A stretch of 64,000 nucleotides of DNA from NCBI RefSeq assembly GCF_900100875.1, contig NZ_FNKQ01000002.1, forward strand, positions 620,001 to 684,000. The letters run 5' to 3'. The notes beneath the pieces were generated by a model. The model made no database searches, was not told where the DNA came from, and was given only the letters and a program-made list of their open reading frames with translations. Both the position numbers and the translations under genes were made by a program. Below are positions 1 through 64,000 of this stretch, piece after piece. The first letter of the stretch is position 1, and each line of letters opens with the position of its first letter. Source of the DNA: Halopelagius longus (GTDB taxonomy: Archaea; Halobacteriota; Halobacteria; Halobacteriales; Haloferacaceae).

Positions 1-1
1 C

Positions 2-136
2 GGCGGGTCCAGCGGTACCGCCCACGTGGACGGGAGCGGTTCGTCCGGTGCGCTGTACTACGACACCTCCACCGGGTCGCGGTACATCACCTACCTCCAC
101 GTCACCGAGAACAACGTCAGCGTCCGGTTCCGCTGA
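2..136 (+). CDS. C-terminal end of a secreted or surface protein (partial)
   Basis: An open frame enters from the left window edge and stops at 134-136. The 44 visible residues are rich in Gly, Ser, Thr and Tyr (GGSSGTAHVDGSGSSG, then LYYDTSTGSRYITYLHVTEN, ending NVSVRFR). This composition is typical of the extracellular beta-rich tail of haloarchaeal pilin-like or surface proteins. The gene converges on the pilin-like gene at 183-971, so both may belong to one surface-protein locus. The N-terminus, and so any signal peptide, lies outside the window and no function can be assigned. Confidence 0.6.
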   Translation, partial: GGSSGTAHVDGSGSSGALYYDTSTGSRYITYLHVTENNVSVRFR

Positions 137-182
137 GTTCGACTGCGCTACCTTCCTCTCTCCGTTCGTTTCGAACGCCCCC

Positions 183-971
183 TCACTCGAACGTCGTCGT
201 GAGTTTCACGTAGACGAGGTGGAGTCGGCGCACGTCCGTCTTCGTGCAGGAGACGCGGCCCGGGTCGTCGCCGTCGGGCGCGGCCAGCGTCGTGCAGGAG
301 AACCCCTCCGACTCGAAGTACTCGGCCCACGCCGGCGCGTACAGGGAGGTGACGTTCACCGTCACCTCGTCGAACCTCCCGGAGTCCGCGACGAGAACGT
401 CGCGGGCGGACTGTTCGGTTCGGATGCGGACGGTCTGGGACCCCGCGACTACCGGCGACCCGCGCGGTTCGAGTTGTATCACCGTGAGCACCGTCCGGTC
501 CTCGTCGAGGACGTTCGCCGGCGGGCGCACCATCCGCCCGTCGCCCACCTCGCCGTCGTCGCGGACCACCGCGCCGCCGACGTACCGGATGCGACCGGTC
601 CCGCCCGCCTCGAAGGTGAGAGGCGAGAGCGTTATGTTCCCGGTGGTGAAGTCGCGGGCGGGGTCGGTCGATCCCGTGCGGTAGTCGCCCGTCACGTTGA
701 TGCGAGCCACCCCCTCCGTTCGGAGCGACGCGTCGGCGAGTTTTATCTCCGTCCCGCGACTGGGCGCGCCGCGTTGGCTCACGTCCTCGACGTTGTCCGC
801 GAACACGTCGAACGCCCGTTCGGCGTTGTTCAACCGTTCGTAGTCCCGCACGTCCGTGAGTTCCTGCGCCCCGACTGCGTACACGAGGGCGACGGACGTC
901 ACGATGAGCGAGAAGATGAGGACGAAACTGATAGCCTCGCTGACGCCGCGCCGGTCGGTCCGGAGTTTCAC
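183..971 (-). CDS. Pilin-like membrane-anchored surface protein (DUF7289-like)
   Basis: This 262-residue protein begins with a charged leader (MKLRTDRRGVSEA) followed by a hydrophobic segment at residues 15-34 (ISFVLIFSLIVTSVALVYAV). This is the class III signal-peptide/type IV pilin-like arrangement seen in archaeal pilins and in haloarchaeal pilin-like families. The remainder is a polar, Thr/Val-rich ectodomain with Cys near residues 225-243, consistent with an extracellular beta-sandwich. A PilD-type prepilin peptidase would be expected to cut after the charged leader, but the exact site is not certain. I recall such proteins as the DUF7289 family. No pilus operon is visible next to it, so a role in adhesion or surface structure is inferred only. 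Confidence 0.7.
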   Translation of the reverse strand: MKLRTDRRGVSEAISFVLIFSLIVTSVALVYAVGAQELTDVRDYERLNNAERAFDVFADNVEDVSQRGAPSRGTEIKLADASLRTEGVARINVTGDYRTGSTDPARDFTTGNITLSPLTFEAGGTGRIRYVGGAVVRDDGEVGDGRMVRPPANVLDEDRTVLTVIQLEPRGSPVVAGSQTVRIRTEQSARDVLVADSGRFDEVTVNVTSLYAPAWAEYFESEGFSCTTLAAPDGDDPGRVSCTKTDVRRLHLVYVKLTTTFE

Positions 972-1070
972 ATCTACGCCTTCCTCGGTACCCCCATTAA
1001 GTCTGCGTGTTAATTCGCCGATACGAGACAGTCGTAGCGTTTAGATATGTGTCACCCGACTATCTCGACT

Positions 1071-1361
1071 ATGTCGAACGCCCTCCTCGGTCGAGAGCTC
1101 TCCTCGGCCGCGAAAGTCTCGATCGCAGTCGCGCTCGTCGTCTCGCTCACGTACTCCGTCATCATCGCCGGACAGATTCTGCTGTGGTTCTACCTCCTCT
1201 TTCTCGTCGTCCTCCTCGTCCTCGGAGTGCGGGTGGTCTTCGCCTTCCTCCGACTCGTCGATGCGGTCGAACGCATCGCCGACGCGTTGGAGCGAATGGA
1301 CGCGGAGACGACCGAACGCATCGCCGACGCGTTAGATGAGACGAACCGCGACTCGCGGTGA
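1071..1361 (+). CDS. Small two-helix membrane protein
   Basis: This is a 96-residue protein. Two hydrophobic stretches lie at about residues 13-33 (AAKVSIAVALVVSLTYSVII) and 37-60 (LLWFYLLFLVVLLVLGVRVV). An amphipathic, coiled-coil-like tail follows with the repeated phrase ERIADALE(R/E) at about residues 67-88. The ATG at 1071 was preferred to the in-frame ATG at 1047 because only a short non-hydrophobic stretch lies between them and the TATA-like ttagatat at about 1040 fits a start at 1071. No enzymatic motif is present. The tail could mediate self-association at the membrane. Function unknown. Confidence 0.65.
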   Translation: MSNALLGRELSSAAKVSIAVALVVSLTYSVIIAGQILLWFYLLFLVVLLVLGVRVVFAFLRLVDAVERIADALERMDAETTERIADALDETNRDSR

Positions 1362-1383
1362 ACGCTCGACCCCGACGTAGCCG

Positions 1384-2253
1384 TCACTCCGGTCCCGACG
1401 CGCCCTCGCGCGTCCCCGTCTCCGTTCCGTCGGCACCGAAGTCGATGACCGCGAGGAACGCCCGCACCGCGTCGGTGAAAAAGTCCGGGTCGTCGAGGTT
1501 CGAGGCGTGCCCCGCGCCGGGCACCTCCCGGACGGTGACGCGCGGAATCTCGGCCGCCATCTTCGCCGCGTGCCGCCGGACGAACGACGGTTCGAACTCG
1601 CCGTACAGGACCAGCGTCGGGGCGGCGACGGCCGAGTAGTCCACCGTCGTCTCGTGGAAGGCGGCGACGGCGCGGACCACCTTGGCGAACTCCGCCGTCT
1701 CCATCTTCGGCCCCTCGGCCCGCAGGCTCTCTATCCGCCCGTAGTCGCCGCTGACCCCCTTCGAGAAGCGTTCGTGGAGCCACACCATCGCTCGCTCCAC
1801 CCGTTCGTAACCGACGAGTCGGACGAACGGGACGGTGGCCCGAAGCATCGCCGAGCGCTGAAGCCACTCGCGCCGGTCGAACAACTCCGGCGTGAACGTG
1901 TCGGCGAGCACCAGACCGGCCACCTCGTCGGGGTGGGCGGCGGCGTACACCTGCGCGATGCATCCGCCCATCGAGAGCCCGCAGACGACGGGCCGGTCGA
2001 GGTCCAAGGCGGCGACGAGTGCGCGGAGGTCCGCCGCGAGGAGTTCTACGGAGTACGACTCCCTCGCCGAACCGCCGGTGCGGCCGTGGCCGCGCACGTC
2101 GTAGGCGACGACAGTGTACTCGCCTTCGAGGGCGTTCATCTGCGGCGTCCACTGCGCGGCGTCGAGGATAGCGCCGTGGACGAACACGACGGGCGGGCCG
2201 TCTCCGCGTCGTTCGTAGTACGTCTCTACGTCGTTCGTCCGGACGGTGGGCAT
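1384..2253 (-). CDS. Alpha/beta hydrolase
   Basis: This 289-residue protein has the alpha/beta-hydrolase fold. The oxyanion-hole region is VVFVHGAILDAAQW (about residues 21-34) and the nucleophile elbow is GLSMGG (about residue 95). The acid lies in the LYGEFEPSF region (about residue 217) and the catalytic histidine is in PGAGHASN (about residue 252). Length and motif order match cytosolic esterases, haloperoxidase-like enzymes and MhpC/BioH-like hydrolases. Substrate cannot be inferred. BioH-type chemistry is conceivable, but the gene is 46 kb from the biotin operon and the fold is very common. It is divergent from the DMT transporter at 2377. Confidence 0.85.
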   Translation of the reverse strand: MPTVRTNDVETYYERRGDGPPVVFVHGAILDAAQWTPQMNALEGEYTVVAYDVRGHGRTGGSARESYSVELLAADLRALVAALDLDRPVVCGLSMGGCIAQVYAAAHPDEVAGLVLADTFTPELFDRREWLQRSAMLRATVPFVRLVGYERVERAMVWLHERFSKGVSGDYGRIESLRAEGPKMETAEFAKVVRAVAAFHETTVDYSAVAAPTLVLYGEFEPSFVRRHAAKMAAEIPRVTVREVPGAGHASNLDDPDFFTDAVRAFLAVIDFGADGTETGTREGASGPE

Positions 2254-2376
2254 GGGTTACAGTAGCACTCGCGACGAGATGAACCCGCCGAGGGTCGTAG
2301 ACGCGGACGGACGGAGGGACGCGGGTGGAGACGCGGAGAGGAACAGTAATGGGGGCCGTGTCCGCACGTCGTTCGC

Positions 2377-3309
2377 ATGGGCTCGGGTGAGACGGAGACC
2401 GAACGGGCGTCCGCCGCGGACGGCGGAGCCTTCGCGCCCGCCGCGACCGGACCGTTGCTCGCGGCGTCGCTGTGGGGTGGCATGTACGTCGTGAGTAAGT
2501 GGGGGTTCGCCGCCGTCCCGCCCGTGACGCTCACGTTCCTGCGCCTCGCGGTGGGGGCGGCGACGCTTCTGGTCGTCGTCCGCCTGACGCGGCCCGGCCG
2601 GTCGTTCTCCGCGTCGGAACGCCGGCAGTTCGTCGGGTTGGGCGCGCTCGTCGGCCTCACGTTGGTCGCGCAGTTCGTCGGCACGGACCTCACGAACGCG
2701 AGTCAGGGGTCGCTCCTGACCGTCTCGACGCCCGTCTTCACCTTGCTGTTGGGCGTCGCCGTCTTGGGCGAGTCGCTGACGCGGCGGCGGACGGTCGGGA
2801 TGGCGCTGGCCGTCGTCGGAACGCTCGTCGTCGTCGGCGGGCAGTACGACCTCTCGTCGCTCGGCGGGTCGAACCTCCTCGGCGTCGGCGCGCTACTCCT
2901 CGGAAGCCTCGGGTGGGCCGGCTACACGGTGTACGGCGCGCCTCTCGTCCGGCGGTACTCGGCGATAGAGGCGGCGACGTACTCGACGGTGGCCGCCGTC
3001 CCGATGGTCGCCGTCTTCGTCCCCGTGGAGTTGTTCGTCTTCGACGCGCCCGCGACGACGACGGTGACGCCGACGCTCGCCGCCGCCGTCGTCTACCTCG
3101 GCGTCTTCAGCACCGCCGCGGCGTGGTACGCGTGGTACAAGGGGCTGGAATCGCTGGACGCCGGGGCCGTCGCGGTGTTCTTCTTCGCGCAACCGGTCGT
3201 CGGCACCTTGCTGGGCGTGACGCTCCTCGGAGAGAGCGTCGGCCCGGCGTTCGTCGCCGGCGGCGTCGTGATGTCGCTCGGCGTCTACCTCGTCAGTACC
3301 GACGAGTGA
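2377..3309 (+). CDS. DMT-superfamily (EamA) transporter
   Basis: This is a 310-residue integral membrane protein with about ten hydrophobic helices arranged as two EamA repeats. The first repeat contains LLAASLWGGMYVVSKWGF and the GTDLTNASQGSLL stretch. The second contains GSLGWAGYTVYGAPLVRRY and the conserved ending QPVVGTLLGVTLLGE. This layout is typical of drug/metabolite exporters of the RhaT/YdcZ type. Substrate unknown. It is divergent from the hydrolase at 1384-2253, with which it shares a 123-bp promoter region. Confidence 0.85.
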   Translation: MGSGETETERASAADGGAFAPAATGPLLAASLWGGMYVVSKWGFAAVPPVTLTFLRLAVGAATLLVVVRLTRPGRSFSASERRQFVGLGALVGLTLVAQFVGTDLTNASQGSLLTVSTPVFTLLLGVAVLGESLTRRRTVGMALAVVGTLVVVGGQYDLSSLGGSNLLGVGALLLGSLGWAGYTVYGAPLVRRYSAIEAATYSTVAAVPMVAVFVPVELFVFDAPATTTVTPTLAAAVVYLGVFSTAAAWYAWYKGLESLDAGAVAVFFFAQPVVGTLLGVTLLGESVGPAFVAGGVVMSLGVYLVSTDE

Positions 3310-3508
3310 CCGCCTCGGACTCCGCCGATCGAGAGGACCGCGAGGGCGATTCGGAAGAGCGTCTTCACAGGCGGAGAGACGCGTTTCGAGGGGATACCAG
3401 CGAGGGTGTCTATCGCCGCGAGAACGTCCGGCGGGAACGAGCGAGAGGGGGACGAACGCCCCCGGCGAACCGATTGTGTTTTTCCGTCGTCCCGAGAACC
3501 CCGAGTCG

Positions 3509-3727
3509 ATGACGGGTGACTCCGACGAGGAACCGCGCGTTCCCATCGTCTGCGACGAGTGCGAGACGACGTCCCGCGTGCCCCTCCCCGACGTGGCCGA
3601 CGCGATAGCGAAGCACAACGACAGGTTACACGACGGCGACGACGTGGCCGGCATCGACCCCGAGATAGTCCGTCACGTGACCGACCTCGCCGCCGAGGAC
3701 CTCGGTCTGACCGGGGACGGAGAGTAG
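3509..3727 (+). CDS. Small conserved-looking haloarchaeal protein
   Basis: This is a 72-residue acidic protein. It contains one CxxC pair (VCDECETT, about residues 16-23) and a short helical region (VADAIAKHNDRLHDGDD). One CxxC with a nearby His might bind a metal as half of a zinc ribbon, possibly in a dimer. The start at 3509 (ATG) was chosen over an upstream in-frame start at 3476 because the extra residues are Arg/Pro-rich and not conserved in style. It is an isolated gene between the DMT transporter and a winged-helix gene. Function unknown. Confidence 0.6.
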   Translation: MTGDSDEEPRVPIVCDECETTSRVPLPDVADAIAKHNDRLHDGDDVAGIDPEIVRHVTDLAAEDLGLTGDGE

Positions 3728-3815
3728 CCGACTCTCTGCGCAGTCGAGGCGTATCGAACGGAGAGCGACCGGCGGAGAAATCGCGTGGGGGACGGAGTGG
3801 CAGACCGACCGGAGA

Positions 3816-4166
3816 TTATCGCTCGTCGTGCGACTCGAGCCACGAGTAGATGCGGTCGAAGCGCGGGCCGCGGGAGACGATGCCCGACTCCGCGTCGTAC
3901 TCTAAGATGTCGTGTCGGGCGAGTTTCGGAACGTGGACGTGGTGGAGTTTCAGTTCCAACTCCTCGAGCGCCGCCGAATCGGTCGCGGACGCGGGGTCCT
4001 CGCGGGCGAGGAACCGTTCGGCGAGGCCGTCGATGGAGACGGGGTCGCCGACGCTCCCGAGGACCAACAGGAGCGTGCGTCGTTGTCGGTCGGCCAAGAG
4101 CGCGAACTTCTGGTCCAACGTCAACGGCTCGAGCGTCGCACGGGGGGGTTCGGTTGTGCCACTCAT
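3816..4166 (-). CDS. Winged-helix domain protein (DUF7344-like)
   Basis: This 116-residue protein has the pattern LTLDQKFALLADRQRRTLLL, followed by a middle helix-turn-helix region and the wing phrase HHVHVPKLARHDILEYD (about residues 73-89). That pattern is the signature of a very common haloarchaeal winged-helix domain which I recall as DUF7344. Such proteins usually act as small transcription regulators or as the output part of larger ones. The gene lies 57 bp beyond the stop codon of the giant PAS/GAF/Bat regulator on the same strand, so cotranscription is possible. A TATA-like or AT-rich stretch at about 4166-4220 could equally give it its own promoter. Confidence 0.8.
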   Translation of the reverse strand: MSGTTEPPRATLEPLTLDQKFALLADRQRRTLLLVLGSVGDPVSIDGLAERFLAREDPASATDSAALEELELKLHHVHVPKLARHDILEYDAESGIVSRGPRFDRIYSWLESHDER

Positions 4167-4223
4167 CGTAGCCGTGAAAAGTCACTACGTCTGGTTAAGG
4201 CTATCACCAAAGCCTTTAGGCAG

Positions 4224-7200
4224 TCAGTGGACCGTCCCGGATCGCTCGAACAGGGCCCCGAATATCTTGTTCTCCGCGGATCGGATGTGCTGGGAGAACG
4301 TCGGCGCGGAGATGCCGAGCGAGTTCGCCACCTCCTGACCGCTACTCTCCCGCGGCCACTCGAAGAACCCCGAGAAGTACGCCGATTCGAGGACGCTCCG
4401 CTGTCGGTCGGTCAACTCCTCGTTGAGTGCGGAGACGATGCGGTTCGGTCCCCTCTCCGTGCGGTCTCTCTGCCGTTGGGCGCGCACCCGCGCGGCGGGG
4501 TACGCCGATTGGACGCGTTCGATGGCGTCGCGAACGTCCGTTCCGACGGGGAGGTGAACCGCCATCTGGTAATCGCCGTCGCGAATCTGCGCCTGATGGA
4601 CGTACCCGCCGAGCGACGCCATCGCCATCAACACCGGCGGTTCCTCCAGTCTGGCCTCGAACCGCACCCGCCCGACGTCGTCGCCGACGACGCGGACGGA
4701 GGCCCAGTGCGGGACGCTCTCGACGATGGTTTCGATGGCTTCGACGCCGCCCTCGGTGGTCGTCCCGTAGACGAGGTAGTCGTCGTGGTCGGTCGGGACC
4801 GCCTGTTCGAGCACGATTTCCTCGTCCGTTCCGGCCGGGATGTCCAATTCCGAGAACACGTCCGGTATCTCGAATTCGACCTCGATTATCTGGTCGCTCG
4901 TGAGCGCGCGCTTGCGTTCGACGGCGGCGATGGCGTGGCCGACGATTTCGCCGAGTTGGCCGATGACCTCCTGTTCCTCGTCGGCGAACGCGTCCGGGCG
5001 CGCCGCGTACACGTTCAGGGTACCGTAGACGACGCCCTCGTGGACGATGGGAATCGACGCCGACGACTGGTAGCCGTACTCCTCCGCTCGCGCCCGCCAC
5101 TCCTCGTAGGCGGGGTCGTTCATCACGTTCCGGACGACCTGAATCTCCTGGGTCCGGAACGCTCGCCCCGTCGGCCCGCGACCCGACGGGTGGTCCTCGT
5201 CGACCGATATCCGCGTCCCTTCGAGGTAGTTCTCGACGCCCGCCTCCTGCCGGACGTACACCTCGTCGCCCCCGCGCGCGACCGCGCCGACCCACGCGAA
5301 CTCGTAGGACTCCGACTCCGCGAGGGCCTCACAAACCGTCTTCTCTATCTCCTCGCGGGTGGACTGCTCGATGACCGCCTCCGTCGTCTCCCGGACGACT
5401 TCGTTGAGACTGTTGAGTGCGGTGAGTCGGTCGGTGTTGCGCTGTCGTTCGAACTCGTTGCCCACCCAGTTGCTGAGGATGTCGACGAACGTCGCCTCCC
5501 AGTCGGTGAACTTCTCGGTTCGCTCGTCCGTGCCGTAGAAGCAGAACGTGCCGTACACCTCGCCGTCGACTAACACCGGCGCGCCGAGGTAGTTCGTGAT
5601 TCCCCACTCGGCGTTCCCCGCCCGGTCGGCAAGTTCGGGGGCGTCGGTCGCCACGTCCCTGAGGACGAGCGTCCGTTCCATCTCGACGACGCGTTCGCAG
5701 TTCGTCGCCGACAGCGGTATCGAGTCGCCCGGTTTGAACCCGGCCTCCGACGAGGTGTCTATCGCCTCGAAGACGTACTCGTCCTCGTGCACCCGCGAGA
5801 GCGTCGCGTACTCGGTCCCCACCGCCTCGCGGACGATTCGCAGGAGGTCGTCGATTCGTTCGTCGAACGAGAGGTCGGGATCCGCGATTACCTCGTACGC
5901 GTTGCGCAGGGTCTGTTCGCGTTTCTGCAGTTCCGCTCGTTGATCGACCAACTCCCGTTCGTACGTTCGGCGGTCGATGGCGGCCGCGAGGACGTACGCG
6001 ACGCTCTGCAGGAAGTTCGCGTCTCGCTCCGTGAACTGCCGTCTCTCCGTGTCGTGGACGCCGAGAACTCCCCACGGGTCGTCCTGCGAACCGACGACGA
6101 CGGTCATCCCGCTCTTGACGCCGTACTCCTCGAAAGCCGGGTTCTCGAACCGGGTCTCGTCGTCGAAGTCGTCCACGATGACGGGGCCGGCGGAGCGGAG
6201 CGTGTAGCCCGCTTGGCGGTTCTCGTCGGCCTCCGTCAACGCGGAGCCGACGACGTCCTCGCCCCACCCGACGCCGCCCCTGAGGAGCAGATTCTCCCCG
6301 TCGGGCTGCAGGTCGAGGACGCCGCAGTAGTCCATATCGAGCGTCTCCGCGACCGTCTCGGCCACGTTCTGCGCGAGGGCGTCGATGTCGTGCTCCGAGA
6401 GCGCACGCTGGCCGAGGTCGGCCACGACGTTCTGCTGTCGGACTCGCTCGTGAAGTTCGCTCTCGTGTTCGACGCGGGCGTACGCCGCCTCCGCGTTCGC
6501 CGCGAGCACCTCGACGAGTTCCCGCGTCTGTTCGTCGAGGACGTCCGACTCGGTGGACCCGACGGCGAGGACGCCGTAGTCGCCCATCGGCACGCCGAAT
6601 CCGCTCCGGACCCTCGTCATCGTTCTGTCAACCTGCAGCGTCGGCGACTCGCGGATGTCGTCGTAGTACTTCGCTTCGTCCGTCGAGAAGATGTGGCCGA
6701 TGAGGCTGCCGTCCCTGTCGGCCACCGGCGGGAACTCGTGGGCACTGATGCCCGCCTTCACCGATTTGGCGTCCGCGACGAGGTGGTCCGCCGCCTCGTC
6801 GTACCGGTAGACGACGACGCCCGAGAGGTCGAGGACGTCCGTCGCCGCGTCGATGATTATCTCGCCGACGTCGTCGTCCGAGACGGCGTTCAGGAAGGCG
6901 CGCGAGGACTCGTGGAGCGCGGTCAGCGTCTCCTCGAACTGCTTTCGCTCCGTCACGTCGCGGATGACGCCGCAGCGACCGTACACCCCGTCGTCGTACT
7001 CGTAGGGGCCGAGTCGCGCCTCGGCGGGGACCGTCTCGCCGTCCTTCCGGTGGATGTCGAACTGGAGAGCGCCCTCCGTCTCGCCGCCGGACAGCATCTC
7101 GTCTTGGAGTTCGTTCGCCGCCCGGTTCACTTCCGCGCTGGTTATGAGCGTCGGGCGTTCGCCCAGCAGTTCCTCGCGGTCGTAGCCGGTGAGTTCGCAC

Positions 7201-9641
7201 ATCGCCTCGTTCGCGAGGACGATTCGGTCGTCGGGGTCGAGGGCGTAGAGGCCGTCCCACACCGTCTCGACCAACTGCTCGTACCGTTCGAGCTCTCGCT
7301 CTCGCTCCTTCCGCTCCGAGATGTCGCGGACGACGCCGACCGTCCCGCGGAACTCGCCGTCGCTCACGAGGGGCGTGAACGTGCTCTCGACGGGGAGCGT
7401 GCCGCCGTCCCGCCGTCGTATCTCGAACTCCATCCGTTTGTTCTTCACCTCGCCGGCCGCGATGGCGGCCTCGAACTCGGCGATGCGTTCGGTCACGTCC
7501 TCGCCGACGACGAGCGAGTAGTGCGACCCGTAGAGCTCCCCGCGGTCGTACCCGGTTATCTCGGCGCAGGCGTCGTTCATCCGACGGAACCGTCCTTCCT
7601 CGTCGAGGACGTACACCCCGTCGCCCACCGTCTCGACGATGGTCTCGTACTCCTCCAGTTCGTGTTGGCGCTCCTTCCGGTCGGTCACGTCGCGGAAGTA
7701 CACCGACAGGCCGGTCTCCGAGGGGTACGCGCGCACCTCGAACCACGCGTCGATGGACGGCGAGTAGTGCTCGAACGTCACCGACTCCTGTCGCTCCATC
7801 GCGCGTTCGTACTGCGCGCGGAAGGGGGAGTTCGCGGCGTGTTCGAACTCGTCCCAGATGCGCGCCCCGAGCAGTTCGGACGCGTCGCGTTCCAGCATCT
7901 CCTCGGCTCGGTCGTTGACGTGCGTGAACCGCCACTCCTCGTCGAGCGCGTAGAACGCGTCCGTCACGCGGTCGAACACGTCCGCGAGTTCGGACTCGAG
8001 TTCGTCGCGGCGACGACTCAGCCGCCGCGTCTGCTCTTCGAGTTGGGTGATGTCCGTGACCGTCGCGACGACGTAGCTCAGCCCCCCGTCGTCGTCCGTG
8101 AGGGGCGTGGCGTTTATCGACAGCCACCGCGTCCCGCCCTCCGGCGTCGCGACTCGGACCCGCTGATCCGAGACGGGTTCGCCCGTCTCGATGACGCGCA
8201 CGCCGGGGCGTCGGTCGTACGGGAGGGGCTCGCCGTCCTCGTCGAAGAACTCCCTGTCGCCCATCTCGTACCCGTCGAACGCGTCGGTCGAGAGGTCGAG
8301 CAGCTCCGCCATCCGCTCGTTCGCCTTGGCCAATCGGCCGTCGGGGTCGAAGATGGCGATGCCGACGGGGCTGGTCTCGAACACGCGGTCCCGCAGGTCG
8401 CGTTCCTCGCGGAGTTGACGCTCGCGCCGACGCCGTTCGGTCATATCCCGCGCAACCGTCGCGAACCCCTGCAGTTCGCCCTCGCCGTCGCGAATCGCGG
8501 TGACGGTGACGTCCGCCCAGAACGTCGACCCGTCCTCGCGGACGAACCACCCCTCGTGCTCCGCCCGCCCGGTTTCGGCCGCCGCGACGAGGGTGCGGTC
8601 GGGAACGCCCGCTTCGACGTCGTCGTCGGTGTAGAACGTCGAGACGTGCTCGCCGACGATGTCGTCGCGTTCGTACCCCGCCATCCGTTCGGCCCCGGAG
8701 TTCCAGCTCTCGACGTACCCCTCGACGTCGAGTCTGACGAGCGCGTACCCCTCGACGGCCTCCACGAGCGACCGAACCTCCGTCTCGCGGTCCCGAAGTT
8801 CCTTCTCGGTCCGCTTTCGCTCCGTGATGTCCGTCACGACGCCTTCGAGCGCGGCCGGTTCCGCGTCCCCGTCGGCGCTCTCGCCGCCGTCCGGTTCGAC
8901 CGCCCGTCCGCGCTCCGCGACCCACCGCGTCTCGCCGTCCGCCGTTCGGATTCGGTACTCGACGGTGAACGTCTCGCCGCGTTCGACGCCCCGACGAACC
9001 TCCGCTCGCACCCGGTCGGCGTCGTCCGGGTGAATCACGTCCTTCTCCCACCGTCTCGCTCCGGAGACGAACTCCTCGGGGTCGTAGCCCGTCAGTTCGG
9101 TGCACCCGTCGCTCAGGAACTCCATCGGCCACCCCGGTTCGTTCCGGCAGCGATAGACGACGCCGGGTACGTTCTCGACGAGACGGGCGTGCGCCCCCTC
9201 GGAGCGTTCCAGCGAGTCCGCCGTCTCCCGTCCGCCCGTCGCGTCGCGGACGACGCCGACCGTCCCGCGGAACTCGCCGTCGGCGCGGAGGGCGCTACAC
9301 TGCAGTTCGCAGGGGACGCTCCCGCCGTCCGCCCGTTCGAGGGTCAGTTCCAACGTGGCGATAGCGCCGCTCCCGCCTCGAAGCGTCTCGACGACGTTCT
9401 CGAAGTGAGTGCGGCCGCCCTCGTCGAGGAGCACCGAGACGTGTTCTCCGAGCAGGTCGCTCCGGTCGTACCCGAACGTCTCGAAGAGCACGTCGTTGAC
9501 CGCGACGAATCGCCCGTCGGTGTCGAGTTCGTACACCCCGTCCGCGAGCGAACTCGCCAGCGCCTCGAACCGCTCCCCGACCTCGGATTCGCCGTCGTCA
9601 CGCCGGAAAAAATCCGGGGTCTCCTCCGAGTGATTCACCAT
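4224..9641 (-). CDS. Giant PAS/GAF sensor-regulator with Bat-type DNA-binding output
   Basis: This is a 1805-residue single-polypeptide sensor and transcription factor. I read seven PAS domains in tandem, at about residues 25-145, 150-275, 285-405, 415-545, 560-680, 682-800 and 805-920. Most end in the linker phrase DITERK or DMTERR. Four GAF domains follow at about 930-1075, 1085-1240, 1255-1410 and 1420-1580. Then comes the Bat-associated domain (about 1590-1740, FEIPDVFSELDIPAGTDEE) and a C-terminal HTH_10 (about 1745-1800, LTDRQRSVLESAYFSGFFEW). No histidine-kinase domain or receiver is visible, so signals are presumably passed directly to DNA binding. Family members relate to the bacterio-opsin activator, which senses light or oxygen. 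Ligands and targets here are unknown. The start at 9641 gives MVNHSEETPDFF. An AT-rich segment lies just upstream. Confidence 0.9.
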   Translation of the reverse strand: MVNHSEETPDFFRRDDGESEVGERFEALASSLADGVYELDTDGRFVAVNDVLFETFGYDRSDLLGEHVSVLLDEGGRTHFENVVETLRGGSGAIATLELTLERADGGSVPCELQCSALRADGEFRGTVGVVRDATGGRETADSLERSEGAHARLVENVPGVVYRCRNEPGWPMEFLSDGCTELTGYDPEEFVSGARRWEKDVIHPDDADRVRAEVRRGVERGETFTVEYRIRTADGETRWVAERGRAVEPDGGESADGDAEPAALEGVVTDITERKRTEKELRDRETEVRSLVEAVEGYALVRLDVEGYVESWNSGAERMAGYERDDIVGEHVSTFYTDDDVEAGVPDRTLVAAAETGRAEHEGWFVREDGSTFWADVTVTAIRDGEGELQGFATVARDMTERRRRERQLREERDLRDRVFETSPVGIAIFDPDGRLAKANERMAELLDLSTDAFDGYEMGDREFFDEDGEPLPYDRRPGVRVIETGEPVSDQRVRVATPEGGTRWLSINATPLTDDDGGLSYVVATVTDITQLEEQTRRLSRRRDELESELADVFDRVTDAFYALDEEWRFTHVNDRAEEMLERDASELLGARIWDEFEHAANSPFRAQYERAMERQESVTFEHYSPSIDAWFEVRAYPSETGLSVYFRDVTDRKERQHELEEYETIVETVGDGVYVLDEEGRFRRMNDACAEITGYDRGELYGSHYSLVVGEDVTERIAEFEAAIAAGEVKNKRMEFEIRRRDGGTLPVESTFTPLVSDGEFRGTVGVVRDISERKERERELERYEQLVETVWDGLYALDPDDRIVLANEAMCELTGYDREELLGERPTLITSAEVNRAANELQDEMLSGGETEGALQFDIHRKDGETVPAEARLGPYEYDDGVYGRCGVIRDVTERKQFEETLTALHESSRAFLNAVSDDDVGEIIIDAATDVLDLSGVVVYRYDEAADHLVADAKSVKAGISAHEFPPVADRDGSLIGHIFSTDEAKYYDDIRESPTLQVDRTMTRVRSGFGVPMGDYGVLAVGSTESDVLDEQTRELVEVLAANAEAAYARVEHESELHERVRQQNVVADLGQRALSEHDIDALAQNVAETVAETLDMDYCGVLDLQPDGENLLLRGGVGWGEDVVGSALTEADENRQAGYTLRSAGPVIVDDFDDETRFENPAFEEYGVKSGMTVVVGSQDDPWGVLGVHDTERRQFTERDANFLQSVAYVLAAAIDRRTYERELVDQRAELQKREQTLRNAYEVIADPDLSFDERIDDLLRIVREAVGTEYATLSRVHEDEYVFEAIDTSSEAGFKPGDSIPLSATNCERVVEMERTLVLRDVATDAPELADRAGNAEWGITNYLGAPVLVDGEVYGTFCFYGTDERTEKFTDWEATFVDILSNWVGNEFERQRNTDRLTALNSLNEVVRETTEAVIEQSTREEIEKTVCEALAESESYEFAWVGAVARGGDEVYVRQEAGVENYLEGTRISVDEDHPSGRGPTGRAFRTQEIQVVRNVMNDPAYEEWRARAEEYGYQSSASIPIVHEGVVYGTLNVYAARPDAFADEEQEVIGQLGEIVGHAIAAVERKRALTSDQIIEVEFEIPDVFSELDIPAGTDEEIVLEQAVPTDHDDYLVYGTTTEGGVEAIETIVESVPHWASVRVVGDDVGRVRFEARLEEPPVLMAMASLGGYVHQAQIRDGDYQMAVHLPVGTDVRDAIERVQSAYPAARVRAQRQRDRTERGPNRIVSALNEELTDRQRSVLESAYFSGFFEWPRESSGQEVANSLGISAPTFSQHIRSAENKIFGALFERSGTVH

Positions 9642-9760
9642 ACGATATGGGGGGGCCGATTCGGGATAAACCCCCTGTCCGTCCCATTTTCGTATGTTTC
9701 AGGGAATCTTACTCGGCGCGACCCGCCGGGCGACGCCGCCCGTAAATATTGCCGCGTCCG

Positions 9761-10909
9761 TCAACTCGTGTCCTGTTCGGAGAACGTGAACCGCCAGTTC
9801 TCCTCGTCCGCGATGTCCACGCCGTTCTGCACCCACTCGCCGTCGAACGGCCGGACGACGTGCGTCGTCCGACTCGACACGTAGGAGATGGGCGGCCGGT
9901 CGTCGGCGCGGAAGCCCGCCCTCCGGGCCGACGACGCCGGCAGTGCGGCCGGGGCGGCCAACAGGTCGGAGTCGGCGTGGTCGCCCACCGCCCGGTGGAG
10001 CAACGCCTCCAGTCCGTCGCTCGCGGACTCTCGGGGCACCGGCACCACGTCCGTCACCTTCGTCGTCGTCGGCCCGGAACCGACCGAGGTGCCGACGACT
10101 ATCCCGGCGACCGGTTCGCCCGCCTCCCGTGCGACGTACGCGACGTACTCCCAGTTCGGGTTGCCGAACCGCCAGTCGTAGAACCGTTCGTCCCGGCGGA
10201 CGTGAACTCCGCGCTCCGGTGTTCCGCTCGCTATCGCCGCCATCGTCGCCGCCGGGACGGACTCGTGTCGCGTGACGGTCACGCCACCTTCGGACGGCGC
10301 GTGAGCGTTCGACAGTCGATTGTATCCGCTGACCAACGGGTCCAAGACGGCGCCGCCGACTGACGCCAACGCGTCCGAATCGCGGTGTCGCGCCAGTTCG
10401 CTCGGGTTCTGAATCCGGTAGTACGTCGGCTGCTCCGTCACTTTCCGCCACCCGAGGTTCAGGTAGCCGGAACTGGAGTTCTCGTTGGGGAAGTTGAAGA
10501 AGAAGCTCGGTTCGGCGTCGCCGTACTCGTCGATAGCCGTCTCCGTCATCCGGGTGAACAGGCCCCGCCGCCGGTGGTCCGGGTGGACCATCGTGTCCGC
10601 GGGTTGCAGCGCCAGTCGTCGCTCGCCGCCGACGGACATATCGAGCGCGAAGAACGGTCGCGCGCCGACGAGCGTCCCGTCCGCCTCCGCGACGAATATC
10701 GGGACGTGGTCCACGTACGGGTTGTCCTCGTACTTCCACGCGAACCACCGCCGACTGCGCTCGGAGCCGAAGGTTTCCGAGAAGAGACCGAGAAAGTCGT
10801 CTACGTCCGCCGCCCGAAATGCCCGGATGGTGTACTCGGTTTCGTTTTCGTGTGCCTCTGACTGACTCACGGACGGTCCTACGGGAGGGTACCGCATAGT
10901 TATCGTCAC
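9761..10909 (-). CDS. GNAT-family N-acetyltransferase
   Basis: This is a 382-residue protein. The N-terminal half is a GNAT fold: YTIRAFRAADVDDFLGLF, then the acetyl-CoA-binding region ADTMVHPDHRRRGLFTRM (about residues 105-122, matching the family's Q/R-x-x-G-x-G/A-type loop). The C-terminal half (about 200-382) looks like a second, degenerate GNAT-like domain (EPVAGIVVGTSVG), as in the longer Eis-like or FemAB-like haloarchaeal acetyltransferases. The acceptor substrate is unknown. The gene sits between the giant Bat regulator and a histidine kinase, all on the minus strand but separated by 119 and 240 bp. An in-frame ATG at 10897 is an alternative start. Confidence 0.8.
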   Translation of the reverse strand: MTITMRYPPVGPSVSQSEAHENETEYTIRAFRAADVDDFLGLFSETFGSERSRRWFAWKYEDNPYVDHVPIFVAEADGTLVGARPFFALDMSVGGERRLALQPADTMVHPDHRRRGLFTRMTETAIDEYGDAEPSFFFNFPNENSSSGYLNLGWRKVTEQPTYYRIQNPSELARHRDSDALASVGGAVLDPLVSGYNRLSNAHAPSEGGVTVTRHESVPAATMAAIASGTPERGVHVRRDERFYDWRFGNPNWEYVAYVAREAGEPVAGIVVGTSVGSGPTTTKVTDVVPVPRESASDGLEALLHRAVGDHADSDLLAAPAALPASSARRAGFRADDRPPISYVSSRTTHVVRPFDGEWVQNGVDIADEENWRFTFSEQDTS

Positions 10910-11149
10910 CGTAGCGCCGAACGCGTCGGACGGCGCGAACGTCCGTCGGACCGACGCGGCGAATCCCCCGACCGTTTCACGTTTCCACCGAGTTTCAGAC
11001 GCCTCGGTAGGGCGCGTCTCGACGTACCTCCCAGATTAATCAACAGTCAACGGTGACGGTAGCGCAGGCGCGGAGTTTCCCCGCGGCGACGCGCCGGGCG
11101 TCTCTCGGACTCGCCGGACTCCCGCGGCCGTCCGAAACTCGAACACGGG

Positions 11150-13447
11150 TCAGTCGCTCCGTTCGTCGGGGGAGTCCACCGCGGGGAGGGTAAAGGAGAA
11201 CGTCGCCCCCTCGCCGGGTTCCGACTCGACCCATATCCGTCCGCCGTGACGCTCGACGATTCGCTGACAGAGCGCCAGCCCGATTCCGGTGCCGGGGTGT
11301 TCCTCGTGGCTGTGGAGCCGTTGGAACACCTCGAAGACGCGGTCCTGGCTGTCGGGGTCGATACCGATACCGTCGTCGTGGACAGAGACGAGGTGCTCTC
11401 GGCCGTCCCGTTCCGATTCGACGCGGATTCGCGGCGGTCCGTCCCCCGAGTACTCGATGGCGTTGCTCAGGAGGTTCTGGAACAACTGCCTGAGTTGGCT
11501 GGCGTCGCCCTCGACGACGGGGAGCGGTTCCGTCGTTATCTCGGCGTCGGTCTCCTCTATCTGCATCTGCAGGTTTTCGAACGTGTCCCCGAGAACCTCG
11601 TTCAGGTCGGTCGGTTCCAGCGGGTCGCCCTGCGTATCGACGCGGGAGTACTCCAACAGCCCGTCTATCATCTCGCGCATGCGGTCCGCGCCGTCGACGG
11701 CGAACTCGAGAAACTCCTCGCCGTCCTCGTCCAACTGGTCGCCGTACCGCCGTTCGATGAGCGAGAGGTAGCTCGACACCATCCGGAGCGGTTCTTGGAG
11801 GTCGTGAGAGGCGGCGTAGGCGAACTGCTCTAAGCGCTCGTTGGACTCTTCCAGTCTCCGCTGGTACTCCTTGCGCTCGGTGATGTCGTGACCGATGGTC
11901 ATTCCGCCGAACACCTCGCCGTCGACGTCCGTAATCGGAACCACGTACACTATCCACTCTCGGCCGGCGTACTCGAACTCGATCTCCTGCGCCTCGCCGT
12001 CGAGCGCGGCCTGATACGCGGACTCGAGCGCGTCGGAGACGTTATCCGGCCACACGTCCCCGACCAACCGACCCTCCACGTCGGTCGGCGCGATGGGGAG
12101 TTCGTCGAACGCCCGCCCCGCGGCGAGCGAGTACCGGAGGTCGTCGTCGAACAGCGTGATGATGCCGTTCGGGATGTTCTCGGCGAGCGTTCGGTACTGC
12201 TGTTCGGACTCCCTGAGCCTGCGTTCACGCTTCCGACGCTCCGTCATGTCGCGGGCGACGGCGACCATGTACTCTCGGTCCAGTTCGACCCACGTCACGT
12301 TGACCTCCGCGGGGTACGTGGTCCCGTCCTTCCGGACGTGCACTCCCTCGGCGGTCACCGCACCCTCCTCTCTCACCTGTTCGACGTGAGCGTTCCAGTC
12401 TTCGATGTCGGCGAAGCGCCGTTCCATCTCCGGGACCGACAGGTCGAGCAGTTCGTCCCGGTCGTACCCGAGCTGGCGGCAGGCGGTTTCGTTGACGTCG
12501 ACGAAGTCGGCCGTCTCCGGGTCGATGACGAGGACGCTGTCGGTGGTGTTGTCGAGGAGCGTCCGGAACAGTTCCAGTTCTTGTTCGCGCTCCTTTCGGT
12601 CGCTCACGTCGCGGAAGTAGACGGAGAGTCCAGTCTCGGAGGGGTACGCGCGCACCTCGAACCACGTATCGAGCGGTTCGGGGTAGTACTCCTCGAAGGA
12701 GACCGTCTCCTGTTCGTACATCGCTCGCTTGTACTCCTGTTCGAACGCCCGACTGAGCGCGGCCGAGAACACCTCCCAGATGTTCTCCCCGACCAACTCC
12801 CGGTTCTCCGGGTTGATGAGTTCGTGCGCGCGTTCGTTGAGGTAGGTGAAGTTCCACTCTTCGTCTAACGCGAAGAACGCGTCCGAGATGCGACCGTAAA
12901 TCTCCTCCAGTTCCCGTCGGGTCTCTCGGTTCTCTATCGCCGTCGCGAGGACGTTCGCGACGCTCTGGACGAAGTTAGCGTCGTACTGCGTGAACTCCCG
13001 CTTCTCCGTCGTGTGCGTTCCCAGCACTCCCCACGGCTCCGCGACGGACCCGATGACGACGCTGATACCGCTGACGACGTCGTGGCTGGTGAGCAGTTCG
13101 GGTCCGGAGAACCGTTCCTCGGTGCGGAGGTCGTCGACGATAACCGGCCGTTCGGTGTCGAGTGTGTAGCCCGCCTGCGAGTCCGCGTCGGTCGGAACCG
13201 TCGCCGACCCGACGAGTCCCTCGCGCCACCCGACGCCCTGCCGGAGGAACACCTCGTCGCCGTCGGGGAGCAACTCGAGTACCTTCGCGTACTCGACGTC
13301 CAACGTCTCGGCGACGGCGACGACGGCGTCGCGCATCAGTTGGTCGAGGTCGTCCGTTTCGAGCGCTCGCTGGCCGAGTTCCGCAACGACCTCCTGCTGG
13401 CGGATGCGTGTCGCCGAATCGGCATCCGCGTCAGGAGACGAAGTCAT
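11150..13447 (-). CDS. GAF/PAS sensor histidine kinase
   Basis: This is a 765-residue soluble kinase. Domain order is GAF (about residues 15-180), three PAS domains (about 185-300, 305-420 and 425-535), HisKA with phospho-acceptor His in YAASHDLQEPLRM (about residue 550), and HATPase_c. The HATPase motifs are NLLSNAIEY (N box), DDGIGID (G1) and GTGIGLAL (G2). There are no transmembrane helices, so it should sense a cytoplasmic signal such as redox, light or a small ligand. No response regulator lies next to it, as is common for haloarchaeal kinases. Its GAF and first PAS are strikingly like one GAF and the fifth PAS of the giant regulator at 4224-9641. Confidence 0.92.
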   Translation of the reverse strand: MTSSPDADADSATRIRQQEVVAELGQRALETDDLDQLMRDAVVAVAETLDVEYAKVLELLPDGDEVFLRQGVGWREGLVGSATVPTDADSQAGYTLDTERPVIVDDLRTEERFSGPELLTSHDVVSGISVVIGSVAEPWGVLGTHTTEKREFTQYDANFVQSVANVLATAIENRETRRELEEIYGRISDAFFALDEEWNFTYLNERAHELINPENRELVGENIWEVFSAALSRAFEQEYKRAMYEQETVSFEEYYPEPLDTWFEVRAYPSETGLSVYFRDVSDRKEREQELELFRTLLDNTTDSVLVIDPETADFVDVNETACRQLGYDRDELLDLSVPEMERRFADIEDWNAHVEQVREEGAVTAEGVHVRKDGTTYPAEVNVTWVELDREYMVAVARDMTERRKRERRLRESEQQYRTLAENIPNGIITLFDDDLRYSLAAGRAFDELPIAPTDVEGRLVGDVWPDNVSDALESAYQAALDGEAQEIEFEYAGREWIVYVVPITDVDGEVFGGMTIGHDITERKEYQRRLEESNERLEQFAYAASHDLQEPLRMVSSYLSLIERRYGDQLDEDGEEFLEFAVDGADRMREMIDGLLEYSRVDTQGDPLEPTDLNEVLGDTFENLQMQIEETDAEITTEPLPVVEGDASQLRQLFQNLLSNAIEYSGDGPPRIRVESERDGREHLVSVHDDGIGIDPDSQDRVFEVFQRLHSHEEHPGTGIGLALCQRIVERHGGRIWVESEPGEGATFSFTLPAVDSPDERSD

Positions 13448-13589
13448 TCATTCCATCTATCAGGGGACAGTGTATAAGGGCTTCTGCACGCGCGCCGCGC
13501 GGATTCGACGGCGCACCGCAGGATGCCGCGCTCGGGGCGCTCGTTCGGCCGAATCCGCCGGGACCGGACGGGACGGGAACTTCGCGAAT

Positions 13590-13597
13590 TCTATATC
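13590..13597 (+). promoter_or_regulatory. TATA box for the methyltransferase gene
   Basis: The sequence tctatatc is centred about 27 bases before the GTG at 13620. That is the spacing expected for a leaderless haloarchaeal transcript, and it decided the start codon for the downstream gene. Confidence 0.6.
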
Positions 13598-13619
13598 CCT
13601 CGAACTCGTCGCACCGCCC

Positions 13620-14237
13620 GTGGAACCGGACGACAACCGTCGCGGGTGGGCCGAACGCTCCGGAGACTTCTCTCCGGAGTACTACGCGCAGATCGGACCG
13701 AACGAAGTCAGCGAGACGCTCCTCGCAGTATTCGAACACTACGTGGACGACGACGCCGACGTCCTCGAAGTCGGCTGCAGTTCCGGTCGCCACCTCGCGC
13801 ACCTCCGAGAGAACGGGTACGAGAACCTGACCGGCATCGACATCAACGACGAATCGTTCGACGTGATGGCGGAGTACTTCCCGAAACTCGCCGAGACGGG
13901 GACGTTCTACACGGGCGCACTCGAGGACGTCCTCCCCGAGTTCGACGACGACGAGTTCGACGTCGTCTACTCGGTGGAGACGCTCCAACACGTCCACCCC
14001 GACGAGGAGTGGGTGTTCGAGGAACTCATCCGCGTCACCTCGGACCTGCTGATCACCGCCGAGAACGAGGGCAACAGCCCCCACCGCGGACGCGAGGGCG
14101 CGGAAGTGAGTTACGTCAACGACGAGTTTCCGCTGTTCCATCGAAACTGGAAACGCGTCTTCTCGGAGTTGGGACTGGCGCAGTTGCTGTCCGAACCGGG
14201 CAAGCGGGATACGGTTCGGGTGTTTCGGGTTCTGTGA
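13620..14237 (+). CDS. Class I SAM-dependent methyltransferase
   Basis: This is a 205-residue methyltransferase. Motif I is VLEVGCSSGRHLAHL (about residues 43-57), motif II ends in the acidic loop GIDIND (about 66-71), and the post-motif region FDVVYSVETLQHVHPDEEW (about 109-127) is typical of the Methyltransf_11/25 group. The GTG at 13620 was chosen because it follows a TATA box by about 27 bases; the frame is open further upstream but reads as Arg/Ala-rich non-coding sequence. Substrate is unknown. It is divergent from the histidine kinase, with a 172-bp shared region. Confidence 0.85.
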   Translation: MEPDDNRRGWAERSGDFSPEYYAQIGPNEVSETLLAVFEHYVDDDADVLEVGCSSGRHLAHLRENGYENLTGIDINDESFDVMAEYFPKLAETGTFYTGALEDVLPEFDDDEFDVVYSVETLQHVHPDEEWVFEELIRVTSDLLITAENEGNSPHRGREGAEVSYVNDEFPLFHRNWKRVFSELGLAQLLSEPGKRDTVRVFRVL

Positions 14238-14427
14238 GGGTCCGTTCGAGGCGGAGTGGATTTTAGTCGCCAGTCGTGTCGAAGCGGGGGTGTGTGATTG
14301 CGCAAATACGGTAATTGCCCCTCCAAAACACATAATGCCGCAGGCGGCGAAATAGTAAGTAGAATTTAAATTTCACATAGTGGATAGAACTATCTGCGAG
14401 TAGCGGTAACAAGGATAAGGACTCGCG

Positions 14428-14955
14428 ATGGATTTGAAAGACCGCAACGTCACGTTCGAATCCGACCCGTATTGGCCAGAGAGATACGAAGACGAGCGCG
14501 AACGGCTGCTGGAAGTTGCGGGCGACCGACTTCTCGGTGTTTTCCACGTCGGAAGTACCGCAATCCGCGATCTGCCGGGGAAGCCAGCACTGGACATCGT
14601 CGCGGTGTACACCGACGAAGAATCCGTGCAGACGGCCGCAGAGAAACTCGACGAAAGGGAGGGGTACGAGCGGGAATCTGACTCCACAGTCGTCCGATGG
14701 GAGGACGAGTACGCAGTCTTCGTGAAACTGCACGCGCAAGACGACCAGCGGGTGCGTAACCAACTCGTGTTTCGGGAGTATCTCCGCGAGAACCCCGATG
14801 CGCGGAACGAATACGAGCGTATCAAACGGACGGCTCTGGAGGAACATCCGGAGGACTTAGAGACGTACACGAAAGCCAAATCGGAGGTGGTCGCTTCGAT
14901 ACTGGAACGAGCGCGTAAAGAGGGGTACGAGGAGCGCCTCCCAGGGTTCGTATGA
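14428..14955 (+). CDS. GrpB/UPF0157-family nucleotidyltransferase-like protein (copy 1)
   Basis: This 175-residue protein carries the GrpB-family core (COG2320). The motif FHVGSTAIRDLPGKPALDIV (about residues 39-58) resembles the G-S-x-x-D/E loop of the nucleotidyltransferase superfamily. The C-terminal pattern RNQLVFREYLRENPDARNEY (about 108-127) is shared with the second copy at 38100-38618. Biochemical function is not established. It sits alone in AT-rich surroundings (14270-14420) and uses more A/T-ending codons than its neighbours, which suggests a recent single-gene acquisition. An aagga stretch about 11 bases before the ATG could be a Shine-Dalgarno site, and atttaaat at about 14368 could be its TATA box. 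Confidence 0.85.
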   Translation: MDLKDRNVTFESDPYWPERYEDERERLLEVAGDRLLGVFHVGSTAIRDLPGKPALDIVAVYTDEESVQTAAEKLDEREGYERESDSTVVRWEDEYAVFVKLHAQDDQRVRNQLVFREYLRENPDARNEYERIKRTALEEHPEDLETYTKAKSEVVASILERARKEGYEERLPGFV

Positions 14956-15049
14956 ACACTGCGAACGGGGAGGTAACTCGGGCAGAACACGAATACGCTC
15001 GACAGACGCGGCTCGTTTCGCTCGCCGGTAGTGTCGAGAGAGGTTGGTA

Positions 15050-15105
15050 GACTCGCCGGGAGTCCCGCGAGCGAGTGAAACGAGCGAGCGGGACGTCGGC
15101 GAGTC
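15050..15105. repeat. Nested inverted repeat next to tRNA-Ala
   Basis: The outer arms are GACTCGCCG (15050-15058) and CGGCGAGTC (15097-15105). The inner arms are GTCCCGC (15062-15068) and GCGGGAC (15088-15094). The outer left arm continues as GACTCGCCGGGA, identical to the first 12 bases of the plus-strand image of the tRNA 3' half that begins at 15148. It could be a terminator hairpin for the GrpB gene or a relic of an attachment site. Confidence 0.6.
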
Positions 15106-15145
15106 CACGAACGACTGACGGAGCGTAGCGACGGAAGGAAGTGAG

Positions 15146-15217
15146 TGGACTCGCCGGGATTTGAACCCGGGGCCTCTCCCATGCCAAGGGAGTGATCTAC
15201 CACTGATCTACGAGCCC
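15146..15217 (-). tRNA. tRNA-Ala (anticodon GGC)
   Basis: Read on the minus strand, the 72-base gene starts GGGCTCGTAGATCAGTGG and ends CGAGTCCA. The acceptor stem pairs GGGCTCG with CGAGTCC, including a G3-U70 wobble, the classic alanine identity element. The anticodon arm is CTCCC-TTGGCAT-GGGAG, giving anticodon GGC. The T arm is CCGGGTTCAAATCCCGG. The 3' CCA is not encoded. No intron is present. Confidence 0.95.
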
Positions 15218-15455
15218 TCGAACGCACTCTCTGCTTTTCCGGTGTCGGTATTAAGGGCTTCGACTTTCGGAGCCGGCGGCGCGGGTCGCAACCCTTTTCC
15301 GCGGAGCGCGGGTGGACTCACACGGGAACAGCACGGCCGCAAATCTGACTCGCCGCGTTTCGCGGCTTGGGATTGCGGAAGTGTGGCGCTCGACCGGTCG
15401 CGGTCAGCTGCCAGTCGCGTATTTCTGCGGTCTGTGCCGTTCCAACCGAACAACA

Positions 15456-15923
15456 ATGGCACGAATGCACACCCGCCGCCGTGGCTCGTCCAGCTCGGAC
15501 AAGCCGGTGGCAGACGAACCCCCGGAGTGGAGCGACGTCGATGCGGACGACGTCGAAGCGCGCATCGTCGAACTCGCGGAACAGGGCTACGACCCCAGTC
15601 AGATCGGTCTGAAGCTCCGCGACGAAGGCGTCAAAGGCACTCCCGTCCCCAGCGTCAAGCTGGCGACCGGAAAGAAGGTCACCGAGATTCTCGAGGAGAA
15701 CGACGCCGCGCCCGAGCTTCCGGAAGACCTCCGGAACCTGATGGAGCGCGCAATCGGTCTCCGACGACACATGGAGGAGAACCCCCAGGACATGCAGAAC
15801 AAGCGGGCCCTCCAGAACACCGAGTCGAAGATTCGCCGCCTCGTCAACTACTACCGAGGCGACGAGCTCGACGAGGACTTCACCTACAGCTACGACGTCG
15901 CCGTCCGCCTCCTCGAAGACTAA
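15456..15923 (+). CDS. rpsO: Small ribosomal subunit protein uS15
   Basis: This is a 155-residue archaeal-type S15 of the 30S subunit, longer than bacterial S15 (about 89 residues) because of the archaeal/eukaryotic N-terminal extension (MARMHTRRRGSSSSDKP). The core contains GYDPSQIGLKLRDEGVKGTP and the 16S rRNA-binding helices ending RIRRLVNYYR-like (KIRRLVNYYRGDEL). The ATG at 15456 starts the canonical MARMH sequence. It is the first gene of the block rpsO-recJ-pcc1-rps3ae, with only 24 bp to the next gene, so cotranscription is likely. Confidence 0.97.
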   Translation: MARMHTRRRGSSSSDKPVADEPPEWSDVDADDVEARIVELAEQGYDPSQIGLKLRDEGVKGTPVPSVKLATGKKVTEILEENDAAPELPEDLRNLMERAIGLRRHMEENPQDMQNKRALQNTESKIRRLVNYYRGDELDEDFTYSYDVAVRLLED

Positions 15924-15947
15924 CGACCCACCTCGATACCGACTCCG

Positions 15948-17180
15948 ATGTCCGCACGACCTGACCCGGCCGACGCCCCGGACGCCCCCGTAGAGAGCGT
16001 CGCCGCCGCGCTGAGAGACGCCCCGTTCGTCAGGGTCGTCTGTCGCGCCGACGGCGACGCGCTCGCGGCGGGCGGCCTCGTCGCCCGGACGCTCCGCCGC
16101 GCCGGCGTGCCGTTCCACGTGCGCGCCGTCGCGTTTCCCGAGGACGCGGTCACGTCCTCGGCGGACGACTCCGAGAGCGAACCGGCCGTCGGCGGGAGCG
16201 CCGACGACGCGCTCCTCTCGGTGGGGACGCGCGTCTCCGGTGCGGACGCGACCATCGCGCCCGGCGACGGGACGGCCAGTCTCCGCGCGCACGGCGTCGC
16301 CGAGGCGTTGACGCCCGAGGGGGAGGCGGGGCCGGACCCGCTTCTCGCCCTCGCGGGCGTCGTCGCCGCCGGCGAACACCCCGGCGCGGCGGACGGCGGC
16401 CTCCTCGCCGTCGCCGAACGGACCGGCGCGGTGGAGCGACGGCCCGGCATCGCCGCGCCCGTCGCCGACATCGCGGACGGACTCGCCCACGGCACGCTCG
16501 CGCACGCGAGTTTCTCGGGCGACAGGGAAGCGGCCACCGCGGCGCTCGCGGAACTCGACCTCCCCGCGGAACTCGACGCGGACGCGCACCGGACCGTGGC
16601 GTCCGTCCTCGCACTCGACGTCGCGGGCGACGACGCCGCGACGACGCGCGCGGCGGAGGCAGTCGAACGCGCCGTCCGCCCGTACGCGACGCCGAACGCG
16701 ACGTTCGCGACGCTCGGCGGGTTCGCCGACGTCCTCGACGCGGCGGCCCGGGAACGACCCGGCACCGGCGTCGCACTCGCGTTGGGATACGACGCTCGCG
16801 TGCCGGCGCTCGAGGCGTGGCGCGACCACGCCGTCGCCGTCCACGCGGACGTCCGAGAGGCCCACACCGGACGCTACGAGGGCGTCTTCGTCGTCCGTGC
16901 GACCGACCGGACGGCCGACAGCGTCGGTCGCCTCGCGACCGTCGCGCGACTCGTCCGCGACTTCCGGTCGCCGGAACCGTTCGTCCTCGCCGTCGGCGAC
17001 GGCCTCGCGGCCGCCGCGGCGGTCGAACGCGGGGCGGCCGACGCGATGTCCGCAGTCGCCGAGGAGTTCGGCGACGACACCGGCGCGTGGGACGGCGACG
17101 CGACGCGAGCGGTCGCGAGATTCGACGCGGACTCGGAGGAAGCGGAGGTAATCGCAGCGGTCAGGGAGGCGTCGACGTGA
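15948..17180 (+). CDS. RecJ-like DHH-family exonuclease-related protein
   Basis: This 410-residue protein belongs to the haloarchaeal RecJ-like group encoded between rpsO and pcc1. The N-terminal motif VRVVCRADGDALAAGGLVAR (about residues 27-46) corresponds to the DHH motif-I region (normally HxDxD), here changed to CRADGDA, so the first His ligand is replaced. A GTRVSGADATIAPGD stretch and the GGLLAVAERTG region follow. The altered motif suggests weak or no nuclease activity. A structural role with the DNA polymerase/CMG machinery (GAN-like) is known for other archaeal RecJ proteins but is only inferred here. The stop codon overlaps the GTG of pcc1 by four bases. Confidence 0.75.
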   Translation: MSARPDPADAPDAPVESVAAALRDAPFVRVVCRADGDALAAGGLVARTLRRAGVPFHVRAVAFPEDAVTSSADDSESEPAVGGSADDALLSVGTRVSGADATIAPGDGTASLRAHGVAEALTPEGEAGPDPLLALAGVVAAGEHPGAADGGLLAVAERTGAVERRPGIAAPVADIADGLAHGTLAHASFSGDREAATAALAELDLPAELDADAHRTVASVLALDVAGDDAATTRAAEAVERAVRPYATPNATFATLGGFADVLDAAARERPGTGVALALGYDARVPALEAWRDHAVAVHADVREAHTGRYEGVFVVRATDRTADSVGRLATVARLVRDFRSPEPFVLAVGDGLAAAAAVERGAADAMSAVAEEFGDDTGAWDGDATRAVARFDADSEEAEVIAAVREAST

Positions 17181-17458
17181 CGCGCGAGAATCGAACCGTA
17201 CACGACAGCGAAACGCCCGGGACCGTCGAGTCCCGGACGGCCCGCCTCCGGACGACGCACGAGGCCGCCGACGCGGTGGCCGAATCGCTCCGTCCGGACA
17301 ACACCGACTCCATCCGGATGGTCGTCGAGGGCGAGACCCTCACGACGACCGTCGAACGGGAGACGACGGGCGGGTTGCAGTCCACGGTGGACGACGCCGT
17401 GGTCAACCTGACGGTGGCAGACGCCGTCATCGACACAGCACGCAACTACAAATCATGA
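17177..17458 (+). CDS. pcc1: KEOPS complex subunit Pcc1
   Basis: This 93-residue protein matches Pcc1, the dimerisation subunit of the KEOPS complex, which makes the universal t6A modification of ANN-decoding tRNAs with Kae1 and Bud32. The family pattern is visible in VAESLRPDNTDSIRMVVEGE (about residues 35-54) and in the final helix VVNLTVADAVIDTARNY. The GTG at 17177 overlaps the stop of the upstream gene (GTGA). Its own stop overlaps the ATG of rps3ae (ATGA), so translation of the three genes is probably coupled. Confidence 0.85.
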   Translation: MTRENRTVHDSETPGTVESRTARLRTTHEAADAVAESLRPDNTDSIRMVVEGETLTTTVERETTGGLQSTVDDAVVNLTVADAVIDTARNYKS

Positions 17459-18099
17459 GCGAACGATCAGTCTCGAAGCAGAAGCGCGGGAAGCGATGGT
17501 ACACCCTCATCGCTCCGGAGCAGTTCGACCGGCAGGAAATCGGCTCCACGATGGCCGACGAGCCGGAGAAGGTGTACGGACGCACCGTCGAGGTCACCCT
17601 CGGCGAACTCACCGGAGACCAGGGTGCGAACAACACGAAGCTCACCTTCAAGGTGAACGACGTGTCCAGCGACGCGGCGTACACGGAGTTCGTCCAGCAC
17701 GAACTCACGCGGGACTACCTCCGTAGTCTCGTCCGCCGCGGCGCGTCGAAAGTGTCGGCGAACATCACGATTCTGACGACGGACGACTACCGCGTCCAAG
17801 TCCAGCCCGTGGCGTTCACGACGAAGAAGGCCGACCGCTCCCAAGAGCAGGCCATCCGCCGGGTCATGATCGACCTCGTGGAGGAGTCCGCAGAGGAGCG
17901 TACCTTCGCGGAACTCGTCGACAGCATCGTCGAGGGCCGCCTCTCCTCGGCCATCTACGGCGAGGCCAAGACCATCTACCCGCTCCGCCGGGTCGAGGTC
18001 CAGAAGCTCTCCCTCGAAGCGCGTCCCGAAGAGGTCGCCGCCGAGGAGGAGGCCGCCGTGGACGTCGACGAGGAAGACATCGCCGTCGACGAAGCCTAA
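17455..18099 (+). CDS. rps3ae: Small ribosomal subunit protein eS1 (S3ae)
   Basis: This is a 214-residue archaeal/eukaryotic S3ae (eS1) of the 30S subunit. Recognisable stretches are KQKRGKRWYTLIAPEQFD (about residues 9-26), VKVSANITILTTDDYRVQ-like (KVSANITILTTDDYRVQV) and the family C-terminal IYPLRRVEVQKLSLEA. The tail is acidic (EEEAAVDVDEEDIAVDEA), as is typical for halophiles. It ends the rpsO-recJ-pcc1 block, and its ATG overlaps the stop of pcc1. Confidence 0.97.
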   Translation: MSERSVSKQKRGKRWYTLIAPEQFDRQEIGSTMADEPEKVYGRTVEVTLGELTGDQGANNTKLTFKVNDVSSDAAYTEFVQHELTRDYLRSLVRRGASKVSANITILTTDDYRVQVQPVAFTTKKADRSQEQAIRRVMIDLVEESAEERTFAELVDSIVEGRLSSAIYGEAKTIYPLRRVEVQKLSLEARPEEVAAEEEAAVDVDEEDIAVDEA

Positions 18100-18137
18100 C
18101 TCGGAAGCCTTCGTCGGTCGATTCGACCGACTCGCAC

Positions 18138-18142
18138 TTTTT
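18138..18142 (+). terminator. Oligo-T terminator after rps3ae
   Basis: A TTTTT run lies 39 bases beyond the rps3ae stop, in otherwise GC-rich sequence. Archaeal transcription typically ends at such T tracts without a strong hairpin. Confidence 0.45.
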
Positions 18143-18210
18143 GACGCTCGATCGGAGACGGAGAGCGACGCGTCCGCTCTCGCCGCGACGACCGAAACGG
18201 GACGGCGCGA

Positions 18211-18651
18211 CTACTCCTCGACGACGACGGTACCGATCATCCCCGACTGTTCGTGCGGGATGCAGACGTACTCGTAGGTACCGGGCACCTCGAAGGTGTG
18301 CGAGTACGAGCTACCGCTCTCGATGATGCCGTTGACGCCGTTTCTGAACTCCGTTCGCGCCGTCTGTTCGTTTTCGTAGTCGCCGCTTGCGAAGTACTCG
18401 GCCTCCTCGGGAATCGAGTCCTCGTAGGCGGTGACGGTGTGGCCCCGAGAGCTCGTGTTCCGCCAGACGACCTCCTCGCCGACGGACACCGTTATCTCCG
18501 CCGGGGTGAACGCGACGGCGGTCATCCCCACGTCGTAGTCGTCGGACCCGGAGTCCGACCCGGACCCGGAGACGCCCGAACACCCGGCGAGACCGCTGAC
18601 TCCGACCGCACCGACGCCGACGAGAAATCTCCGGCGCGACAGACCGTTCAT
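18211..18651 (-). CDS. Halocyanin-like blue copper lipoprotein
   Basis: This is a 146-residue exported cupredoxin. The signal MNGLSRRRFLVGVGAVGVSG plus lipobox LAGC (Cys 24) marks a Tat-exported lipoprotein anchored outside the membrane. The copper ligands of the plastocyanin/halocyanin type are visible: His in SRGHTV (about residue 70), Cys and His in YVCIPHE (about 129-132), and Met in QSGM (about 137). It likely shuttles electrons in the respiratory chain, possibly to a cytochrome oxidase such as the one whose subunit III lies at 22685-23539. Monocistronic. Confidence 0.92.
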   Translation of the reverse strand: MNGLSRRRFLVGVGAVGVSGLAGCSGVSGSGSDSGSDDYDVGMTAVAFTPAEITVSVGEEVVWRNTSSRGHTVTAYEDSIPEEAEYFASGDYENEQTARTEFRNGVNGIIESGSSYSHTFEVPGTYEYVCIPHEQSGMIGTVVVEE

Positions 18652-18786
18652 GTTCGTCCCTCGGGACGCGGGGGGTAAATGCGGCCCGGTTCGTGCGTCG
18701 AACGTCGGGTCGCAGTCGGGGACGGCGCGGCGAGCGGCGGACGCGGAGATGTAAAAGCTAAAAACCGCGGTCGCCGACGCCGAAGT

Positions 18787-19464
18787 ATGATGCCTCGGTT
18801 CGTCGGCAAACTGGGACTCGCCGACGCAGTAACCGTCTCGAACGCCGGCCTCGGATTTCTGGCCACCGTGGCCGCGATGGTCGATATCTCCTTGGCCGCG
18901 CGACTCATCCTGTTGGCCGCCATCGCCGACGCCTTAGACGGCGTCATCGCCCGCCGCCGCGGCGGAACGGTCGTCGGCGAGTACCTCGACGCGTTGGCCG
19001 ACGTGGCGTCGTTCGGCGTCGCGCCCGCGTTCCTCGTCGCCACCGTCGTCTTGGAGATGCGGTGGGCGGGCGACGTCGGACTCGCCGTCGGCCTCGCGGG
19101 GGCGGCGGGGTTCGTCGCCATGGCCGTCGTCAGACTCGGTCTCTACACCGCCTACGACAGTGACCTCGCGGAGACGAAGGGCGTCCAGACGACGCTGGCG
19201 GCGACGATTCTCTCGGCGGGCGTCCTCGCGGGCTTTGCGGAACCGGTCGTGCTCGTCCCCCTCGTCTACCTGCTCGCCGCCCTGATGGTGACGACGATAA
19301 TCTACCCCGACCTGCACGCCCAAGACGCGATTATCATGGGCGTCGTGCAGGCGTTGGCGGTGCTTCTGACCGGCGAACCCGGGGAGGTGTTCGCGTTCGG
19401 ACTGCTGTTCTTGGCGCTGGCGTACCTGTTCTTCGGGCCGGTGTTCTACTGGCGGCGCGACTGA
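18787..19464 (+). CDS. pssA: CDP-alcohol phosphatidyltransferase, probable archaetidylserine synthase
   Basis: This 225-residue membrane enzyme has the CDP-alcohol phosphatidyltransferase signature D-G-x2-A-R-x8-G-x3-D-x3-D, seen as DALDGVIARRRGGTVVGEYL (about residues 47-66) followed by DALAD. Six or more hydrophobic helices follow. By family and by its place beyond rps3ae I infer the haloarchaeal archaetidylserine synthase, which works with archaetidylserine decarboxylase to make archaetidylethanolamine. In Haloferax this lipid pathway is tied to ArtA-dependent anchoring of surface proteins. The ATG at 18787 follows gctaaaaac (18757-18765), a fair TATA box. Its stop lies one base from the convergent gene at 19466. 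Confidence 0.85.
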   Translation: MMPRFVGKLGLADAVTVSNAGLGFLATVAAMVDISLAARLILLAAIADALDGVIARRRGGTVVGEYLDALADVASFGVAPAFLVATVVLEMRWAGDVGLAVGLAGAAGFVAMAVVRLGLYTAYDSDLAETKGVQTTLAATILSAGVLAGFAEPVVLVPLVYLLAALMVTTIIYPDLHAQDAIIMGVVQALAVLLTGEPGEVFAFGLLFLALAYLFFGPVFYWRRD

Positions 19465-19465
19465 G

Positions 19466-19741
19466 TCACATCCCCATGTCGGCGGCGGGGTCGGGGACGG
19501 GCAGGTCCGACGGCGAGACGCCGAGCAGTTCGGCGGCGTGGTCGAGTGCCATGTCGAACCCGTAGTAACGTTCGAGTTCGTCGCCGTCGGGCGTCGGGCG
19601 CACCTTCAGCATGGCGTAGCCTTCGATGTTCTGCGCCACCGCCGCCGTCCCGCGTTCGCCGACGAACTCCAAGACGCGTTCGGCGTCCGTCTCGTAGTAG
19701 CGGCCGGTGATACCGTTCGCCGTCGCCTCGCGTTCGCTCAT
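19466..19741 (-). CDS. Conserved haloarchaeal protein (DUF7111-like)
   Basis: This is a 91-residue soluble protein with sequence such as GITGRYYETDAERVLEFVGE and AQNIEGYAMLKVRPTPDGDE, and a helical end YYGFDMALDHAAELLGV. I recall this pattern as the haloarchaeal DUF7111 family. No catalytic motif is visible. It is convergent with pssA (one base apart) and divergent from the PadR regulator. Confidence 0.75.
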   Translation of the reverse strand: MSEREATANGITGRYYETDAERVLEFVGERGTAAVAQNIEGYAMLKVRPTPDGDELERYYGFDMALDHAAELLGVSPSDLPVPDPAADMGM

Positions 19742-19839
19742 GGGCGGGCGTAGGGAGGGCCGGTAATCGAAACTACCGGTTCGACCGCCGGTCGGTAGGG
19801 AACGAAACTGACGTGTGCTCGGTGACCCACGGTCCGCCC

Positions 19840-20208
19840 ATGTGGTTCCAGAGCGGTCGTCGCCGCGACCTCTGCGCTATCCTCTACGACGCGGGCGAAC
19901 TCCGCGGACAGCAGTTGAAGCGACGGGTCGAGGCGCACTACGACACCCGACTCGACCCCCAATCGTTCTACGGGACGCTCGACGCCCTCGTCTCGAAGGG
20001 CCACCTCTCTCGTCGGACGGAGGACATCCACGAGGTGTACGGCCTCACCGAACGCGGCGAGGAAGGCGTCGAGTCGTACTACGAGTGGCTGACAGAACGG
20101 GTCGAGGCGGGTCGGACGGCGCAAGCGGACGAGTCGGACGGGTCCGAGAGGTCGGACGAGGGTGAGGAGTCGGACGAGGCGGGCGAGGAGGCGCGCCCGA
20201 CGGAGTAA
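19840..20208 (+). CDS. PadR-family transcription regulator
   Basis: This 122-residue protein begins MWFQSGRRRDLCAILYDAGE, the typical opening of haloarchaeal PadR-like winged-helix proteins. The DNA-binding region is LRGQQLKRRVEAHYDTRLD, and the wing is KGHLSRRTEDIHEVYGLTERG (about residues 56-76). The last 30 residues are an acidic, disordered tail (ESDGSERSDEGEESDEAGEE). The start at 19840 was chosen for the canonical MWFQ opening. The gene ends exactly where the convergent acyl-CoA dehydrogenase ends. Target and ligand unknown. Confidence 0.85.
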   Translation: MWFQSGRRRDLCAILYDAGELRGQQLKRRVEAHYDTRLDPQSFYGTLDALVSKGHLSRRTEDIHEVYGLTERGEEGVESYYEWLTERVEAGRTAQADESDGSERSDEGEESDEAGEEARPTE

Positions 20209-21372
20209 TCACCGCTCGCTTCGCACCCTGTCGCCGATGGTGTTGCGGAGCACCTCGCTGGTCCCCTCGTAAATCTCGTTCAGTTTCGCGTCGCGGTAGT
20301 AGCGTTCGACGGGGAAGTCCGTCGTGTAGCCGTACCCGCCGTGGATCTGAATCGCCTCGTTGGCCACCTCCCGACTCACCTCGCTCGCGTACAGTTTCGC
20401 CTGTGCGGCCTCCTTGACGTACGACTCGCCGCGCATCTTCAGGTCGGCGGCCCTGTGCATCAGCAGTTTCGCCGCCTGCACCTTCGTGTCCATGTCGGCG
20501 AGTTTGTGCTTCACCGCCTGTATCTCGCCGATGGGTTCGCCGAACTGCTCTCTGTCCTCGGCGTACGCGGCGGCGTCGTCGAGTGCCGCCCGCGCGATGC
20601 CGACGCTCCGCGCGGCGATGGTGATTCGGCCGCCGTTGAGCGTCTTCAACGCCTGCAGGAACCCCTCGCCCTCCTCGCCGAGGCGGCGGTCCGCGGGAAT
20701 TGCCATCTCGTCGAACCGCAGTTCTGCGGTCGGACACCCCTTGTCGCCGAGTTTGTGCTCCGTCCCCTCGACGACGAAGCCGTCGTCCTCCTCGGGGCGG
20801 ACGACGAACGAGGAGATGCCCTTCCGCCCGGCGTCGGGGTTCGTCTTCGCGAAGACGACGACGGTGTCCGCCTCCGACCCGTTGGAGGTCCACAGTTTCC
20901 CGCCGTCGAGGACGTACTCGTCTCCCTCTCTGGTCGCCATCGTGTCCATCGCCGGCACGTCGCTCCCCGCCTGCGGTTCCGAGAGGGCGAACGCGCCGAG
21001 GTCCTCGCCCGCGTTCAGCGGCGTCAGAAACCGCTCTCTCTGGTCGTCGTCGCCGAACTCGTACAGCATGTTCCCGGCGAGGGAGGTGTGGGCGGCGACG
21101 ATGGTGCCGAGTCCGCCGCTCCCGCGGCTTATCTCTTCGAGGCCGATGGCGTAGGAGTGGTAGTCGAGTCCCGCGCCGCCGTACTCCTCCGGGAACGGCA
21201 TCCCCATCAGGTCGAGGTCGGCCATCTCCGAAATCAGGTCGGCGGGGTACTCGTCCGTCTCGTCTATCTCGGCGGCCCGCGGCCGAACCTCCCTGTCGAC
21301 GAACTCCGAGACCACGTCTCGTATCTGTCGCTGTTCGGGGGAGAGCGCGAAGTCCATGCGCATATCTCTCAT
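20209..21372 (-). CDS. Acyl-CoA dehydrogenase
   Basis: This is a 387-residue FAD-dependent acyl-CoA dehydrogenase. The N-terminal helical part (MDFALSPEQRQIRDVVSEFV) is followed by signature 1 (AFALSEPQAGSD, about residues 123-134), the beta domain, and the C-terminal part with signature 2 (QIHGGYGYTTDFPVERYYRD). The catalytic base is probably Glu in YEGTSEV (about residue 370), the position used by short/medium-chain enzymes. The ATG at 21372 is chosen. The ATG at 21357 (MDFALSPEQ) is equally possible, and a GTG at 21441 would add a non-family stretch. No beta-oxidation partners adjoin it, so the acyl substrate is uncertain. Confidence 0.93.
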   Translation of the reverse strand: MRDMRMDFALSPEQRQIRDVVSEFVDREVRPRAAEIDETDEYPADLISEMADLDLMGMPFPEEYGGAGLDYHSYAIGLEEISRGSGGLGTIVAAHTSLAGNMLYEFGDDDQRERFLTPLNAGEDLGAFALSEPQAGSDVPAMDTMATREGDEYVLDGGKLWTSNGSEADTVVVFAKTNPDAGRKGISSFVVRPEEDDGFVVEGTEHKLGDKGCPTAELRFDEMAIPADRRLGEEGEGFLQALKTLNGGRITIAARSVGIARAALDDAAAYAEDREQFGEPIGEIQAVKHKLADMDTKVQAAKLLMHRAADLKMRGESYVKEAAQAKLYASEVSREVANEAIQIHGGYGYTTDFPVERYYRDAKLNEIYEGTSEVLRNTIGDRVRSER

Positions 21373-21426
21373 GGTCGACACTTCAGGTTTCGCCTCGCTC
21401 TCGCTCGCTCCGACCGTGCCCACGAA

Positions 21427-21435
21427 CTTTTTATG
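21427..21435 (+). promoter_or_regulatory. Divergent TATA region between acyl-CoA dehydrogenase and squalene/phytoene synthase
   Basis: The sequence ctttttatg lies 29-37 bases before the ATG at 21464, good spacing for a near-leaderless transcript. Its complement, cataaaaag, could serve the divergent acyl-CoA dehydrogenase with a short leader. Confidence 0.5.
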
Positions 21436-21463
21436 TCTCACGTCATAGATTGACCTACTTCGA

Positions 21464-22543
21464 ATGTCTCAGCAGGATGACCGCCCCCACGTCGACCGGT
21501 CCGACCTCGAGTGGTGCCACGAGTCGGTTCAAGGGGTCTCTCGCACCTTCGCGCTGACGGTGGACGTTCTCGACGAGCCGATGTCTTCGTACATCTGTAT
21601 CGGGTATCTCCTCTGCCGCGTCGCGGACACGGTAGAGGACGCATCGGACGTGCCACCGGACGCGCAGGCGGATATCCTGCGGGCGTACGACGCGGCGTTG
21701 GACCCCGACGACGAGGCGGGCGTCGAGGCGTTCACGGACGCCGTCGAACCGTACCTCCCGCCCGACGAGGAGATGAACGAGGACTGGCGAGTCGTCGCGG
21801 AGGCCCCCCGAGTCGTCCGCACGTTCGAGGCGCTTCCGGCGGACGTCCGCGATGCGGTTCGACCCCCGGTCCGAGAACTCGTTCAGGGGATGGTGATGTT
21901 CGTCGAACGCTACGCCGACGAGGGCGGCCTGCGAATCAAGTCCGCCGAGGAACTGGAGGAGTACTGTTACTACGCCGCCGGCACCGTCGGCAACCTCATC
22001 ACCAACCTCGTCACGCGCCACGACCTGACCGCAGAGCGCCGGTCGCGCCTGTACGACACCGCCGAGGAGTTCGGTCTCCTCCTGCAGCTGGTGAACATCT
22101 CCAAGGACGTCCACGACGACTACACCGCCGAGAACAACGTCTACCTCCCCGAGGAGTGGTTGGCCGAGGAGGGCGTCTCCCAAGAGGAGATACTCGCCGA
22201 AGAGAACGAGAGCGCCGTCTCCTCGGTGGTCCGCCGGACAGCCGAACACGCCGCGTCGTTCCTCGACGACGCGCAGACGTACTTGGAGACGGTTCCGCTC
22301 CGAAACGGTAACACGCTGGCCGCGTGGGCGATTCCGTTCCTGCTTTCGGTCGGGACGCTCCGCGAACTGCTCGCGAACCCGGAGGACGCCGTCTCCGCGA
22401 AGGGCGTGAAGGTGTCCCGAAAGGAGGTGTTCGCCGTCGTCGCCGCGATGACCGGCGGCCCCGTCGAACGCGACGCCCTCGCCGACCTGCGGACGGAAAT
22501 CTTCTCCCGCCCGTACCACCGGACGGCGTCCACCGCCGACTGA
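21464..22543 (+). CDS. Squalene/phytoene synthase-family enzyme, probable farnesyl-diphosphate farnesyltransferase
   Basis: This is a 359-residue trans-isoprenyl diphosphate synthase of the head-to-head type. The first Asp-rich motif is CRVADTVEDAS (about residues 51-61, DTVED as in squalene synthases). The second is LVNISKDVHDDY (about 209-220). A hydrophobic segment (AWAIPFLLSVGTLRELL) is near the end. Squalene synthases carry DTVED, whereas many phytoene synthases carry DD[IV]VD, so squalene is the more likely product. In haloarchaea squalene is a major neutral lipid. It lies upstream of cytochrome oxidase subunit III, which has its own TATA box. Confidence 0.85.
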   Translation: MSQQDDRPHVDRSDLEWCHESVQGVSRTFALTVDVLDEPMSSYICIGYLLCRVADTVEDASDVPPDAQADILRAYDAALDPDDEAGVEAFTDAVEPYLPPDEEMNEDWRVVAEAPRVVRTFEALPADVRDAVRPPVRELVQGMVMFVERYADEGGLRIKSAEELEEYCYYAAGTVGNLITNLVTRHDLTAERRSRLYDTAEEFGLLLQLVNISKDVHDDYTAENNVYLPEEWLAEEGVSQEEILAEENESAVSSVVRRTAEHAASFLDDAQTYLETVPLRNGNTLAAWAIPFLLSVGTLRELLANPEDAVSAKGVKVSRKEVFAVVAAMTGGPVERDALADLRTEIFSRPYHRTASTAD

Positions 22544-22652
22544 CGCTCGACGCCCCGGAGGAACGGCGGCCGCGGGCCGCCGACCCGAATCTGCGCTCCG
22601 CGTTCGGAGCGAGGCGTCCCCTCGTCGCCTCGTTGCGGGGGAAACTTGGGAG

Positions 22653-22660
22653 GATTTTTA
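22653..22660 (+). promoter_or_regulatory. TATA box for cytochrome oxidase subunit III
   Basis: The sequence gattttta lies 25-32 bases before the ATG at 22685 and supports that start codon. Confidence 0.55.
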
Positions 22661-22684
22661 GTAGTCGAACAGCAACCTCCGTCC

Positions 22685-23539
22685 ATGGGTACCGAAGAAA
22701 CACACGACGACCACGGCCACCACTTACCGGCCGTCGAGGACTGGCCTCGCGGCTTCGGAGAGGCCAGTTGGTGGCCCTTCGTCACCGCGGTGGGCGGCGC
22801 AGGCATCTACGTGGCCGCCGCACTCTACATCCTCGGGCGCGGCGAGAACGCAATCGTCGGCCCCGTAGTGGGTCCGGCGGTGTTCGTCGGCAGCGTCGCG
22901 CTGTTCCTCGCGGGGATATACGGGTGGCTCTACCACGCGTTCGTGAGCCACTTCTGGTCGCGTACCGCCAGCGAGAAAGGCGAGAGCAAACTGAGGTGGG
23001 GCATGCTTGCCTTCCTCGGGTCCGAACTCGGCACGTTCGGCGCGCTGTTCGGATACTACTTCTACATCCGGGCCGGCGCGTGGCCCCCGCAGGAGCTACC
23101 GCACCTCCTCGGGTCGCTCGTCCTCGTGAACACGGCGCTCCTCATCGCCTCGTCGCTCACGCTCCACTGGGCGCACGTCGGCATCCGCCAGAACAACCGC
23201 AAGAAGTTCGTCGGCGGACTCGCCGTCACCCTGCTTCTCGGCCTCATCTTCATCGGCGGGCAGGTGTACGAGTACTACGAGTTCATCGTCCACTCGGACT
23301 TCTCGCTCACCACCGGCATCTTCGGCACCGCGTTCTACGGCCTCACGGGCCTCCACGGCCTCCACGTGAGTCTGGGGGCGGTCATCCTCGGCATCGTCTT
23401 CGTCCGCGCGCTGATGGGTCAGTACTCCGCCGAACGGCACGTCTCCGTCAGCACGGCGTCGATGTACTGGCACTTCGTGGACGTCGTCTGGATCTTCCTC
23501 GTCGTCGTCCTGTACGCCGGCGCGGAGATCGGAGCCTGA
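22685..23539 (+). CDS. Haem-copper oxidase subunit III
   Basis: This is a 284-residue integral membrane protein with about seven helices. The family pattern includes WWPFVTAVGGAGIYVAA in helix I and the conserved acidic residue of helix III in FLGSELGTFGALFGYYFY (about residues 109-126). The C-terminal LTGLHGLHVSLGAVILGI and SMYWHFVDVVWIFLVVVLY are diagnostic of subunit III. It stabilises the catalytic subunit I and supports proton uptake. The N-terminus is His-rich (THDDHGHHLP). Subunits I and II are not in the window, so the oxidase genes are dispersed. Confidence 0.93.
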   Translation: MGTEETHDDHGHHLPAVEDWPRGFGEASWWPFVTAVGGAGIYVAAALYILGRGENAIVGPVVGPAVFVGSVALFLAGIYGWLYHAFVSHFWSRTASEKGESKLRWGMLAFLGSELGTFGALFGYYFYIRAGAWPPQELPHLLGSLVLVNTALLIASSLTLHWAHVGIRQNNRKKFVGGLAVTLLLGLIFIGGQVYEYYEFIVHSDFSLTTGIFGTAFYGLTGLHGLHVSLGAVILGIVFVRALMGQYSAERHVSVSTASMYWHFVDVVWIFLVVVLYAGAEIGA

Positions 23540-23600
23540 CGCTCCGACGTCAGCGACCCGCATCCGGCGGGACTGCACCCGTTTTCCTCGAACCCCGCTC

Positions 23601-24191
23601 GTGATACGACTCTCCGCCCGTTCTCGCCGCGTCGCGCGCGCCCTCGGAGCGTTCGGTTCGCTCGTCGCGCTCGGGGGCGTGACGCTCGCGACGGTCCTCT
23701 CGCCGACGTTCTCGTGGCCCGCGAGCGCGCTCTCGGATCTGGGCGTCCGACCGCCGACCGCGCTCCTGTTCAACGCCAGTCTCGCAATCGGCGGTGCGGT
23801 CGCACTCGGATACGCCCTCGCCCTCCGACGGCACTCCGGCGTCGTCGCCGCCTGCTACGCCGTCGCCGTCGCGTCGATGGGGCTCGTCGGCGTCTTCCCC
23901 GCCGGCACGGCGCTTCACTTCCCCGTCGCCGCCTCCTTCTTCGTCTCGCTGACGGCGACGATGGTCGCCGACGGACTCGCCCGACGGGGGACACGGACCG
24001 GGAAACTCGCGCTGGCGCTCTCGGCGGCGCACGTCGTCTCGTGGGCGCTTTGGCTCCGCGGCGTGCGGTTCGGTCCGGGGCTGGCCGTCCCGGAGTACGT
24101 GGGCGCAGTCGCGTTCGCGGCGTGGGTGGTCGCCCTCTCGCCGCCCGCACCGCTCTCTCCCGCGAACGCCGACGCGCCGTCTCAGGTGTAG
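23601..24191 (+). CDS. DUF998-family membrane protein
   Basis: This is a 196-residue protein with five or six hydrophobic segments. The phrase FSWPASALSDLGVRPPTALLFNASL (23 kDa core, about residues 37-61; key residues W, S-x-L-S-D-L-G) matches the DUF998/YwaF-like family of integral membrane proteins with unknown function. The GTG at 23601 gives MIRLSARSRRVARALG, a basic start before the first helix. The last ten bases overlap the 3' end of the convergent K+ channel gene. Confidence 0.75.
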   Translation: MIRLSARSRRVARALGAFGSLVALGGVTLATVLSPTFSWPASALSDLGVRPPTALLFNASLAIGGAVALGYALALRRHSGVVAACYAVAVASMGLVGVFPAGTALHFPVAASFFVSLTATMVADGLARRGTRTGKLALALSAAHVVSWALWLRGVRFGPGLAVPEYVGAVAFAAWVVALSPPAPLSPANADAPSQV

Positions 24192-25834
24192 CGCTCGTAG
24201 AACGAGTTGATGTCCGAGTCCGTCCCGGCGACGACCAGCGTGTCGTCCGACCGGACGACGAGGTCCGGGCCCACCTCGGTGATGAGCTCGCCGTCCCGTT
24301 CGACGGCGACGACGGTGCAGTTCGTCCGGGCGCGCACGTCCGCCTCGGCGAGCGATTTGCCGGCGATGTCCGGCGCTCTCGTCCGGACGAGTTCCACCTG
24401 CGACTCGGGCGCGATGACCGTCTCCTCGGTGAGGTTCGAAGCGAGGATGCGACCGCTCACCGTCGAGAGGGCGAGGACGTACTCCGCGCCCGCGCGGTAG
24501 AGTTTCGCCACGTTCTCGCTCTCGTTCGCGCGGGCGATGACCTCCGTCTCCGGCGAGAGGTGCTTTATCACGAGCGTCGCGAAGACGGCCTTCGTGTCGG
24601 TGTCGAGGGCGAGAACGACGCTCTGGGCCTCCTCGATGTCCGCCGCCCGGAGGGTCTGTTCGTCCCGCACGTCGCCGACGACGTCCACGCCGGGCATCTC
24701 CACCACGTCGAGGACGACGCTCGGGACGCCCGCGCCCCCGAGGGAGTCGGCCACCGTCGTCCCCACCTCGCCGTACCCGGCGACGACGACTTTCCCGTGT
24801 CTGTGTCTGCGCGTCTGCGACCGGGTGAGTCGCTTCACCTCCTCCAGTTGGGACTCTCGCCCCGCCACGAGGAGGATGGTGTGCTCGTCGATGACGTCCG
24901 TCGGCGCGGGCGGACTGACGAACTCGCCTCTGAACCACGCGCCGATGATGTTCACGCCGGTGCGCCGGCCGATGGCGCTCTCGGCGATAGTCTCGCCTTC
25001 GAGTTCGCTCCCGCGCTTGACCAACACCTCGGCTATCTCGAAGTCGTCGCCGATTTCGACGGCGTCGCTCACCGACGTCGAGAGGGGCGTCGCCGCCTTC
25101 CGCGCGAGACTCTCTCCGACGAGTCGGCGGGGCGAGATGACGCTGTCGGCGCCGGCGTACTCGTGGTAGTCGGCGGCGTCGCTCTCCTCGATGATGCTGA
25201 CGACGCGGAGGTCCGGCGCGACTTGCTTCGCCGAGAGGATGATGCTCGCGTTCGTCTCGTCGTCGTCGTCGGCGACGAGTGCGACGGCGTCCTCGGCGCT
25301 GGCGTTCTCCAACGCCTCGACGGTTTCGGGGTCGCCGTGAATCACGTCGTACCCCTCGGCGTGCAACTCTTCGGCCCGTTCGCGGTCCTCCTCGACGACG
25401 ACGTACGGGACGTCCATCGAGTCGAGTTCGTCGACGAGAACGTCGCCGCGGGGGGTGAACGTGCAGACGATGACGTGGTCGGAGCGGTCGATGGAGGACG
25501 GCGGCGACGTTCGAAGCGCGTCCTCGACGAGGGGGACCAAGAAGAGCGGAAGGGTGAGGAAGATGACCGCCACGCCGGTCATCTGCATGACAATCATCAG
25601 ACCCAGCATCGGCGTCGTGGACCACAGCCCCGCTTGTTCGCCGTAGCCAGTGGTGGAGAACGTCTCGACGACGACCTGAAGCGCCTGCACGTACGAGATG
25701 GGCACCCCCTCGAAGGTTCCCATCGCCCACTGGTACACCGCCGCGTAGGCCAGCATCAACACCGCGGAGCCGATCGCGAACAGCACGAACCGGCGGCGGG
25801 CGTCGGGAATCCTCGACTCCAACCCGTTTGGCAT
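24182..25834 (-). CDS. Two-helix potassium channel with tandem RCK (TrkA-N/TrkA-C) modules
   Basis: This is a 550-residue protein. An N-terminal pore unit has helices at about residues 16-37 and 75-100 flanking the filter ETFSTTGYGEQAG (about 57-69). Two RCK modules follow. The first RCK_N begins HVIVCTFTPRGDVLVDEL and lacks the full GxGxxG, and RCK_C follows (EIAEVLVKRGSELEGETI). The second RCK_N has the canonical VVVAGYGEVGTTVADSL (about 345), and its RCK_C ends the protein. Such proteins form ligand-gated K+ channels, with NAD(H), nucleotide or Ca2+ binding at RCK. The filter TTGYGE differs from the common TVGYGD. Halophiles hold molar K+, so roles in K+ uptake or release are plausible. 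Confidence 0.88.
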   Translation of the reverse strand: MPNGLESRIPDARRRFVLFAIGSAVLMLAYAAVYQWAMGTFEGVPISYVQALQVVVETFSTTGYGEQAGLWSTTPMLGLMIVMQMTGVAVIFLTLPLFLVPLVEDALRTSPPSSIDRSDHVIVCTFTPRGDVLVDELDSMDVPYVVVEEDRERAEELHAEGYDVIHGDPETVEALENASAEDAVALVADDDDETNASIILSAKQVAPDLRVVSIIEESDAADYHEYAGADSVISPRRLVGESLARKAATPLSTSVSDAVEIGDDFEIAEVLVKRGSELEGETIAESAIGRRTGVNIIGAWFRGEFVSPPAPTDVIDEHTILLVAGRESQLEEVKRLTRSQTRRHRHGKVVVAGYGEVGTTVADSLGGAGVPSVVLDVVEMPGVDVVGDVRDEQTLRAADIEEAQSVVLALDTDTKAVFATLVIKHLSPETEVIARANESENVAKLYRAGAEYVLALSTVSGRILASNLTEETVIAPESQVELVRTRAPDIAGKSLAEADVRARTNCTVVAVERDGELITEVGPDLVVRSDDTLVVAGTDSDINSFYERYT

Positions 25835-25885
25835 ACTCCGGCGTGAACCCTCCGCGGCTAAAAGTCCCCCGAGAGTACGTCACCC

Positions 25886-26227
25886 ATGGGCCGTCGCCGC
25901 GACGCACTCCTGACCGTCCTCGTTTCGATTCCGCTCGTCGGCGCGGGCGTCCTCCTCGACGCCCCGGCCGACCCTCTCGCCGCCGCCCTCGGCGCGGCGG
26001 GCGCACTCGTACTCGAAGGCCTCCTCTCGCTCGACGCGCCGCGCGTCCGCCGCGCGTGGGACCGACCGGCCGTCCGAGGCGGTGCCGTCCTCGCGGCGTT
26101 CGTCGCCGCCGCCGTCGGCGTCGCGGGGGTCGGTCCGGTCGCCGTGACGGTACTGGTGGCCGGCCTCGCGACGTACCTGCTCGTCCTCGGAACCGTCTCG
26201 CTCCGAGGTGCGCTTCGAGACGCGTGA
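25886..26227 (+). CDS. Small integral membrane protein
   Basis: This is a 113-residue protein with three or four hydrophobic segments (LLTVLVSIPLVGAGVLL; AALGAAGALVLEGLL; AVLAAFVAAAVGVAGVG; VTVLVAGLATYLLVLGTV) and short basic loops (RRRD, RVRRAWDR). It is divergent from the K+ channel (51 bp between the starts) and convergent with the methyltransferase at 26253. No family is recognised. Confidence 0.65.
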   Translation: MGRRRDALLTVLVSIPLVGAGVLLDAPADPLAAALGAAGALVLEGLLSLDAPRVRRAWDRPAVRGGAVLAAFVAAAVGVAGVGPVAVTVLVAGLATYLLVLGTVSLRGALRDA

Positions 26228-26252
26228 CCGCCCGTCGGTCGAGTGACCGCCG

Positions 26253-27146
26253 TCAGTCGACGCGGAATAGCACGTCCACGTTCTGTGCGAGGTAGGTCAG
26301 TTCCTCCTCCGCGACCGCTCTGTGCTTCCCGCCGACCCACCGCCGCACCGCGTCGTCGTCCACCTCGTCGCCGACCGCCTGTTCGACGCGGTGGAGGAGG
26401 TGATGGAGGAAGTATTTCTGCTCGCCGTCGTACGGCGGCGAGACGACCCGGTCGGACCCGCCGGCGGAGAGCAGTTCCGCGTCCGCGGCGGCGACGGCGT
26501 CGAGGAGGGCACCTCCGAACTGGGCGGACCCGCCGTCGAAACTCATCGACGCGTGGTACGCGTCGAGTATCGCCCGCCTCTCGTCGGCGCGGCCGGACGG
26601 CCGGAAGGCGGTCTGGCCGTCGAACGTTATCGGAAAGTAACAGACGCCGCCGGACTCGATGCCGTCGAGAAGCGCCGGCAGACCGTTCGAGAGGTCGATG
26701 GTGCCGGCGAAGGCGTGCCCGATTAACACGTCGTACGTCCGCGCGTCGAGGTGGCGGAAGGCGTCGTCGGCGACGAACCTGACCGTCGTCGAGGCGTCCG
26801 GCAGGTAGAGTCGGTTCTCTGACTCCCACGTCGCCGCTCGGTTACTGTCTCGGACCCACTCGCGCACCGTCTCGCAACCGATGCGGACGGTTTCGGGGTC
26901 GGCGTCGAGGACGACGTACGTCACGTTCTCCGGGAGAACGTCCCACTGGAAGAGGCGGCGGCACATCGACCCGATGCCGCCGCCGACGTCGACGATTCGG
27001 AGCGGGTTCGCCGACCGTTCTGCGAGCCTGTCGAGTTCGGCGCGGAACCGGTCGAGCGTCGGCCGGTGAAGCGCGGCGTCGTCGATGGACTCCTGCGCGC
27101 GGAGGAACCGCGTGTACGAGTACGTCTCGGGTAGCGTGGGAGGCAC
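26253..27146 (-). CDS. SAM-dependent methyltransferase-like protein
   Basis: This is a 297-residue protein. Motif I, RIVDVGGGIGSMCRRLFQW (about residues 51-69), and the acidic loop VVLDADPETVRIG (about 79-91) fit a class I SAM-binding fold. A DVLIGHAFAGTIDL stretch follows, and the second half (about 170-297) is an unusual extension with SGGVCYFPITFDGQTAF and a helical tail. I do not recognise the substrate. The TATA-like gattttt (minus strand, 27171-27177) lies 25-31 bases before the ATG at 27146. Confidence 0.7.
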   Translation of the reverse strand: MPPTLPETYSYTRFLRAQESIDDAALHRPTLDRFRAELDRLAERSANPLRIVDVGGGIGSMCRRLFQWDVLPENVTYVVLDADPETVRIGCETVREWVRDSNRAATWESENRLYLPDASTTVRFVADDAFRHLDARTYDVLIGHAFAGTIDLSNGLPALLDGIESGGVCYFPITFDGQTAFRPSGRADERRAILDAYHASMSFDGGSAQFGGALLDAVAAADAELLSAGGSDRVVSPPYDGEQKYFLHHLLHRVEQAVGDEVDDDAVRRWVGGKHRAVAEEELTYLAQNVDVLFRVD

Positions 27147-27517
27147 GGACGAAAATAATTTGGCCCTGACAAAAATCCTCGTGTCTCGGTCGCGCCGTCG
27201 CCGGAGCCGTCCCCGGAGCGCGGAGCGAGAACGCCGTTATCCCGCCGCGCGTCGGTGCGCGCGGCGGGTCTGTCGCGCGCGCACCCCGAGAGCCGTCCGC
27301 GGCGGGAACGTACCTCTCAGTGGGCCGTCACGTCGAAGCTCCGAATCCGTCCGACGGCGGCGGCGTCGTGCGGTTTTTTCGGTGAGCGGCCCGCCGCGGC
27401 TGTGCGCCGACCGCGCATTACCTCCGCCGGATATGACGTGCGTCCGACGCAAATCGGAGGTTCGGGGGCGAAATCCTCCGGAAAGTATTTGATTCGCATT
27501 CTGTGATATACCGACAA
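27147..27517. other. Gene-free divergent promoter region
   Basis: These 371 bases separate the divergent methyltransferase and the 729-residue gene. They hold a TATA-like element for the former (27171-27177), a perfect GC hairpin (27241-27268) and an AT-rich stretch with a TATA-like gtattt (about 27485) for the latter. I see no convincing gene: the open frames here are short and Arg-rich. Confidence 0.6.
27241..27268. repeat. Perfect GC-only inverted repeat
   Basis: The arms CCCGCCGCGCG (27241-27251) and CGCGCGGCGGG (27258-27268) are exact reverse complements, separated by six bases (tcggtg). It sits about 95 bp upstream of the methyltransferase start and 250 bp upstream of the divergent gene. 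Confidence 0.75.
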
Positions 27518-29707
27518 ATGGATAGCCAAATCATCGACTCGGTGACCGAGTGGGACGCGGTCTCCGTAGACGGCGGGTACGAGGGACTCCACCGCCTCGC
27601 CGACGGCGATTTCACCGGGGCCGTTTCGACGGGCATGACGTGGGCGTTTGTACTCAACGGACGCGTTATCGGCGTCTTCGAGGGGAGTATCGAGGACTTC
27701 GAGGACGCGGATCTGACCGCGTACCGCGCGCCCGACGCGTCGCTTCCGCTTCTGTTTACCATGATGGAGACGGGCGGCGAGACGCGAGCGAAGTACTACA
27801 CGAACGAGACGCCCCTCAAAGACGCCGACTCGACGCTCTCTGCGGGCGGGTTCACCGGGTACATCGAACTGAGCGAGAACGTCCTCTCGGGGGACTACTA
27901 CGTCGTCTACCACGGCGGCAAGTCGATGAGCGCGGCGTTCGTCGGCAGCAGTCGCCGCCTCGTCACCGGCGACGAGGCGTTCGAGAAGGCCAACGACGAG
28001 GTGGGCATCTACGAGGTGAAGGAGGCGGACATCGACGTCGTCGAACTCCCCGAAATCGAAGGGGACGCCGCCGCCGACGAACCGGAGAGCGACGACGACG
28101 CGACGCTCGCACCGGACGCCTCCGTCGCCGACGCCGCCGACGAGGAGTCGCCCGACGAACCGACGGCCGCCGACGCCGACGCGGCGGAGGACGGACCCGC
28201 CGAGGCGGACGAGACGCCGGAGGAGTCGCCGAACGCCGCAGACCCCGCCTCGACGACGGAAACCGCCGACGCGACGGACGCGCCGGACGCCGCAGAGGCG
28301 GACGCGACCCCCGACGCGGCGACGACGGACGCCGCGGGCGCGCGGACGACCCCGAGTTCGGGCAGCGAGTCCGGCGAGGTGGTGAGTTCGGCCGACGACG
28401 ACGGCGAACAAAAGCGGCGCGCCGCCGAACGCGCGCAACGGCGGCGCTCGTCGTCGAACGCGGCCGACGAGGACGAAGGCGACGCGTCCGGGTCGGACAA
28501 AGACCCCTTCTCCGCCGAGGAGAAGTGGCGCGAAGCGCGCTCCATCCCGTCGCTCGACCCTTCGGAGTCGAGTACGCAGAACGGGTCCGAGGCGGCGACG
28601 AAGTCCCGCAGTCGGTCGAAGGGGGGCGGCCAACAGGCGGCCCAGAAGCGCCGGCGGCAGAACAAGCAGTCGGTGTCGCGTTCCCGTAGTTCGTCCTCGG
28701 CGGCCGCGTCGAAGCGCGAGAGATCGTCCGAGAGCGTCTCGAAGTCGTCGACGGCCGAGAGCGGCGGCGAGTCGGCGGACGGCGGACCCGCCGAAGCGCT
28801 GAAGCAGAAGCTTGAAGCGGTTCGGAAGCGGCGGGAGGTGCTCGAAGCCGAGCGAGACGACCTGAAGGAGGAACGCGACGAACAGCGAGAACGGGCCGAG
28901 AAACTGCAGGCGCGAGTCGAAGAGCTCGAAGCCGAAGTCGAGCGCCTGACGGAACGACTCGAAGCGCAGTCGGGCGGCTTCGTCGCCGAGGAGTCGATGC
29001 CGCCGAAGCAGGCGCTCTCGGGGACGAACCTGTTCGTCCGCTACGACCGAAAGGGCGAGGCGACGCTGGAACGCGCCCACAAGGGCGAGGTGACGCGCGA
29101 GGAGGTCAACGACAACCTCAGACTCGAACACCACACGACGTTCGACACCGAGGGACTCGGCGTCGAGGGCGAACCGTACGCGGAGTTCCTCCACGACAGC
29201 ACCGAGTACGGCTTCGCCAAGTGGGTCGTCACCGACCTCCTGTACGAAATCGGCGAGACGGGCAACCGAAACTCGCTGCGGGAACTGTTCGACGCGATAC
29301 CGAAGATAGACCGCGTCGAACTCCACGGCACGGTCGGCGTCGAAACCGAGGAGGGCGTCGAGGAACGCGACTTCGACGTCATCTTCCGCGACCAGATGGG
29401 CGACGCCCTGTTCGTCGCGGACATGAACACCTCGCGGAACGCGACGACGCAGGCGATGGTCGGCTCTCTCATCAAGAACGCCCGAACCGTCGCGGAGGGC
29501 GACGACGGCTTCTCGACGGCGTTCTACGTCACCGAGTCGTTCTTCGACCCCGAGGCACTCGAAGCCGTCTCCGAGGAGACGGGCGGCGGGTTCCTCTCGC
29601 GGTCGAAGCGCAAGTCGTTCGTGAAGCTCTCGCGCAAGCAGGGCTTTCACCTCTGTCTCGTCGAGGCGCGGAACAACGAGTTCCACGTGAACGTCCCCGA
29701 CCTCTGA
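27518..29707 (+). CDS. Large protein with folded ends, long disordered linker and coiled coil (DUF7527-like)
   Basis: This is a 729-residue protein of unknown function. Residues 1-165 form a folded domain (TGAVSTGMTWAFVLNGRVIGVF; GYIELSENVLSGDYYVVYHG). Residues about 175-425 are a low-complexity Ala/Asp/Ser/Thr stretch, first very acidic and then Ser/Arg/Lys-rich with RRQNKQSVSRSRSS. A coiled coil spans about 425-490 (LEAERDDLKEERDEQRERAE). Residues 490-729 are a second globular domain (ELHGTVGVETEEGVEERDFD; GDALFVADMNTSRNATTQAM). The VFVADMN and ERDFDVIFRD phrases are loosely reminiscent of restriction-endonuclease-like folds, but I cannot confirm this. I recall it as DUF7527. No transmembrane helix. 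Probably leaderless. Confidence 0.75.
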   Translation: MDSQIIDSVTEWDAVSVDGGYEGLHRLADGDFTGAVSTGMTWAFVLNGRVIGVFEGSIEDFEDADLTAYRAPDASLPLLFTMMETGGETRAKYYTNETPLKDADSTLSAGGFTGYIELSENVLSGDYYVVYHGGKSMSAAFVGSSRRLVTGDEAFEKANDEVGIYEVKEADIDVVELPEIEGDAAADEPESDDDATLAPDASVADAADEESPDEPTAADADAAEDGPAEADETPEESPNAADPASTTETADATDAPDAAEADATPDAATTDAAGARTTPSSGSESGEVVSSADDDGEQKRRAAERAQRRRSSSNAADEDEGDASGSDKDPFSAEEKWREARSIPSLDPSESSTQNGSEAATKSRSRSKGGGQQAAQKRRRQNKQSVSRSRSSSSAAASKRERSSESVSKSSTAESGGESADGGPAEALKQKLEAVRKRREVLEAERDDLKEERDEQRERAEKLQARVEELEAEVERLTERLEAQSGGFVAEESMPPKQALSGTNLFVRYDRKGEATLERAHKGEVTREEVNDNLRLEHHTTFDTEGLGVEGEPYAEFLHDSTEYGFAKWVVTDLLYEIGETGNRNSLRELFDAIPKIDRVELHGTVGVETEEGVEERDFDVIFRDQMGDALFVADMNTSRNATTQAMVGSLIKNARTVAEGDDGFSTAFYVTESFFDPEALEAVSEETGGGFLSRSKRKSFVKLSRKQGFHLCLVEARNNEFHVNVPDL

Positions 29708-29758
29708 GTCGGCGAACTGCCCGGTTTTCTCGCGGTTCCCGAGGTACGCCGGTCGCGA

Positions 29759-29953
29759 CTACGGCGCGTAGCAAGCGGTGCGGTAGCGGTCCGCGACGAG
29801 AAGCGAGTCGCTCGGGTCGGTACTCGCGTCGGTTCCGCTCTCGGCGGTCAGTCCGGGGTGGTACCCGTGCGATGCGCCGGCGTCGCCGAAAAGAGAGAGG
29901 TGCGGCGGCGGCGGCGCGGTGCAGTCGCTGTACGGAGGCGTCGCACGGCGCAC
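29759..29953 (-). CDS. Possible small hypothetical protein
   Basis: This 64-codon frame (MRRATPPYSDCTAPPPPHLS ... ending VADRYRTACYAP) has few Arg and many Asp/Ser. Its third codon positions are mostly C or G, as in true haloarchaeal genes and unlike the Arg-rich antisense frames common here. It lies between two convergent genes and has no recognised homologue or clear promoter. It might be a small gene or chance. Confidence 0.3.
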   Translation of the reverse strand: MRRATPPYSDCTAPPPPHLSLFGDAGASHGYHPGLTAESGTDASTDPSDSLLVADRYRTACYAP

Positions 29954-29975
29954 TCCGTATCTGCAGAAGGTCGCG

Positions 29976-30281
29976 TTAGCCCTCTATCTCGGCCGCTTCC
30001 TCGATTTTCATCGAGTCCAGCTTGTCGACGATTTCGTCGAGCTTCTCGTCGAGTTCGTCGACGAACTCGGCCGTGCGCTCCGTCGTGATTGCGCCTTGGC
30101 TCGACGGTTCGATGAGGTTCTCCTCTTCGAGGACGCGGAGGGAGTAGCGGACCTTGTGGTGCGGGTAGCCCGTCTCGTTGGACATCTTCACGATACCGAT
30201 AGGTTCGCTCTCGATGACCATCTTCAGAACCTGCAGGTGCCGCTCCAACATGTCCACTTCCTTCTCAAGTCGGTCTATCAT
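29976..30281 (-). CDS. Small winged-helix regulator next to purA
   Basis: This is a 101-residue protein: an N-terminal helix (MIDRLEKEVDMLERHLQVLK), a winged-helix core (IGIVKMSNETGYPHHKVRYS, LRVLEEENLIEPSSQGAITTE) and a C-terminal helix rich in Asp/Glu (VDELDEKLDEIVDKLDSMK) that could dimerise as a coiled coil. The start at 30281 is set by a strong TATA box 27-34 bases upstream; upstream in-frame codons lie beyond that box. It is divergent from purA, but no evidence links it to purine control. Confidence 0.8.
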   Translation of the reverse strand: MIDRLEKEVDMLERHLQVLKMVIESEPIGIVKMSNETGYPHHKVRYSLRVLEEENLIEPSSQGAITTERTAEFVDELDEKLDEIVDKLDSMKIEEAAEIEG

Positions 30282-30307
30282 GGCATTTGTTAACTTGTCT
30301 TTGCAGG

Positions 30308-30315
30308 TTTTAAAA
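30308..30315 (-). promoter_or_regulatory. TATA box for the winged-helix regulator
   Basis: The self-complementary run ttttaaaa is 27-34 bases upstream of the ATG at 30281 on the minus strand, implying a leaderless transcript. Confidence 0.6.
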
Positions 30316-30492
30316 GTTGCCCTCTCCAATTGCTCGATAGGACCGCACGCGATGACTCTCGTTTCGCGTGAGGTGTAGATAACGGTTTGGGTGTGGTTCT
30401 CGCGGGGAAAATGCACATGAGTGCGTAGCGCAGCCCCTCGATTAGGTTTGAGTTACACATACGTGTATATCTCTCGGTGCGGGACCGTAATC

Positions 30493-30500
30493 TGTTTAAT
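30493..30500 (+). promoter_or_regulatory. TATA box for purA
   Basis: The sequence tgtttaat lies 23-30 bases before the ATG at 30523, consistent with a leaderless or very short leader transcript. Confidence 0.5.
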
Positions 30501-30522
30501 CAGGGGGGATGAACCGCCGACC

Positions 30523-31854
30523 ATGACCGTCACAATCGTCGGCTCCCAACTCGGCGACGAGGGCAAGGGTGCGCTCGTCGACCTCTGGGGTGGAGACGCC
30601 GACGTCGTCGTCCGCTATCAGGGCGGGGACAACGCTGGCCACACCGTCGTCGAAGACGGAACCGAGTACAAGCTGTCGCTGGTCCCGAGCGGTGCGGTTC
30701 GGGGGAAGGTCGGCGTCCTCGGCAACGGGTGCGTCATCAACCCGCGGACGCTCTTCTCGGAGATAGACTCGCTGCGCGAACGCGGACTCGACCCCGACGT
30801 CCGCCTCGCGCGCCGCGCGCACGTCATCATGCCGTACCACCGCCGTCTCGACGGTATCGAAGAGGAGGCGAAGGCCGACTCGGACATGACCGTCGGGACG
30901 ACCGGTCGAGGCATCGGCCCGACGTACGAGGACAAGGTCGGACGCCGCGGCATCCGCGTCGGCGACCTTCTGGACCCCGACGTGCTCCGGCAGCGACTGG
31001 AGTACGTCGTCCCGCAGAAGCGCGCCCTCATCGAGGACGTGTACGGCCTCGAAGCGGGCGAGGAGTGCGACGTCGAAGCCCTCTTCGAGGAGTTCGTCGA
31101 AGTCGGCGAACGGCTCGAAGCCGAGAACATGACCGTCAACTGCGGCGACTTCCTCGCCGAACGCCGCGAGGCCGGCGAGCGGGTGATGTTCGAGGGCGCA
31201 CAGGGGACGCTCATCGACATCGACCACGGGAGCTACCCGTACGTGACCTCCTCGAATCCGACCGCCGGCGGCGCGTCCACCGGCACCGGCGTCGGTCCGA
31301 CCGTCGTCGGGCGGGGCGAAGTCGTCGGCATCGTCAAGGCGTACCTCTCGCGCGTCGGCGAGGGGCCCATGCCCACCGAACTGAAAGACGACGAACGCGA
31401 GGAGGAACTCGCCGACTTCATCCGCGAGAAGGGCGGCGAGTTCGGCACCGTCACCGGTCGCCCCCGCCGAATCGGCTGGCTCGACATGCCGATGCTCCGC
31501 CACGCCGCGCGCGTCAGCGGGTTCACCGGCATCGCCGTCAACCATCTCGACGTCCTCGCCGGACTGGACGAGGTGAAGGTGGGCCACTCCTACGAGTTAG
31601 ACGGCGAGGAACTGCTGACGATGCCCGCGACGACCGAACGGTGGGCGGACTGTGAACCGACCCTCCGCGAGTTCGAACCGTGGCCGGAAGTCGACTGGAC
31701 CGCCGTCGCCGAGGAGGGGTACGACGCCATCCCCGAGAACGCCCGGACGTACCTCAACTACCTCACCGAGGAGATGGGCGTGCCCGTCTACGCCGTCGGC
31801 GTCGGCCCGGACCGCGCCGAAACCGTCGAACTCGTCAACCCCTTCGAGCGGTAA
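30523..31854 (+). CDS. purA: Adenylosuccinate synthase
   Basis: This 443-residue enzyme makes adenylosuccinate from IMP and aspartate with GTP, the first committed step to AMP. The P-loop-like GSQLGDEGKGALVDL (about residues 7-21) holds the catalytic Asp (GDEGKG). Further signatures are GGDNAGHTVV (about 37-46, catalytic His in NAGHT), the IMP-binding GTTGRGIGPTYEDK (about 126-139) and FEGAQGTLIDIDHGSYPYVT (about 223-242). Length is normal for the family. The ATG at 30523 gives the canonical MTVTIVGSQLGDEGKG. Confidence 0.97.
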   Translation: MTVTIVGSQLGDEGKGALVDLWGGDADVVVRYQGGDNAGHTVVEDGTEYKLSLVPSGAVRGKVGVLGNGCVINPRTLFSEIDSLRERGLDPDVRLARRAHVIMPYHRRLDGIEEEAKADSDMTVGTTGRGIGPTYEDKVGRRGIRVGDLLDPDVLRQRLEYVVPQKRALIEDVYGLEAGEECDVEALFEEFVEVGERLEAENMTVNCGDFLAERREAGERVMFEGAQGTLIDIDHGSYPYVTSSNPTAGGASTGTGVGPTVVGRGEVVGIVKAYLSRVGEGPMPTELKDDEREEELADFIREKGGEFGTVTGRPRRIGWLDMPMLRHAARVSGFTGIAVNHLDVLAGLDEVKVGHSYELDGEELLTMPATTERWADCEPTLREFEPWPEVDWTAVAEEGYDAIPENARTYLNYLTEEMGVPVYAVGVGPDRAETVELVNPFER

Positions 31855-32015
31855 GTCGGTCCGTTCGACCGCTTACCCCGCGTCGATTTTTACGAGCACC
31901 GTGTCGGTGAGAGCGCCGTCACCGAACGGCGGCGTTCGTCCCCGACTTCGCGCCTCCCTTCCGTCGAATCGGAGAATCCGTACCCTTTTGTTTCACCCCG
32001 TCCATCCGTCGCACG

Positions 32016-32201
32016 ATGAAGGAATCCCTGATGGACATCCTCTGTGACCCCCTCGACAAGAGCGATCTCGAACTGGAGGTCGACGAACGCGACGGCGACG
32101 AGATACTCGAAGGCCGTCTCGTCGGGACGGTCACCGGAGAGGTCTACCCCATCGAGGACGGCATCCCGAATCTGCTGCCGCCGGACATGCGCGACGACTA
32201 G
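32016..32201 (+). CDS. Trm112-like protein
   Basis: This is a 61-residue protein: MKESLMDILCDPLDKSDLEL, then LVGTVTGEVYPIEDGIPNLLPP. This is the Trm112/YcaR fold (COG2835). Only one Cys is present (Cys 10) instead of the zinc-binding CP-x2-C, as in many haloarchaeal copies. Trm112 is a small activator and stabiliser of tRNA, rRNA and release-factor methyltransferases. The partner cannot be told from this locus, although three methyltransferase-like genes occur elsewhere in the window. Confidence 0.85.
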   Translation: MKESLMDILCDPLDKSDLELEVDERDGDEILEGRLVGTVTGEVYPIEDGIPNLLPPDMRDD

Positions 32202-32244
32202 TCGGACCTGAACGTTTTTCACTACACGCCGAGAGGGACACACC

Positions 32245-32823
32245 GTGTCAGAGTCGCTGAGAGTCGAACTAAACGGAGAGGGTCTCCACACCATCACCGC
32301 GCCGCCCGAGTTCGAGGCCGACGGCCCGTTCGTGGTCGTCCTCGAGAACGCCGGCGCGGCGGTCCACGTACACGTCCATCTCGACGATGCGCTCTCCGCC
32401 GCGGCGCGACTCGAAAGCGGCAACCACTACGTCGAGGAGGGCGGGACGCAACGCGTCCGGGTCGGCGCCTCCTCGCGCGCGGAACCGGTGACCGGAACGC
32501 TCCGGGTCGTCACCGGGTACGGCGCGGAGGAGGCGCACGTCCGCGTGACGCTCGACCCCGCCGCGGCGGAGAAATCCGAAGTCGAGGTCGACGAGGAGTT
32601 CTCCCGGCCGCCGCGGAGGGAGCCCGAATCCTCCCCCGTCGACGAACTGCGGGAGGCGATTCCCGTCCCCTCGCGCACCGTCGTTCCGTTTCTCGGCCTC
32701 GTCGGTCTCTCTCTCCTCGTCGCCGCCGTGGTCGTCGCCACCGTCGATAGCACGGCACTCGTCCTCGGCGTCGGCGTCGTCCTCGGCGCGATGCTCGTCG
32801 CGACGGCGTTCCTCATCCGCTGA
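32245..32823 (+). CDS. Membrane-anchored haloarchaeal protein (DUF7524-like)
   Basis: This is a 192-residue protein. The first 115 residues form a polar beta-rich domain (VVVLENAGAAVHVHVHLDDA; GTLRVVTGYGAEEAHVRVTL), like an immunoglobulin or cupredoxin-type sandwich without obvious ligands. A charged linker (SEVEVDEEFSRPPRREPESS) leads to two C-terminal helices (VVPFLGLVGLSLLVAAVVV; ALVLGVGVVLGAMLVATAF). There is no signal peptide, so the soluble domain is probably cytoplasmic. GTG start at 32245. I recall it as DUF7524. Function unknown. Confidence 0.7.
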   Translation: MSESLRVELNGEGLHTITAPPEFEADGPFVVVLENAGAAVHVHVHLDDALSAAARLESGNHYVEEGGTQRVRVGASSRAEPVTGTLRVVTGYGAEEAHVRVTLDPAAAEKSEVEVDEEFSRPPRREPESSPVDELREAIPVPSRTVVPFLGLVGLSLLVAAVVVATVDSTALVLGVGVVLGAMLVATAFLIR

Positions 32824-32915
32824 CCGCCGACTCGGCGGAGCTGACGGTAACCTCCACTGACTGTCTGTTTTCCCTGAGTAGCGTTCATACTCCGGCGGGC
32901 CGTTACCACGACCCA

Positions 32916-33608
32916 GTGAGCTTCGTCGCAACGGTCACTATCCTCGACCCCCCGCTGTTTCAGGCGACGTTCGACGCGGTTCCGGACGCGCACAGCACGC
33001 TCGAAAACTACCACTACATCGAGGACGCCTCCGGTGAGCGGCGGTACGTGTTCTTCTCTTGGATTTCGGGGTGCGACTTCGACGAACACGAACGCGCGTT
33101 GACGAACGACCCGACGGTCGACGAGTTCAGGAGGCTCGCCGACGTGGGAAGCCGCCGCCTCTACCGAGTCGTCAGCGAACCGGTCCCCGCCGAGTGGCAG
33201 ATGCTGTACCCGTTCTTCCGCGACAACGACATCACCGTGTTGAACTCGTCTCGGACGGTTCGCGGCGCTCACATCGAGGCTCGCTTCCCGTCGTACGACG
33301 CGCTACAGGCGTTGAAGACGGCGGTGTGCGAGGCCGGTGCCAACGTCGAGATAGACCGCATACACTCGGAGACGGCCCCGTCGCTCGGCGAGAATCGACT
33401 CACGGAGAAGCAACGCGAGGCGGTGGCGTTGGCCGCCCGCCGGGGGTACTTCGAGACGCCCAGTCGGGCGTCGCTCGGCGAACTCGCGGAGGAGCTAGGC
33501 GTCAGTCCGCAGGCCGTCTCGAAACGCGTCCGCGGCGGCGTCGAGAAACTCGTCGAGACGACGCTGACTCGCACCGAACCGGCGGAGCCGTCCTCGAACG
33601 GGCGGTAG
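32916..33608 (+). CDS. Bat-type helix-turn-helix regulator
   Basis: This is a 230-residue protein. The N-terminal Bat-associated domain (about residues 1-150, SFVATVTILDPPLFQATFDA; VSEPVPAEWQMLYPFFRDND) may sense a ligand or bind partners. The C-terminal HTH_10 (about 160-215) reads LTEKQREAVALAARRGYFET and LGVSPQAVSKRVRGGVEKLV, close to the output domain of the giant regulator at 4224-9641. GTG start at 32916. Target genes are unknown. It is convergent with the DR2241-like gene. Confidence 0.88.
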   Translation: MSFVATVTILDPPLFQATFDAVPDAHSTLENYHYIEDASGERRYVFFSWISGCDFDEHERALTNDPTVDEFRRLADVGSRRLYRVVSEPVPAEWQMLYPFFRDNDITVLNSSRTVRGAHIEARFPSYDALQALKTAVCEAGANVEIDRIHSETAPSLGENRLTEKQREAVALAARRGYFETPSRASLGELAEELGVSPQAVSKRVRGGVEKLVETTLTRTEPAEPSSNGR

Positions 33609-33653
33609 GCCCGCGAGGCGCGAGTCGCCGCGGTGGCGTCGCCGCCTCGGGCC

Positions 33654-34766
33654 TCAGTCGTCGCCGTGAGCGGGTTCGGCCTCGCCGTCCCCGTCGGGGT
33701 GCGTCGGCGTGCCCGAGAGGTTGCCCTCCTCGTCGAAGCGTTTGGCGCGCAGGTAGCGCGCGCGGTACCGGTTCGCTCCCTCGTACACGTCGGCCTCCCG
33801 AATCTCCTCGGTGCGGCCGTCGGCGACGGCGTCGACGATGGCTTCGAGTTGTTCCTTCTCGGAGGGCGTCAGTTCGAACTCGTACGTCCGCGTCTCCTCT
33901 CGCTCTAACTTCGTCCACTGCCGCGCGGCGGCGACGACGAGCGAACAGGGTTCGCGGCACGGGAACGGCCCGTCGCCGCCGTCGGCGTCGAGTTCCTCGC
34001 CCTCGTCGAACTCCCACTCGCGCCGCCTGAGACACTGCGAATCGACGCAGCACGTCTCTGCGACCCACTCGACTGCCTCCCGCGGGAGTTCGTCGACGAT
34101 GTCGTAGATGCCCGTCTGACGCTCGGCGGTGTCCCGCCAGTGACTCACGTCGAGTTCGCCCTCGCGTTCGAGGTTCCAGTTGGCCACCGTCGCCGGGTAG
34201 ACGGTATCGACGGCTTCGACGGCGTCGCGCCCGTCGACGTCCGGAAGCGCCCACCCTGAGACGAGCGTCGGAGCCGTCTTCAGCGGCCGGTACCGGCCGC
34301 GTTCGTCGTACGTCGTCACCTCGCGGAGGTCCAACGGGTCCTCGTAGACGTCGAGTTCTTCGGGGGACGCGTCGGCGTCCTCGACGTGGCGGACGTCGTA
34401 CCGCCGTTCGCCGTCCGGCCCGAGTTCGACCGAGACGGCGAGTTGTCCCCACTCGACGGCGACGCCGCGTTCGAGGGCCTCGTACCGTTCGGGCACCGAG
34501 TGCTCCGCCGCGCCCTCCACCCACCGGAGGAACGCCCGGCGGTGCCGCCCCGCGCCGACCGTTCGCTCCCAGTAGTGCCAGTTCGTCACGTACGCCGCGG
34601 CGTCTTCGGCCGCCTCGCGGAGTTCCGACTCCGAGAGGCCGTGACGGGACTGCTCGGGCGTTTCGAGGCTGTACTCCCCCTCGCTCGCGGCGACGGAGAG
34701 GCCGTCGAACTCGACGGGTTCGGACTCGGCGGCGTCCAGTAGCGCCTCGAACTGCGAGTCGCGCAC
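33654..34766 (-). CDS. DR2241-family protein with a Cys-rich metal or Fe-S site
   Basis: This is a 370-residue protein. A Cys cluster lies at about residues 241-280: ETCCVDSQCLRRREW and, later, PFPCREPCSLVVAAARQW. The C-C-x4-C and C-x3-C spacing could bind a 4Fe-4S cluster or zinc. The last part (LTPSEKEQLEAIVDAVADGR) is helical. I recall this as the DR2241 family, which in haloarchaea occurs beside CbiX-type chelatase genes. Here it starts two bases after the chelatase stop, so the two are surely cotranscribed. A role in sirohaem/cobalamin metal insertion or in an iron-sulfur step of that route is inferred. Confidence 0.75.
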   Translation of the reverse strand: MRDSQFEALLDAAESEPVEFDGLSVAASEGEYSLETPEQSRHGLSESELREAAEDAAAYVTNWHYWERTVGAGRHRRAFLRWVEGAAEHSVPERYEALERGVAVEWGQLAVSVELGPDGERRYDVRHVEDADASPEELDVYEDPLDLREVTTYDERGRYRPLKTAPTLVSGWALPDVDGRDAVEAVDTVYPATVANWNLEREGELDVSHWRDTAERQTGIYDIVDELPREAVEWVAETCCVDSQCLRRREWEFDEGEELDADGGDGPFPCREPCSLVVAAARQWTKLEREETRTYEFELTPSEKEQLEAIVDAVADGRTEEIREADVYEGANRYRARYLRAKRFDEEGNLSGTPTHPDGDGEAEPAHGDD

Positions 34767-34768
34767 GG

Positions 34769-35644
34769 TCAGTCCCCCGCCGCCTGCGTCTCTCGGGTGC
34801 GTTTCCGTACGGCGTCTATCGCGGCACCCACGTCAGCGCCGGCGTCGGCGGCGCGTTCGAGGATGACGTCGGCCATGAGGCCCTCGGTGCCGACGGCGCC
34901 GGCGTACCAGATGCGGTGGCCGTCGACTTCCGCGGGCACGTCGTACCCCGTCCGGTAGTCGTCGGTGAGGCCCATGTCCTCGGGGATGTCCTCCTGCGTG
35001 TGGAACCCGTCCGCGACGAACAGGGGGACGACCACCACGTCGTCGGACTCGAAGTAGTCCGTCACGTCGTCCACCTCTGGTTCCTCGTCCATGTAGAGGG
35101 CCTGCACCTCGTCGAAGCGGTCCATCTCGCGGACGCGTTGGGCGTGGTACTCGATGGCCTTCGCAGAGTTCTCGTTCCGTTCGGTGCCGTGGCCGACGAC
35201 GGCCAGACCGAACCCCTCGCCGACGTCCGGGTCGCCCGTCACCGTCTCGGCGCGGCGGACGAGAACGTCCGTCATCGCCTCGTGCGTCCCGACGGGCCCG
35301 CAGTAGTGGACCGTCTGTCCGGTGTCCTCGGCTTCCAACGTCGCGGTGTCGGCGTCGAGGCCGTTCGACTCCCACTGGGAGACGTCCCACCCCTCCAGGC
35401 GGAGTTCCCGCGGGATGACCTGTTCGGTGAAGTACCCCTCGCTGATGAACAGGGGGACGACGTACACCTCGTCGGACTCCACCGTCCGGAGAACCTCCCG
35501 GAGGTGGGGCTCTTCCTTCCAGAATCCGGTCTTCACCTCGTCGAACGCCCCCGCCGCGCGGATGGTGTCGGCGTGATTCTCGGTCGGCGCGCGCGAGTCC
35601 GGGTTGAGATGCGACCCGTGCGCCACGATGACCAGCGCTTGCAT
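34769..35644 (-). CDS. CbiX/SirB-type chelatase, duplicated form
   Basis: This is a 291-residue class II chelatase that inserts Co2+ or Fe2+ into sirohydrochlorin. Two tandem CbiX-like halves are visible. The first has IVAHGSHLNPDSRAPTENHA (His about residue 9) and VYVVPLFISEGYFTEQVIP. The second has VVGHGTERNENSAKAI (His about 153) and VVVVPLFVADGFHTQEDIP. The paired His and Glu residues supply metal ligands in this family. The fused length matches the long CbiX form. The next gene, two bases downstream, is the DR2241-like protein. Cobalt and iron specificity cannot be told apart by eye. Confidence 0.88.
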   Translation of the reverse strand: MQALVIVAHGSHLNPDSRAPTENHADTIRAAGAFDEVKTGFWKEEPHLREVLRTVESDEVYVVPLFISEGYFTEQVIPRELRLEGWDVSQWESNGLDADTATLEAEDTGQTVHYCGPVGTHEAMTDVLVRRAETVTGDPDVGEGFGLAVVGHGTERNENSAKAIEYHAQRVREMDRFDEVQALYMDEEPEVDDVTDYFESDDVVVVPLFVADGFHTQEDIPEDMGLTDDYRTGYDVPAEVDGHRIWYAGAVGTEGLMADVILERAADAGADVGAAIDAVRKRTRETQAAGD

Positions 35645-35778
35645 ACGAGTAGGTTACGACAGCACCGCCTTAGGGACTTCGCATCTCCGAAAGGAATTTT
35701 GTCGAAACGGAAGCCGAAATTCGGAGTGCCTTCATCATAGACTAAGTGAGGGGCGGTCGCCCGCGGGCCGACGCGCCG

Positions 35779-35795
35779 CGGGATTTTTTATCCCG
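35779..35795 (+). promoter_or_regulatory. TATA box inside a perfect palindrome
   Basis: CGGGAT-TTTTT-ATCCCG is a perfect inverted repeat around a T-rich TATA-like core (35784-35791), 24-30 bases before the ATG at 35814. It may be an operator overlapping the promoter of the downstream gene. Confidence 0.5.
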
Positions 35796-35813
35796 TCTCG
35801 CCACCTCCCTGCT

Positions 35814-36317
35814 ATGTCACTCGCCGCCGAGACGCGCGACGCCGTGCGAGAACGTCCCTACCTGCTTTCGGCCCTCCGCGCGGGCGTCGTCAACTACACC
35901 GCCGCCGCCGAATCGCTCGACGTGGAGGGCGACACCGACTCCGTGGCGACGGCCCTGCGCCGGTTCGCCGACGACCTCCCCGACCTGACGACGGAGTACC
36001 GCGACGCGACGGTGCGCATGCGAAGCGGTGTCGGCCTCGCGGGCGAGGACGTGGAGGCCGCCGACGCCGACGACCGGGTGGTGACCGTCGGCGGCGTCGA
36101 GATGGTCGCCGCCGACGGGCCGATGACCGCCCTCGTCGCGAAGGGCGACGTGGACGCGCGCGCACTCTCGGCCGCCGTGGACCGCCTCGCGGCCGAAGAC
36201 GTCGTCGTGGACGCCGCGGGCGTCGCCGACGACGAACTCGCTATCGTCGTCCCGCGGCGGGAGGGCGCGAACGCCCTCCGAATCGTCGAGGGGGCGCTTC
36301 ACGAAGTCGCTCGGTAG
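35814..36317 (+). CDS. Conserved haloarchaeal protein (DUF7523-like)
   Basis: This is a 167-residue protein. The N-terminal half reads like a helix-turn-helix region (RERPYLLSALRAGVVNYTAA, AESLDVEGDTDSVATALRRF), found in several haloarchaeal proteins that combine a DNA-binding part with an ACT-like or amino-acid-sensing part. The second half (VTVGGVEMVAADGPMTALVA; DELAIVVPRREGANALRIVE) resembles an ACT-type beta-alpha fold. A small ligand-responsive regulator is plausible but not proved. The ATG at 35814 follows a good TATA box. No operon partner. Confidence 0.72.
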   Translation: MSLAAETRDAVRERPYLLSALRAGVVNYTAAAESLDVEGDTDSVATALRRFADDLPDLTTEYRDATVRMRSGVGLAGEDVEAADADDRVVTVGGVEMVAADGPMTALVAKGDVDARALSAAVDRLAAEDVVVDAAGVADDELAIVVPRREGANALRIVEGALHEVAR

Positions 36318-36340
36318 CGCTCCGTCTCTCTTCGGTTCCT

Positions 36341-36451
36341 CCGTTCGCGTTTTCGTCGCCTCACTTCGTTCGGCAACGCTACCGTTGCTCACGGGTCACT
36401 CCGTTCCCCGTTCGCGTTTTCGTCGCCTCACTTCGTTCGGCAACGCTACCG
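36341..36451. repeat. Tandem 44-bp perfect direct repeat
   Basis: Two identical 44-base copies occupy 36341-36384 and 36408-36451 (each begins CCGTTCGCGTTTTCGTCGCC and ends AACGCTACCG), separated by 23 bases. They lie between the stop at 36317 and the cysS start at 36488, so they may affect the end of one transcript and the leader of the other. Confidence 0.9.
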
Positions 36452-36487
36452 ACGCATTCAACACCGAACGCAGACAAATCCGCGACG

Positions 36488-37975
36488 ATGACGCTGTCCG
36501 TGACCAACACCCTGACGGGCGAACGCGAGGAGTTCGAGCCACGAGCAGACGACGACGTGTTGCTCTACGTCTGTGGGCTTACGGTCTCGGACGACGCGCA
36601 CCTCGGGCACGCCCGCCTGTGGATGCACGCCGACGTGATGCACCGATGGCTGGAACACGAAGGGTACGACGTGCACCACGTCGAGAACTTCACCGACGTG
36701 AACGAGAAGATAGCCGCCAGAATCGGCGACGACGAACTGGGCGACTCCGAGGCCGACGTCGCGGAGCACTTCACCGGGAACGTCATCCGCGACATGCGCG
36801 GCCTGAACCTCAAGCGCGCGGAGGTGTACCCCCGCGTCTCGGAGCACGTTCCCCAGATTATCGACCTCATCGAGACGCTGATAGAGAAGGGCTACGCCTA
36901 CGAGTCCAACGGGTCGGTGTACTTCGACGTCTCCGCGTTCGACGACTACGGCAAACTCTCGAACCAGAAGATAGAGGAGATGGAGTCTCAAGGCCCCGAG
37001 GACGAACGCAGAGAGAAGCGCAACCCCTCGGACTTCGCCCTCTGGAAGGCGGGTGCCGTCTCGCCGGACGACGTGGCGGAACACCGCCCCGACGAACTCG
37101 GACCGGTCCACGAACCGTGCGGCGAGACGTGGGAGTCGCCGTGGGGCGAGGGCCGTCCCGGGTGGCACATCGAGTGCTCGGCGATGTCGATGACGCACTT
37201 AGACGAGACCATCGACATCCACGTCGGCGGCCGTGACCTCGTCTTCCCGCACCACGAGAACGAGGTGGCCCAAAGCGAAGCGGCGACGGGCCAGACGTTC
37301 GCGCGCTACTGGCTTCACGTCGGCTTGCTCCAGACGGAGGGCGACAAGATGTCCTCCTCTCTGGGTAACTTCTTCTACGTGAACGACGCCTTAGAGGAGT
37401 TCGGCGCGGACGTGATTCGGACGTTCTACCTCTCGACGGCGTACGGGTCCGAGCAGACGTTCGGCGAGGACGCGATGGCCGAAGCCGAGGAGCGGTGGGA
37501 CCGCCTCGAACGCGCCTACGACGCCGCTCTCGACGCCCTCGACGGCGTGGACGCCTACGCGACGGTCGAGGACGAGGCGTTCCGCGAGTCCGTCGAGACG
37601 GTCCGCACGGAGTTCCGCGAGGCGATGAACGACGACTTCAACGTGCGCGAGGCGATGGCCGCCTTGCTGGAACTCGCCGGGGCGGTCAACCGCCACCTCG
37701 ACGGCCGAGAGCGGTACGACTACCGCGCGCTACGCGAGGCCGTCGAGGCGTTCGAGGACCTCGGCGGCGACGTGTTCGGCCTCTCCTTCGGCGACGCCGG
37801 GGAGGGCGGCGACGTCTCCGTCGCGGAGGACCTCGTGGAACTCGTCCTCGACGTGCGCGAGGCCGAACGCGAGGCCGGCAACTACGACCGGGCCGACGAA
37901 CTCCGCGACGAACTCGCGGCACTCGGCGTCGAGGTGCAGGATTCCGACGACGGGCCGGCGTTCCGTTTCGAGTGA
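36488..37975 (+). CDS. cysS: Cysteinyl-tRNA synthetase
   Basis: This is a 495-residue class I synthetase that charges tRNA-Cys. Visible motifs are the substrate/zinc region LYVCGLTVSDDAHLGHARLW (HLGHA = HIGH; Cys about residue 29 is a zinc ligand), GWHIECSAMS (second zinc Cys), PHHENEVAQSEA (His/Glu) and KMSSSLGN (KMSKS loop, about 289). The DALR domain and C-terminal part follow, ending NYDRADELRDELAALGVEVQ. Full length, no breaks. It is downstream of the 44-bp tandem repeat. Confidence 0.97.
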   Translation: MTLSVTNTLTGEREEFEPRADDDVLLYVCGLTVSDDAHLGHARLWMHADVMHRWLEHEGYDVHHVENFTDVNEKIAARIGDDELGDSEADVAEHFTGNVIRDMRGLNLKRAEVYPRVSEHVPQIIDLIETLIEKGYAYESNGSVYFDVSAFDDYGKLSNQKIEEMESQGPEDERREKRNPSDFALWKAGAVSPDDVAEHRPDELGPVHEPCGETWESPWGEGRPGWHIECSAMSMTHLDETIDIHVGGRDLVFPHHENEVAQSEAATGQTFARYWLHVGLLQTEGDKMSSSLGNFFYVNDALEEFGADVIRTFYLSTAYGSEQTFGEDAMAEAEERWDRLERAYDAALDALDGVDAYATVEDEAFRESVETVRTEFREAMNDDFNVREAMAALLELAGAVNRHLDGRERYDYRALREAVEAFEDLGGDVFGLSFGDAGEGGDVSVAEDLVELVLDVREAEREAGNYDRADELRDELAALGVEVQDSDDGPAFRFE

Positions 37976-38099
37976 CGAACGTCGGCGGCTTCCCTTCCGA
38001 GACGAGTGGAAACTGAACGACATGAGTCGGTGACCCCGTCTGCGTAGAGATTAACGATTGATACCAAAACTGATGCAGTTACTCTGATTCCCGGAACTA

Positions 38100-38618
38100 A
38101 TGGTCGGACTGGAACGGGGAACCGTCGAGTTGGAGCCGTACGACGAAGAATGGACGAGGCTCTACGAAGAGGAAGTACAGCAACTGAAGAACATCGCGGG
38201 TGAGAGCTTCCTCGATTTCGAGCATATCGGTAGCACCGCTATCGAGGGGATGCCCGCGAAACCGATAATCGACGTCCTCGCCGTCGTCGAAGAACTGGAC
38301 GAGGCTACGGACCTCGTCCCCGTACTCGAAGAACGCGAGTTCGAGTATCGTCCCGGAGAGGTAGAGGGACGCCTGTTCTTTGCCAAGGGGCCGCGCACGA
38401 ACCGTACGTGTTACCTCTCGATCACGGAGCAAGGGAGCGACTTCTACAGAGAGAAAATCGCGTTCAGGGATTATCTCCGTGAACACCCTGACGTCGCCGA
38501 ACGGTACGCTTCCGTAAAGAAGGGACTGGCGGAGAAGTACCCGGAGAACAGGGAGAGGTACACCGAGGAGAAAGGAGAGTTCGTTCGAGACGTTCTCGAC
38601 CGGGCGATGGACGGATAG
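38100..38618 (+). CDS. GrpB/UPF0157-family protein (copy 2)
   Basis: This is a 172-residue GrpB-family protein. The opening ELEPYDEEWTRLYEEEVQQL is the family's canonical start (V-x-x-Y-D-x-x-W), followed by FEHIGSTAIEGMPAKPIIDV (about residues 40-59) and the C-terminal FRDYLREHPDVAERYASVKK. It is closer to the family consensus than copy 1 at 14428-14955. The leader region (38030-38099) is AT-rich for this genome and codon use is less GC-biased than in cysS, which suggests lateral arrival. Molecular function unknown. Confidence 0.88.
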   Translation: MVGLERGTVELEPYDEEWTRLYEEEVQQLKNIAGESFLDFEHIGSTAIEGMPAKPIIDVLAVVEELDEATDLVPVLEEREFEYRPGEVEGRLFFAKGPRTNRTCYLSITEQGSDFYREKIAFRDYLREHPDVAERYASVKKGLAEKYPENRERYTEEKGEFVRDVLDRAMDG

Positions 38619-38687
38619 GGGCCGTTCTACCGATACTGAGGCTCCACTGCCCGTACGCGTACTTTGTACCGGTTCCGCGAACGGTGC

Positions 38688-39413
38688 TCACTCCGACCGC
38701 GAGGCGACGCGCCGCACTTCCACGGCCACCTCGTTCGGGGGGAGGAACGACGACGCGCCCGGCCCGTCGTAGCGCAGGACGAACGGGTCGCCGACGACCT
38801 GTACGTCCTCGCTCCCCTCTCGAAGCGTCGAGCGGAGTTTCTCGCCCTCGCGTTCGGCGCGGTTCCCGATGCTCCACCGCGGGAGAGACGTCACCGCGAG
38901 CGTTCGTTCCGGGAGTTCGACCACCCTGACCTTGGGGTCCGACGGCCGCGGGGCCGACTCGAAGTCGTGCGACTCGGGCAGGTAGAACGCCATCCGGACG
39001 CCGTCCGCCTCCGATTCCTCACCGCCGGGGGCGGTCACGGAGACGGGCCCGCCGGCGGAGTCGGAGGCGGTCACGGAGACGGCGTCCGACGCCGACTTCG
39101 ACTCCGAGGCGGGCGAACGGCGCGTCTCGCCCTCGCTCACGACGGTCGGAAGCGGGGAGAGGTCCGCCTCGGCTTCGTTGTTCCCGGAGACGTAGCGGAC
39201 GAGTCTGCCGAACGCCTGATGTTCGGACGGTGCGACCGTCTCTACGACCGTCGTCGTCGGGTAGCGTCGCAACTCCGCGCCGCCGACGGTGCCGACCGAC
39301 TCGTAAGGGAGTGAGGGCGTCGAACGCCTCTCGTGGACGACTCTCGCGGCGGCACCGGCGACGAGTGAGGCGGCGGCGAGGCCGCCGTAGGCGAGGGTGC
39401 GCTTTCTGACCAT
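38688..39413 (-). CDS. SOUL-family haem-binding protein
   Basis: This is a 241-residue protein with an N-terminal hydrophobic anchor (LAYGGLAAASLVAGAAARVV, about residues 6-25). The SOUL/HBP pattern follows: the opening AELRRYPTTTVVETVA (normally E-x-R-x-Y), FGRLVRYVSGNNEA, then VRMAFYLPESHDFESAPRPS (about 136-155), PKVRVVELPERTLAV and the C-terminal FVLRYDGPGASSFLPPNEV, where R-Y-x-P-P-x-x-x-P-x-x-R-x-N-E-V is typical. An acidic insert lies at about 85-130. It probably binds haem or a tetrapyrrole at the membrane surface. Confidence 0.88.
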   Translation of the reverse strand: MVRKRTLAYGGLAAASLVAGAAARVVHERRSTPSLPYESVGTVGGAELRRYPTTTVVETVAPSEHQAFGRLVRYVSGNNEAEADLSPLPTVVSEGETRRSPASESKSASDAVSVTASDSAGGPVSVTAPGGEESEADGVRMAFYLPESHDFESAPRPSDPKVRVVELPERTLAVTSLPRWSIGNRAEREGEKLRSTLREGSEDVQVVGDPFVLRYDGPGASSFLPPNEVAVEVRRVASRSE

Positions 39414-39551
39414 ACCGTCAGAAGCGTCGCGCGGACCATAGTCTCTTGTGGGCGTTCGCGTGGTCGAACGAAGTGAGGCCGCGGAGAGCGGGGAGGGACG
39501 ACCCGCGAGTGGTGCGGCGACTCTCCCTTGCGCGCCGTGAGTCCGCCCGTC

Positions 39552-39836
39552 TCACATCGTAAAGAGGTGCGAGTCGTCGGGCACGTCGAACAGTCCCATC
39601 CGGACGCCCGCGTCGAGCCACCCGTAGCCGTACGAGAACGACGCCAAGGCGTTCACCCAGTCGTCGTCCGCGCGGAAGTGCCGCCCGTCTTCGAGGTACG
39701 AAAGCGCCATCTCGCGGCACTCTTCGGCGGCGTCGCCGAGGGGGGTCCCCGCCGGGACGGCGGGGTCCGCCTCCGAGAGCGCGTCGGCCAACATCCCCTC
39801 GTAGCGGTCGGTCTTCTCGTGGAGGTCCGCGGGCAT
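39552..39836 (-). CDS. DUF357-family protein
   Basis: This is a 94-residue helical protein: MPADLHEKTDRYEGMLADAL, then ECREMALSYLEDGRHFRADD and WVNALASFSYGYGWLDAGVR. The D-W-V-N-A-L-A-x-F-S-Y-x-Y-G-W-L-D pattern is the archaeal DUF357 signature. Its function is unknown in any archaeon that I know of. The start at 39836 was preferred to a longer frame because the DUF357 core begins right after it. Confidence 0.85.
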   Translation of the reverse strand: MPADLHEKTDRYEGMLADALSEADPAVPAGTPLGDAAEECREMALSYLEDGRHFRADDDWVNALASFSYGYGWLDAGVRMGLFDVPDDSHLFTM

Positions 39837-39934
39837 ACCTCCCCGTGGACGGCGGCGGACCAAGAAGCCGTCCGTTCGTGTCGGCGGCGCGACGTACACG
39901 GAACGACTTTACGACGCGACGAGAATCGAGCCGT

Positions 39935-40360
39935 ATGCGCCCTCCACTACACGCTCTCCTGCTCGGACGGGAGTCCGACGCGTCGCGACGCGCCGTCGCC
40001 CTCGCCGCCGTCCTCGGCGTCGCCGTCTTCGCCGCGTACGAACTCGTCCTCCACTCCGCCCTCGGCGGGGCCGTCTGGTACCCCTACCCCGTGGCGGGCG
40101 TCGCCGTCGCCGCCGCCGCGGCGCACGCGTACCGCAACGACGGCCTCCTCGTCTGTTGGGTCGTCGGCCTCTGCCCGACGGTGGGGTACGACCTCTATCA
40201 CTTCGGCGGCCTCGAACCGACGCCCGCAGGTAGCCTTCTGCTGGCGGCGACGAGTCCGTCGCTCCTCGTCGGCCTCGCGTACGCGTCGCTCGGATTCGTC
40301 GCGGGGGCGACGCTCTCTCGCCTCGCGGGGGCGGTCCGACCGGCCACCGACGCGGTCTGA
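39935..40360 (+). CDS. Small membrane protein
   Basis: This is a 141-residue protein with four hydrophobic segments (VALAAVLGVAVFAAYELVL; VWYPYPVAGVAVAAAAAHAY; LLVCWVVGLCPTVGYDLYHF; LLVGLAYASLGFVAGATLSR). The ATG at 39935 gives MRPPLHALLLGRESDASRRA. It is divergent from the DUF357 gene. No family recognised. Confidence 0.65.
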   Translation: MRPPLHALLLGRESDASRRAVALAAVLGVAVFAAYELVLHSALGGAVWYPYPVAGVAVAAAAAHAYRNDGLLVCWVVGLCPTVGYDLYHFGGLEPTPAGSLLLAATSPSLLVGLAYASLGFVAGATLSRLAGAVRPATDAV

Positions 40361-40442
40361 GGCGCGGTACCGTCGGTACGAGCGGTCTCTCCTGCGATGT
40401 GTTGACGTGCCGGTTACCCCGCGCCGCGCGCACGACAGCGGA

Positions 40443-40450
40443 ACCTAAAA
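40443..40450 (+). promoter_or_regulatory. TATA box for thioredoxin reductase gene
   Basis: The sequence aacctaaaag (core 40443-40450) is 26-33 bases before the ATG at 40476, the spacing of a leaderless transcript. Confidence 0.5.
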
Positions 40451-40475
40451 GGGAGGCAGTCTCGAATTCTGAGAC

Positions 40476-41543
40476 ATGAGCGACGACGCGGACGATTTCG
40501 TTGAACACCGGAAACTGATAATCGCGGGCTCGGGTATCTCGGGCCTCTCGGCGGCCATCTACGCCGGGCGGTCCAACAACGACCCGCTCGTGTTGGAGGG
40601 GGACGAACCCGGCGGACAGTTGACGCTCACCACCGAGGTGGACAACTATCCGGGCTTCCCCGAGGGCATCTCCGGGCCGGAACTCATCCAGAACATGCGC
40701 GAACAGGCCGAGCGCTTCGGCGCGGAGATTCGCCACGGCATCGTCGAGTCGGTAGACGCGGATGACCGCCCCTTCACGGTGACGCTGAGCAACGGCGACG
40801 TCTACACCGCGGACGCAATCATCGCCGCCTCGGGCGCGTCCGCCCGGACGCTCGGCGTCCCCGGCGAGGACGAACTGATGGGGTACGGCCTCTCGACGTG
40901 CGCCACCTGCGACGGCGCGTTCTTCCGCGGCGAGAAGATACTGGTCGTCGGCGGCGGCGACGCCGCGATGGAGGAGGCGAGCTTCCTCACCAAGTTCGCC
41001 TCGAAGGTGTACCTCGTCCACCGCCGCGAGGAGTTCCGCGCGGAGGACTACTGGGTCGACCGCGTCCAAGAGCAGGTCGACGACGACGAGATAGAACTGA
41101 TGCTCAACACCGAGGTGACCGAACTCCACGGGTCGGCCGAGGAGGGCGTCGAGAGCGTCACCCTCGTCCGCAACCCCGAGGGACACCCGACGGACAAACT
41201 CGACGACCCCGAGACCGAGGAGTTCGACTTCGACGTTGGCGCGGTGTTCTACGCCATCGGTCACACGCCGAACGCCGACTACCTCGAAGGAACGGGCGTC
41301 GAACGCGACGAAGAGGGGTACGTGAAGACGAAGGGCGGCACCGACGGCGGGCAGACGGCGACCGACGTGTCCGGCATCTTCGGCGCGGGCGACGTGGTGG
41401 ACTACCACTACCAACAGGCCGCGACGGCGGGCGGCATGGGCGTGAAGGCCGCACTCGACGCCGACGACTACCTCGAAGAACTCGAACGCGACGGGCGCGC
41501 CGAGGCCGAAGAGGAACCCGCGGCCGTCGAGTCCGACGACTGA
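40476..41543 (+). CDS. trxB: Thioredoxin reductase-type flavoprotein
   Basis: This is a 355-residue FAD/NAD(P) oxidoreductase. The FAD fold is IIAGSGISGLSAAIYAGR (about residues 14-31), the redox-active disulfide is STCATCDGAFF (about 139-149), the NADPH fold is VVGGGDAAMEEASFL (about 156-170) followed by HRREEFRA, and the second FAD motif is DVSGIFGAGDVVD. Length and motif order match low-Mr thioredoxin reductases. HRR is the usual NADPH-preferring pattern. The C-terminal tail (RAEAEEEPAAVESDD) is acidic. A thioredoxin gene is not adjacent. Confidence 0.93.
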   Translation: MSDDADDFVEHRKLIIAGSGISGLSAAIYAGRSNNDPLVLEGDEPGGQLTLTTEVDNYPGFPEGISGPELIQNMREQAERFGAEIRHGIVESVDADDRPFTVTLSNGDVYTADAIIAASGASARTLGVPGEDELMGYGLSTCATCDGAFFRGEKILVVGGGDAAMEEASFLTKFASKVYLVHRREEFRAEDYWVDRVQEQVDDDEIELMLNTEVTELHGSAEEGVESVTLVRNPEGHPTDKLDDPETEEFDFDVGAVFYAIGHTPNADYLEGTGVERDEEGYVKTKGGTDGGQTATDVSGIFGAGDVVDYHYQQAATAGGMGVKAALDADDYLEELERDGRAEAEEEPAAVESDD

Positions 41544-41819
41544 GCGCGCTACCGACCGTTCTCGCTTCTCGACCGCCGATTTCTCTTCTGTCGAGCGCCG
41601 ACGTCGAGCAACAGTCCGACGAGGAGGTACGCGTACGCCGACGCGCCAGACGAGGAGCAAGGCGGCGCCGAAGGCGAGAAAACCGGCGCGACCGGCGACT
41701 GCTCCGTCCCGTCGTCATCGGCGGGGCGTTCGGGCCCGCGGCCGAAACGCCTCCCGCCGAACACGTTCGCCAGTGTGCAAGCACGAGGACTTCCCCGCGT
41801 CCGAACGACGGACGAGTAC

Positions 41820-42158
41820 ATGAAGACAGTAGTCCACCTCGTTTCCGCGGACGAGACGGAACAGCAGACTGCGCTGAACATCGTGCGGAACCTCGTCGAC
41901 GACGAGTCGGGAACCATCGACCAAGTGGCTGTCGTCGCGCAGGCCGGCGGGATAGAGCGGGTGACGACCGAGGAGGACGAAGGCGAGGACGTCGAGAACC
42001 TCCTCGCCGACGGCGTCGAGTTCAAGGCCTGCAGCAACACCCTCCAGATGAAGGGCTTAGAGGAGTCGGACCTCGTCGGCGGCATCGAGACGGTTCCCGA
42101 GGGGGCCGTCGAGGTGACGCGCCTGCAGACGGAAGGCTACGCGTACATCCGCCCGTAG
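41820..42158 (+). CDS. DsrE-family protein
   Basis: This is a 112-residue protein with the DsrE/DsrF-like fold: MKTVVHLVSADETEQQTALN, IDQVAVVAQAGGIERVTTEE, and the motif VEFKACSNTLQMKGLEESDL (about residues 74-93) with Cys 79. The single Cys is at the position used as sulfur acceptor in DsrE/TusD proteins. It may carry persulfide in tRNA thiolation or respond to redox stress; the neighbouring thioredoxin reductase is suggestive but 277 bp away. Confidence 0.82.
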   Translation: MKTVVHLVSADETEQQTALNIVRNLVDDESGTIDQVAVVAQAGGIERVTTEEDEGEDVENLLADGVEFKACSNTLQMKGLEESDLVGGIETVPEGAVEVTRLQTEGYAYIRP

Positions 42159-42225
42159 TTCACGCCGCCGAACCGGTCACCTCCGATTCCCACACATCCT
42201 TAAGTCGAGAGGCCCCACGGAGCGT

Positions 42226-42510
42226 ATGGTCGATACGGAAATCTACACCATCGAAGGCCCGAACGGCGACGTCGAATCTATCGAACTCCCCGAGGGTCTC
42301 GTGGACGTGTTCGCCGAACAGGGCGAGGAACCGACGAGCGTCGTCGGCGACCTGGTAGTGCAGGCGTTCGCACAGCAGGCCCACGTCGTCGTCCACCACA
42401 GCGAAGGCGAGACGGCGGCCGACCTCTCGGAACTCAACGAGGAGATGGAGAACATCTTCGAGGAACGCTTCGGCGTCCCCCTCTCGGAAGCGATGGGTCA
42501 CAGCCACTAA
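42226..42510 (+). CDS. Conserved haloarchaeal protein (DUF7545-like)
   Basis: This is a 94-residue acidic protein: MVDTEIYTIEGPNGDVESIE, then LPEGLVDVFAEQGEEPTSVV, VVQAFAQQAHVVVHHSEGET and a helical end with ERFGVPLSEAMGHSH. Several His residues occur (AHVVVHH, MGHSH). No known motif. I recall it as DUF7545. Possible TATA element ttaagtc at about 42201 upstream. Function unknown. Confidence 0.72.
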   Translation: MVDTEIYTIEGPNGDVESIELPEGLVDVFAEQGEEPTSVVGDLVVQAFAQQAHVVVHHSEGETAADLSELNEEMENIFEERFGVPLSEAMGHSH

Positions 42511-42686
42511 CGCGGGCGATTCTCGGCGCATATTCGCACGATTTCGAATCGCGGCGGCCGGGTTCGGCCGCCGAGACGCTCAGACGGAGAGCGACGGCAC
42601 CGTCGCCGCGACGCGGAGGTTCCCGGCGACGGTGACGCCGCAGAGAAGCGAACCACTTTTCGCTTCGCTCCGTGCGACACGGTAGT

Positions 42687-43163
42687 GTGCATCAGAGAGC
42701 GAGGACGTTCGCCCGCGAGGCGTCCGAACGGTACGACTTCGAGGTGACCGTCGAGGAGTTCCCCGAGGGGACGAAGACGGCGGCGGACGCCGCCGACGCC
42801 GTCGGGTGCGACGTCGGGCAGATAGCCAGCAGTCTCGTCTTCGACTGCGACGGCGAACTCGTCGTCGTCGTCACCAGCGGTGCGAACCGGGTCAGCGAGG
42901 CGAAACTCGCGGCCCACCTCGGACTCGACGAGGGCGACGTGTCGATGGCCGACCCCGAGGAGATACGCGAGGTGGTCGGATGGTCCATCGGCGGCGTCCC
43001 GCCGTTCTGCCACGAAACCGACCTCCGCGTCCTCTTCGACGAGTCCCTCTCGGAGTACGACACCGTCTGGGGGGCGGCTGGGACGCCGAGTGCGATGTTC
43101 CCCGTCTCCCCCGAAGAACTGCGCCGCCTCGCCGACGCGACGCCCGCCGACGTAGCCGAGTAA
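42687..43163 (+). CDS. YbaK/ProX-type aminoacyl-tRNA deacylase
   Basis: This is a 158-residue protein of the YbaK/EbsC fold, which hydrolyses mis-charged aminoacyl-tRNA (for example Cys- or Ala-tRNA-Pro). Visible motifs are AVGCDVGQIASSLVFDCDGE (about residues 37-56), VVVVTSGANRVSEAKLAAHL, and the family's VGWSIGGVPPFCHE (about 102-115; usually G-x-x-x-G-G-x-P-P-F/I-G). The GTG at 42687 is chosen as start. Another GTG at 42672 is possible. Confidence 0.85.
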   Translation: MHQRARTFAREASERYDFEVTVEEFPEGTKTAADAADAVGCDVGQIASSLVFDCDGELVVVVTSGANRVSEAKLAAHLGLDEGDVSMADPEEIREVVGWSIGGVPPFCHETDLRVLFDESLSEYDTVWGAAGTPSAMFPVSPEELRRLADATPADVAE

Positions 43164-43261
43164 GCGCCGCCGTTCTGTCGTCACGCCGATTACAGGACCC
43201 GTCCCTCTCGTTTTTGGCAGTTTCTCCCGTGAGTTCACAGTCTCCGCCCGGACGCACAGAT

Positions 43262-43281
43262 TTATTTTTAGAGGTGTCTAA
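43262..43281 (+). promoter_or_regulatory. TATA box with overlapping palindromic operator
   Basis: The TATA-like tttattttta (43261-43270) precedes the perfect inverted repeat TTAGA-GGTG-TCTAA (43268-43281). The layout matches the operators of metal-dependent DtxR/MntR-like repressors in general (a palindrome blocking the TATA box), and the regulated gene is a probable metal transporter. The predicted transcript starts near 43293-43296. Confidence 0.6.
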
Positions 43282-43295
43282 TCCTTTAGTGAGAC

Positions 43296-43361
43296 ATGGA
43301 CAACATTTCTCCGCGGCGGACGCGAACGCCGCGGCGCGGCGCGGGTGATTCGGATGGCTGA
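43296..43361 (+). CDS. Short leader ORF overlapping the transporter start
   Basis: An ATG at 43296 opens 21 codons (MDNISPRRTRTPRRGAGDSD, then G) and stops at TGA 43359-43361, inside the sequence ATGGCTGA that also holds the transporter ATG (43354). The ATG lies 26-35 bases after the TATA box, so a leaderless mRNA would begin with this ORF. This suggests translation of the transporter by coupling. It may equally be a short chance frame. Confidence 0.4.
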   Translation: MDNISPRRTRTPRRGAGDSDG

Positions 43362-44613
43362 ACTGTTCGATATCTTCGCGGCGTCCGTCCGCGACGGGTT
43401 CGTGCAGGTGAGCGCGTTCGTCGCCGTGACGGTTCTCCTCTTCAGTTACGTGCAGTACCGAACGGACGGGAGACTCGTCCGTCGGTTAGAGGAGAACCGC
43501 CGCGCCGGACCGCTGGTCGGCGCGCTGATGGGACTGACGCCGGGGTGCGGCGGCGCTATCGTGATGATGCCGCTGTACGTCCGCGGCACCGTCTCGTTCG
43601 GCACCGTCGTGGCGACGCTCGTCGCCACCACGGGCGACTCGGCGTTCGTCCTGTTGGCGCTCGCCCCGAAGGCGGCGCTGTACGCCTACGGTATCGCCCT
43701 CGTCGCCGCCGTCACCTTCGGCTACGCCATCGACCGGTTCGGATTCGGCGTCGGGCGCGTGGACGCCGCGGTGGCGAGCCTCCGGCCCGCCGTCTCGGAC
43801 GGCGGCAGCGCGAGACGCAGTCTCACGGGCGGTCGGACGCAGTCCGGCGATACGGCGGCCCCCGCCGTCGGTAACCAAGTCCACCACTACGACGAAATCG
43901 ACGGGTGCACCGTCGAGGGACCGACGCGCGACTCGTCGCTCGGGCGGCGCGTCTCCCGACTCGCACTCGGCGCGTGGTGGGTCGCCGCCGCCGTCGCCCT
44001 CGTCGTCGGCGTCCTCTACTTGCTCCGCGGCGCGCCGGAGGTTCCGCTGACGCTCGGCGGTTCGTACGCTGGCGTCTTCACCGCCGTCGGCGTCGCGGGG
44101 ACCGCGCTGTCGGCGTTCCTCTACGTCGTCGGCCGGCGCTACGTCGGCCACGGGCGCGTCGGCGAGGGCGAGGACTCCTTCGAGAGCGCCGCCGAGACGC
44201 TCACGCACGCGGCGATGGAGACGTCGTTCGTCACCGTCTGGGTCGTCGCCGCCTACCTCGTCTACGAGTACGCCGTCGTCTTCTCGGGCGTCGATATCGC
44301 CTCCGTCGCCGCCGCCGCGGGGATTCTCGCCCCGATAGGCGGCGCGGCCCTCGGACTCATCCCCGGCTGCGGCCCGCAAATCGTCCTCTCTGCGGCCTAC
44401 GCGGAGGGCGCTATCCCCTTCTCGGCGCTCGTTGCCAACGCCATCAGTCAGGACGGCGACGCCCTCTTTCCGCTCATCGCCATCGACAAGACGGCCGCAG
44501 TCGTCGCGAGCATCTACACCACGGTGCCCGCACTCGCCGTCGGCGTCGTACTCCACCTGACGTGGACCGCCGTGTTCGGGCTCCCGCAGTTCGGCTTCGG
44601 CGTCATCGGCTGA
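43354..44613 (+). CDS. Duplicated-fold membrane transporter (putative Mn/organic-arsenic-type, ArsP_2-like)
   Basis: This is a 419-residue membrane protein with about ten helices in two homologous halves. Each half has a PGCG motif: GLTPGCGGAIVMMPLY (about residues 56-71) and GLIPGCGPQIVLSAAY (about 333-348), each followed about 20 residues later by GDSAF or GDALF. The two halves are joined by a polar loop with possible metal ligands (QVHHYDEIDGC). I recall this as the family annotated putative manganese transporter (ArsP_2/DUF2899). Substrate unproven. The operator palindrome upstream supports metal-responsive control. An alternative GTG start is at 43345. Confidence 0.8.
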   Translation: MAELFDIFAASVRDGFVQVSAFVAVTVLLFSYVQYRTDGRLVRRLEENRRAGPLVGALMGLTPGCGGAIVMMPLYVRGTVSFGTVVATLVATTGDSAFVLLALAPKAALYAYGIALVAAVTFGYAIDRFGFGVGRVDAAVASLRPAVSDGGSARRSLTGGRTQSGDTAAPAVGNQVHHYDEIDGCTVEGPTRDSSLGRRVSRLALGAWWVAAAVALVVGVLYLLRGAPEVPLTLGGSYAGVFTAVGVAGTALSAFLYVVGRRYVGHGRVGEGEDSFESAAETLTHAAMETSFVTVWVVAAYLVYEYAVVFSGVDIASVAAAAGILAPIGGAALGLIPGCGPQIVLSAAYAEGAIPFSALVANAISQDGDALFPLIAIDKTAAVVASIYTTVPALAVGVVLHLTWTAVFGLPQFGFGVIG

Positions 44614-44682
44614 CGGCGGGCGACCCGCGGCGCACGGAAGACGTATCTGTTCGCGCGCCGTCAGTTCTTCCGAGGAATCACC

Positions 44683-44973
44683 GTGTCCGAGAACGCCGAA
44701 TCCGCCGAGACGGAGCGGGTATGGCTCGTCGAACGGACGTACTCCGACGACGAACAGAACATCATCATCCTCGTGTACGCGACGCCCGACGGGTCGAAGT
44801 ACCTCAGGAAGGAGCGGTCGCTGACGAGTTTCGGCGACGTGCGCGACACGACGGCGGCGATAGAGGCGAAGCCCGGAAGCCTCGGCACCGTAGACGACCC
44901 GGAGCAACGCGAGCAGTACGCCGCGGAAGTCGAGCGAACCCGCGAACAGTACGGCCCCGACGACCTGATTTGA
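44683..44973 (+). CDS. Small acidic haloarchaeal protein
   Basis: This is a 96-residue protein: ERVWLVERTYSDDEQNIIIL, VYATPDGSKYLRKERSLTSF and a helical acidic end (QREQYAAEVERTREQYGPDD). A short beta-rich core plus helix, no Cys, no motif. GTG start at 44683. Unrecognised family. Confidence 0.65.
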   Translation: MSENAESAETERVWLVERTYSDDEQNIIILVYATPDGSKYLRKERSLTSFGDVRDTTAAIEAKPGSLGTVDDPEQREQYAAEVERTREQYGPDDLI

Positions 44974-45074
44974 TCGCCTCGGCGCGCCCGCTCGCTCACC
45001 TTTCGAACTGTACACTTGAACAATAATCCGTTGACAATTATCAAAGACCGTGACCGAGAACTGCCCTCACGGTC

Positions 45075-45104
45075 CATGTGATAAAGAACATGCCCGGATT
45101 TATG
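45075..45104 (+). promoter_or_regulatory. Palindromic operator and TATA box upstream of the acyl-CoA synthetase operon
   Basis: The inverted repeat CATGT-N8-ACATG (45075-45092) abuts a TATA-like gatttatg (45097-45104) that is 26-33 bases before the ATG at 45130. The palindrome occupies the BRE/activator position. A second, imperfect palindrome ttgacaattatcaa lies at 45031-45044. Confidence 0.5.
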
Positions 45105-45129
45105 CGGTGAGGGTGAGTACCGTCGTGCG

Positions 45130-47223
45130 ATGGGAGAGTTATCTGAGTTGTTCGTGCCCGAGCGAATCGCCGTGGTGGGTGCGACAGAGCGCGAAGGCTC
45201 CGTCGGTCGCGCCATCATGGAGAACCTCGTGGACGACTTCGACGGGGAGGTCGTCCCCGTCAACCCGAAGTACGACGAGGTTTTCGGTCTCCCGGCGGTT
45301 TCGGGCGTCGGCGACGCCGAGGCGGACCTCGCCGTCGTCGTCGTCCCGCCGCACATCGCGGTGGACGTCGTCGAGAACGCCGGCGAGGCGGGCGTCTCGA
45401 ACGTCGTCGTCATCACCGCCGGGTTCGGCGAGACGGGGACGGAGGGCGCGACGCGGGAGCAGGAACTGACCGCCGTCGCCGAGGAGTACGACATGAACCT
45501 CGTCGGCCCGAACAGCCTCGGCATCATGTCCACGCCGAACGGCATGAACGCCACGTTCGGCCCCGAGAACGCCACGTCGGGGTCGATGTCGTTCATGAGC
45601 CAGTCGGGCGCGTTCATCACCGCGGTGCTCGACTGGGCCAACGACCAGGGAATCGGCTTCAAAGACGTCGTCTCCTTGGGTAACAAGGCCGTCTTGGACG
45701 AGGCGGACTTCGTCGATACGTGGGGCGACGACGAGGACACCGACGTCATCATCGGCTACCTCGAAGGCATCGACGCCGGACGGGCGTTCATCGACACCGC
45801 GCGCGAAGTCACGAGCGACACGCCGATCGTCCTCGTGAAGTCCGGCCGGACGGACGCCGGCGCGCAGGCCGCCTCCAGTCACACGGGCACCATCGCGGGG
45901 TCCGACGAGGCGTACGAGGCGGGCCTCGAACAGGCGGGCGTCATCCGCGCGGAGTCCGTCCAAGAACTGTTCGACGCCGCGCGCGTCCTCGAAAACCAGC
46001 CGCTCCCCGAGAACGACGACATCGCCGTCATCACGAACGCCGGCGGTCCCGGCGTGATGACCACCGACGCCGTCGGCGACTCCCGCCTCTCGATGGCGGA
46101 GTTCACCGACGAGACGCTCGATACGTTCTCTGAGACGCTCCCCGAAGAGGGGAACATCTTCAACCCCGTCGACATCGTCGGCGACGCCGACAACGAGCGG
46201 TTCCGCGAGGCTCTCGACGTGGCCCTCGCCGACGAGAACGTCGGGGCGGCCCTCGTCCTCAGTTGTCCGACGGCCGTCCTCGACTACGGGCAACTCGCCG
46301 AGGACACCGTCGAACTGCAGGAGAAACACGACAAACCCGTCGCGGCCTGCTTCATGGGCGGAGAACGCGTCGAATCCGCCGCCGAGGTGCTCACCGACGC
46401 CGGCATCCCCAACTACTTCGACCCGGCCCGCGCCGTCGGCGGCCTCGACGCCCTCTCGCGGTTCCGCGACATCAGCCGACGCGAGTACGACGACCCCGTC
46501 GAGTTCGACGTGGACCGAGAGCGCGCCCGCGAGATTCTCGAGAGCGTGAAGGGCCGCGACGACACCCGCCTCGGCGTCGAGGCGATGGACCTCTTGGACG
46601 CCTACGGCATCGAGACGCCGGAGGGCGACATCGTGGACGCGCCCGCCGACGCCCTCGAAGTCGCAGAGGGGATAGAGGGCGACGTGGTGATGAAGATAGT
46701 CAGCCCCGACATCCTCCACAAGTCCGACATCGGCGGCGTCAAAGTCGGCGTCGCAGACGAGGAGGTGTACGACGCCTACGAGGACCTCGTCACGCGGGCG
46801 CGGAACTACCAGCCCGACGCCAACATCATCGGCGTGCAGGTCCAAGAGATGGTGGACTTAGACAGCGGCGTCGAGACCATCGTCGGCATGAACAAGGACC
46901 CGCAGTTCGGACCGTTACTCATGTTCGGTCTCGGCGGCATCTTCGTCGAAGTGCTCGAAGACACGACGTTCCGCGTCGCGCCCGTCTCCGAGTCCGAAGC
47001 CACAGAGATGACCGAAGAGATAGACTCCGCGCCGCTTCTCCGCGGCGCGCGCGGCCGCGACCCCGTGGACGTAGACGGCGTCTCGGAGACCATCCAGTGC
47101 CTCTCGCAACTCGTCACGGACTTCCCGGCCATCCTCGAACTGGACATCAACCCGCTGGTCGCCACGCCCGACGGCGTGCAAGCCGTGGACGTGCGACTCA
47201 CCGTCGACCCCGACCAACTGTAG
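45130..47223 (+). CDS. acd: ADP-forming acyl-CoA synthetase (acetate/acyl-CoA ligase)
   Basis: This is a 697-residue fused alpha-beta enzyme that converts acyl-CoA, ADP and Pi to the acid, CoA and ATP. The CoA-binding domain starts RIAVVGATEREGSVGRAIM (about residues 12-30), and succinyl-CoA synthetase-like domains follow with VGPNSLGIM and MSFMSQSGAF. The phosphorylated His of the alpha part is probably in SSHTGTIAGS (about 249). The ATP-grasp beta part begins at about 460, with DVVMKIVSPDILHKSDIGG (about 517) and the final ELDINPL. In haloarchaea this is the main acetate-forming enzyme. The next gene starts four bases after its stop. Confidence 0.93.
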   Translation: MGELSELFVPERIAVVGATEREGSVGRAIMENLVDDFDGEVVPVNPKYDEVFGLPAVSGVGDAEADLAVVVVPPHIAVDVVENAGEAGVSNVVVITAGFGETGTEGATREQELTAVAEEYDMNLVGPNSLGIMSTPNGMNATFGPENATSGSMSFMSQSGAFITAVLDWANDQGIGFKDVVSLGNKAVLDEADFVDTWGDDEDTDVIIGYLEGIDAGRAFIDTAREVTSDTPIVLVKSGRTDAGAQAASSHTGTIAGSDEAYEAGLEQAGVIRAESVQELFDAARVLENQPLPENDDIAVITNAGGPGVMTTDAVGDSRLSMAEFTDETLDTFSETLPEEGNIFNPVDIVGDADNERFREALDVALADENVGAALVLSCPTAVLDYGQLAEDTVELQEKHDKPVAACFMGGERVESAAEVLTDAGIPNYFDPARAVGGLDALSRFRDISRREYDDPVEFDVDRERAREILESVKGRDDTRLGVEAMDLLDAYGIETPEGDIVDAPADALEVAEGIEGDVVMKIVSPDILHKSDIGGVKVGVADEEVYDAYEDLVTRARNYQPDANIIGVQVQEMVDLDSGVETIVGMNKDPQFGPLLMFGLGGIFVEVLEDTTFRVAPVSESEATEMTEEIDSAPLLRGARGRDPVDVDGVSETIQCLSQLVTDFPAILELDINPLVATPDGVQAVDVRLTVDPDQL

Positions 47224-47227
47224 ACCC

Positions 47228-48313
47228 ATGAACACGCTACTCGTCACCTCGACCCACGAAAGTACCGGCAAGACGGCCGTCACCCTCGCGCTCGGCCAAC
47301 TCGCGAACGAACGCGGCCTCGACGTGGGCTACATGAAGCCCAAGGGCACGCGCCTGCAGTCGAACGTCGGCAAGACGCTCGATCAGGACCCGATGCTGGC
47401 GCGCGAGGTGCTCGACCTCGACGCCGAGATGCACCAGATGGAGCCCGTCGTCTACTCGCCGACGTTCATCGACGGGGCCATCCGCGGACAGGAGGACGGC
47501 GAGGAACTCGGCGAGATAATCGAGGAGTACTTCGGCCAACTCGCGGAGGGGAAAGACCTCATGCTCGTCGAGGGCGGCGGCGTCTGGTCCACCGGCGGCA
47601 TCGTGGACCTGACGGACGTGGACGTGGCCGACCGCCTCGACGCGGGCGTCCTCCTCGTCGCCGACTACCAGAAGACGACCGACTTAGACGACGTCATCGC
47701 CGCCGCAGAGCAGTTCGGCGACCGACTGACGGGCGTCCTCTTCAACGGCGTCACGGACAGCGCCTTCGACGAACTCGAACAGGAGGTCGTCCCCTTCCTC
47801 GAAGGCCGCGACATCCCCGTCCTCGGCGTCGTCCCGCGCGAACAGGAACTCGCGGGCGTCACCGTCGAGGGACTCGCCGACGAACTCGGCGCGAACCTCG
47901 TCACCGGCGGCGAGACGGACGCCTACGTCGAACGCTTCCTCGTCGGCGCGATGGGCGGCGACGCCGCCCTGCGGTACTTCCGCCGCACGAAGGACGCCGC
48001 GGTCATCACCGGCGGCGACCGCTCCGAGATAATCACCGCGGCCCTCGAAGCGCCCGGCGTCAAGACCATCATCCTCACCGGCGGCCACCGGCCCTCCGGC
48101 GCGGTTCTCGGCAAGGCCGAATCGAAGGGCGTGCCGGTGATGATGGTCAACGGCGACACCCTCACCGTCGTGGACCGCGCGGAGGACGTCATCCGTTCGG
48201 GCCGCACCCGCGACGAACGCACGGTGGACCTGATGCGCGACCTGCTCTTCGAACACACCGACGTGGACGCACTCGTCGGCGAAGTCGCCCCCGACGAGGA
48301 CGAAGAGTCCTGA
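47228..48313 (+). CDS. Phosphotransacetylase N-terminal-type protein (P-loop plus DRTGG domain)
   Basis: This is a 361-residue protein. The P-loop domain LLVTSTHESTGKTAVTLALG (about residues 4-23, STGKT) belongs to the BioD/CobB-like AAA_26 family, with VEGGGVWSTGG further on. The C-terminal DRTGG domain begins LVGAMGGDAALRYFRRTKDA (about 238) and includes VITGGDRSEIITAALE. This combination equals the regulatory N-terminal half of long phosphotransacetylases, but the catalytic Pta domain is missing. Being directly downstream of acd, it may regulate or sense acetyl-CoA or nucleotides in acetate metabolism. Confidence 0.85.
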   Translation: MNTLLVTSTHESTGKTAVTLALGQLANERGLDVGYMKPKGTRLQSNVGKTLDQDPMLAREVLDLDAEMHQMEPVVYSPTFIDGAIRGQEDGEELGEIIEEYFGQLAEGKDLMLVEGGGVWSTGGIVDLTDVDVADRLDAGVLLVADYQKTTDLDDVIAAAEQFGDRLTGVLFNGVTDSAFDELEQEVVPFLEGRDIPVLGVVPREQELAGVTVEGLADELGANLVTGGETDAYVERFLVGAMGGDAALRYFRRTKDAAVITGGDRSEIITAALEAPGVKTIILTGGHRPSGAVLGKAESKGVPVMMVNGDTLTVVDRAEDVIRSGRTRDERTVDLMRDLLFEHTDVDALVGEVAPDEDEES

Positions 48314-48649
48314 ACCGGCCCGAATTCCGCTTTTCCGCCGTTCACAGGGGAAGTAGTCGCTCGTTCGCCGACCGACGGGCCGTCGGTCGCCTCTCGTCCG
48401 AGTGACTGGACCGCCATCGCTCTCGGGTAGTCGACTCTCAGCCGTTGGAAGTCACCACGTGTACGGGTGACGCAACCGCGTCACCCGACGAACGATGTTC
48501 CCGGTCGAGACGTTCTTCCGAAAACCGAAACCCACGCCGATCGAACTTTTCGAGGTTATTTTTGCGCCTGGCTGTTGATCCGGGCCCCGCGCACGCGTTC
48601 GCCAACTAGACCCCTAAGCCCCGGTAGATTTATTGTCTCGTCAACTGCC
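48314..48649. other. Gene-free region before the biotin operon
   Basis: These 336 bases separate the acd operon from bioB. They contain two A/T-rich tracts, gaacttttcgaggttattttt (about 48543-48563) and gtagatttattgtc (about 48624-48637). I see no gene in it. The second tract is only 16-24 bases before the bioB ATG; the first would give a leader of about 60 bases. A GTG at 48659 is a possible leaderless start for bioB. Confidence 0.5.
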
Positions 48650-49771
48650 ATGTCTATCGTGGTTTACGAGACGGGAAACGAGACGGTCGACGACGCGGTC
48701 CGGCGGGTTCTCGACGGCGAAACCCTCGATCGGACCGATGGGCTGGCGCTTATCGCCCAACCGCCCGACGCGCTGGCCGCGGGCGCCGACATCGTACGCC
48801 GCCACTACTCGGACGGCACGGTCGACGCCTGCAGTATCGTCAACGCCAAGGCGGGCAATTGCGCCGAAGACTGTGGCTTCTGTGCGCAGTCAACCCATTT
48901 CGACACCGGAATCGACACCTACGGCTTTCTCGGGCCGGAGAAGGTGCTCGAAGCCGCGAAACGAGCCGAGGAGGACGGCGCCCAGCGGTTCGGCATCGTC
49001 GTCGCCGAGAAGGGCGTCTCGAAGGAACACCGGCCCGACGAGTGGGACGAAATCGTCGAGGCCATCCGCCTCGTCCGGGACGAAACCGATGTCGAGGTCG
49101 ACGCCTCACTCGGTCTGCTGACGCAGGAAGAGGCCGACGAACTCGCCGCCGAGGGACTCAACCACTACAATCACAACATCGAGACCTCGCGGCGCTACTT
49201 CCCTGAGATCATCGGGACCCACTCCTTCGAGGACCGCCTCAAGACCCTCCGACGCGCCAAGAATGCGGGCATGGATCTCTGTGCCGGCGTCATTCTCGGC
49301 ATGGGCGAATCGCCGACTGACCGGGTTGATGCCGCCATCGAACTGCAGGATATCGGCGTCTCCTCGCTGCCGGTCAACATCCTCAACCCCGTCGAAGGGA
49401 CCCCCCTGGGCGATGCCGACCACGCTTCCATCTCGAAGACGGAGATCCTCAAGACCATCGCGGTCTACCGCTTCTTGCATCCCGATTCGAGGGTCCGGCT
49501 GACCGGCGGCCGCGAGGTCAACCTCGCGCCCCACGAGCAACATCTCCCGTTCGAGGCCGGGGCGGACGGCCTGCTGACCGGCGACTATCTCACGACGGAA
49601 GGCCAAGACCCCGGCGACGACATCGAGATCGTGCAGCGGGCCGGACTGGAGCCGAACCGCGAGGTCAACGAGTTCGACCCCGCCGAGGTCAAGGAACGGC
49701 ACCACCAGCCGACGCCGGACACCGCCGCCGGCACCGCAACGAGTAACGCGACGAACGAACTGGACGACTGA
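48650..49771 (+). CDS. bioB: Biotin synthase
   Basis: This is a 373-residue radical-SAM enzyme that inserts sulfur into dethiobiotin. The radical-SAM Cys motif is NCAEDCGFCAQSTHFDTGI (about residues 66-84; C-x3-C-x2-C). The family's LNHYNHNIETSRRYFPEI (about 171-188) and CAGVILGMGESPTDRV (about 209-224) follow, then a C-terminal part with LTGGREVNLAPHEQHLPFEA. The last 30 residues are an extension rich in Thr/Ala. It is the first gene of bioB-bioU-bioF-bioD. GATC and GAT codons are more frequent than in flanking genes, pointing to acquisition by transfer. Confidence 0.97.
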   Translation: MSIVVYETGNETVDDAVRRVLDGETLDRTDGLALIAQPPDALAAGADIVRRHYSDGTVDACSIVNAKAGNCAEDCGFCAQSTHFDTGIDTYGFLGPEKVLEAAKRAEEDGAQRFGIVVAEKGVSKEHRPDEWDEIVEAIRLVRDETDVEVDASLGLLTQEEADELAAEGLNHYNHNIETSRRYFPEIIGTHSFEDRLKTLRRAKNAGMDLCAGVILGMGESPTDRVDAAIELQDIGVSSLPVNILNPVEGTPLGDADHASISKTEILKTIAVYRFLHPDSRVRLTGGREVNLAPHEQHLPFEAGADGLLTGDYLTTEGQDPGDDIEIVQRAGLEPNREVNEFDPAEVKERHHQPTPDTAAGTATSNATNELDD

Positions 49772-49802
49772 TCAGCGATTTCGACACACCATCATACCAA
49801 CT

Positions 49803-50831
49803 ATGGACGAGATCAATTTCGCAGTTCTCGGTACCGGAGGTATCGGTCGACGAGCACTCGACTACTCCACACAGAAAGACCATCTCACCCCAGTTGCGGC
49901 CTGTGACCGGCATGGCGTCGCCGTCGACCACGACGGCCTCGACGTGGACGAACTGCTGGCGGCGACGGAAGGAAATATCGCAAACGACGGCGGCACACAG
50001 ACCGTCAAGCAATCGGGTTCGATGAAGGGCGTCGCCGCCTCCGCGCAGGCCGATCCCACCGAAACGCCCATCGACGATATCATCGACGTATCGGACGCCA
50101 TCGACGCCGTACTCATCGCCCTGCCGAACCTCGAGCACGACTTCGTACCGAACGTCGGCGAGCGTTTCGCCGAAGCCGGCTACGAAGGCGTGCTCGTGGA
50201 CGTACTCAAGCGCTCCCGCGTCATCGACATCCTCGACGCGCGCGAGGAGACCTACGAGGATTCGGGCATCACGTTCGTCTGCGGCGCGGGCGCGACCCCC
50301 GGCTTCCTGACGGGAGCGGCCGCACTCGCCGCGCAGTCCTTCGTCGAAATCGAAGAGGTCGAAATCTGGTGGGGCGTCGGCCTCAAATCGGGCTACGAGG
50401 ACAACCGTGGCACCGTCCGCGAGGATATCGCCCACCTCGACGGCTACGACATCGAGACGGCCCGCAACCTCACCGACGAGGAGATCGAGGAGATCGTCGA
50501 GGAACACGATGGCCGCATCGAGTTCAACGATATGGAGCACGCCGATGACGTCCTCCTGGAACGGGCCGGCATCTGTGACGCCGAGGACGTCACCGTCGGC
50601 GGCATCCTCGACGTCCGCTCCGACGAGAAGCCGACGACGACCACCGTCAGCGTTACGGGTCGAACCTTCGACGGTGAGCGCGGGACGAACACGTTCCAAC
50701 TCGACGACGTCACGAGCATGGAAGCCAACGTCAACGGCCCTGCCCTCGGTTACATGAAGGCGGGCGTTCGCCGGAACCGCGCAGGCGAGTACGGCGTCTT
50801 CGGTCCCGCTGATCTGATGCCAGGGTTCTGA
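49803..50831 (+). CDS. bioU: Probable BioU, lysine-donating DAPA synthase (saccharopine dehydrogenase-like)
   Basis: This is a 342-residue oxidoreductase-like protein. The dinucleotide fold is INFAVLGTGGIGRRALDY (about residues 4-21), and the central region holds DAVLIALPNLEHDFVP and VDVLKRSRVIDIL (Lys 136). It sits between bioB and bioF, exactly where the aminotransferase BioA would be expected, and no bioA is present in the operon. BioU, known from cyanobacteria, converts KAPA to DAPA in a single turnover using the amino group of its own lysine. Lys 136 is my candidate donor, by position after the nucleotide domain. An unrelated dehydrogenase is the alternative. Confidence 0.75.
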   Translation: MDEINFAVLGTGGIGRRALDYSTQKDHLTPVAACDRHGVAVDHDGLDVDELLAATEGNIANDGGTQTVKQSGSMKGVAASAQADPTETPIDDIIDVSDAIDAVLIALPNLEHDFVPNVGERFAEAGYEGVLVDVLKRSRVIDILDAREETYEDSGITFVCGAGATPGFLTGAAALAAQSFVEIEEVEIWWGVGLKSGYEDNRGTVREDIAHLDGYDIETARNLTDEEIEEIVEEHDGRIEFNDMEHADDVLLERAGICDAEDVTVGGILDVRSDEKPTTTTVSVTGRTFDGERGTNTFQLDDVTSMEANVNGPALGYMKAGVRRNRAGEYGVFGPADLMPGF

Positions 50832-50835
50832 CGGC

Positions 50836-52035
50836 ATGGACCACCAGCACGCCCACGGCTTCGACCTTCAAACGCGCCTCCGCGAAAGGGAACGGGCCGA
50901 CCTTCGTCGGTCGTTGGACCCCATCGAGGAGGTGTCGGCGCGTGCCCGTGTCGCCGACGACTCCGCAGGCGAGACGCCGTCTTTCGACGAGGAGCGACTC
51001 GTCTTCGCGGCGAACAACTACCTCGGTTTGGCGGGCGACGAGCGCGTCGCAACGGCAGCCGCCGAGGCGGCCCGCGAGGTCGGCACCGGCGCCGGTGCCT
51101 CCCGGCTCGTCGTCGGCGACACGCCCGCCCATCGATCGCTCGAACGGCGACTGGCCGACGAGAAGGACGCCGAGCGCGCGCTGGCCTTCTCGTCGGGCTA
51201 CGCCGCAAACGTCGGGACGATCACCGCGCTGGATCCCGACGTCATCTTCTCCGACGAGTTGAATCATGCCAGCATCGTCGACGGCGCGCGACTCTCGGGC
51301 GCCGACATCGTAATCTATGACCACTGCGATGCGAACGCGCTCACCGAAGCCATGGCCGACCGTGCCGAGATAGCGGAACCCGACGACTCGTGGCTCATCA
51401 TCACCGACTCGGTGTTTTCGATGGACGGCGACGTGGCACCGCTGGACGCTATCTGTGAGGCTGCAACGAACTACGGCGCGTGGACGATGGTCGACGAGGC
51501 CCACGCCACGGGCGTCTACGACGGCGGTATCGTCGGCGAGCGCGGCCTGACCGACCGCGTCGACGTGCAGTTGGGAACGCTCTCGAAGGCGCTCGGGGCA
51601 CAGGGCGGCTTCGTCGCCGGCGACGAGACGCTCGTCGAGCACCTGCTCAACGCCGCCCGGTCGTTCGTCTTCTCGACAGGACTGGCACCGCCGGCGGCAG
51701 CCGCGGCCGAACGCGCACTAGCGTTGGCGTCCGAACGGCGCGATGCCTTAAAAACGAACGTCGAACGCCTCCGTGAGGGCCTCGAAGCGATGGGTTACGA
51801 GGTCTGGGGTGACACCCACATCCTACCCGTCGTGGTCGGCGACCGCGAGGCTGCTCTCGCCCTGGACGACCGCCTGCGCGAGGACGGCATCGTCGCCCCG
51901 GCCATCCGGCCGCCGACGGTCCCCGAGGGCACCAGCCGGATTCGACTGGCACCGCAGGCGACCCACACGGCGGCGGACATCGACCGCTGTCTGGCCGGCT
52001 TCGAGGCCGCCGGCGAGGAGGTGGGTTTGCTGTGA
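50836..52035 (+). CDS. bioF: 8-amino-7-oxononanoate (KAPA) synthase
   Basis: This is a 399-residue PLP enzyme of the alpha-oxoamine synthase family. It joins pimeloyl-CoA/ACP and alanine to make KAPA. Motifs are FAANNYLGLAGDERV (about residues 58-72), SSGYAANVG, FSDELNHASIVDGARL (catalytic His), TMVDEAHATGVYDGG and the PLP-lysine motif GTLSKALGAQGG (about 249-260). It starts four bases after bioU, and its stop overlaps the bioD GTG (GTGA). It supplies the substrate of BioU. Confidence 0.96.
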   Translation: MDHQHAHGFDLQTRLRERERADLRRSLDPIEEVSARARVADDSAGETPSFDEERLVFAANNYLGLAGDERVATAAAEAAREVGTGAGASRLVVGDTPAHRSLERRLADEKDAERALAFSSGYAANVGTITALDPDVIFSDELNHASIVDGARLSGADIVIYDHCDANALTEAMADRAEIAEPDDSWLIITDSVFSMDGDVAPLDAICEAATNYGAWTMVDEAHATGVYDGGIVGERGLTDRVDVQLGTLSKALGAQGGFVAGDETLVEHLLNAARSFVFSTGLAPPAAAAAERALALASERRDALKTNVERLREGLEAMGYEVWGDTHILPVVVGDREAALALDDRLREDGIVAPAIRPPTVPEGTSRIRLAPQATHTAADIDRCLAGFEAAGEEVGLL

Positions 52036-52700
52036 GCGTCGCGGTCGTCGGAACCGATACGGGCGTCGGCAAGACAGTCGTCACGGCGGCGCTTGTCGTA
52101 CGCTTGCGAGCCCAGGGGACCGACGCCCGAGCCATCAAACCCGCCCAGACCGGATTTCCGGAGGATGACGACGCCGACTACGTCCGCTGTGTTTGCGAGG
52201 ACGAGGCGGCCGCCGTCCGCCTGCGAACGTACGGGGAGCCGCTGGCGCCCGCCGTTGCGGCACGGCGGGCCGACGACCCTATCGATTACGAGACGCTACT
52301 GGAGGACACCCGTGGGGCGATGGCGAACACCGACGTCGGTGTCGTGGAAGGCGCTGGCGGGCTTCGCGTCCCGCTGTCGAACGAGCCTCGACGGGAGATC
52401 GTCGACCTCGTTTCGGACCTCGACGTGCCGGCACTCGTGGTTGCACGGTCGGGGCTCGGCACCCTGAACCACACAGCGCTGACCGTCGAGGCCCTCCGCG
52501 CCCGCGACATCTCGGTCCTCGGGGTCGCGCTGAACCGCTATGAAGGTGCGTCGGTCGCCGAGCGCACCAATCCCGAGGAAGTCGAACGGATGTGTGACTG
52601 TCCGGTCTGGACGCTGTCGGAGTCGGAGTTGGAGACGCCAGAGGACGTCCGAAAACTCGCCGAAAGCCTTCCGCCGCTCCACAGACAGCTGAGGGAGTGA
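52032..52700 (+). CDS. bioD: Dethiobiotin synthetase
   Basis: This is a 222-residue P-loop ATPase that closes the ureido ring of biotin using CO2 and ATP. The P-loop is VVGTDTGVGKTVVTAAL (about residues 5-21). The conserved substrate region is AIKPAQTGFP (about 39-48, usual K-P-x-Q-T-G). The EGAGG motif is VVEGAGGLRVPLS (about 108-120). Full length. The GTG start overlaps the bioF stop, indicating coupled translation. It is the last gene of the operon; no bioY or birA is seen. Confidence 0.96.
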   Translation: MSVAVVGTDTGVGKTVVTAALVVRLRAQGTDARAIKPAQTGFPEDDDADYVRCVCEDEAAAVRLRTYGEPLAPAVAARRADDPIDYETLLEDTRGAMANTDVGVVEGAGGLRVPLSNEPRREIVDLVSDLDVPALVVARSGLGTLNHTALTVEALRARDISVLGVALNRYEGASVAERTNPEEVERMCDCPVWTLSESELETPEDVRKLAESLPPLHRQLRE

Positions 52701-53019
52701 CCCTCTCGTACGACACTACGGATTCGATTGGCCTTCGTTACCTGACGACAGCGAATCAAGCGTGTTCTCGGGAGACGGGCTAGGCGGCATCGAAAACTGC
52801 TCGACGACTCGATCCGGCACCATCAGAAGAACAAGCTAGCACAGAGGAACTGAGGCTACGAGAGCGAAAGACGACAAAATTCACCTGTACGAGGCGTGAG
52901 CGTGGGAAGAGGACGCCCCGGAAGACGGTCCAGACGGCCTCCGGGAACCGCCGTTATTCGGGTGAATTCGGACGGAAGGACCGCCTATTATATCCCTCCG
53001 AGGGAGAGAACGGTGAACG
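52701..53019. other. Gene-free region after the biotin operon
   Basis: These 319 bases are more AT-rich than the genome. They contain two CTAG tetramers (about 52779 and 52834), normally rare in haloarchaea. A TATA box for the next gene lies at 52986-52993. No open frame looks like a gene. It may be the right border of the transferred biotin cluster. Confidence 0.55.
52986..52993 (+). promoter_or_regulatory. TATA box for the DUF4382 lipoprotein gene
   Basis: The sequence tattatat lies 27-34 bases before the ATG at 53020, consistent with a leaderless transcript. Confidence 0.6.
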
Positions 53020-54009
53020 ATGAGTCAAAAGAGACATTCTTCGAACCACGACTCGAACGACTCGGAGACGACGCACCTCCGGCGGCGACGCCTCTTGACG
53101 ATCGGAACGGGCGTCGGCGCGACGTTCCTCGCCGGATGTACGTCACAGACGCCGGCGTCCGGCGGCGACGGCGACACCGCGACGGCGACGGACGCGGACA
53201 CGCCGTCGGAGACGACGAGCGACGACGAGACGACCGAAGAGACGACCCCCGAGGCCGGCGCGTTCAGACTGCTGATCAGCGACCGACCGGCGGCGATAGA
53301 CGACTTCGAGGAACTCAACGTGTCGTTCGACCGCGCCCGAATCTTCCGCGCCAAGGGCGACTGGGAAAAAACGGAAGACGACGACGGTGAGGAAACGGAG
53401 GGCGACGAAGACGATTCGACGACGACCGACGCCGGAACGACCGGAACGGCGACGGGAACTGCCACCGGAACGGCGAACGAGACGACGACAGCAACCGCAA
53501 CACAGACAACCGAGACGGCGACAACGACCGAAACGCCGACTCCGACTGAGACGGCGACGGAATCGGAGGACAGCGAACCGAAGGAAGGCGGCGATTCGGA
53601 GGGCGAACGCGGCTTCTTCGTCGTCGACCTCGGCGGCGCGACGGTCGACCTGACGCAGGTCGTCGGCGAGAAGGCGATGGGCGTCTTCGACGGCGAGTTG
53701 GAAGCCGGCCGGTACGCCAAGATCGAACTCCACGCCGCCGACGTGGAGGGAATCGTGGACGGCGAGGCGGTCGACGTCAAGATACCGAGCGGAAAACTCC
53801 AACTCACGAAGCCCTTCGAGGTCGTCCCGGGCGAGACGCTCAGTTTCGTCTTCGACATCAACGTCGTGAAGAAGGGTCGATCGGACGCCTACAACCTCCT
53901 CCCCGTCATCTCCGAGAGCGGCGTCGCCGGCCGCGACGTCGAGGTCGAGGAGGTCGGACGCGAAAACGGCGGCGACGCGACGACGACGGCGACCGGAACC
54001 GACGACTGA
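53020..54009 (+). CDS. DUF4382-family exported lipoprotein
   Basis: This is a 329-residue exported protein. The N-terminus has a Tat-type twin-Arg region (THLRRRRLLTIGTGVGATF) and the lipobox LAGC (Cys 39). A Thr/Asp-rich linker with possible O-glycosylation (TTTDAGTTGTATGTATGTAN) interrupts the DUF4382 domain at about residues 125-195, after LLISDRPAAIDDFEELNVSF (about 83-102) and before FFVVDLGGATVDLTQVVGEK (about 197-216). The domain resembles carbohydrate-binding or Ig-like extracellular domains. Function unknown. The insert inside the domain is unusual. Confidence 0.87.
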   Translation: MSQKRHSSNHDSNDSETTHLRRRRLLTIGTGVGATFLAGCTSQTPASGGDGDTATATDADTPSETTSDDETTEETTPEAGAFRLLISDRPAAIDDFEELNVSFDRARIFRAKGDWEKTEDDDGEETEGDEDDSTTTDAGTTGTATGTATGTANETTTATATQTTETATTTETPTPTETATESEDSEPKEGGDSEGERGFFVVDLGGATVDLTQVVGEKAMGVFDGELEAGRYAKIELHAADVEGIVDGEAVDVKIPSGKLQLTKPFEVVPGETLSFVFDINVVKKGRSDAYNLLPVISESGVAGRDVEVEEVGRENGGDATTTATGTDD

Positions 54010-54107
54010 GACGAGGGCTCCCGGTACGAACCCGCTCTTCCACCGTCACCCGCGGACGGAAGGACGCCGGCCCAACGCTTATTCGCGTTCCAACCGTCTG
54101 TCTATCG

Positions 54108-54284
54108 ATGAGCCTGTTCGAGAAAGCCGGGCGGAAGTTCGAGGAGACGAAACGCTCGTTCGTGGGCGGGGCGGACGCCGAGGACGGCCCCGACTACGTC
54201 TGTCGCTCCTGCGAGCGAGCCGTGAACGAGAACTACGACCACTGCCCGCACTGCGGCGACGCGGCGGTCGAACCGGTCGAGTGA
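54108..54284 (+). CDS. Small zinc-ribbon protein
   Basis: This is a 58-residue protein: MSLFEKAGRKFEETKRSFVG, a charged linker, then YVCRSCERAVNENYDHCPHC, with two CxxC pairs (CRSC and CPHC, about residues 31-49) spaced to bind one zinc. The core matches small haloarchaeal zinc ribbons that act as protein- or nucleic-acid-binding modules. Codons are strongly GC-biased. It is an isolated gene between the DUF4382 lipoprotein and a peptidase. Confidence 0.8.
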   Translation: MSLFEKAGRKFEETKRSFVGGADAEDGPDYVCRSCERAVNENYDHCPHCGDAAVEPVE

Positions 54285-54312
54285 CGCCGTCGGGGATTGC
54301 CCGCGGCCGGCC

Positions 54313-55425
54313 TCAGCACTCCCACCCGCGGTCGGTGCGGTTCAACCGCTCGCACCCCTCCTCGGTGACGACGACCAACTCCTCTATCCTGACGCCGAAC
54401 TCCTCGGGCAGGTAGACGCCGGGTTCGACGCTGAACACCATCCCCGGTTCGAGTTCTCGACCGTTTCCTTCGACGATGTACGGTTCCTCGTGGACGTCGA
54501 GTCCGACGCCGTGGCCCGTCCGGTGGACGAACCGGTCGCCGTAGCCCGCCGCCTCGATGACCTCGCGGGCGGCGCGGTCCACGGACTCCGCGGCGACGCC
54601 GGGTTCGACCGCCTCGATACCCGCCGCCAACGCCTCCTCGACGACGGCGTGGACCTCCGCGAACGTCTCCGAAGGGTCGCCGTCGAAGACGACGGTCCGC
54701 GTCTGGTCGCTCGGGTACTCCCCGACGCGCGTCCCGAAGTCGAGGACCACCGGGTCGCCCGCGCGTATCTCCCTGTCGCCGTGGGCGTGGTGCGGCATCG
54801 CGCCGTTCGGTCCCGACCCGACGATGGTCTCGAAGGAGACGCCCTCCCCGCCCGCCTCCGCCAACAGTCGCTCTATCTCGCGGGCGAGTTCGCTTTCGGT
54901 CAGTCCGACGGCGTCCGAACCCATCTCGCGGACCGACGCCATCGCCTCGTCCGCCGCGGCGGCGGCCCGACGCAAGGCGTCGAGTTCCGCCTCGTCCTTC
55001 CGCACTCGGAGGTCAGACAGCACGTCGCTCGCCAGTCCGAACGTCGCCTCCGGGAGCACCGCCCGCAGGTCGTGGGTGAAGCGCGCCCACATCGTGTCGT
55101 CGACGAGGACGCGCGGCGCGGGGGGCAAATCGAGGTCCGAGACGACGGACTCGACGGCGGCGCGCGGGTCGTCGTCGTCGGCCCACGTCCGCACGTCTTC
55201 GACCCACGACTCCGCGCGGACCTGTTTCCCGTACAGTTCCGGGACGAGGAACGTCGGGTCGCCCTCGGCGGGCAGGAAAAAGAGGAGATGTCGCTCGCCG
55301 GGGTCCTCCGCGAACCCCGAGAGGTAAAACAGGTTCCGACTGGGGAAGCAGACGAGCACGTCCGCATCGCCGTCCGAGAGGGCCGCCTGCGCGTCGCGCG
55401 TCCGCCGTTCGAAGGCAGTTGGCAT
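54313..55425 (-). CDS. M24-family metallopeptidase (Xaa-Pro aminopeptidase-like)
   Basis: This is a 370-residue peptidase. The N-terminal creatinase-like domain (FERRTRDAQAALSDGDADVL; FPSRNLFYLSGFAEDPGERH) spans residues 1-145, and the pita-bread metal domain follows. Metal ligands of the M24 family are visible: Asp in VVLDFGTRVGEYPSDQTRTV (DFG and the second Asp in SDQTR), His in HRTGHGVGLDVHEEPYI, and Glu in VFSVEPGVYLPEEFGVRIEE (two Glu). It cleaves N-terminal residues before proline, or it may be a related dipeptidase. No partners nearby. Confidence 0.93.
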   Translation of the reverse strand: MPTAFERRTRDAQAALSDGDADVLVCFPSRNLFYLSGFAEDPGERHLLFFLPAEGDPTFLVPELYGKQVRAESWVEDVRTWADDDDPRAAVESVVSDLDLPPAPRVLVDDTMWARFTHDLRAVLPEATFGLASDVLSDLRVRKDEAELDALRRAAAAADEAMASVREMGSDAVGLTESELAREIERLLAEAGGEGVSFETIVGSGPNGAMPHHAHGDREIRAGDPVVLDFGTRVGEYPSDQTRTVVFDGDPSETFAEVHAVVEEALAAGIEAVEPGVAAESVDRAAREVIEAAGYGDRFVHRTGHGVGLDVHEEPYIVEGNGRELEPGMVFSVEPGVYLPEEFGVRIEELVVVTEEGCERLNRTDRGWEC

Positions 55426-55533
55426 AGCACCGCTTCCGCGTCGCGGGACAAATACCTGCGGGGACCGGGGAACGTCGCTTCGACCCCCCGCCGACAGGTG
55501 ATTTTATCCCGGTCCGATGTTCACCTCCCCCAC

Positions 55534-56595
55534 ATGTCGTGGAACGCAGTCGACGCCCTCTCGGACGCCCGCGCGGCGACGCAGTCGCTCCTCCTCCCGT
55601 TCGACCTCGGGACGTGGGCGAAGCTTTCGCTCGTCGTCTTCTTCGTCGGCACCGGGACCAACGCCTCGATGACCGCGAACGGGTCGGGGTCCTCCGGCGG
55701 CAACGTCGCCTCGACGTCCGATTTCGACCTCGGGACGTTCTCGCCGGACGAGTTGGTCGCGTCGGTCGATCTGGCGTCGCTCCTCGTCGGCCTCCTCGCC
55801 GTTTTCGTCCTTCTGTATCTCCTCTACTCGTTTCTCGGCTCGGTCTTCGAGTTCGTCTTCGTGGACAACGTCACGTCCCCCCGCGTGCGCCTCCGCGGTC
55901 CGTTTCGGAGGCACCTCCTCGACGGGATACGACTGTTCGCGTTCGAGTCCGTCCTCGGTGCCGCCGCACTCTCGCTCATCGCCGTCCCCGTCGCGATGGT
56001 CCTCTTGGGTGCCGTCCCCCTCGGTTCGGGGGCACTGTTCGCCCTCATTCCTCTCGTCCTCCTCGGCGTCCTCGCCGCCGTCGTCGTCGCCTTCGTCCTC
56101 GGGTTGACCCGCGACTTCGTCGTTCCGACGATGCTCGTCGAGGACCGCGGCGTCCTCTCGGGGTGGCGGCGCGTCCTCCCGACGATGCGCGCCGAGTGGA
56201 AGGAGTTCGCCCTCTACGTCGTCCTCCGAATCGCGCTCAACGTCCTCTCGGGGGCGCTTCTTTCGGTCGCCCTCGGCCTCGTCGCCCTCGTCGTCGCGGT
56301 GCCGTTCGTCCTCGTCGGCGGCGTCATCTGGACAGCGTTCTCCCCGTTCGCCGTCGCCCTGACGCCCGGGACGGTTCTCCTCGGCGCTCTCGTCGGTCTG
56401 TACGTCGCCTGCCTCACTGTCGCGGGCCTGTTCGTCACCGTTCCGGTCGCCGCGTACTTCCGGTACTACTCGCTGTACTTCCTCGCGCGCGCCGATTCCG
56501 AACTCGCACTCGTGGACCGACCCGACGCGCCGGAGCGACCGGCGGAGGGCGGACCGGACGCGGGACCCACCGACGCGGACGCCGACAGGCTCTGA
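55534..56595 (+). CDS. Multi-helix membrane protein (DUF7544-like)
   Basis: This is a 353-residue integral membrane protein. Segments include WAKLSLVVFFVGTGTNASMT, LASLLVGLLAVFVLLYLLYS, VLGAAALSLIAVPVAMVLLG, FALIPLVLLGVLAAVVVAFV, VALGLVALVVAVPFVLVGGV and a C-terminal LFVTVPVAAYFRYYSLYFLA. The central region DFVVPTMLVEDRGVLSGWRR is shared with a haloarchaeal family I recall as DUF7544, distantly like glycerophosphoryl-diester transporter-type membrane proteins. Function unknown. The tail is Pro/Asp-rich. Confidence 0.75.
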   Translation: MSWNAVDALSDARAATQSLLLPFDLGTWAKLSLVVFFVGTGTNASMTANGSGSSGGNVASTSDFDLGTFSPDELVASVDLASLLVGLLAVFVLLYLLYSFLGSVFEFVFVDNVTSPRVRLRGPFRRHLLDGIRLFAFESVLGAAALSLIAVPVAMVLLGAVPLGSGALFALIPLVLLGVLAAVVVAFVLGLTRDFVVPTMLVEDRGVLSGWRRVLPTMRAEWKEFALYVVLRIALNVLSGALLSVALGLVALVVAVPFVLVGGVIWTAFSPFAVALTPGTVLLGALVGLYVACLTVAGLFVTVPVAAYFRYYSLYFLARADSELALVDRPDAPERPAEGGPDAGPTDADADRL

Positions 56596-56702
56596 GTAAG
56601 CCGCCCTTACTCCGTTCTCCCCTCCGACCCCGACGCGTCGAGACGGTCGAAATCGACGGTAACCGCCGATTAACTATGTGATATACACCACGTAGAGAAT
56701 GT

Positions 56703-56876
56703 ATGTCATTCGAATGGGTGTCGTACTTCGAGTGCGCGACGTGCGGCGAACTCGCCAGGGCCGACGCGGTCGAATACGACCCGCTCGGCTACTCGGTCTG
56801 TCCGCTCTGCGGGGAGCGGAGCGGACCGCTGGCGTCCGTCGAATCCGACCCTCGGGCGGCCGAGGCCGCCGAGTGA
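56703..56876 (+). CDS. Small zinc-ribbon protein
   Basis: This is a 57-residue protein. Two CxxC pairs, ECATCGEL (about residues 10-17) and SVCPLCGERS (about 32-41), form a zinc ribbon. An acidic tail follows (ESDPRAAEAAE). The leader holds attaacta (about 56669-56676) about 30 bases upstream of the ATG, usable as a TATA box. It may bind nucleic acid or partner proteins; the target is unknown. Confidence 0.78.
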   Translation: MSFEWVSYFECATCGELARADAVEYDPLGYSVCPLCGERSGPLASVESDPRAAEAAE

Positions 56877-56934
56877 CGGCGGGTCGAAGGCGAGAGAGGG
56901 AAGCACTTGTACCGGGCGCGTCCACACGAGGCGT

Positions 56935-57165
56935 ATGGGTTGGAGCGAGGTCAGAGCGGACGAGCGAATCACCGAGTGGGAACGCGACGACGGGTACGTG
57001 ACGGTACGGGTCCGCAGGCGACCCGACGAGACGTGGGCCGTCCGACTCGACCAACTGTATCAGGACTCCGAGGAGCGACGGTACCGGCGGGAACGGGCCG
57101 ACTCCGAGGCGGCGGCGCGGGAACTCGCAGAGGAGTGGATGGCGGAGTTCGACGACGAGGCGTAG
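56935..57165 (+). CDS. Small acidic/basic protein (DUF7543-like)
   Basis: This is a 76-residue protein: MGWSEVRADERITEWERDDG, YVTVRVRRRPDETWAVRLDQ, then a helical tail with ARELAEEWMAEFDDE. The beta-rich start with alternating charges suggests a small single-domain fold. I recall the DUF7543 family in haloarchaea. It ends immediately before the convergent CBS-ParB gene. Function unknown. Confidence 0.7.
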   Translation: MGWSEVRADERITEWERDDGYVTVRVRRRPDETWAVRLDQLYQDSEERRYRRERADSEAAARELAEEWMAEFDDEA

Positions 57166-57954
57166 TCAGGACTGCTGGAGGCGGTGCGTCGTCTCCACCA
57201 ACGGGTGACGCGCGTAGTCCACCACCTCGATGTCGTCGATGGACTCTAACCCCTCCTTCTCGGCGGTTCGCTGCATGCCGAGTTCGACTGGGTCGTCGAG
57301 GACGATGACGTAGGCGTCCATCTCCTCGACGCCGACCCTGTCTGCGGCCATCACCCGGTGGTGGCCGTCAGCGAGGAGCAACGTCCCCTGATTGTCGATG
57401 ACGACGAGGGGTTCGGCTAGTCCGCGTTCGAGTTCGTACTTTCGGCCCTCGAGTTCGTCGGCGTACACTCGACCTTGCGTCGGGATGAGCTTCGACAGTT
57501 CGACCGTCTGCCGTTCCTCGTGGACGTGTATCTCGTGTATCTGTTCGAGCGTCCGCATCAGCTTCCCGACCTTCTCGGGCGTCGCGCGCTCTATCTGCGA
57601 GCGGATGACGTCCGTGTTCGAGATGATGCCGACGAGGTTGCTCGCGTCGTCCACGACGGGGAGTTTCTGGATGCCCGACCGGAGGATGACGCGCGCGGCG
57701 TCGGTCACCTTCATCTCCGGGTGCGCGACGATGATGTTCTCCGTCATGACCGTGAAGATGGGCGCTTCGTCGTCCTCCAAGAGGAGGTCCCGGGCGGTGA
57801 CGAACCCCTCGACGCGCCGCCCCTCGCAGACCGGGAAGCCGTTGTGGCCGTCGCTCTCGACGATGCGACGGGCGACGTCGGCGACCGAATCCGTCGGTGA
57901 CACGGTCTGTACTTCGCGCGTCATGTACTCCTCGACGGTCGCCTTTCCAATCAT
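57166..57954 (-). CDS. CBS-pair protein fused to a ParB/sulfiredoxin-like domain
   Basis: This is a 262-residue protein. Two CBS domains occupy about residues 7-125 (VEEYMTREVQTVSPTDSVAD; TVMTENIIVAHPEMKVTDAA; QKLPVVDDASNLVGIISNTD). A ParB-N/Srx-like domain follows at about 150-255 (VELSKLIPTQGRVYADELEG; PLVVIDNQGTLLLADGHHRV), with the core G-x-H-R replaced by LADGHHRV. CBS pairs bind adenosine nucleotides; the ParB-type fold is often a nucleotide (CTP) or DNA module. The start at 57954 was chosen because the CBS domain begins there. The longer frame adds an Arg/Val stretch. Confidence 0.85.
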   Translation of the reverse strand: MIGKATVEEYMTREVQTVSPTDSVADVARRIVESDGHNGFPVCEGRRVEGFVTARDLLLEDDEAPIFTVMTENIIVAHPEMKVTDAARVILRSGIQKLPVVDDASNLVGIISNTDVIRSQIERATPEKVGKLMRTLEQIHEIHVHEERQTVELSKLIPTQGRVYADELEGRKYELERGLAEPLVVIDNQGTLLLADGHHRVMAADRVGVEEMDAYVIVLDDPVELGMQRTAEKEGLESIDDIEVVDYARHPLVETTHRLQQS

Positions 57955-58046
57955 CGTCGGAGATACGAGGGTGCCGACCAAAAGGGTGACTCCGACGCGT
58001 CCCCGCGCCGTCGTCACTCGGCCGTCACTCGGCCGTCAGCCCGCGT

Positions 58047-59516
58047 TCACCACTCGTCCATCGGGAACTCGAAGGTGAGGTCGGTGCCGTCGTCGTCGGC
58101 CGTGAGCATCATCGTCGCGTCCTCAAGCGTTTCGAAGAACCGGCCGGCGATGACCTCCGCGACGACGCGTTCGAGCGACTCCCGGGAGTCTTCGCCCACG
58201 TCCGCGAGGATGCCGAGCGGAATCTGCGCGCCCGCCATGTCGGCGTGCCCGCCGGCGCTCCCGATGGGGCTGAGCGCGTCTCTGAGCGTCTCTCCGAGGT
58301 CCACCTCCGTCCCGCGGGCGCGCCCCGAGACGTACACCGTGCCGTCCATGAAGCCGTACACGATGGCTATCTTCACGCCGTCCATGCCGAGCAGGCGGTC
58401 GGCCGCCTGCGCGAGGGCGTCTCGGTCACGTATCTCGCCGACGTTCGTCGCCAACGCCTCCCCGCGCACGTCGCGGTTGCGGACGGCGCGGGCGATGGTC
58501 TCGAGCACCTCGGAACTCATGCTCGGCGATTCGACGCGTTGGAGCAACGAGAGGTCCGCGGCGGGGAGGCAGAACGCCGCCGCCTCGAAGTCCGCGGACG
58601 ACACCTCCCGCGTGAAGTCCTTCGTGTCCACGCGGATGCCGAACAGGAGCGCCGTCGCCACCGTCTCGCCGGGGTCGATGTTCAACCGACGGAGGTAGTC
58701 GACCAAGAGCGTGCTCGTCGAACCCATGTCGCGGCGCAGGTCGAGGAACCGCGCTTCGACCGGCGCGCGCGGCGGGTGGTGGTCGATGACGATATCGACG
58801 TTCACCTCCGGCGAGAGGCCGTCGTTGACCCCCGGCCGGGAGTGGTCCACGAGGGCGACGCCGTCGTACGCCTCGACGGTCGCCTCCGAGTCCAGTTCCA
58901 GCAGGTCGAGGTCGAGCAGGTTGACGAACGCGCGGTTCTCCTGGTGGGATATCTCCCCGAAGTAACAGGGGTCTGCGGGCACGTCCACCGACTCCGCGAT
59001 GCGACAGAGCGCGATGGCGCTCGCTATCGCGTCCGGGTCGGGGTTGTCGTGCATCACGACCGCGAGGCGGCCGTCGATGCTCCGGAGGACGCGGTACAGT
59101 CGGTGGAGGCGGTCCGCGGACTGCCCGCCGGCGAGGTCGATGAGTCGGTTGAAAAGCGCCGCTCGGCCGTCTATCGTGCGGTCTACGAGCGACGTGAGCG
59201 TCTCTCGGACGTCGTGGTCGGCGTCCTGTCCGAGGTAACCGACGACGTAGGCGTCGGGGAACTTCTCGCGGACGAGGCGCGCGGCGTCGACGTTCGTCGC
59301 GGCGTCGTCGCTGGCGACGAACACCACGTCGGCGTGGTCGGGGTACGCCTCCTCGTCGTCGGGCGCGCGTCTGTCGGCGTCGACGCCCTCCTCGCGGAAG
59401 GAGTCTACGACCCCCCCGCGCCGCGAGAGGACGGTGAGTTCGCCCGGCCACTCGGCCATCCGTTCTATGGACCGGCGCGCGGCCGTCCCGCACCCGAGGA
59501 CCAACCGCCGTGTCAT
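58047..59516 (-). CDS. DHH-family phosphoesterase with N-terminal Rossmann-like domain
   Basis: This is a 489-residue protein. Residues about 1-125 form a Rossmann/RCK_N-like domain starting MTRRLVLGCGTAARRSIERM. The DHH domain (about 150-310) has VVMHDNPDPDAIASAIAL (motif I), ALVDHSRPG (motif II) and DIVIDHHPP (DHH motif). DHHA1 contains GSAGGHADMAGAQIPLG (about 428-444). This is the nanoRNase/pAp-phosphatase or GdpP-like lineage, so degradation of cyclic dinucleotides or short oligonucleotides is likely. The nucleotide-binding N-terminal domain may regulate it. It is convergent with no gene and follows the CBS-ParB gene on the same strand. Confidence 0.88.
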   Translation of the reverse strand: MTRRLVLGCGTAARRSIERMAEWPGELTVLSRRGGVVDSFREEGVDADRRAPDDEEAYPDHADVVFVASDDAATNVDAARLVREKFPDAYVVGYLGQDADHDVRETLTSLVDRTIDGRAALFNRLIDLAGGQSADRLHRLYRVLRSIDGRLAVVMHDNPDPDAIASAIALCRIAESVDVPADPCYFGEISHQENRAFVNLLDLDLLELDSEATVEAYDGVALVDHSRPGVNDGLSPEVNVDIVIDHHPPRAPVEARFLDLRRDMGSTSTLLVDYLRRLNIDPGETVATALLFGIRVDTKDFTREVSSADFEAAAFCLPAADLSLLQRVESPSMSSEVLETIARAVRNRDVRGEALATNVGEIRDRDALAQAADRLLGMDGVKIAIVYGFMDGTVYVSGRARGTEVDLGETLRDALSPIGSAGGHADMAGAQIPLGILADVGEDSRESLERVVAEVIAGRFFETLEDATMMLTADDDGTDLTFEFPMDEW

Positions 59517-59646
59517 GGCCGAAACGTCAGTCTCTGGCGGGAAAACCCTACCGTCACGGATGCGGCCGCCCCCGATTTCACCCCGGCGGCGACGCAGTCG
59601 ATCCGTCGATGGAGTTATACCTCGTCCACATGTGGTACGTCATGTC

Positions 59647-60048
59647 ATGGACGCCGACCCCGACCTCGTTGGGACGGAGTTCGAAGAGTCACTCGAAGCG
59701 GCCTGCCGGACGGCAGTCGGCGATAGTCTCCGCAGCATCACCTACTTCACACCCGAGCAGTTCACGCAAGTGTACCTCCGGTCTGACCTCGACTCGGACG
59801 CCGACTTGGCGGGCTTCGTCGAGCACGAAACCGACGGCTTTCGAGCGAAGCGAGCGTACCGAGGCTCCGAACTCGGCGACTACGAGTTCTCCATCCGGGC
59901 GTTCGAGAACGGCTACCTCACCCGCGTCACCGCCGGCGGGCACGGCGTGTTCGTCACGACGGACGGACTGACGATGCGCCGGTCCGAGGAGGTGGCGACG
60001 GCGCTACAGGAGGTTCTCACGGAGCGAGAGGTGGCGTCTACCGCGTAG
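59647..60048 (+). CDS. Conserved haloarchaeal protein (DUF7522-like)
   Basis: This is a 133-residue protein: MDADPDLVGTEFEESLEAAC, TAVGDSLRSITYFTPEQFTQ, YLRSDLDSDADLAGFVEHET and YEFSIRAFENGYLTRVTAGG. Only one Cys (about residue 20). I recall this as the DUF7522 family, a common haloarchaeal protein of unknown function. ATG at 59647, with the TATA-like gttatacc (59614-59621) 26-33 bases upstream. It is divergent from the DHH gene. Confidence 0.75.
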   Translation: MDADPDLVGTEFEESLEAACRTAVGDSLRSITYFTPEQFTQVYLRSDLDSDADLAGFVEHETDGFRAKRAYRGSELGDYEFSIRAFENGYLTRVTAGGHGVFVTTDGLTMRRSEEVATALQEVLTEREVASTA

Positions 60049-60165
60049 CGGCTTTCGCCCCGACCGACTCCGACGCGAACGCGAACGCCAGCGGCGGCTC
60101 TCGCGGTCGGTTTGCGTCCGCGAAGAGAAAGAAACGGAGGTGAGTCGCCGAACCGAAACGGCCCC

Positions 60166-61686
60166 TCAGAAGAGGGCCGCGGCGACGGTTTGGGCCGTCT
60201 CGATGACGGGCGCGAACGCCGGCAGCAACAGGAGCGTGCCGACGGCCGCGAAGATGACGGCCGTGTAGAGGCCGACCGGACTCGTGTCCAGTTCGAGCCC
60301 CTCCTTGGGGTCCTCTATCCACATCGCCTTGACGACGCGACTGTAGTAGAACAGCGACAGCGTGCTGTTTATCGCGCCGAAGGCGGCGAGCCACCAGAAC
60401 CCGGCCTCGATGGCCGAGTAGAAGAGGGCGTACTTCGAGAGGAAGCCGCCGAACGGCGGGAGGCCCGCGAGGCTGAACATGAACACGGTCATGGCGACGC
60501 AGGCCATCGGCGCGCGCGTCGCGAGGCCGTTGTAGTCCTCGAACGTGCGGCCGACGCCCCAGCGTTCCACCATCGCGATGAACAGGAACGCGCCGGTGTT
60601 CATGAAGCCGTAGACCATCAGGTGCGCCATCGACGCGCCGAGGACGTCCGCGTTCGGCCCGCCGACGGAGAGCGCCGCGAGACCGATGAGCGCGTAGCCC
60701 GCGTGTCCGATGGAGGAGTACGCGAGCATCCGCTTTACGTTCTCTTGGGTCGCCGCGGCGAAGTTACCGAGCGTCATCGTGACGACGGCGAGAATCTGGA
60801 AGACGAGCACCCAGTCGAGTCCCGCGGGCAGTTGCCCGAGGGGGAACGCCACGAGGAAGACGCGGAAGGCGACGGCGAAGCCGGCCGCCTTCGACGCCGA
60901 CGAGAGGAACGCCGAGATGGGCGCGGGCGCTCCCTCGTACGCCTCGGGCGCCCAGAAGTGGAAGGGCACGGAGGCCGTCTTGTAGGAGAACCCGCCGACG
61001 AGCATCAGCACGCCGATGCCGAGCACGCCGATCATCTGCGTGTCGCCGATCGAGGAGGCGATTTCGGCGAGCAGCAGCGACCCCGTCGCCGCGTAGACGA
61101 GGCTGATGCCGAAGACGAACACCGCAGAGGAGAGCGCGCCGATGAGGAAGTACTTCAGACCCGCCTCGATGCTCCCGCGGTCCGTCTTCAGGAACGCCAC
61201 GAGGGCGAAGGAGGGGAGCGAGGCGAGTTCGAGGCTGACGAACACCGTCGCAAGCGAGTTCGCCATCGACATCAGCGTCATGCCGGTGGCGGCGAACATC
61301 ACGAGCGAGTAGTACTCGCCGCGCGTCGTCTGCGCTTCGAGGTAGTCGTAGCTCGCGACGGAGACCATCGCGGCGACGACGGTGAAGATGAGCGTGAAGA
61401 ACAGGCTCATCCCGTCGACGACTATCGCGTCGCCGTAGAGCGATATCGCGCCGCCCGTGGCGGGCTGTCCCGTCCCGGCGACGAGGAACCAGCCCGCGAC
61501 GGCGAACGCCAACAGCGACCCCGCGGCCGAGACGCCGGCGAGCACGGCGTTGCTCACGCCCTCGCGGGCGGTGTGGATACTGTCGATGAGGAGCAGGACG
61601 AGCCCCGTCAGCGCCAAGATGAGCGCCGGAGCCGTCGCCGCCCAGTTCGGGAGCGTGCTCTGAAGCGCGAGTGCGCTCGCGGACAT
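60166..61686 (-). CDS. nuoN: NADH-quinone oxidoreductase-type subunit N
   Basis: This is a 506-residue proton-pumping membrane subunit with about 14 helices. The family core is visible in MVSVASYDYLEAQTTRGEYY, LVMFAATGMTLMSMANSLAT, VFVSLELASLPSFALVAFLK (conserved Glu of TM5), IEAGLKYFLIGALSSAVFVF, KTASVPFHFWAPEAYEGAPA (K-x-x-x-x-P-x-H-x-W-x-P-x-x-Y) and KRMLAYSSIGHAGYALIGLA. Its ATG overlaps the nuoM stop by one base (TGATG). Haloarchaeal complex I lacks the NADH module in many species, so the electron donor is uncertain. Last gene of the nuo operon. Confidence 0.95.
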   Translation of the reverse strand: MSASALALQSTLPNWAATAPALILALTGLVLLLIDSIHTAREGVSNAVLAGVSAAGSLLAFAVAGWFLVAGTGQPATGGAISLYGDAIVVDGMSLFFTLIFTVVAAMVSVASYDYLEAQTTRGEYYSLVMFAATGMTLMSMANSLATVFVSLELASLPSFALVAFLKTDRGSIEAGLKYFLIGALSSAVFVFGISLVYAATGSLLLAEIASSIGDTQMIGVLGIGVLMLVGGFSYKTASVPFHFWAPEAYEGAPAPISAFLSSASKAAGFAVAFRVFLVAFPLGQLPAGLDWVLVFQILAVVTMTLGNFAAATQENVKRMLAYSSIGHAGYALIGLAALSVGGPNADVLGASMAHLMVYGFMNTGAFLFIAMVERWGVGRTFEDYNGLATRAPMACVAMTVFMFSLAGLPPFGGFLSKYALFYSAIEAGFWWLAAFGAINSTLSLFYYSRVVKAMWIEDPKEGLELDTSPVGLYTAVIFAAVGTLLLLPAFAPVIETAQTVAAALF

Positions 61687-63224
61687 CAGACGCCACCTCC
61701 CGTCTCGAGGATCGGATTAACCGCTTGTTGAATCATCTCGAAGAAGATGTCCGGCGCCACGCCGAGTGCGATGACGAGCACGAGAAGCACCGCGAGCGGC
61801 GCCACGTCGTGGAACGCCGCCTCGGTCACCTCGTAGTCGCCGTCGAACCGGAACGGCCCGAACAGCGTGCGCTGCATCGCGAACAGCAGGTAACCCGCGA
61901 CGATGACGATGCCGAACATCGCCGCCGCCGTGAACAGCGGCATCGCGTCGTGGACCGTCGACTGGAAGGAGCCCTGGAAGATGAAGAACTCCGCGGCGAA
62001 GCCGGCCATCAGCGGCAGGCCCATGTAGCCGAACGCGCCGGCCACGAAGATGCCCGAGGTGACGGGCATCCGGTCCGCCATGCCGGACATGTCGCCCACC
62101 ATGCGCGTGTGCGTGGTGTTGTAGATGACGCCGACGGCCATGAACATCAGACCGGAGATGAGGCCGTGAGCGACCATCTGGAACGTCGCGCCGCCGACGC
62201 CGTACGTCGTGTACGCGACGAGTCCGAGGATGACGTACCCCATCGACGACACCGACGAGTAGGCGACGATGCGCTTGAGGTCCTGCTGGGCCAGCGCCAG
62301 TATCGCGCCGTAGATGACGCTGACGACGGCGATGACCGCGATGGGAACGACGAGCGCCTGCGCCACGTCCGGCATCATCGTGAAGTTAAACCGGAGCAGG
62401 GCGTACGTCCCCATCTTCAGGAGGACGCCCGCCAGCATCACGGACACCGGCGTCGGCGCTTCGACGTGAGCGTCCGGGAGCCACGTGTGAAGCGGGGCGA
62501 CGGGCACCTTCACCGCGAAGCCGAGGAACATCGCCACGAAGGCGACGAGTTTCAGCGTCGCGGCGTCGAGCGCGCCGTAGCCGCCGAGTTCGCCGGCCCG
62601 CAACGCCTGCGATATCTCGGGTAAGCCGAGCGAACTGACGGAGTCGCCCAGCCCGAACACGAGGGCGATGAAGCCGATGAACATCACGAGCGACGCGATG
62701 TTCGTGTAGACGAAGAACTTGATAGCGGCGTACTTCCGGCGCGGACCGCCCCAGACGCCGATGAGGAAGTACATCGGCACGAGGACGGCCTCCCAGAAGA
62801 TGAACCACACGAAGAAGTCCAGCGCCGTGAACACGCCCAGCAGGTTCGCCTCCATGAACAGCATGAGGCCGTAGAACTGCGACTGCCGGGACGTGATGGG
62901 CGTCCACGCGCTGACTATCGCCAGCGTCGTGAGTATCGTCGTGAGGACGACCAGCGGCAGGCTGATGCCGTCGACGCCGACGTACCAGTTCAGGTCGAGT
63001 CCGCCCAGCGTGAGCCAAGTGAACTGTGTCTCGAACGCGATGGAACCGCCCAGGAGGGCGTTTCCGGTCGCGTCGAACTGTGACCACATGTAGAGGCTCC
63101 CGACGACCGGGAGCAGACTGAGCACGGCCGCCAACTCGCCGGCGTGTTGCCGCGGCGCGACGAACACGACCAGCGCGGAGACGAACGTGACTGCGATGAG
63201 CGCTTCGATTATCATACGAACCAC
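61686..63224 (-). CDS. nuoM: NADH-quinone oxidoreductase-type subunit M
   Basis: This is a 512-residue antiporter-like pump subunit with about 14 helices. Motifs include LGVFTALDFFVWFIFWEAVL (conserved Glu), VPVAPLHTWLPDAHVEAPTP (K-x-x-x-P-x-H-x-W-L-P-D-A-H, the subunit M signature), GVLLKMGTYALLRF and KRIVAYSSVSSMGYVILGLV. It is co-operonic with nuoL and nuoN. The ATG at 63224 overlaps the nuoL end by 13 bases. Confidence 0.96.
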   Translation of the reverse strand: MVRMIIEALIAVTFVSALVVFVAPRQHAGELAAVLSLLPVVGSLYMWSQFDATGNALLGGSIAFETQFTWLTLGGLDLNWYVGVDGISLPLVVLTTILTTLAIVSAWTPITSRQSQFYGLMLFMEANLLGVFTALDFFVWFIFWEAVLVPMYFLIGVWGGPRRKYAAIKFFVYTNIASLVMFIGFIALVFGLGDSVSSLGLPEISQALRAGELGGYGALDAATLKLVAFVAMFLGFAVKVPVAPLHTWLPDAHVEAPTPVSVMLAGVLLKMGTYALLRFNFTMMPDVAQALVVPIAVIAVVSVIYGAILALAQQDLKRIVAYSSVSSMGYVILGLVAYTTYGVGGATFQMVAHGLISGLMFMAVGVIYNTTHTRMVGDMSGMADRMPVTSGIFVAGAFGYMGLPLMAGFAAEFFIFQGSFQSTVHDAMPLFTAAAMFGIVIVAGYLLFAMQRTLFGPFRFDGDYEVTEAAFHDVAPLAVLLVLVIALGVAPDIFFEMIQQAVNPILETGGGV

Positions 63225-64000
63225 CCTCCGATGATGCCGAATCCGAGAAGCAACGCCGTCAGACCCAAGGTGAGGAGCGCGGCGTAGTTGCTCACGACAC
63301 CCGTCTGAATCCGACGGACGCGACTACCCGAGAGCAGGCTGACGCTGGAGACGCCGTTGACGACGCCGTCGACGACGCCGTTGTCGAACTTGTCCGCGGC
63401 GCGCGAAAGCGGTTGCACGACGCCGGTGGCCAGCCAGACCTGGTACTCGTCTTGGTAGTAGTTGTTGTACAGCGCCGTCTTGATGCCGCCGAGCTTGTCG
63501 GTGTGTTCCGTCGGCTCGGGGTCGTTGTACAGGAAGAACGCCAGCCCCGCGCCCGCGAGGGCGAGGGCCAGCGAGACGGCACCCGAGACGAGGGCGTCGA
63601 AGCCCGCCGCGTGGATGCCGGCGCCGAAGTCCGATTCGAGGACTTCGAGGTAGTGGTGGGCCGTCAGCCCGCTGAACCCGTGGTCGAGCCAGTCGTGGAG
63701 GAACGTCAGGTGCATGCCCGTCAGTTCCTCGACCGGCACCATGTTCACGAAGCCGATGACAGCGGCGAGGACGCCCAGCACCGCCAGCGGGAACTTGACG
63801 TTCCAGCCGACGCCGTGGGGGTTCCGCGCCGTCTCGGTCCGCGGCTCACCGTGGAAGGTGAGCATCACCATGCGGAACGTGTAGAAGCCGGTGAAGAACA
63901 CGGCGAGCAGGCCGAAGGCGTACGCGACGAGAAGCACCGTCCCGAGGCCGCCCTCGGTTCCGAGCCCGTGGTTGAGCGCCTCGAACAGCACCTCGTCTTT
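63212..64000 (-). CDS. nuoL: NADH-quinone oxidoreductase-type subunit L (C-terminal part)
   Basis: A partial frame of 262 residues enters at the right window edge and stops at 63212. It begins KDEVLFEALNHGLGTEGGLG, the family's F-S-K-D-E-I/V-L region, and continues with GLLAVFFTGFYTFRMVMLTF. The amphipathic region and the last helix (LGLTALLLGFGIIGGWFV) are present. The N-terminal pumping half lies outside the window. Gene order L-M-N on the minus strand is the usual nuo end. Confidence 0.95.
   Translation of the reverse strand, partial: KDEVLFEALNHGLGTEGGLGTVLLVAYAFGLLAVFFTGFYTFRMVMLTFHGEPRTETARNPHGVGWNVKFPLAVLGVLAAVIGFVNMVPVEELTGMHLTFLHDWLDHGFSGLTAHHYLEVLESDFGAGIHAAGFDALVSGAVSLALALAGAGLAFFLYNDPEPTEHTDKLGGIKTALYNNYYQDEYQVWLATGVVQPLSRAADKFDNGVVDGVVNGVSSVSLLSGSRVRRIQTGVVSNYAALLTLGLTALLLGFGIIGGWFV

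Follow-up and report, generated by a model that had tools for sequence, protein, structure and literature searches.

A four-gene biotin operon in Halopelagius longus

The window analysed here is a 64,000-nucleotide stretch of the genome of Halopelagius longus (3.87 Mb in 8 contigs, completeness 99.82%). An earlier note, made from the sequence alone, had described in this window a biotin operon of four tightly packed genes, bioB, a probable bioU, bioF and bioD, at positions 48650-52700, and this layout was borne out: the open reading frames lie at the positions given below, all on the + strand, with intergenic spacings of 31, 4 and -4 bases, the last being a 4-base overlap of bioF and bioD.

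48650..49771, + strand: bioB, biotin synthase, 373 aa (ATG start at 48650 read in the sequence)
49803..50831, + strand: bioU, putative KAPA-to-DAPA enzyme, 342 aa (phmmer, NF047886 and Foldseek)
50208..50210, + strand: Lys136 codon of bioU, expected sacrificial amino donor (corresponding to Lys124 of Synechocystis BioU)
50538..50540, + strand: His246 codon of bioU, in the motif MEHADD (corresponding to His233 of Synechocystis BioU)
50836..52035, + strand: bioF, 8-amino-7-oxononanoate (KAPA) synthase, 399 aa (best family TIGR00858)
52032..52700, + strand: bioD, dethiobiotin synthetase, 222 aa (TIGR00347 over cut-off)

In the comparison with NCBIfam, BioB scored 345.7 bits against TIGR00433 (cut-off 225) and BioD 122.1 bits against TIGR00347 (cut-off 83.3); BioF reached 393.6 bits against TIGR00858, which is below the cut-off of 426.45, yet this was its best match among all families. 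BioB also carries the Pfam domains Radical_SAM and BATS, and its radical-SAM motif, NCAEDCGFCAQ, is intact. A second, lone bioB lies near a ParA-like gene on contig C4 (119778-120899); its motif reads CTEDCGFG against the pattern CxEDCxFC, with glycine for the third cluster cysteine, and no other BioB motif found in the loci fetched shows this change. Upstream of the operon, on the same strand of the window (45130-48313), we found an ADP-forming acyl-CoA synthetase and an AAA_26-DRTGG protein, a pair that in 20 of 80 relatives stands downstream of the operon on the opposite strand.

The second gene encodes a BioU homologue

We then examined the 342-residue product of the second gene, which the earlier note had proposed to be BioU, the protein that makes DAPA in cyanobacteria. 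A phmmer search of the PDB chains up to E 0.1 returned Synechocystis Slr0355/BioU as the sole match (E 8.4e-83, residues 5-342, 45% identity). The only NCBIfam match was likewise the BioU model NF047886 (331 bits, E = 7e-99), whereas Pfam gave a weak Rossmann match and detected no DNA-binding domain. The score of 331 bits misses the naming cut-off of NF047886, set at 600 bits; indeed, none of the 393 genomes of the phylum passes it, the best score being 430 bits. The threshold was presumably set on cyanobacterial sequences, and it is a threshold for naming, not a functional feature.

The structural comparison with cyanobacterial BioU that the earlier note had called for was made with a structure predicted from 24 aligned archaeal sequences (mean pLDDT 86; residues 58-72 below 50). 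Foldseek ranked the five BioU entries 6k36, 6k37, 6k38, 6itd and 6ir4 in places 1-5, with TM scores of 0.91-0.96 and rmsd values of 1.4-1.5 to these crystal structures, and amino acid dehydrogenases followed from rank 6 onward with TM scores of about 0.5. The identification of the protein as BioU (EC 2.6.1.121 type) thus finds agreement in the phmmer match, the predicted fold, the catalytic residues and the position in the operon.

As for the catalytic residues, the phmmer alignment places Lys136 (VDVLKRS) at Lys124 of Synechocystis BioU, the residue mutated in 6itd and 6k37, and His246 (MEHADD) at His233, mutated in 6k38; the 6itd and 6k38 chains indeed carry K124A and H233A, respectively, as their entry titles say. 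Conservation was read from 118 distinct sequences, namely 117 archaeal ones, partial sequences included, and that of Synechocystis; most of these are haloarchaeal and related to one another, and the set therefore measures constraint rather than independent events. Lysine occupies the donor position in all 117 readable sequences, and histidine the second position in 118 of 118. The window protein has seven lysines, of which Lys136 and Lys276 alone are invariant in this set. The earlier note had singled out Lys136 as the candidate donor and had regarded the lack of a conserved lysine in alignment as evidence against BioU; both its numbering and its choice of residue proved sound. We also sought a relative lacking the donor lysine among the 118 sequences and found none. 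A Haloferax mediterranei homologue may have serine at this position; the Haloferax BioU sequences in this analysis have lysine there.

No BioA over cut-off in the genome or in 146 genomes of the order

BioA, the DAPA-forming aminotransferase that the note had found lacking in the operon, is missing also from the rest of the 99.82% complete genome, where no gene reaches the TIGR00508 cut-off of 405 bits in a whole-genome profile search (best score 225.8); the bioA elsewhere that the note would have counted against its proposal thus did not turn up. The model picks up four class III aminotransferases at 110-226 bits, with ArgD/LysJ, diaminobutyrate transaminase, the PRK05769 acetylornithine-type enzymes and HemL as their best families, and a hidden BioA was ruled out by these model scores together with the other best families of all four. 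Furthermore, BioA exceeded the cut-off in none of the 146 genomes of the order, compared with 6 of 14 control genomes searched with the same profile.

BioU accompanies bioB across haloarchaea

Among the 146 genomes of the order, bioB was found over the cut-off in 51 and bioU in 48, with both in 47, so that bioB stands without bioU in 4 genomes and bioU without bioB in 1, a genome that is 71% complete (Fisher p about 1e-32 for the co-occurrence, shared ancestry ignored). In the stretches read from the four bioB-only genomes, bioB stands by itself in three and together with bioF in one; a lone bioB may serve the salvage of dethiobiotin. Of 80 loci from named haloarchaea, 71 show the full bioB-bioU-bioF-bioD arrangement, and a contig end truncates 5 of the remaining 9; these comparisons looked for known neighbours only. 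Halorientalis salina has two BioU copies, the second of which is accompanied by bioB only in the stretch fetched.

Within the family of H. longus, a strong BioU match occurs in only 10 of 170 genomes, and the other genome of its genus with a listed match has only a weak, partial one (E 7e-5) and no BioU. A quick tree placed the window BioU beside sequences of Natronomonas, Haloarculaceae or unassigned MAGs (branch support 80-94, not starred), apart from the Haloferax-like BioU sequences of its own family. This placement and the patchy spread within the family suggest that BioU has been exchanged among haloarchaea. BioU genes of Haloferax larsenii, Haladaptatus, Natrinema and Natronococcus were found on records listed as plasmids, so that megaplasmids were possibly a vehicle of this exchange. 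Two other carriers were considered and rejected: a viral scan confirmed nothing, and all plasmid matches were haloarchaeal, none pointing to a cyanobacterial plasmid.

Outside the order, the phylum sample yielded BioU, complete or in part, in two genomes (G422 and G427), both from a single further archaeal family and both with bioF and bioD. The G422 protein scored 430 bits against the family model, above any haloarchaeal BioU seen, and its bioB lies about 0.8 kb away.

The annotation of haloarchaeal BioU

The Haloferax larsenii orthologue (NZ_CP078064.1, 68444-69472) is named 'transcriptional regulator' in RefSeq, although the flanking bioB, bioF and bioD are named, and the same label is found on the BioU of four Haladaptatus plasmids and one Natrinema record. 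Public annotation thus hides BioU in archaea, since the naming cut-off of NF047886 is set too high to admit them. No report of an archaeal BioU was found in the literature searched, which did not include the original description of BioU (Sakaki et al. 2020).

In a 2018 survey of archaea, 31 Halobacteria included 18 with bioF, 14 with bioD and 19 with bioB, but 0 with bioA and none with bioW (PMC6138646), and BioU would explain this tabulated gap. As far as sequence and modelled fold indicate, the 342-residue protein is thus a conserved, poorly annotated haloarchaeal BioU that closes it. In Haloferax mediterranei, HFX_5076, 5077 and 5079 are bioD, bioF and bioB, whose expression drops jointly when an Lsm-gene mutant is starved of nitrogen (PMC10779274); the skipped number, HFX_5078, presumably stands where bioU would be. 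Natrialba magadii, a biotin auxotroph, is reported to have BioYMN and no biosynthetic genes (PMC3403918), and BioU is present in other Natrialba species among the named haloarchaea listed.

Proposed pathway and its alternatives

In the known reaction, BioU uses NAD(P)H to couple KAPA to its Lys124 and carboxylates the resulting adduct; NAD(P)+ then serves to free the carbamate, and the lysine remains irreversibly modified (PMC12915131; a brief account of the same mechanism is given in PMC7133116). Carried over to Lys136 by homology to Synechocystis BioU, this chemistry would have the ε-amino group of Lys136 bind KAPA and NAD(P)H reduce the imine; the KAPA-Lys136 conjugate would then be carboxylated with CO2, and oxidation would free a DAPA-carbamate bearing the Lys136 nitrogen. 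Lys136 would be left as allysine, and each BioU molecule could therefore act once. In the complete pathway, BioF would convert a pimeloyl thioester into KAPA, BioU would turn KAPA into DAPA as the carbamate, and BioD would close the ureido ring before BioB inserts sulfur. We consider it very probable that the operon leads from a pimeloyl thioester to biotin in this manner, with BioU carrying out the KAPA-to-DAPA step once per molecule. The single turnover in the archaeon is deduced from the residues and the fold, and the operon would presumably be put to this use in the living cell.

A biotin demand is evident in the genome, which encodes an acyl-CoA carboxylase with the biotin site EAMKMEN and, about 1 kb from it, a biotin ligase. 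A BioY importer with an adjoining ATPase is encoded as well, so H. longus may also import biotin; with this reservation, one protein would be spent per biotin only for biotin made de novo. As regards the start of the pathway, the profile search found no BioW in the genome and no BioC over its cut-off (best 68.5 against 185). Since neither was found, haloarchaea with the operon might conceivably combine de novo synthesis through a sacrificial BioU with a pimeloyl donor from an undescribed route, a tentative reading that we hold to be possible rather than likely. The start of the pathway is likewise open in cyanobacteria (PMC12903740).

The presence of BioY with its ATPase, together with the missing BioW and over-cut-off BioC, also accords with the view that the operon contributes little, the biotin being taken up by BioY or the genes serving the salvage of KAPA or dethiobiotin only; the retention of bioB alone in some relatives and the weak partial match of the genus mate point in the same direction. 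We regard this as unlikely, because the four genes are intact and stay together across haloarchaeal families, and because bioB, bioF and bioD are expressed and co-regulated in H. mediterranei (PMC10779274). Less plausible still is a haloarchaeal BioU that makes DAPA over many turnovers, either with free lysine or some other amine as nitrogen source or with regeneration of its own lysine after each round. A turnover number is not readable from sequence, and the next relatives in fold, DAP dehydrogenase and lysine dehydrogenase, are multi-turnover enzymes, but it is hard to see why an enzyme supplied by a free amine should need the donor lysine, which is invariant in 117 sequences, and only bioB, bioF and bioD, among the known neighbours sought, were seen to recur beside bioU.

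We attach almost no weight to the proposal that one of the four class III aminotransferases forms DAPA and that the BioU-like protein does other work, such as regulation. It would agree with the RefSeq name of the Haloferax larsenii orthologue, and enzymes of this class can be promiscuous, which makes a side activity on KAPA conceivable. However, all four belong to other best families and score 110-226 bits against the BioA cut-off of 405, and the BioU protein corresponds along its full length to a BioU of solved structure and has no DNA-binding domain in Pfam. If the sacrificial BioU reaction is true, one protein would be consumed for each biotin made in about a third of the 146 genomes sampled from the order, and the single turnover could be tested in vivo since BioU occurs in tractable haloarchaeal genera, for example Haloferax and Haloarcula.

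Comparison with known systems

BioA (TIGR00508) is assigned the same KAPA-to-DAPA step, but its PLP fold is unrelated to that of BioU. In archaea, the bioFADB clusters of Methanococcales and Thaumarchaeota (PMC6138646) resemble the window operon in grouping the late biotin pathway, and differ in using BioA where the operon has BioU. Lysine dehydrogenase (3abi) and meso-DAP dehydrogenase (1dap) share a related dehydrogenase fold (TM about 0.5), yet they act on free amino acids over many turnovers and score far under the BioU entries.

The closest system is BioU (Slr0355) of Synechocystis sp. PCC 6803, which the window protein resembles over its whole length in sequence and fold, in both matched residues, Lys124 and His233, and in filling the same place in a pathway without BioA. 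It differs from the cyanobacterial protein in its archaeal host, its bioB-bioU-bioF-bioD operon, its score below the NCBI BioU cut-off and an additional segment, modelled with low confidence, around residues 55-75. The haloarchaeal BioU is accordingly a widespread addition to a known family and no singular oddity.
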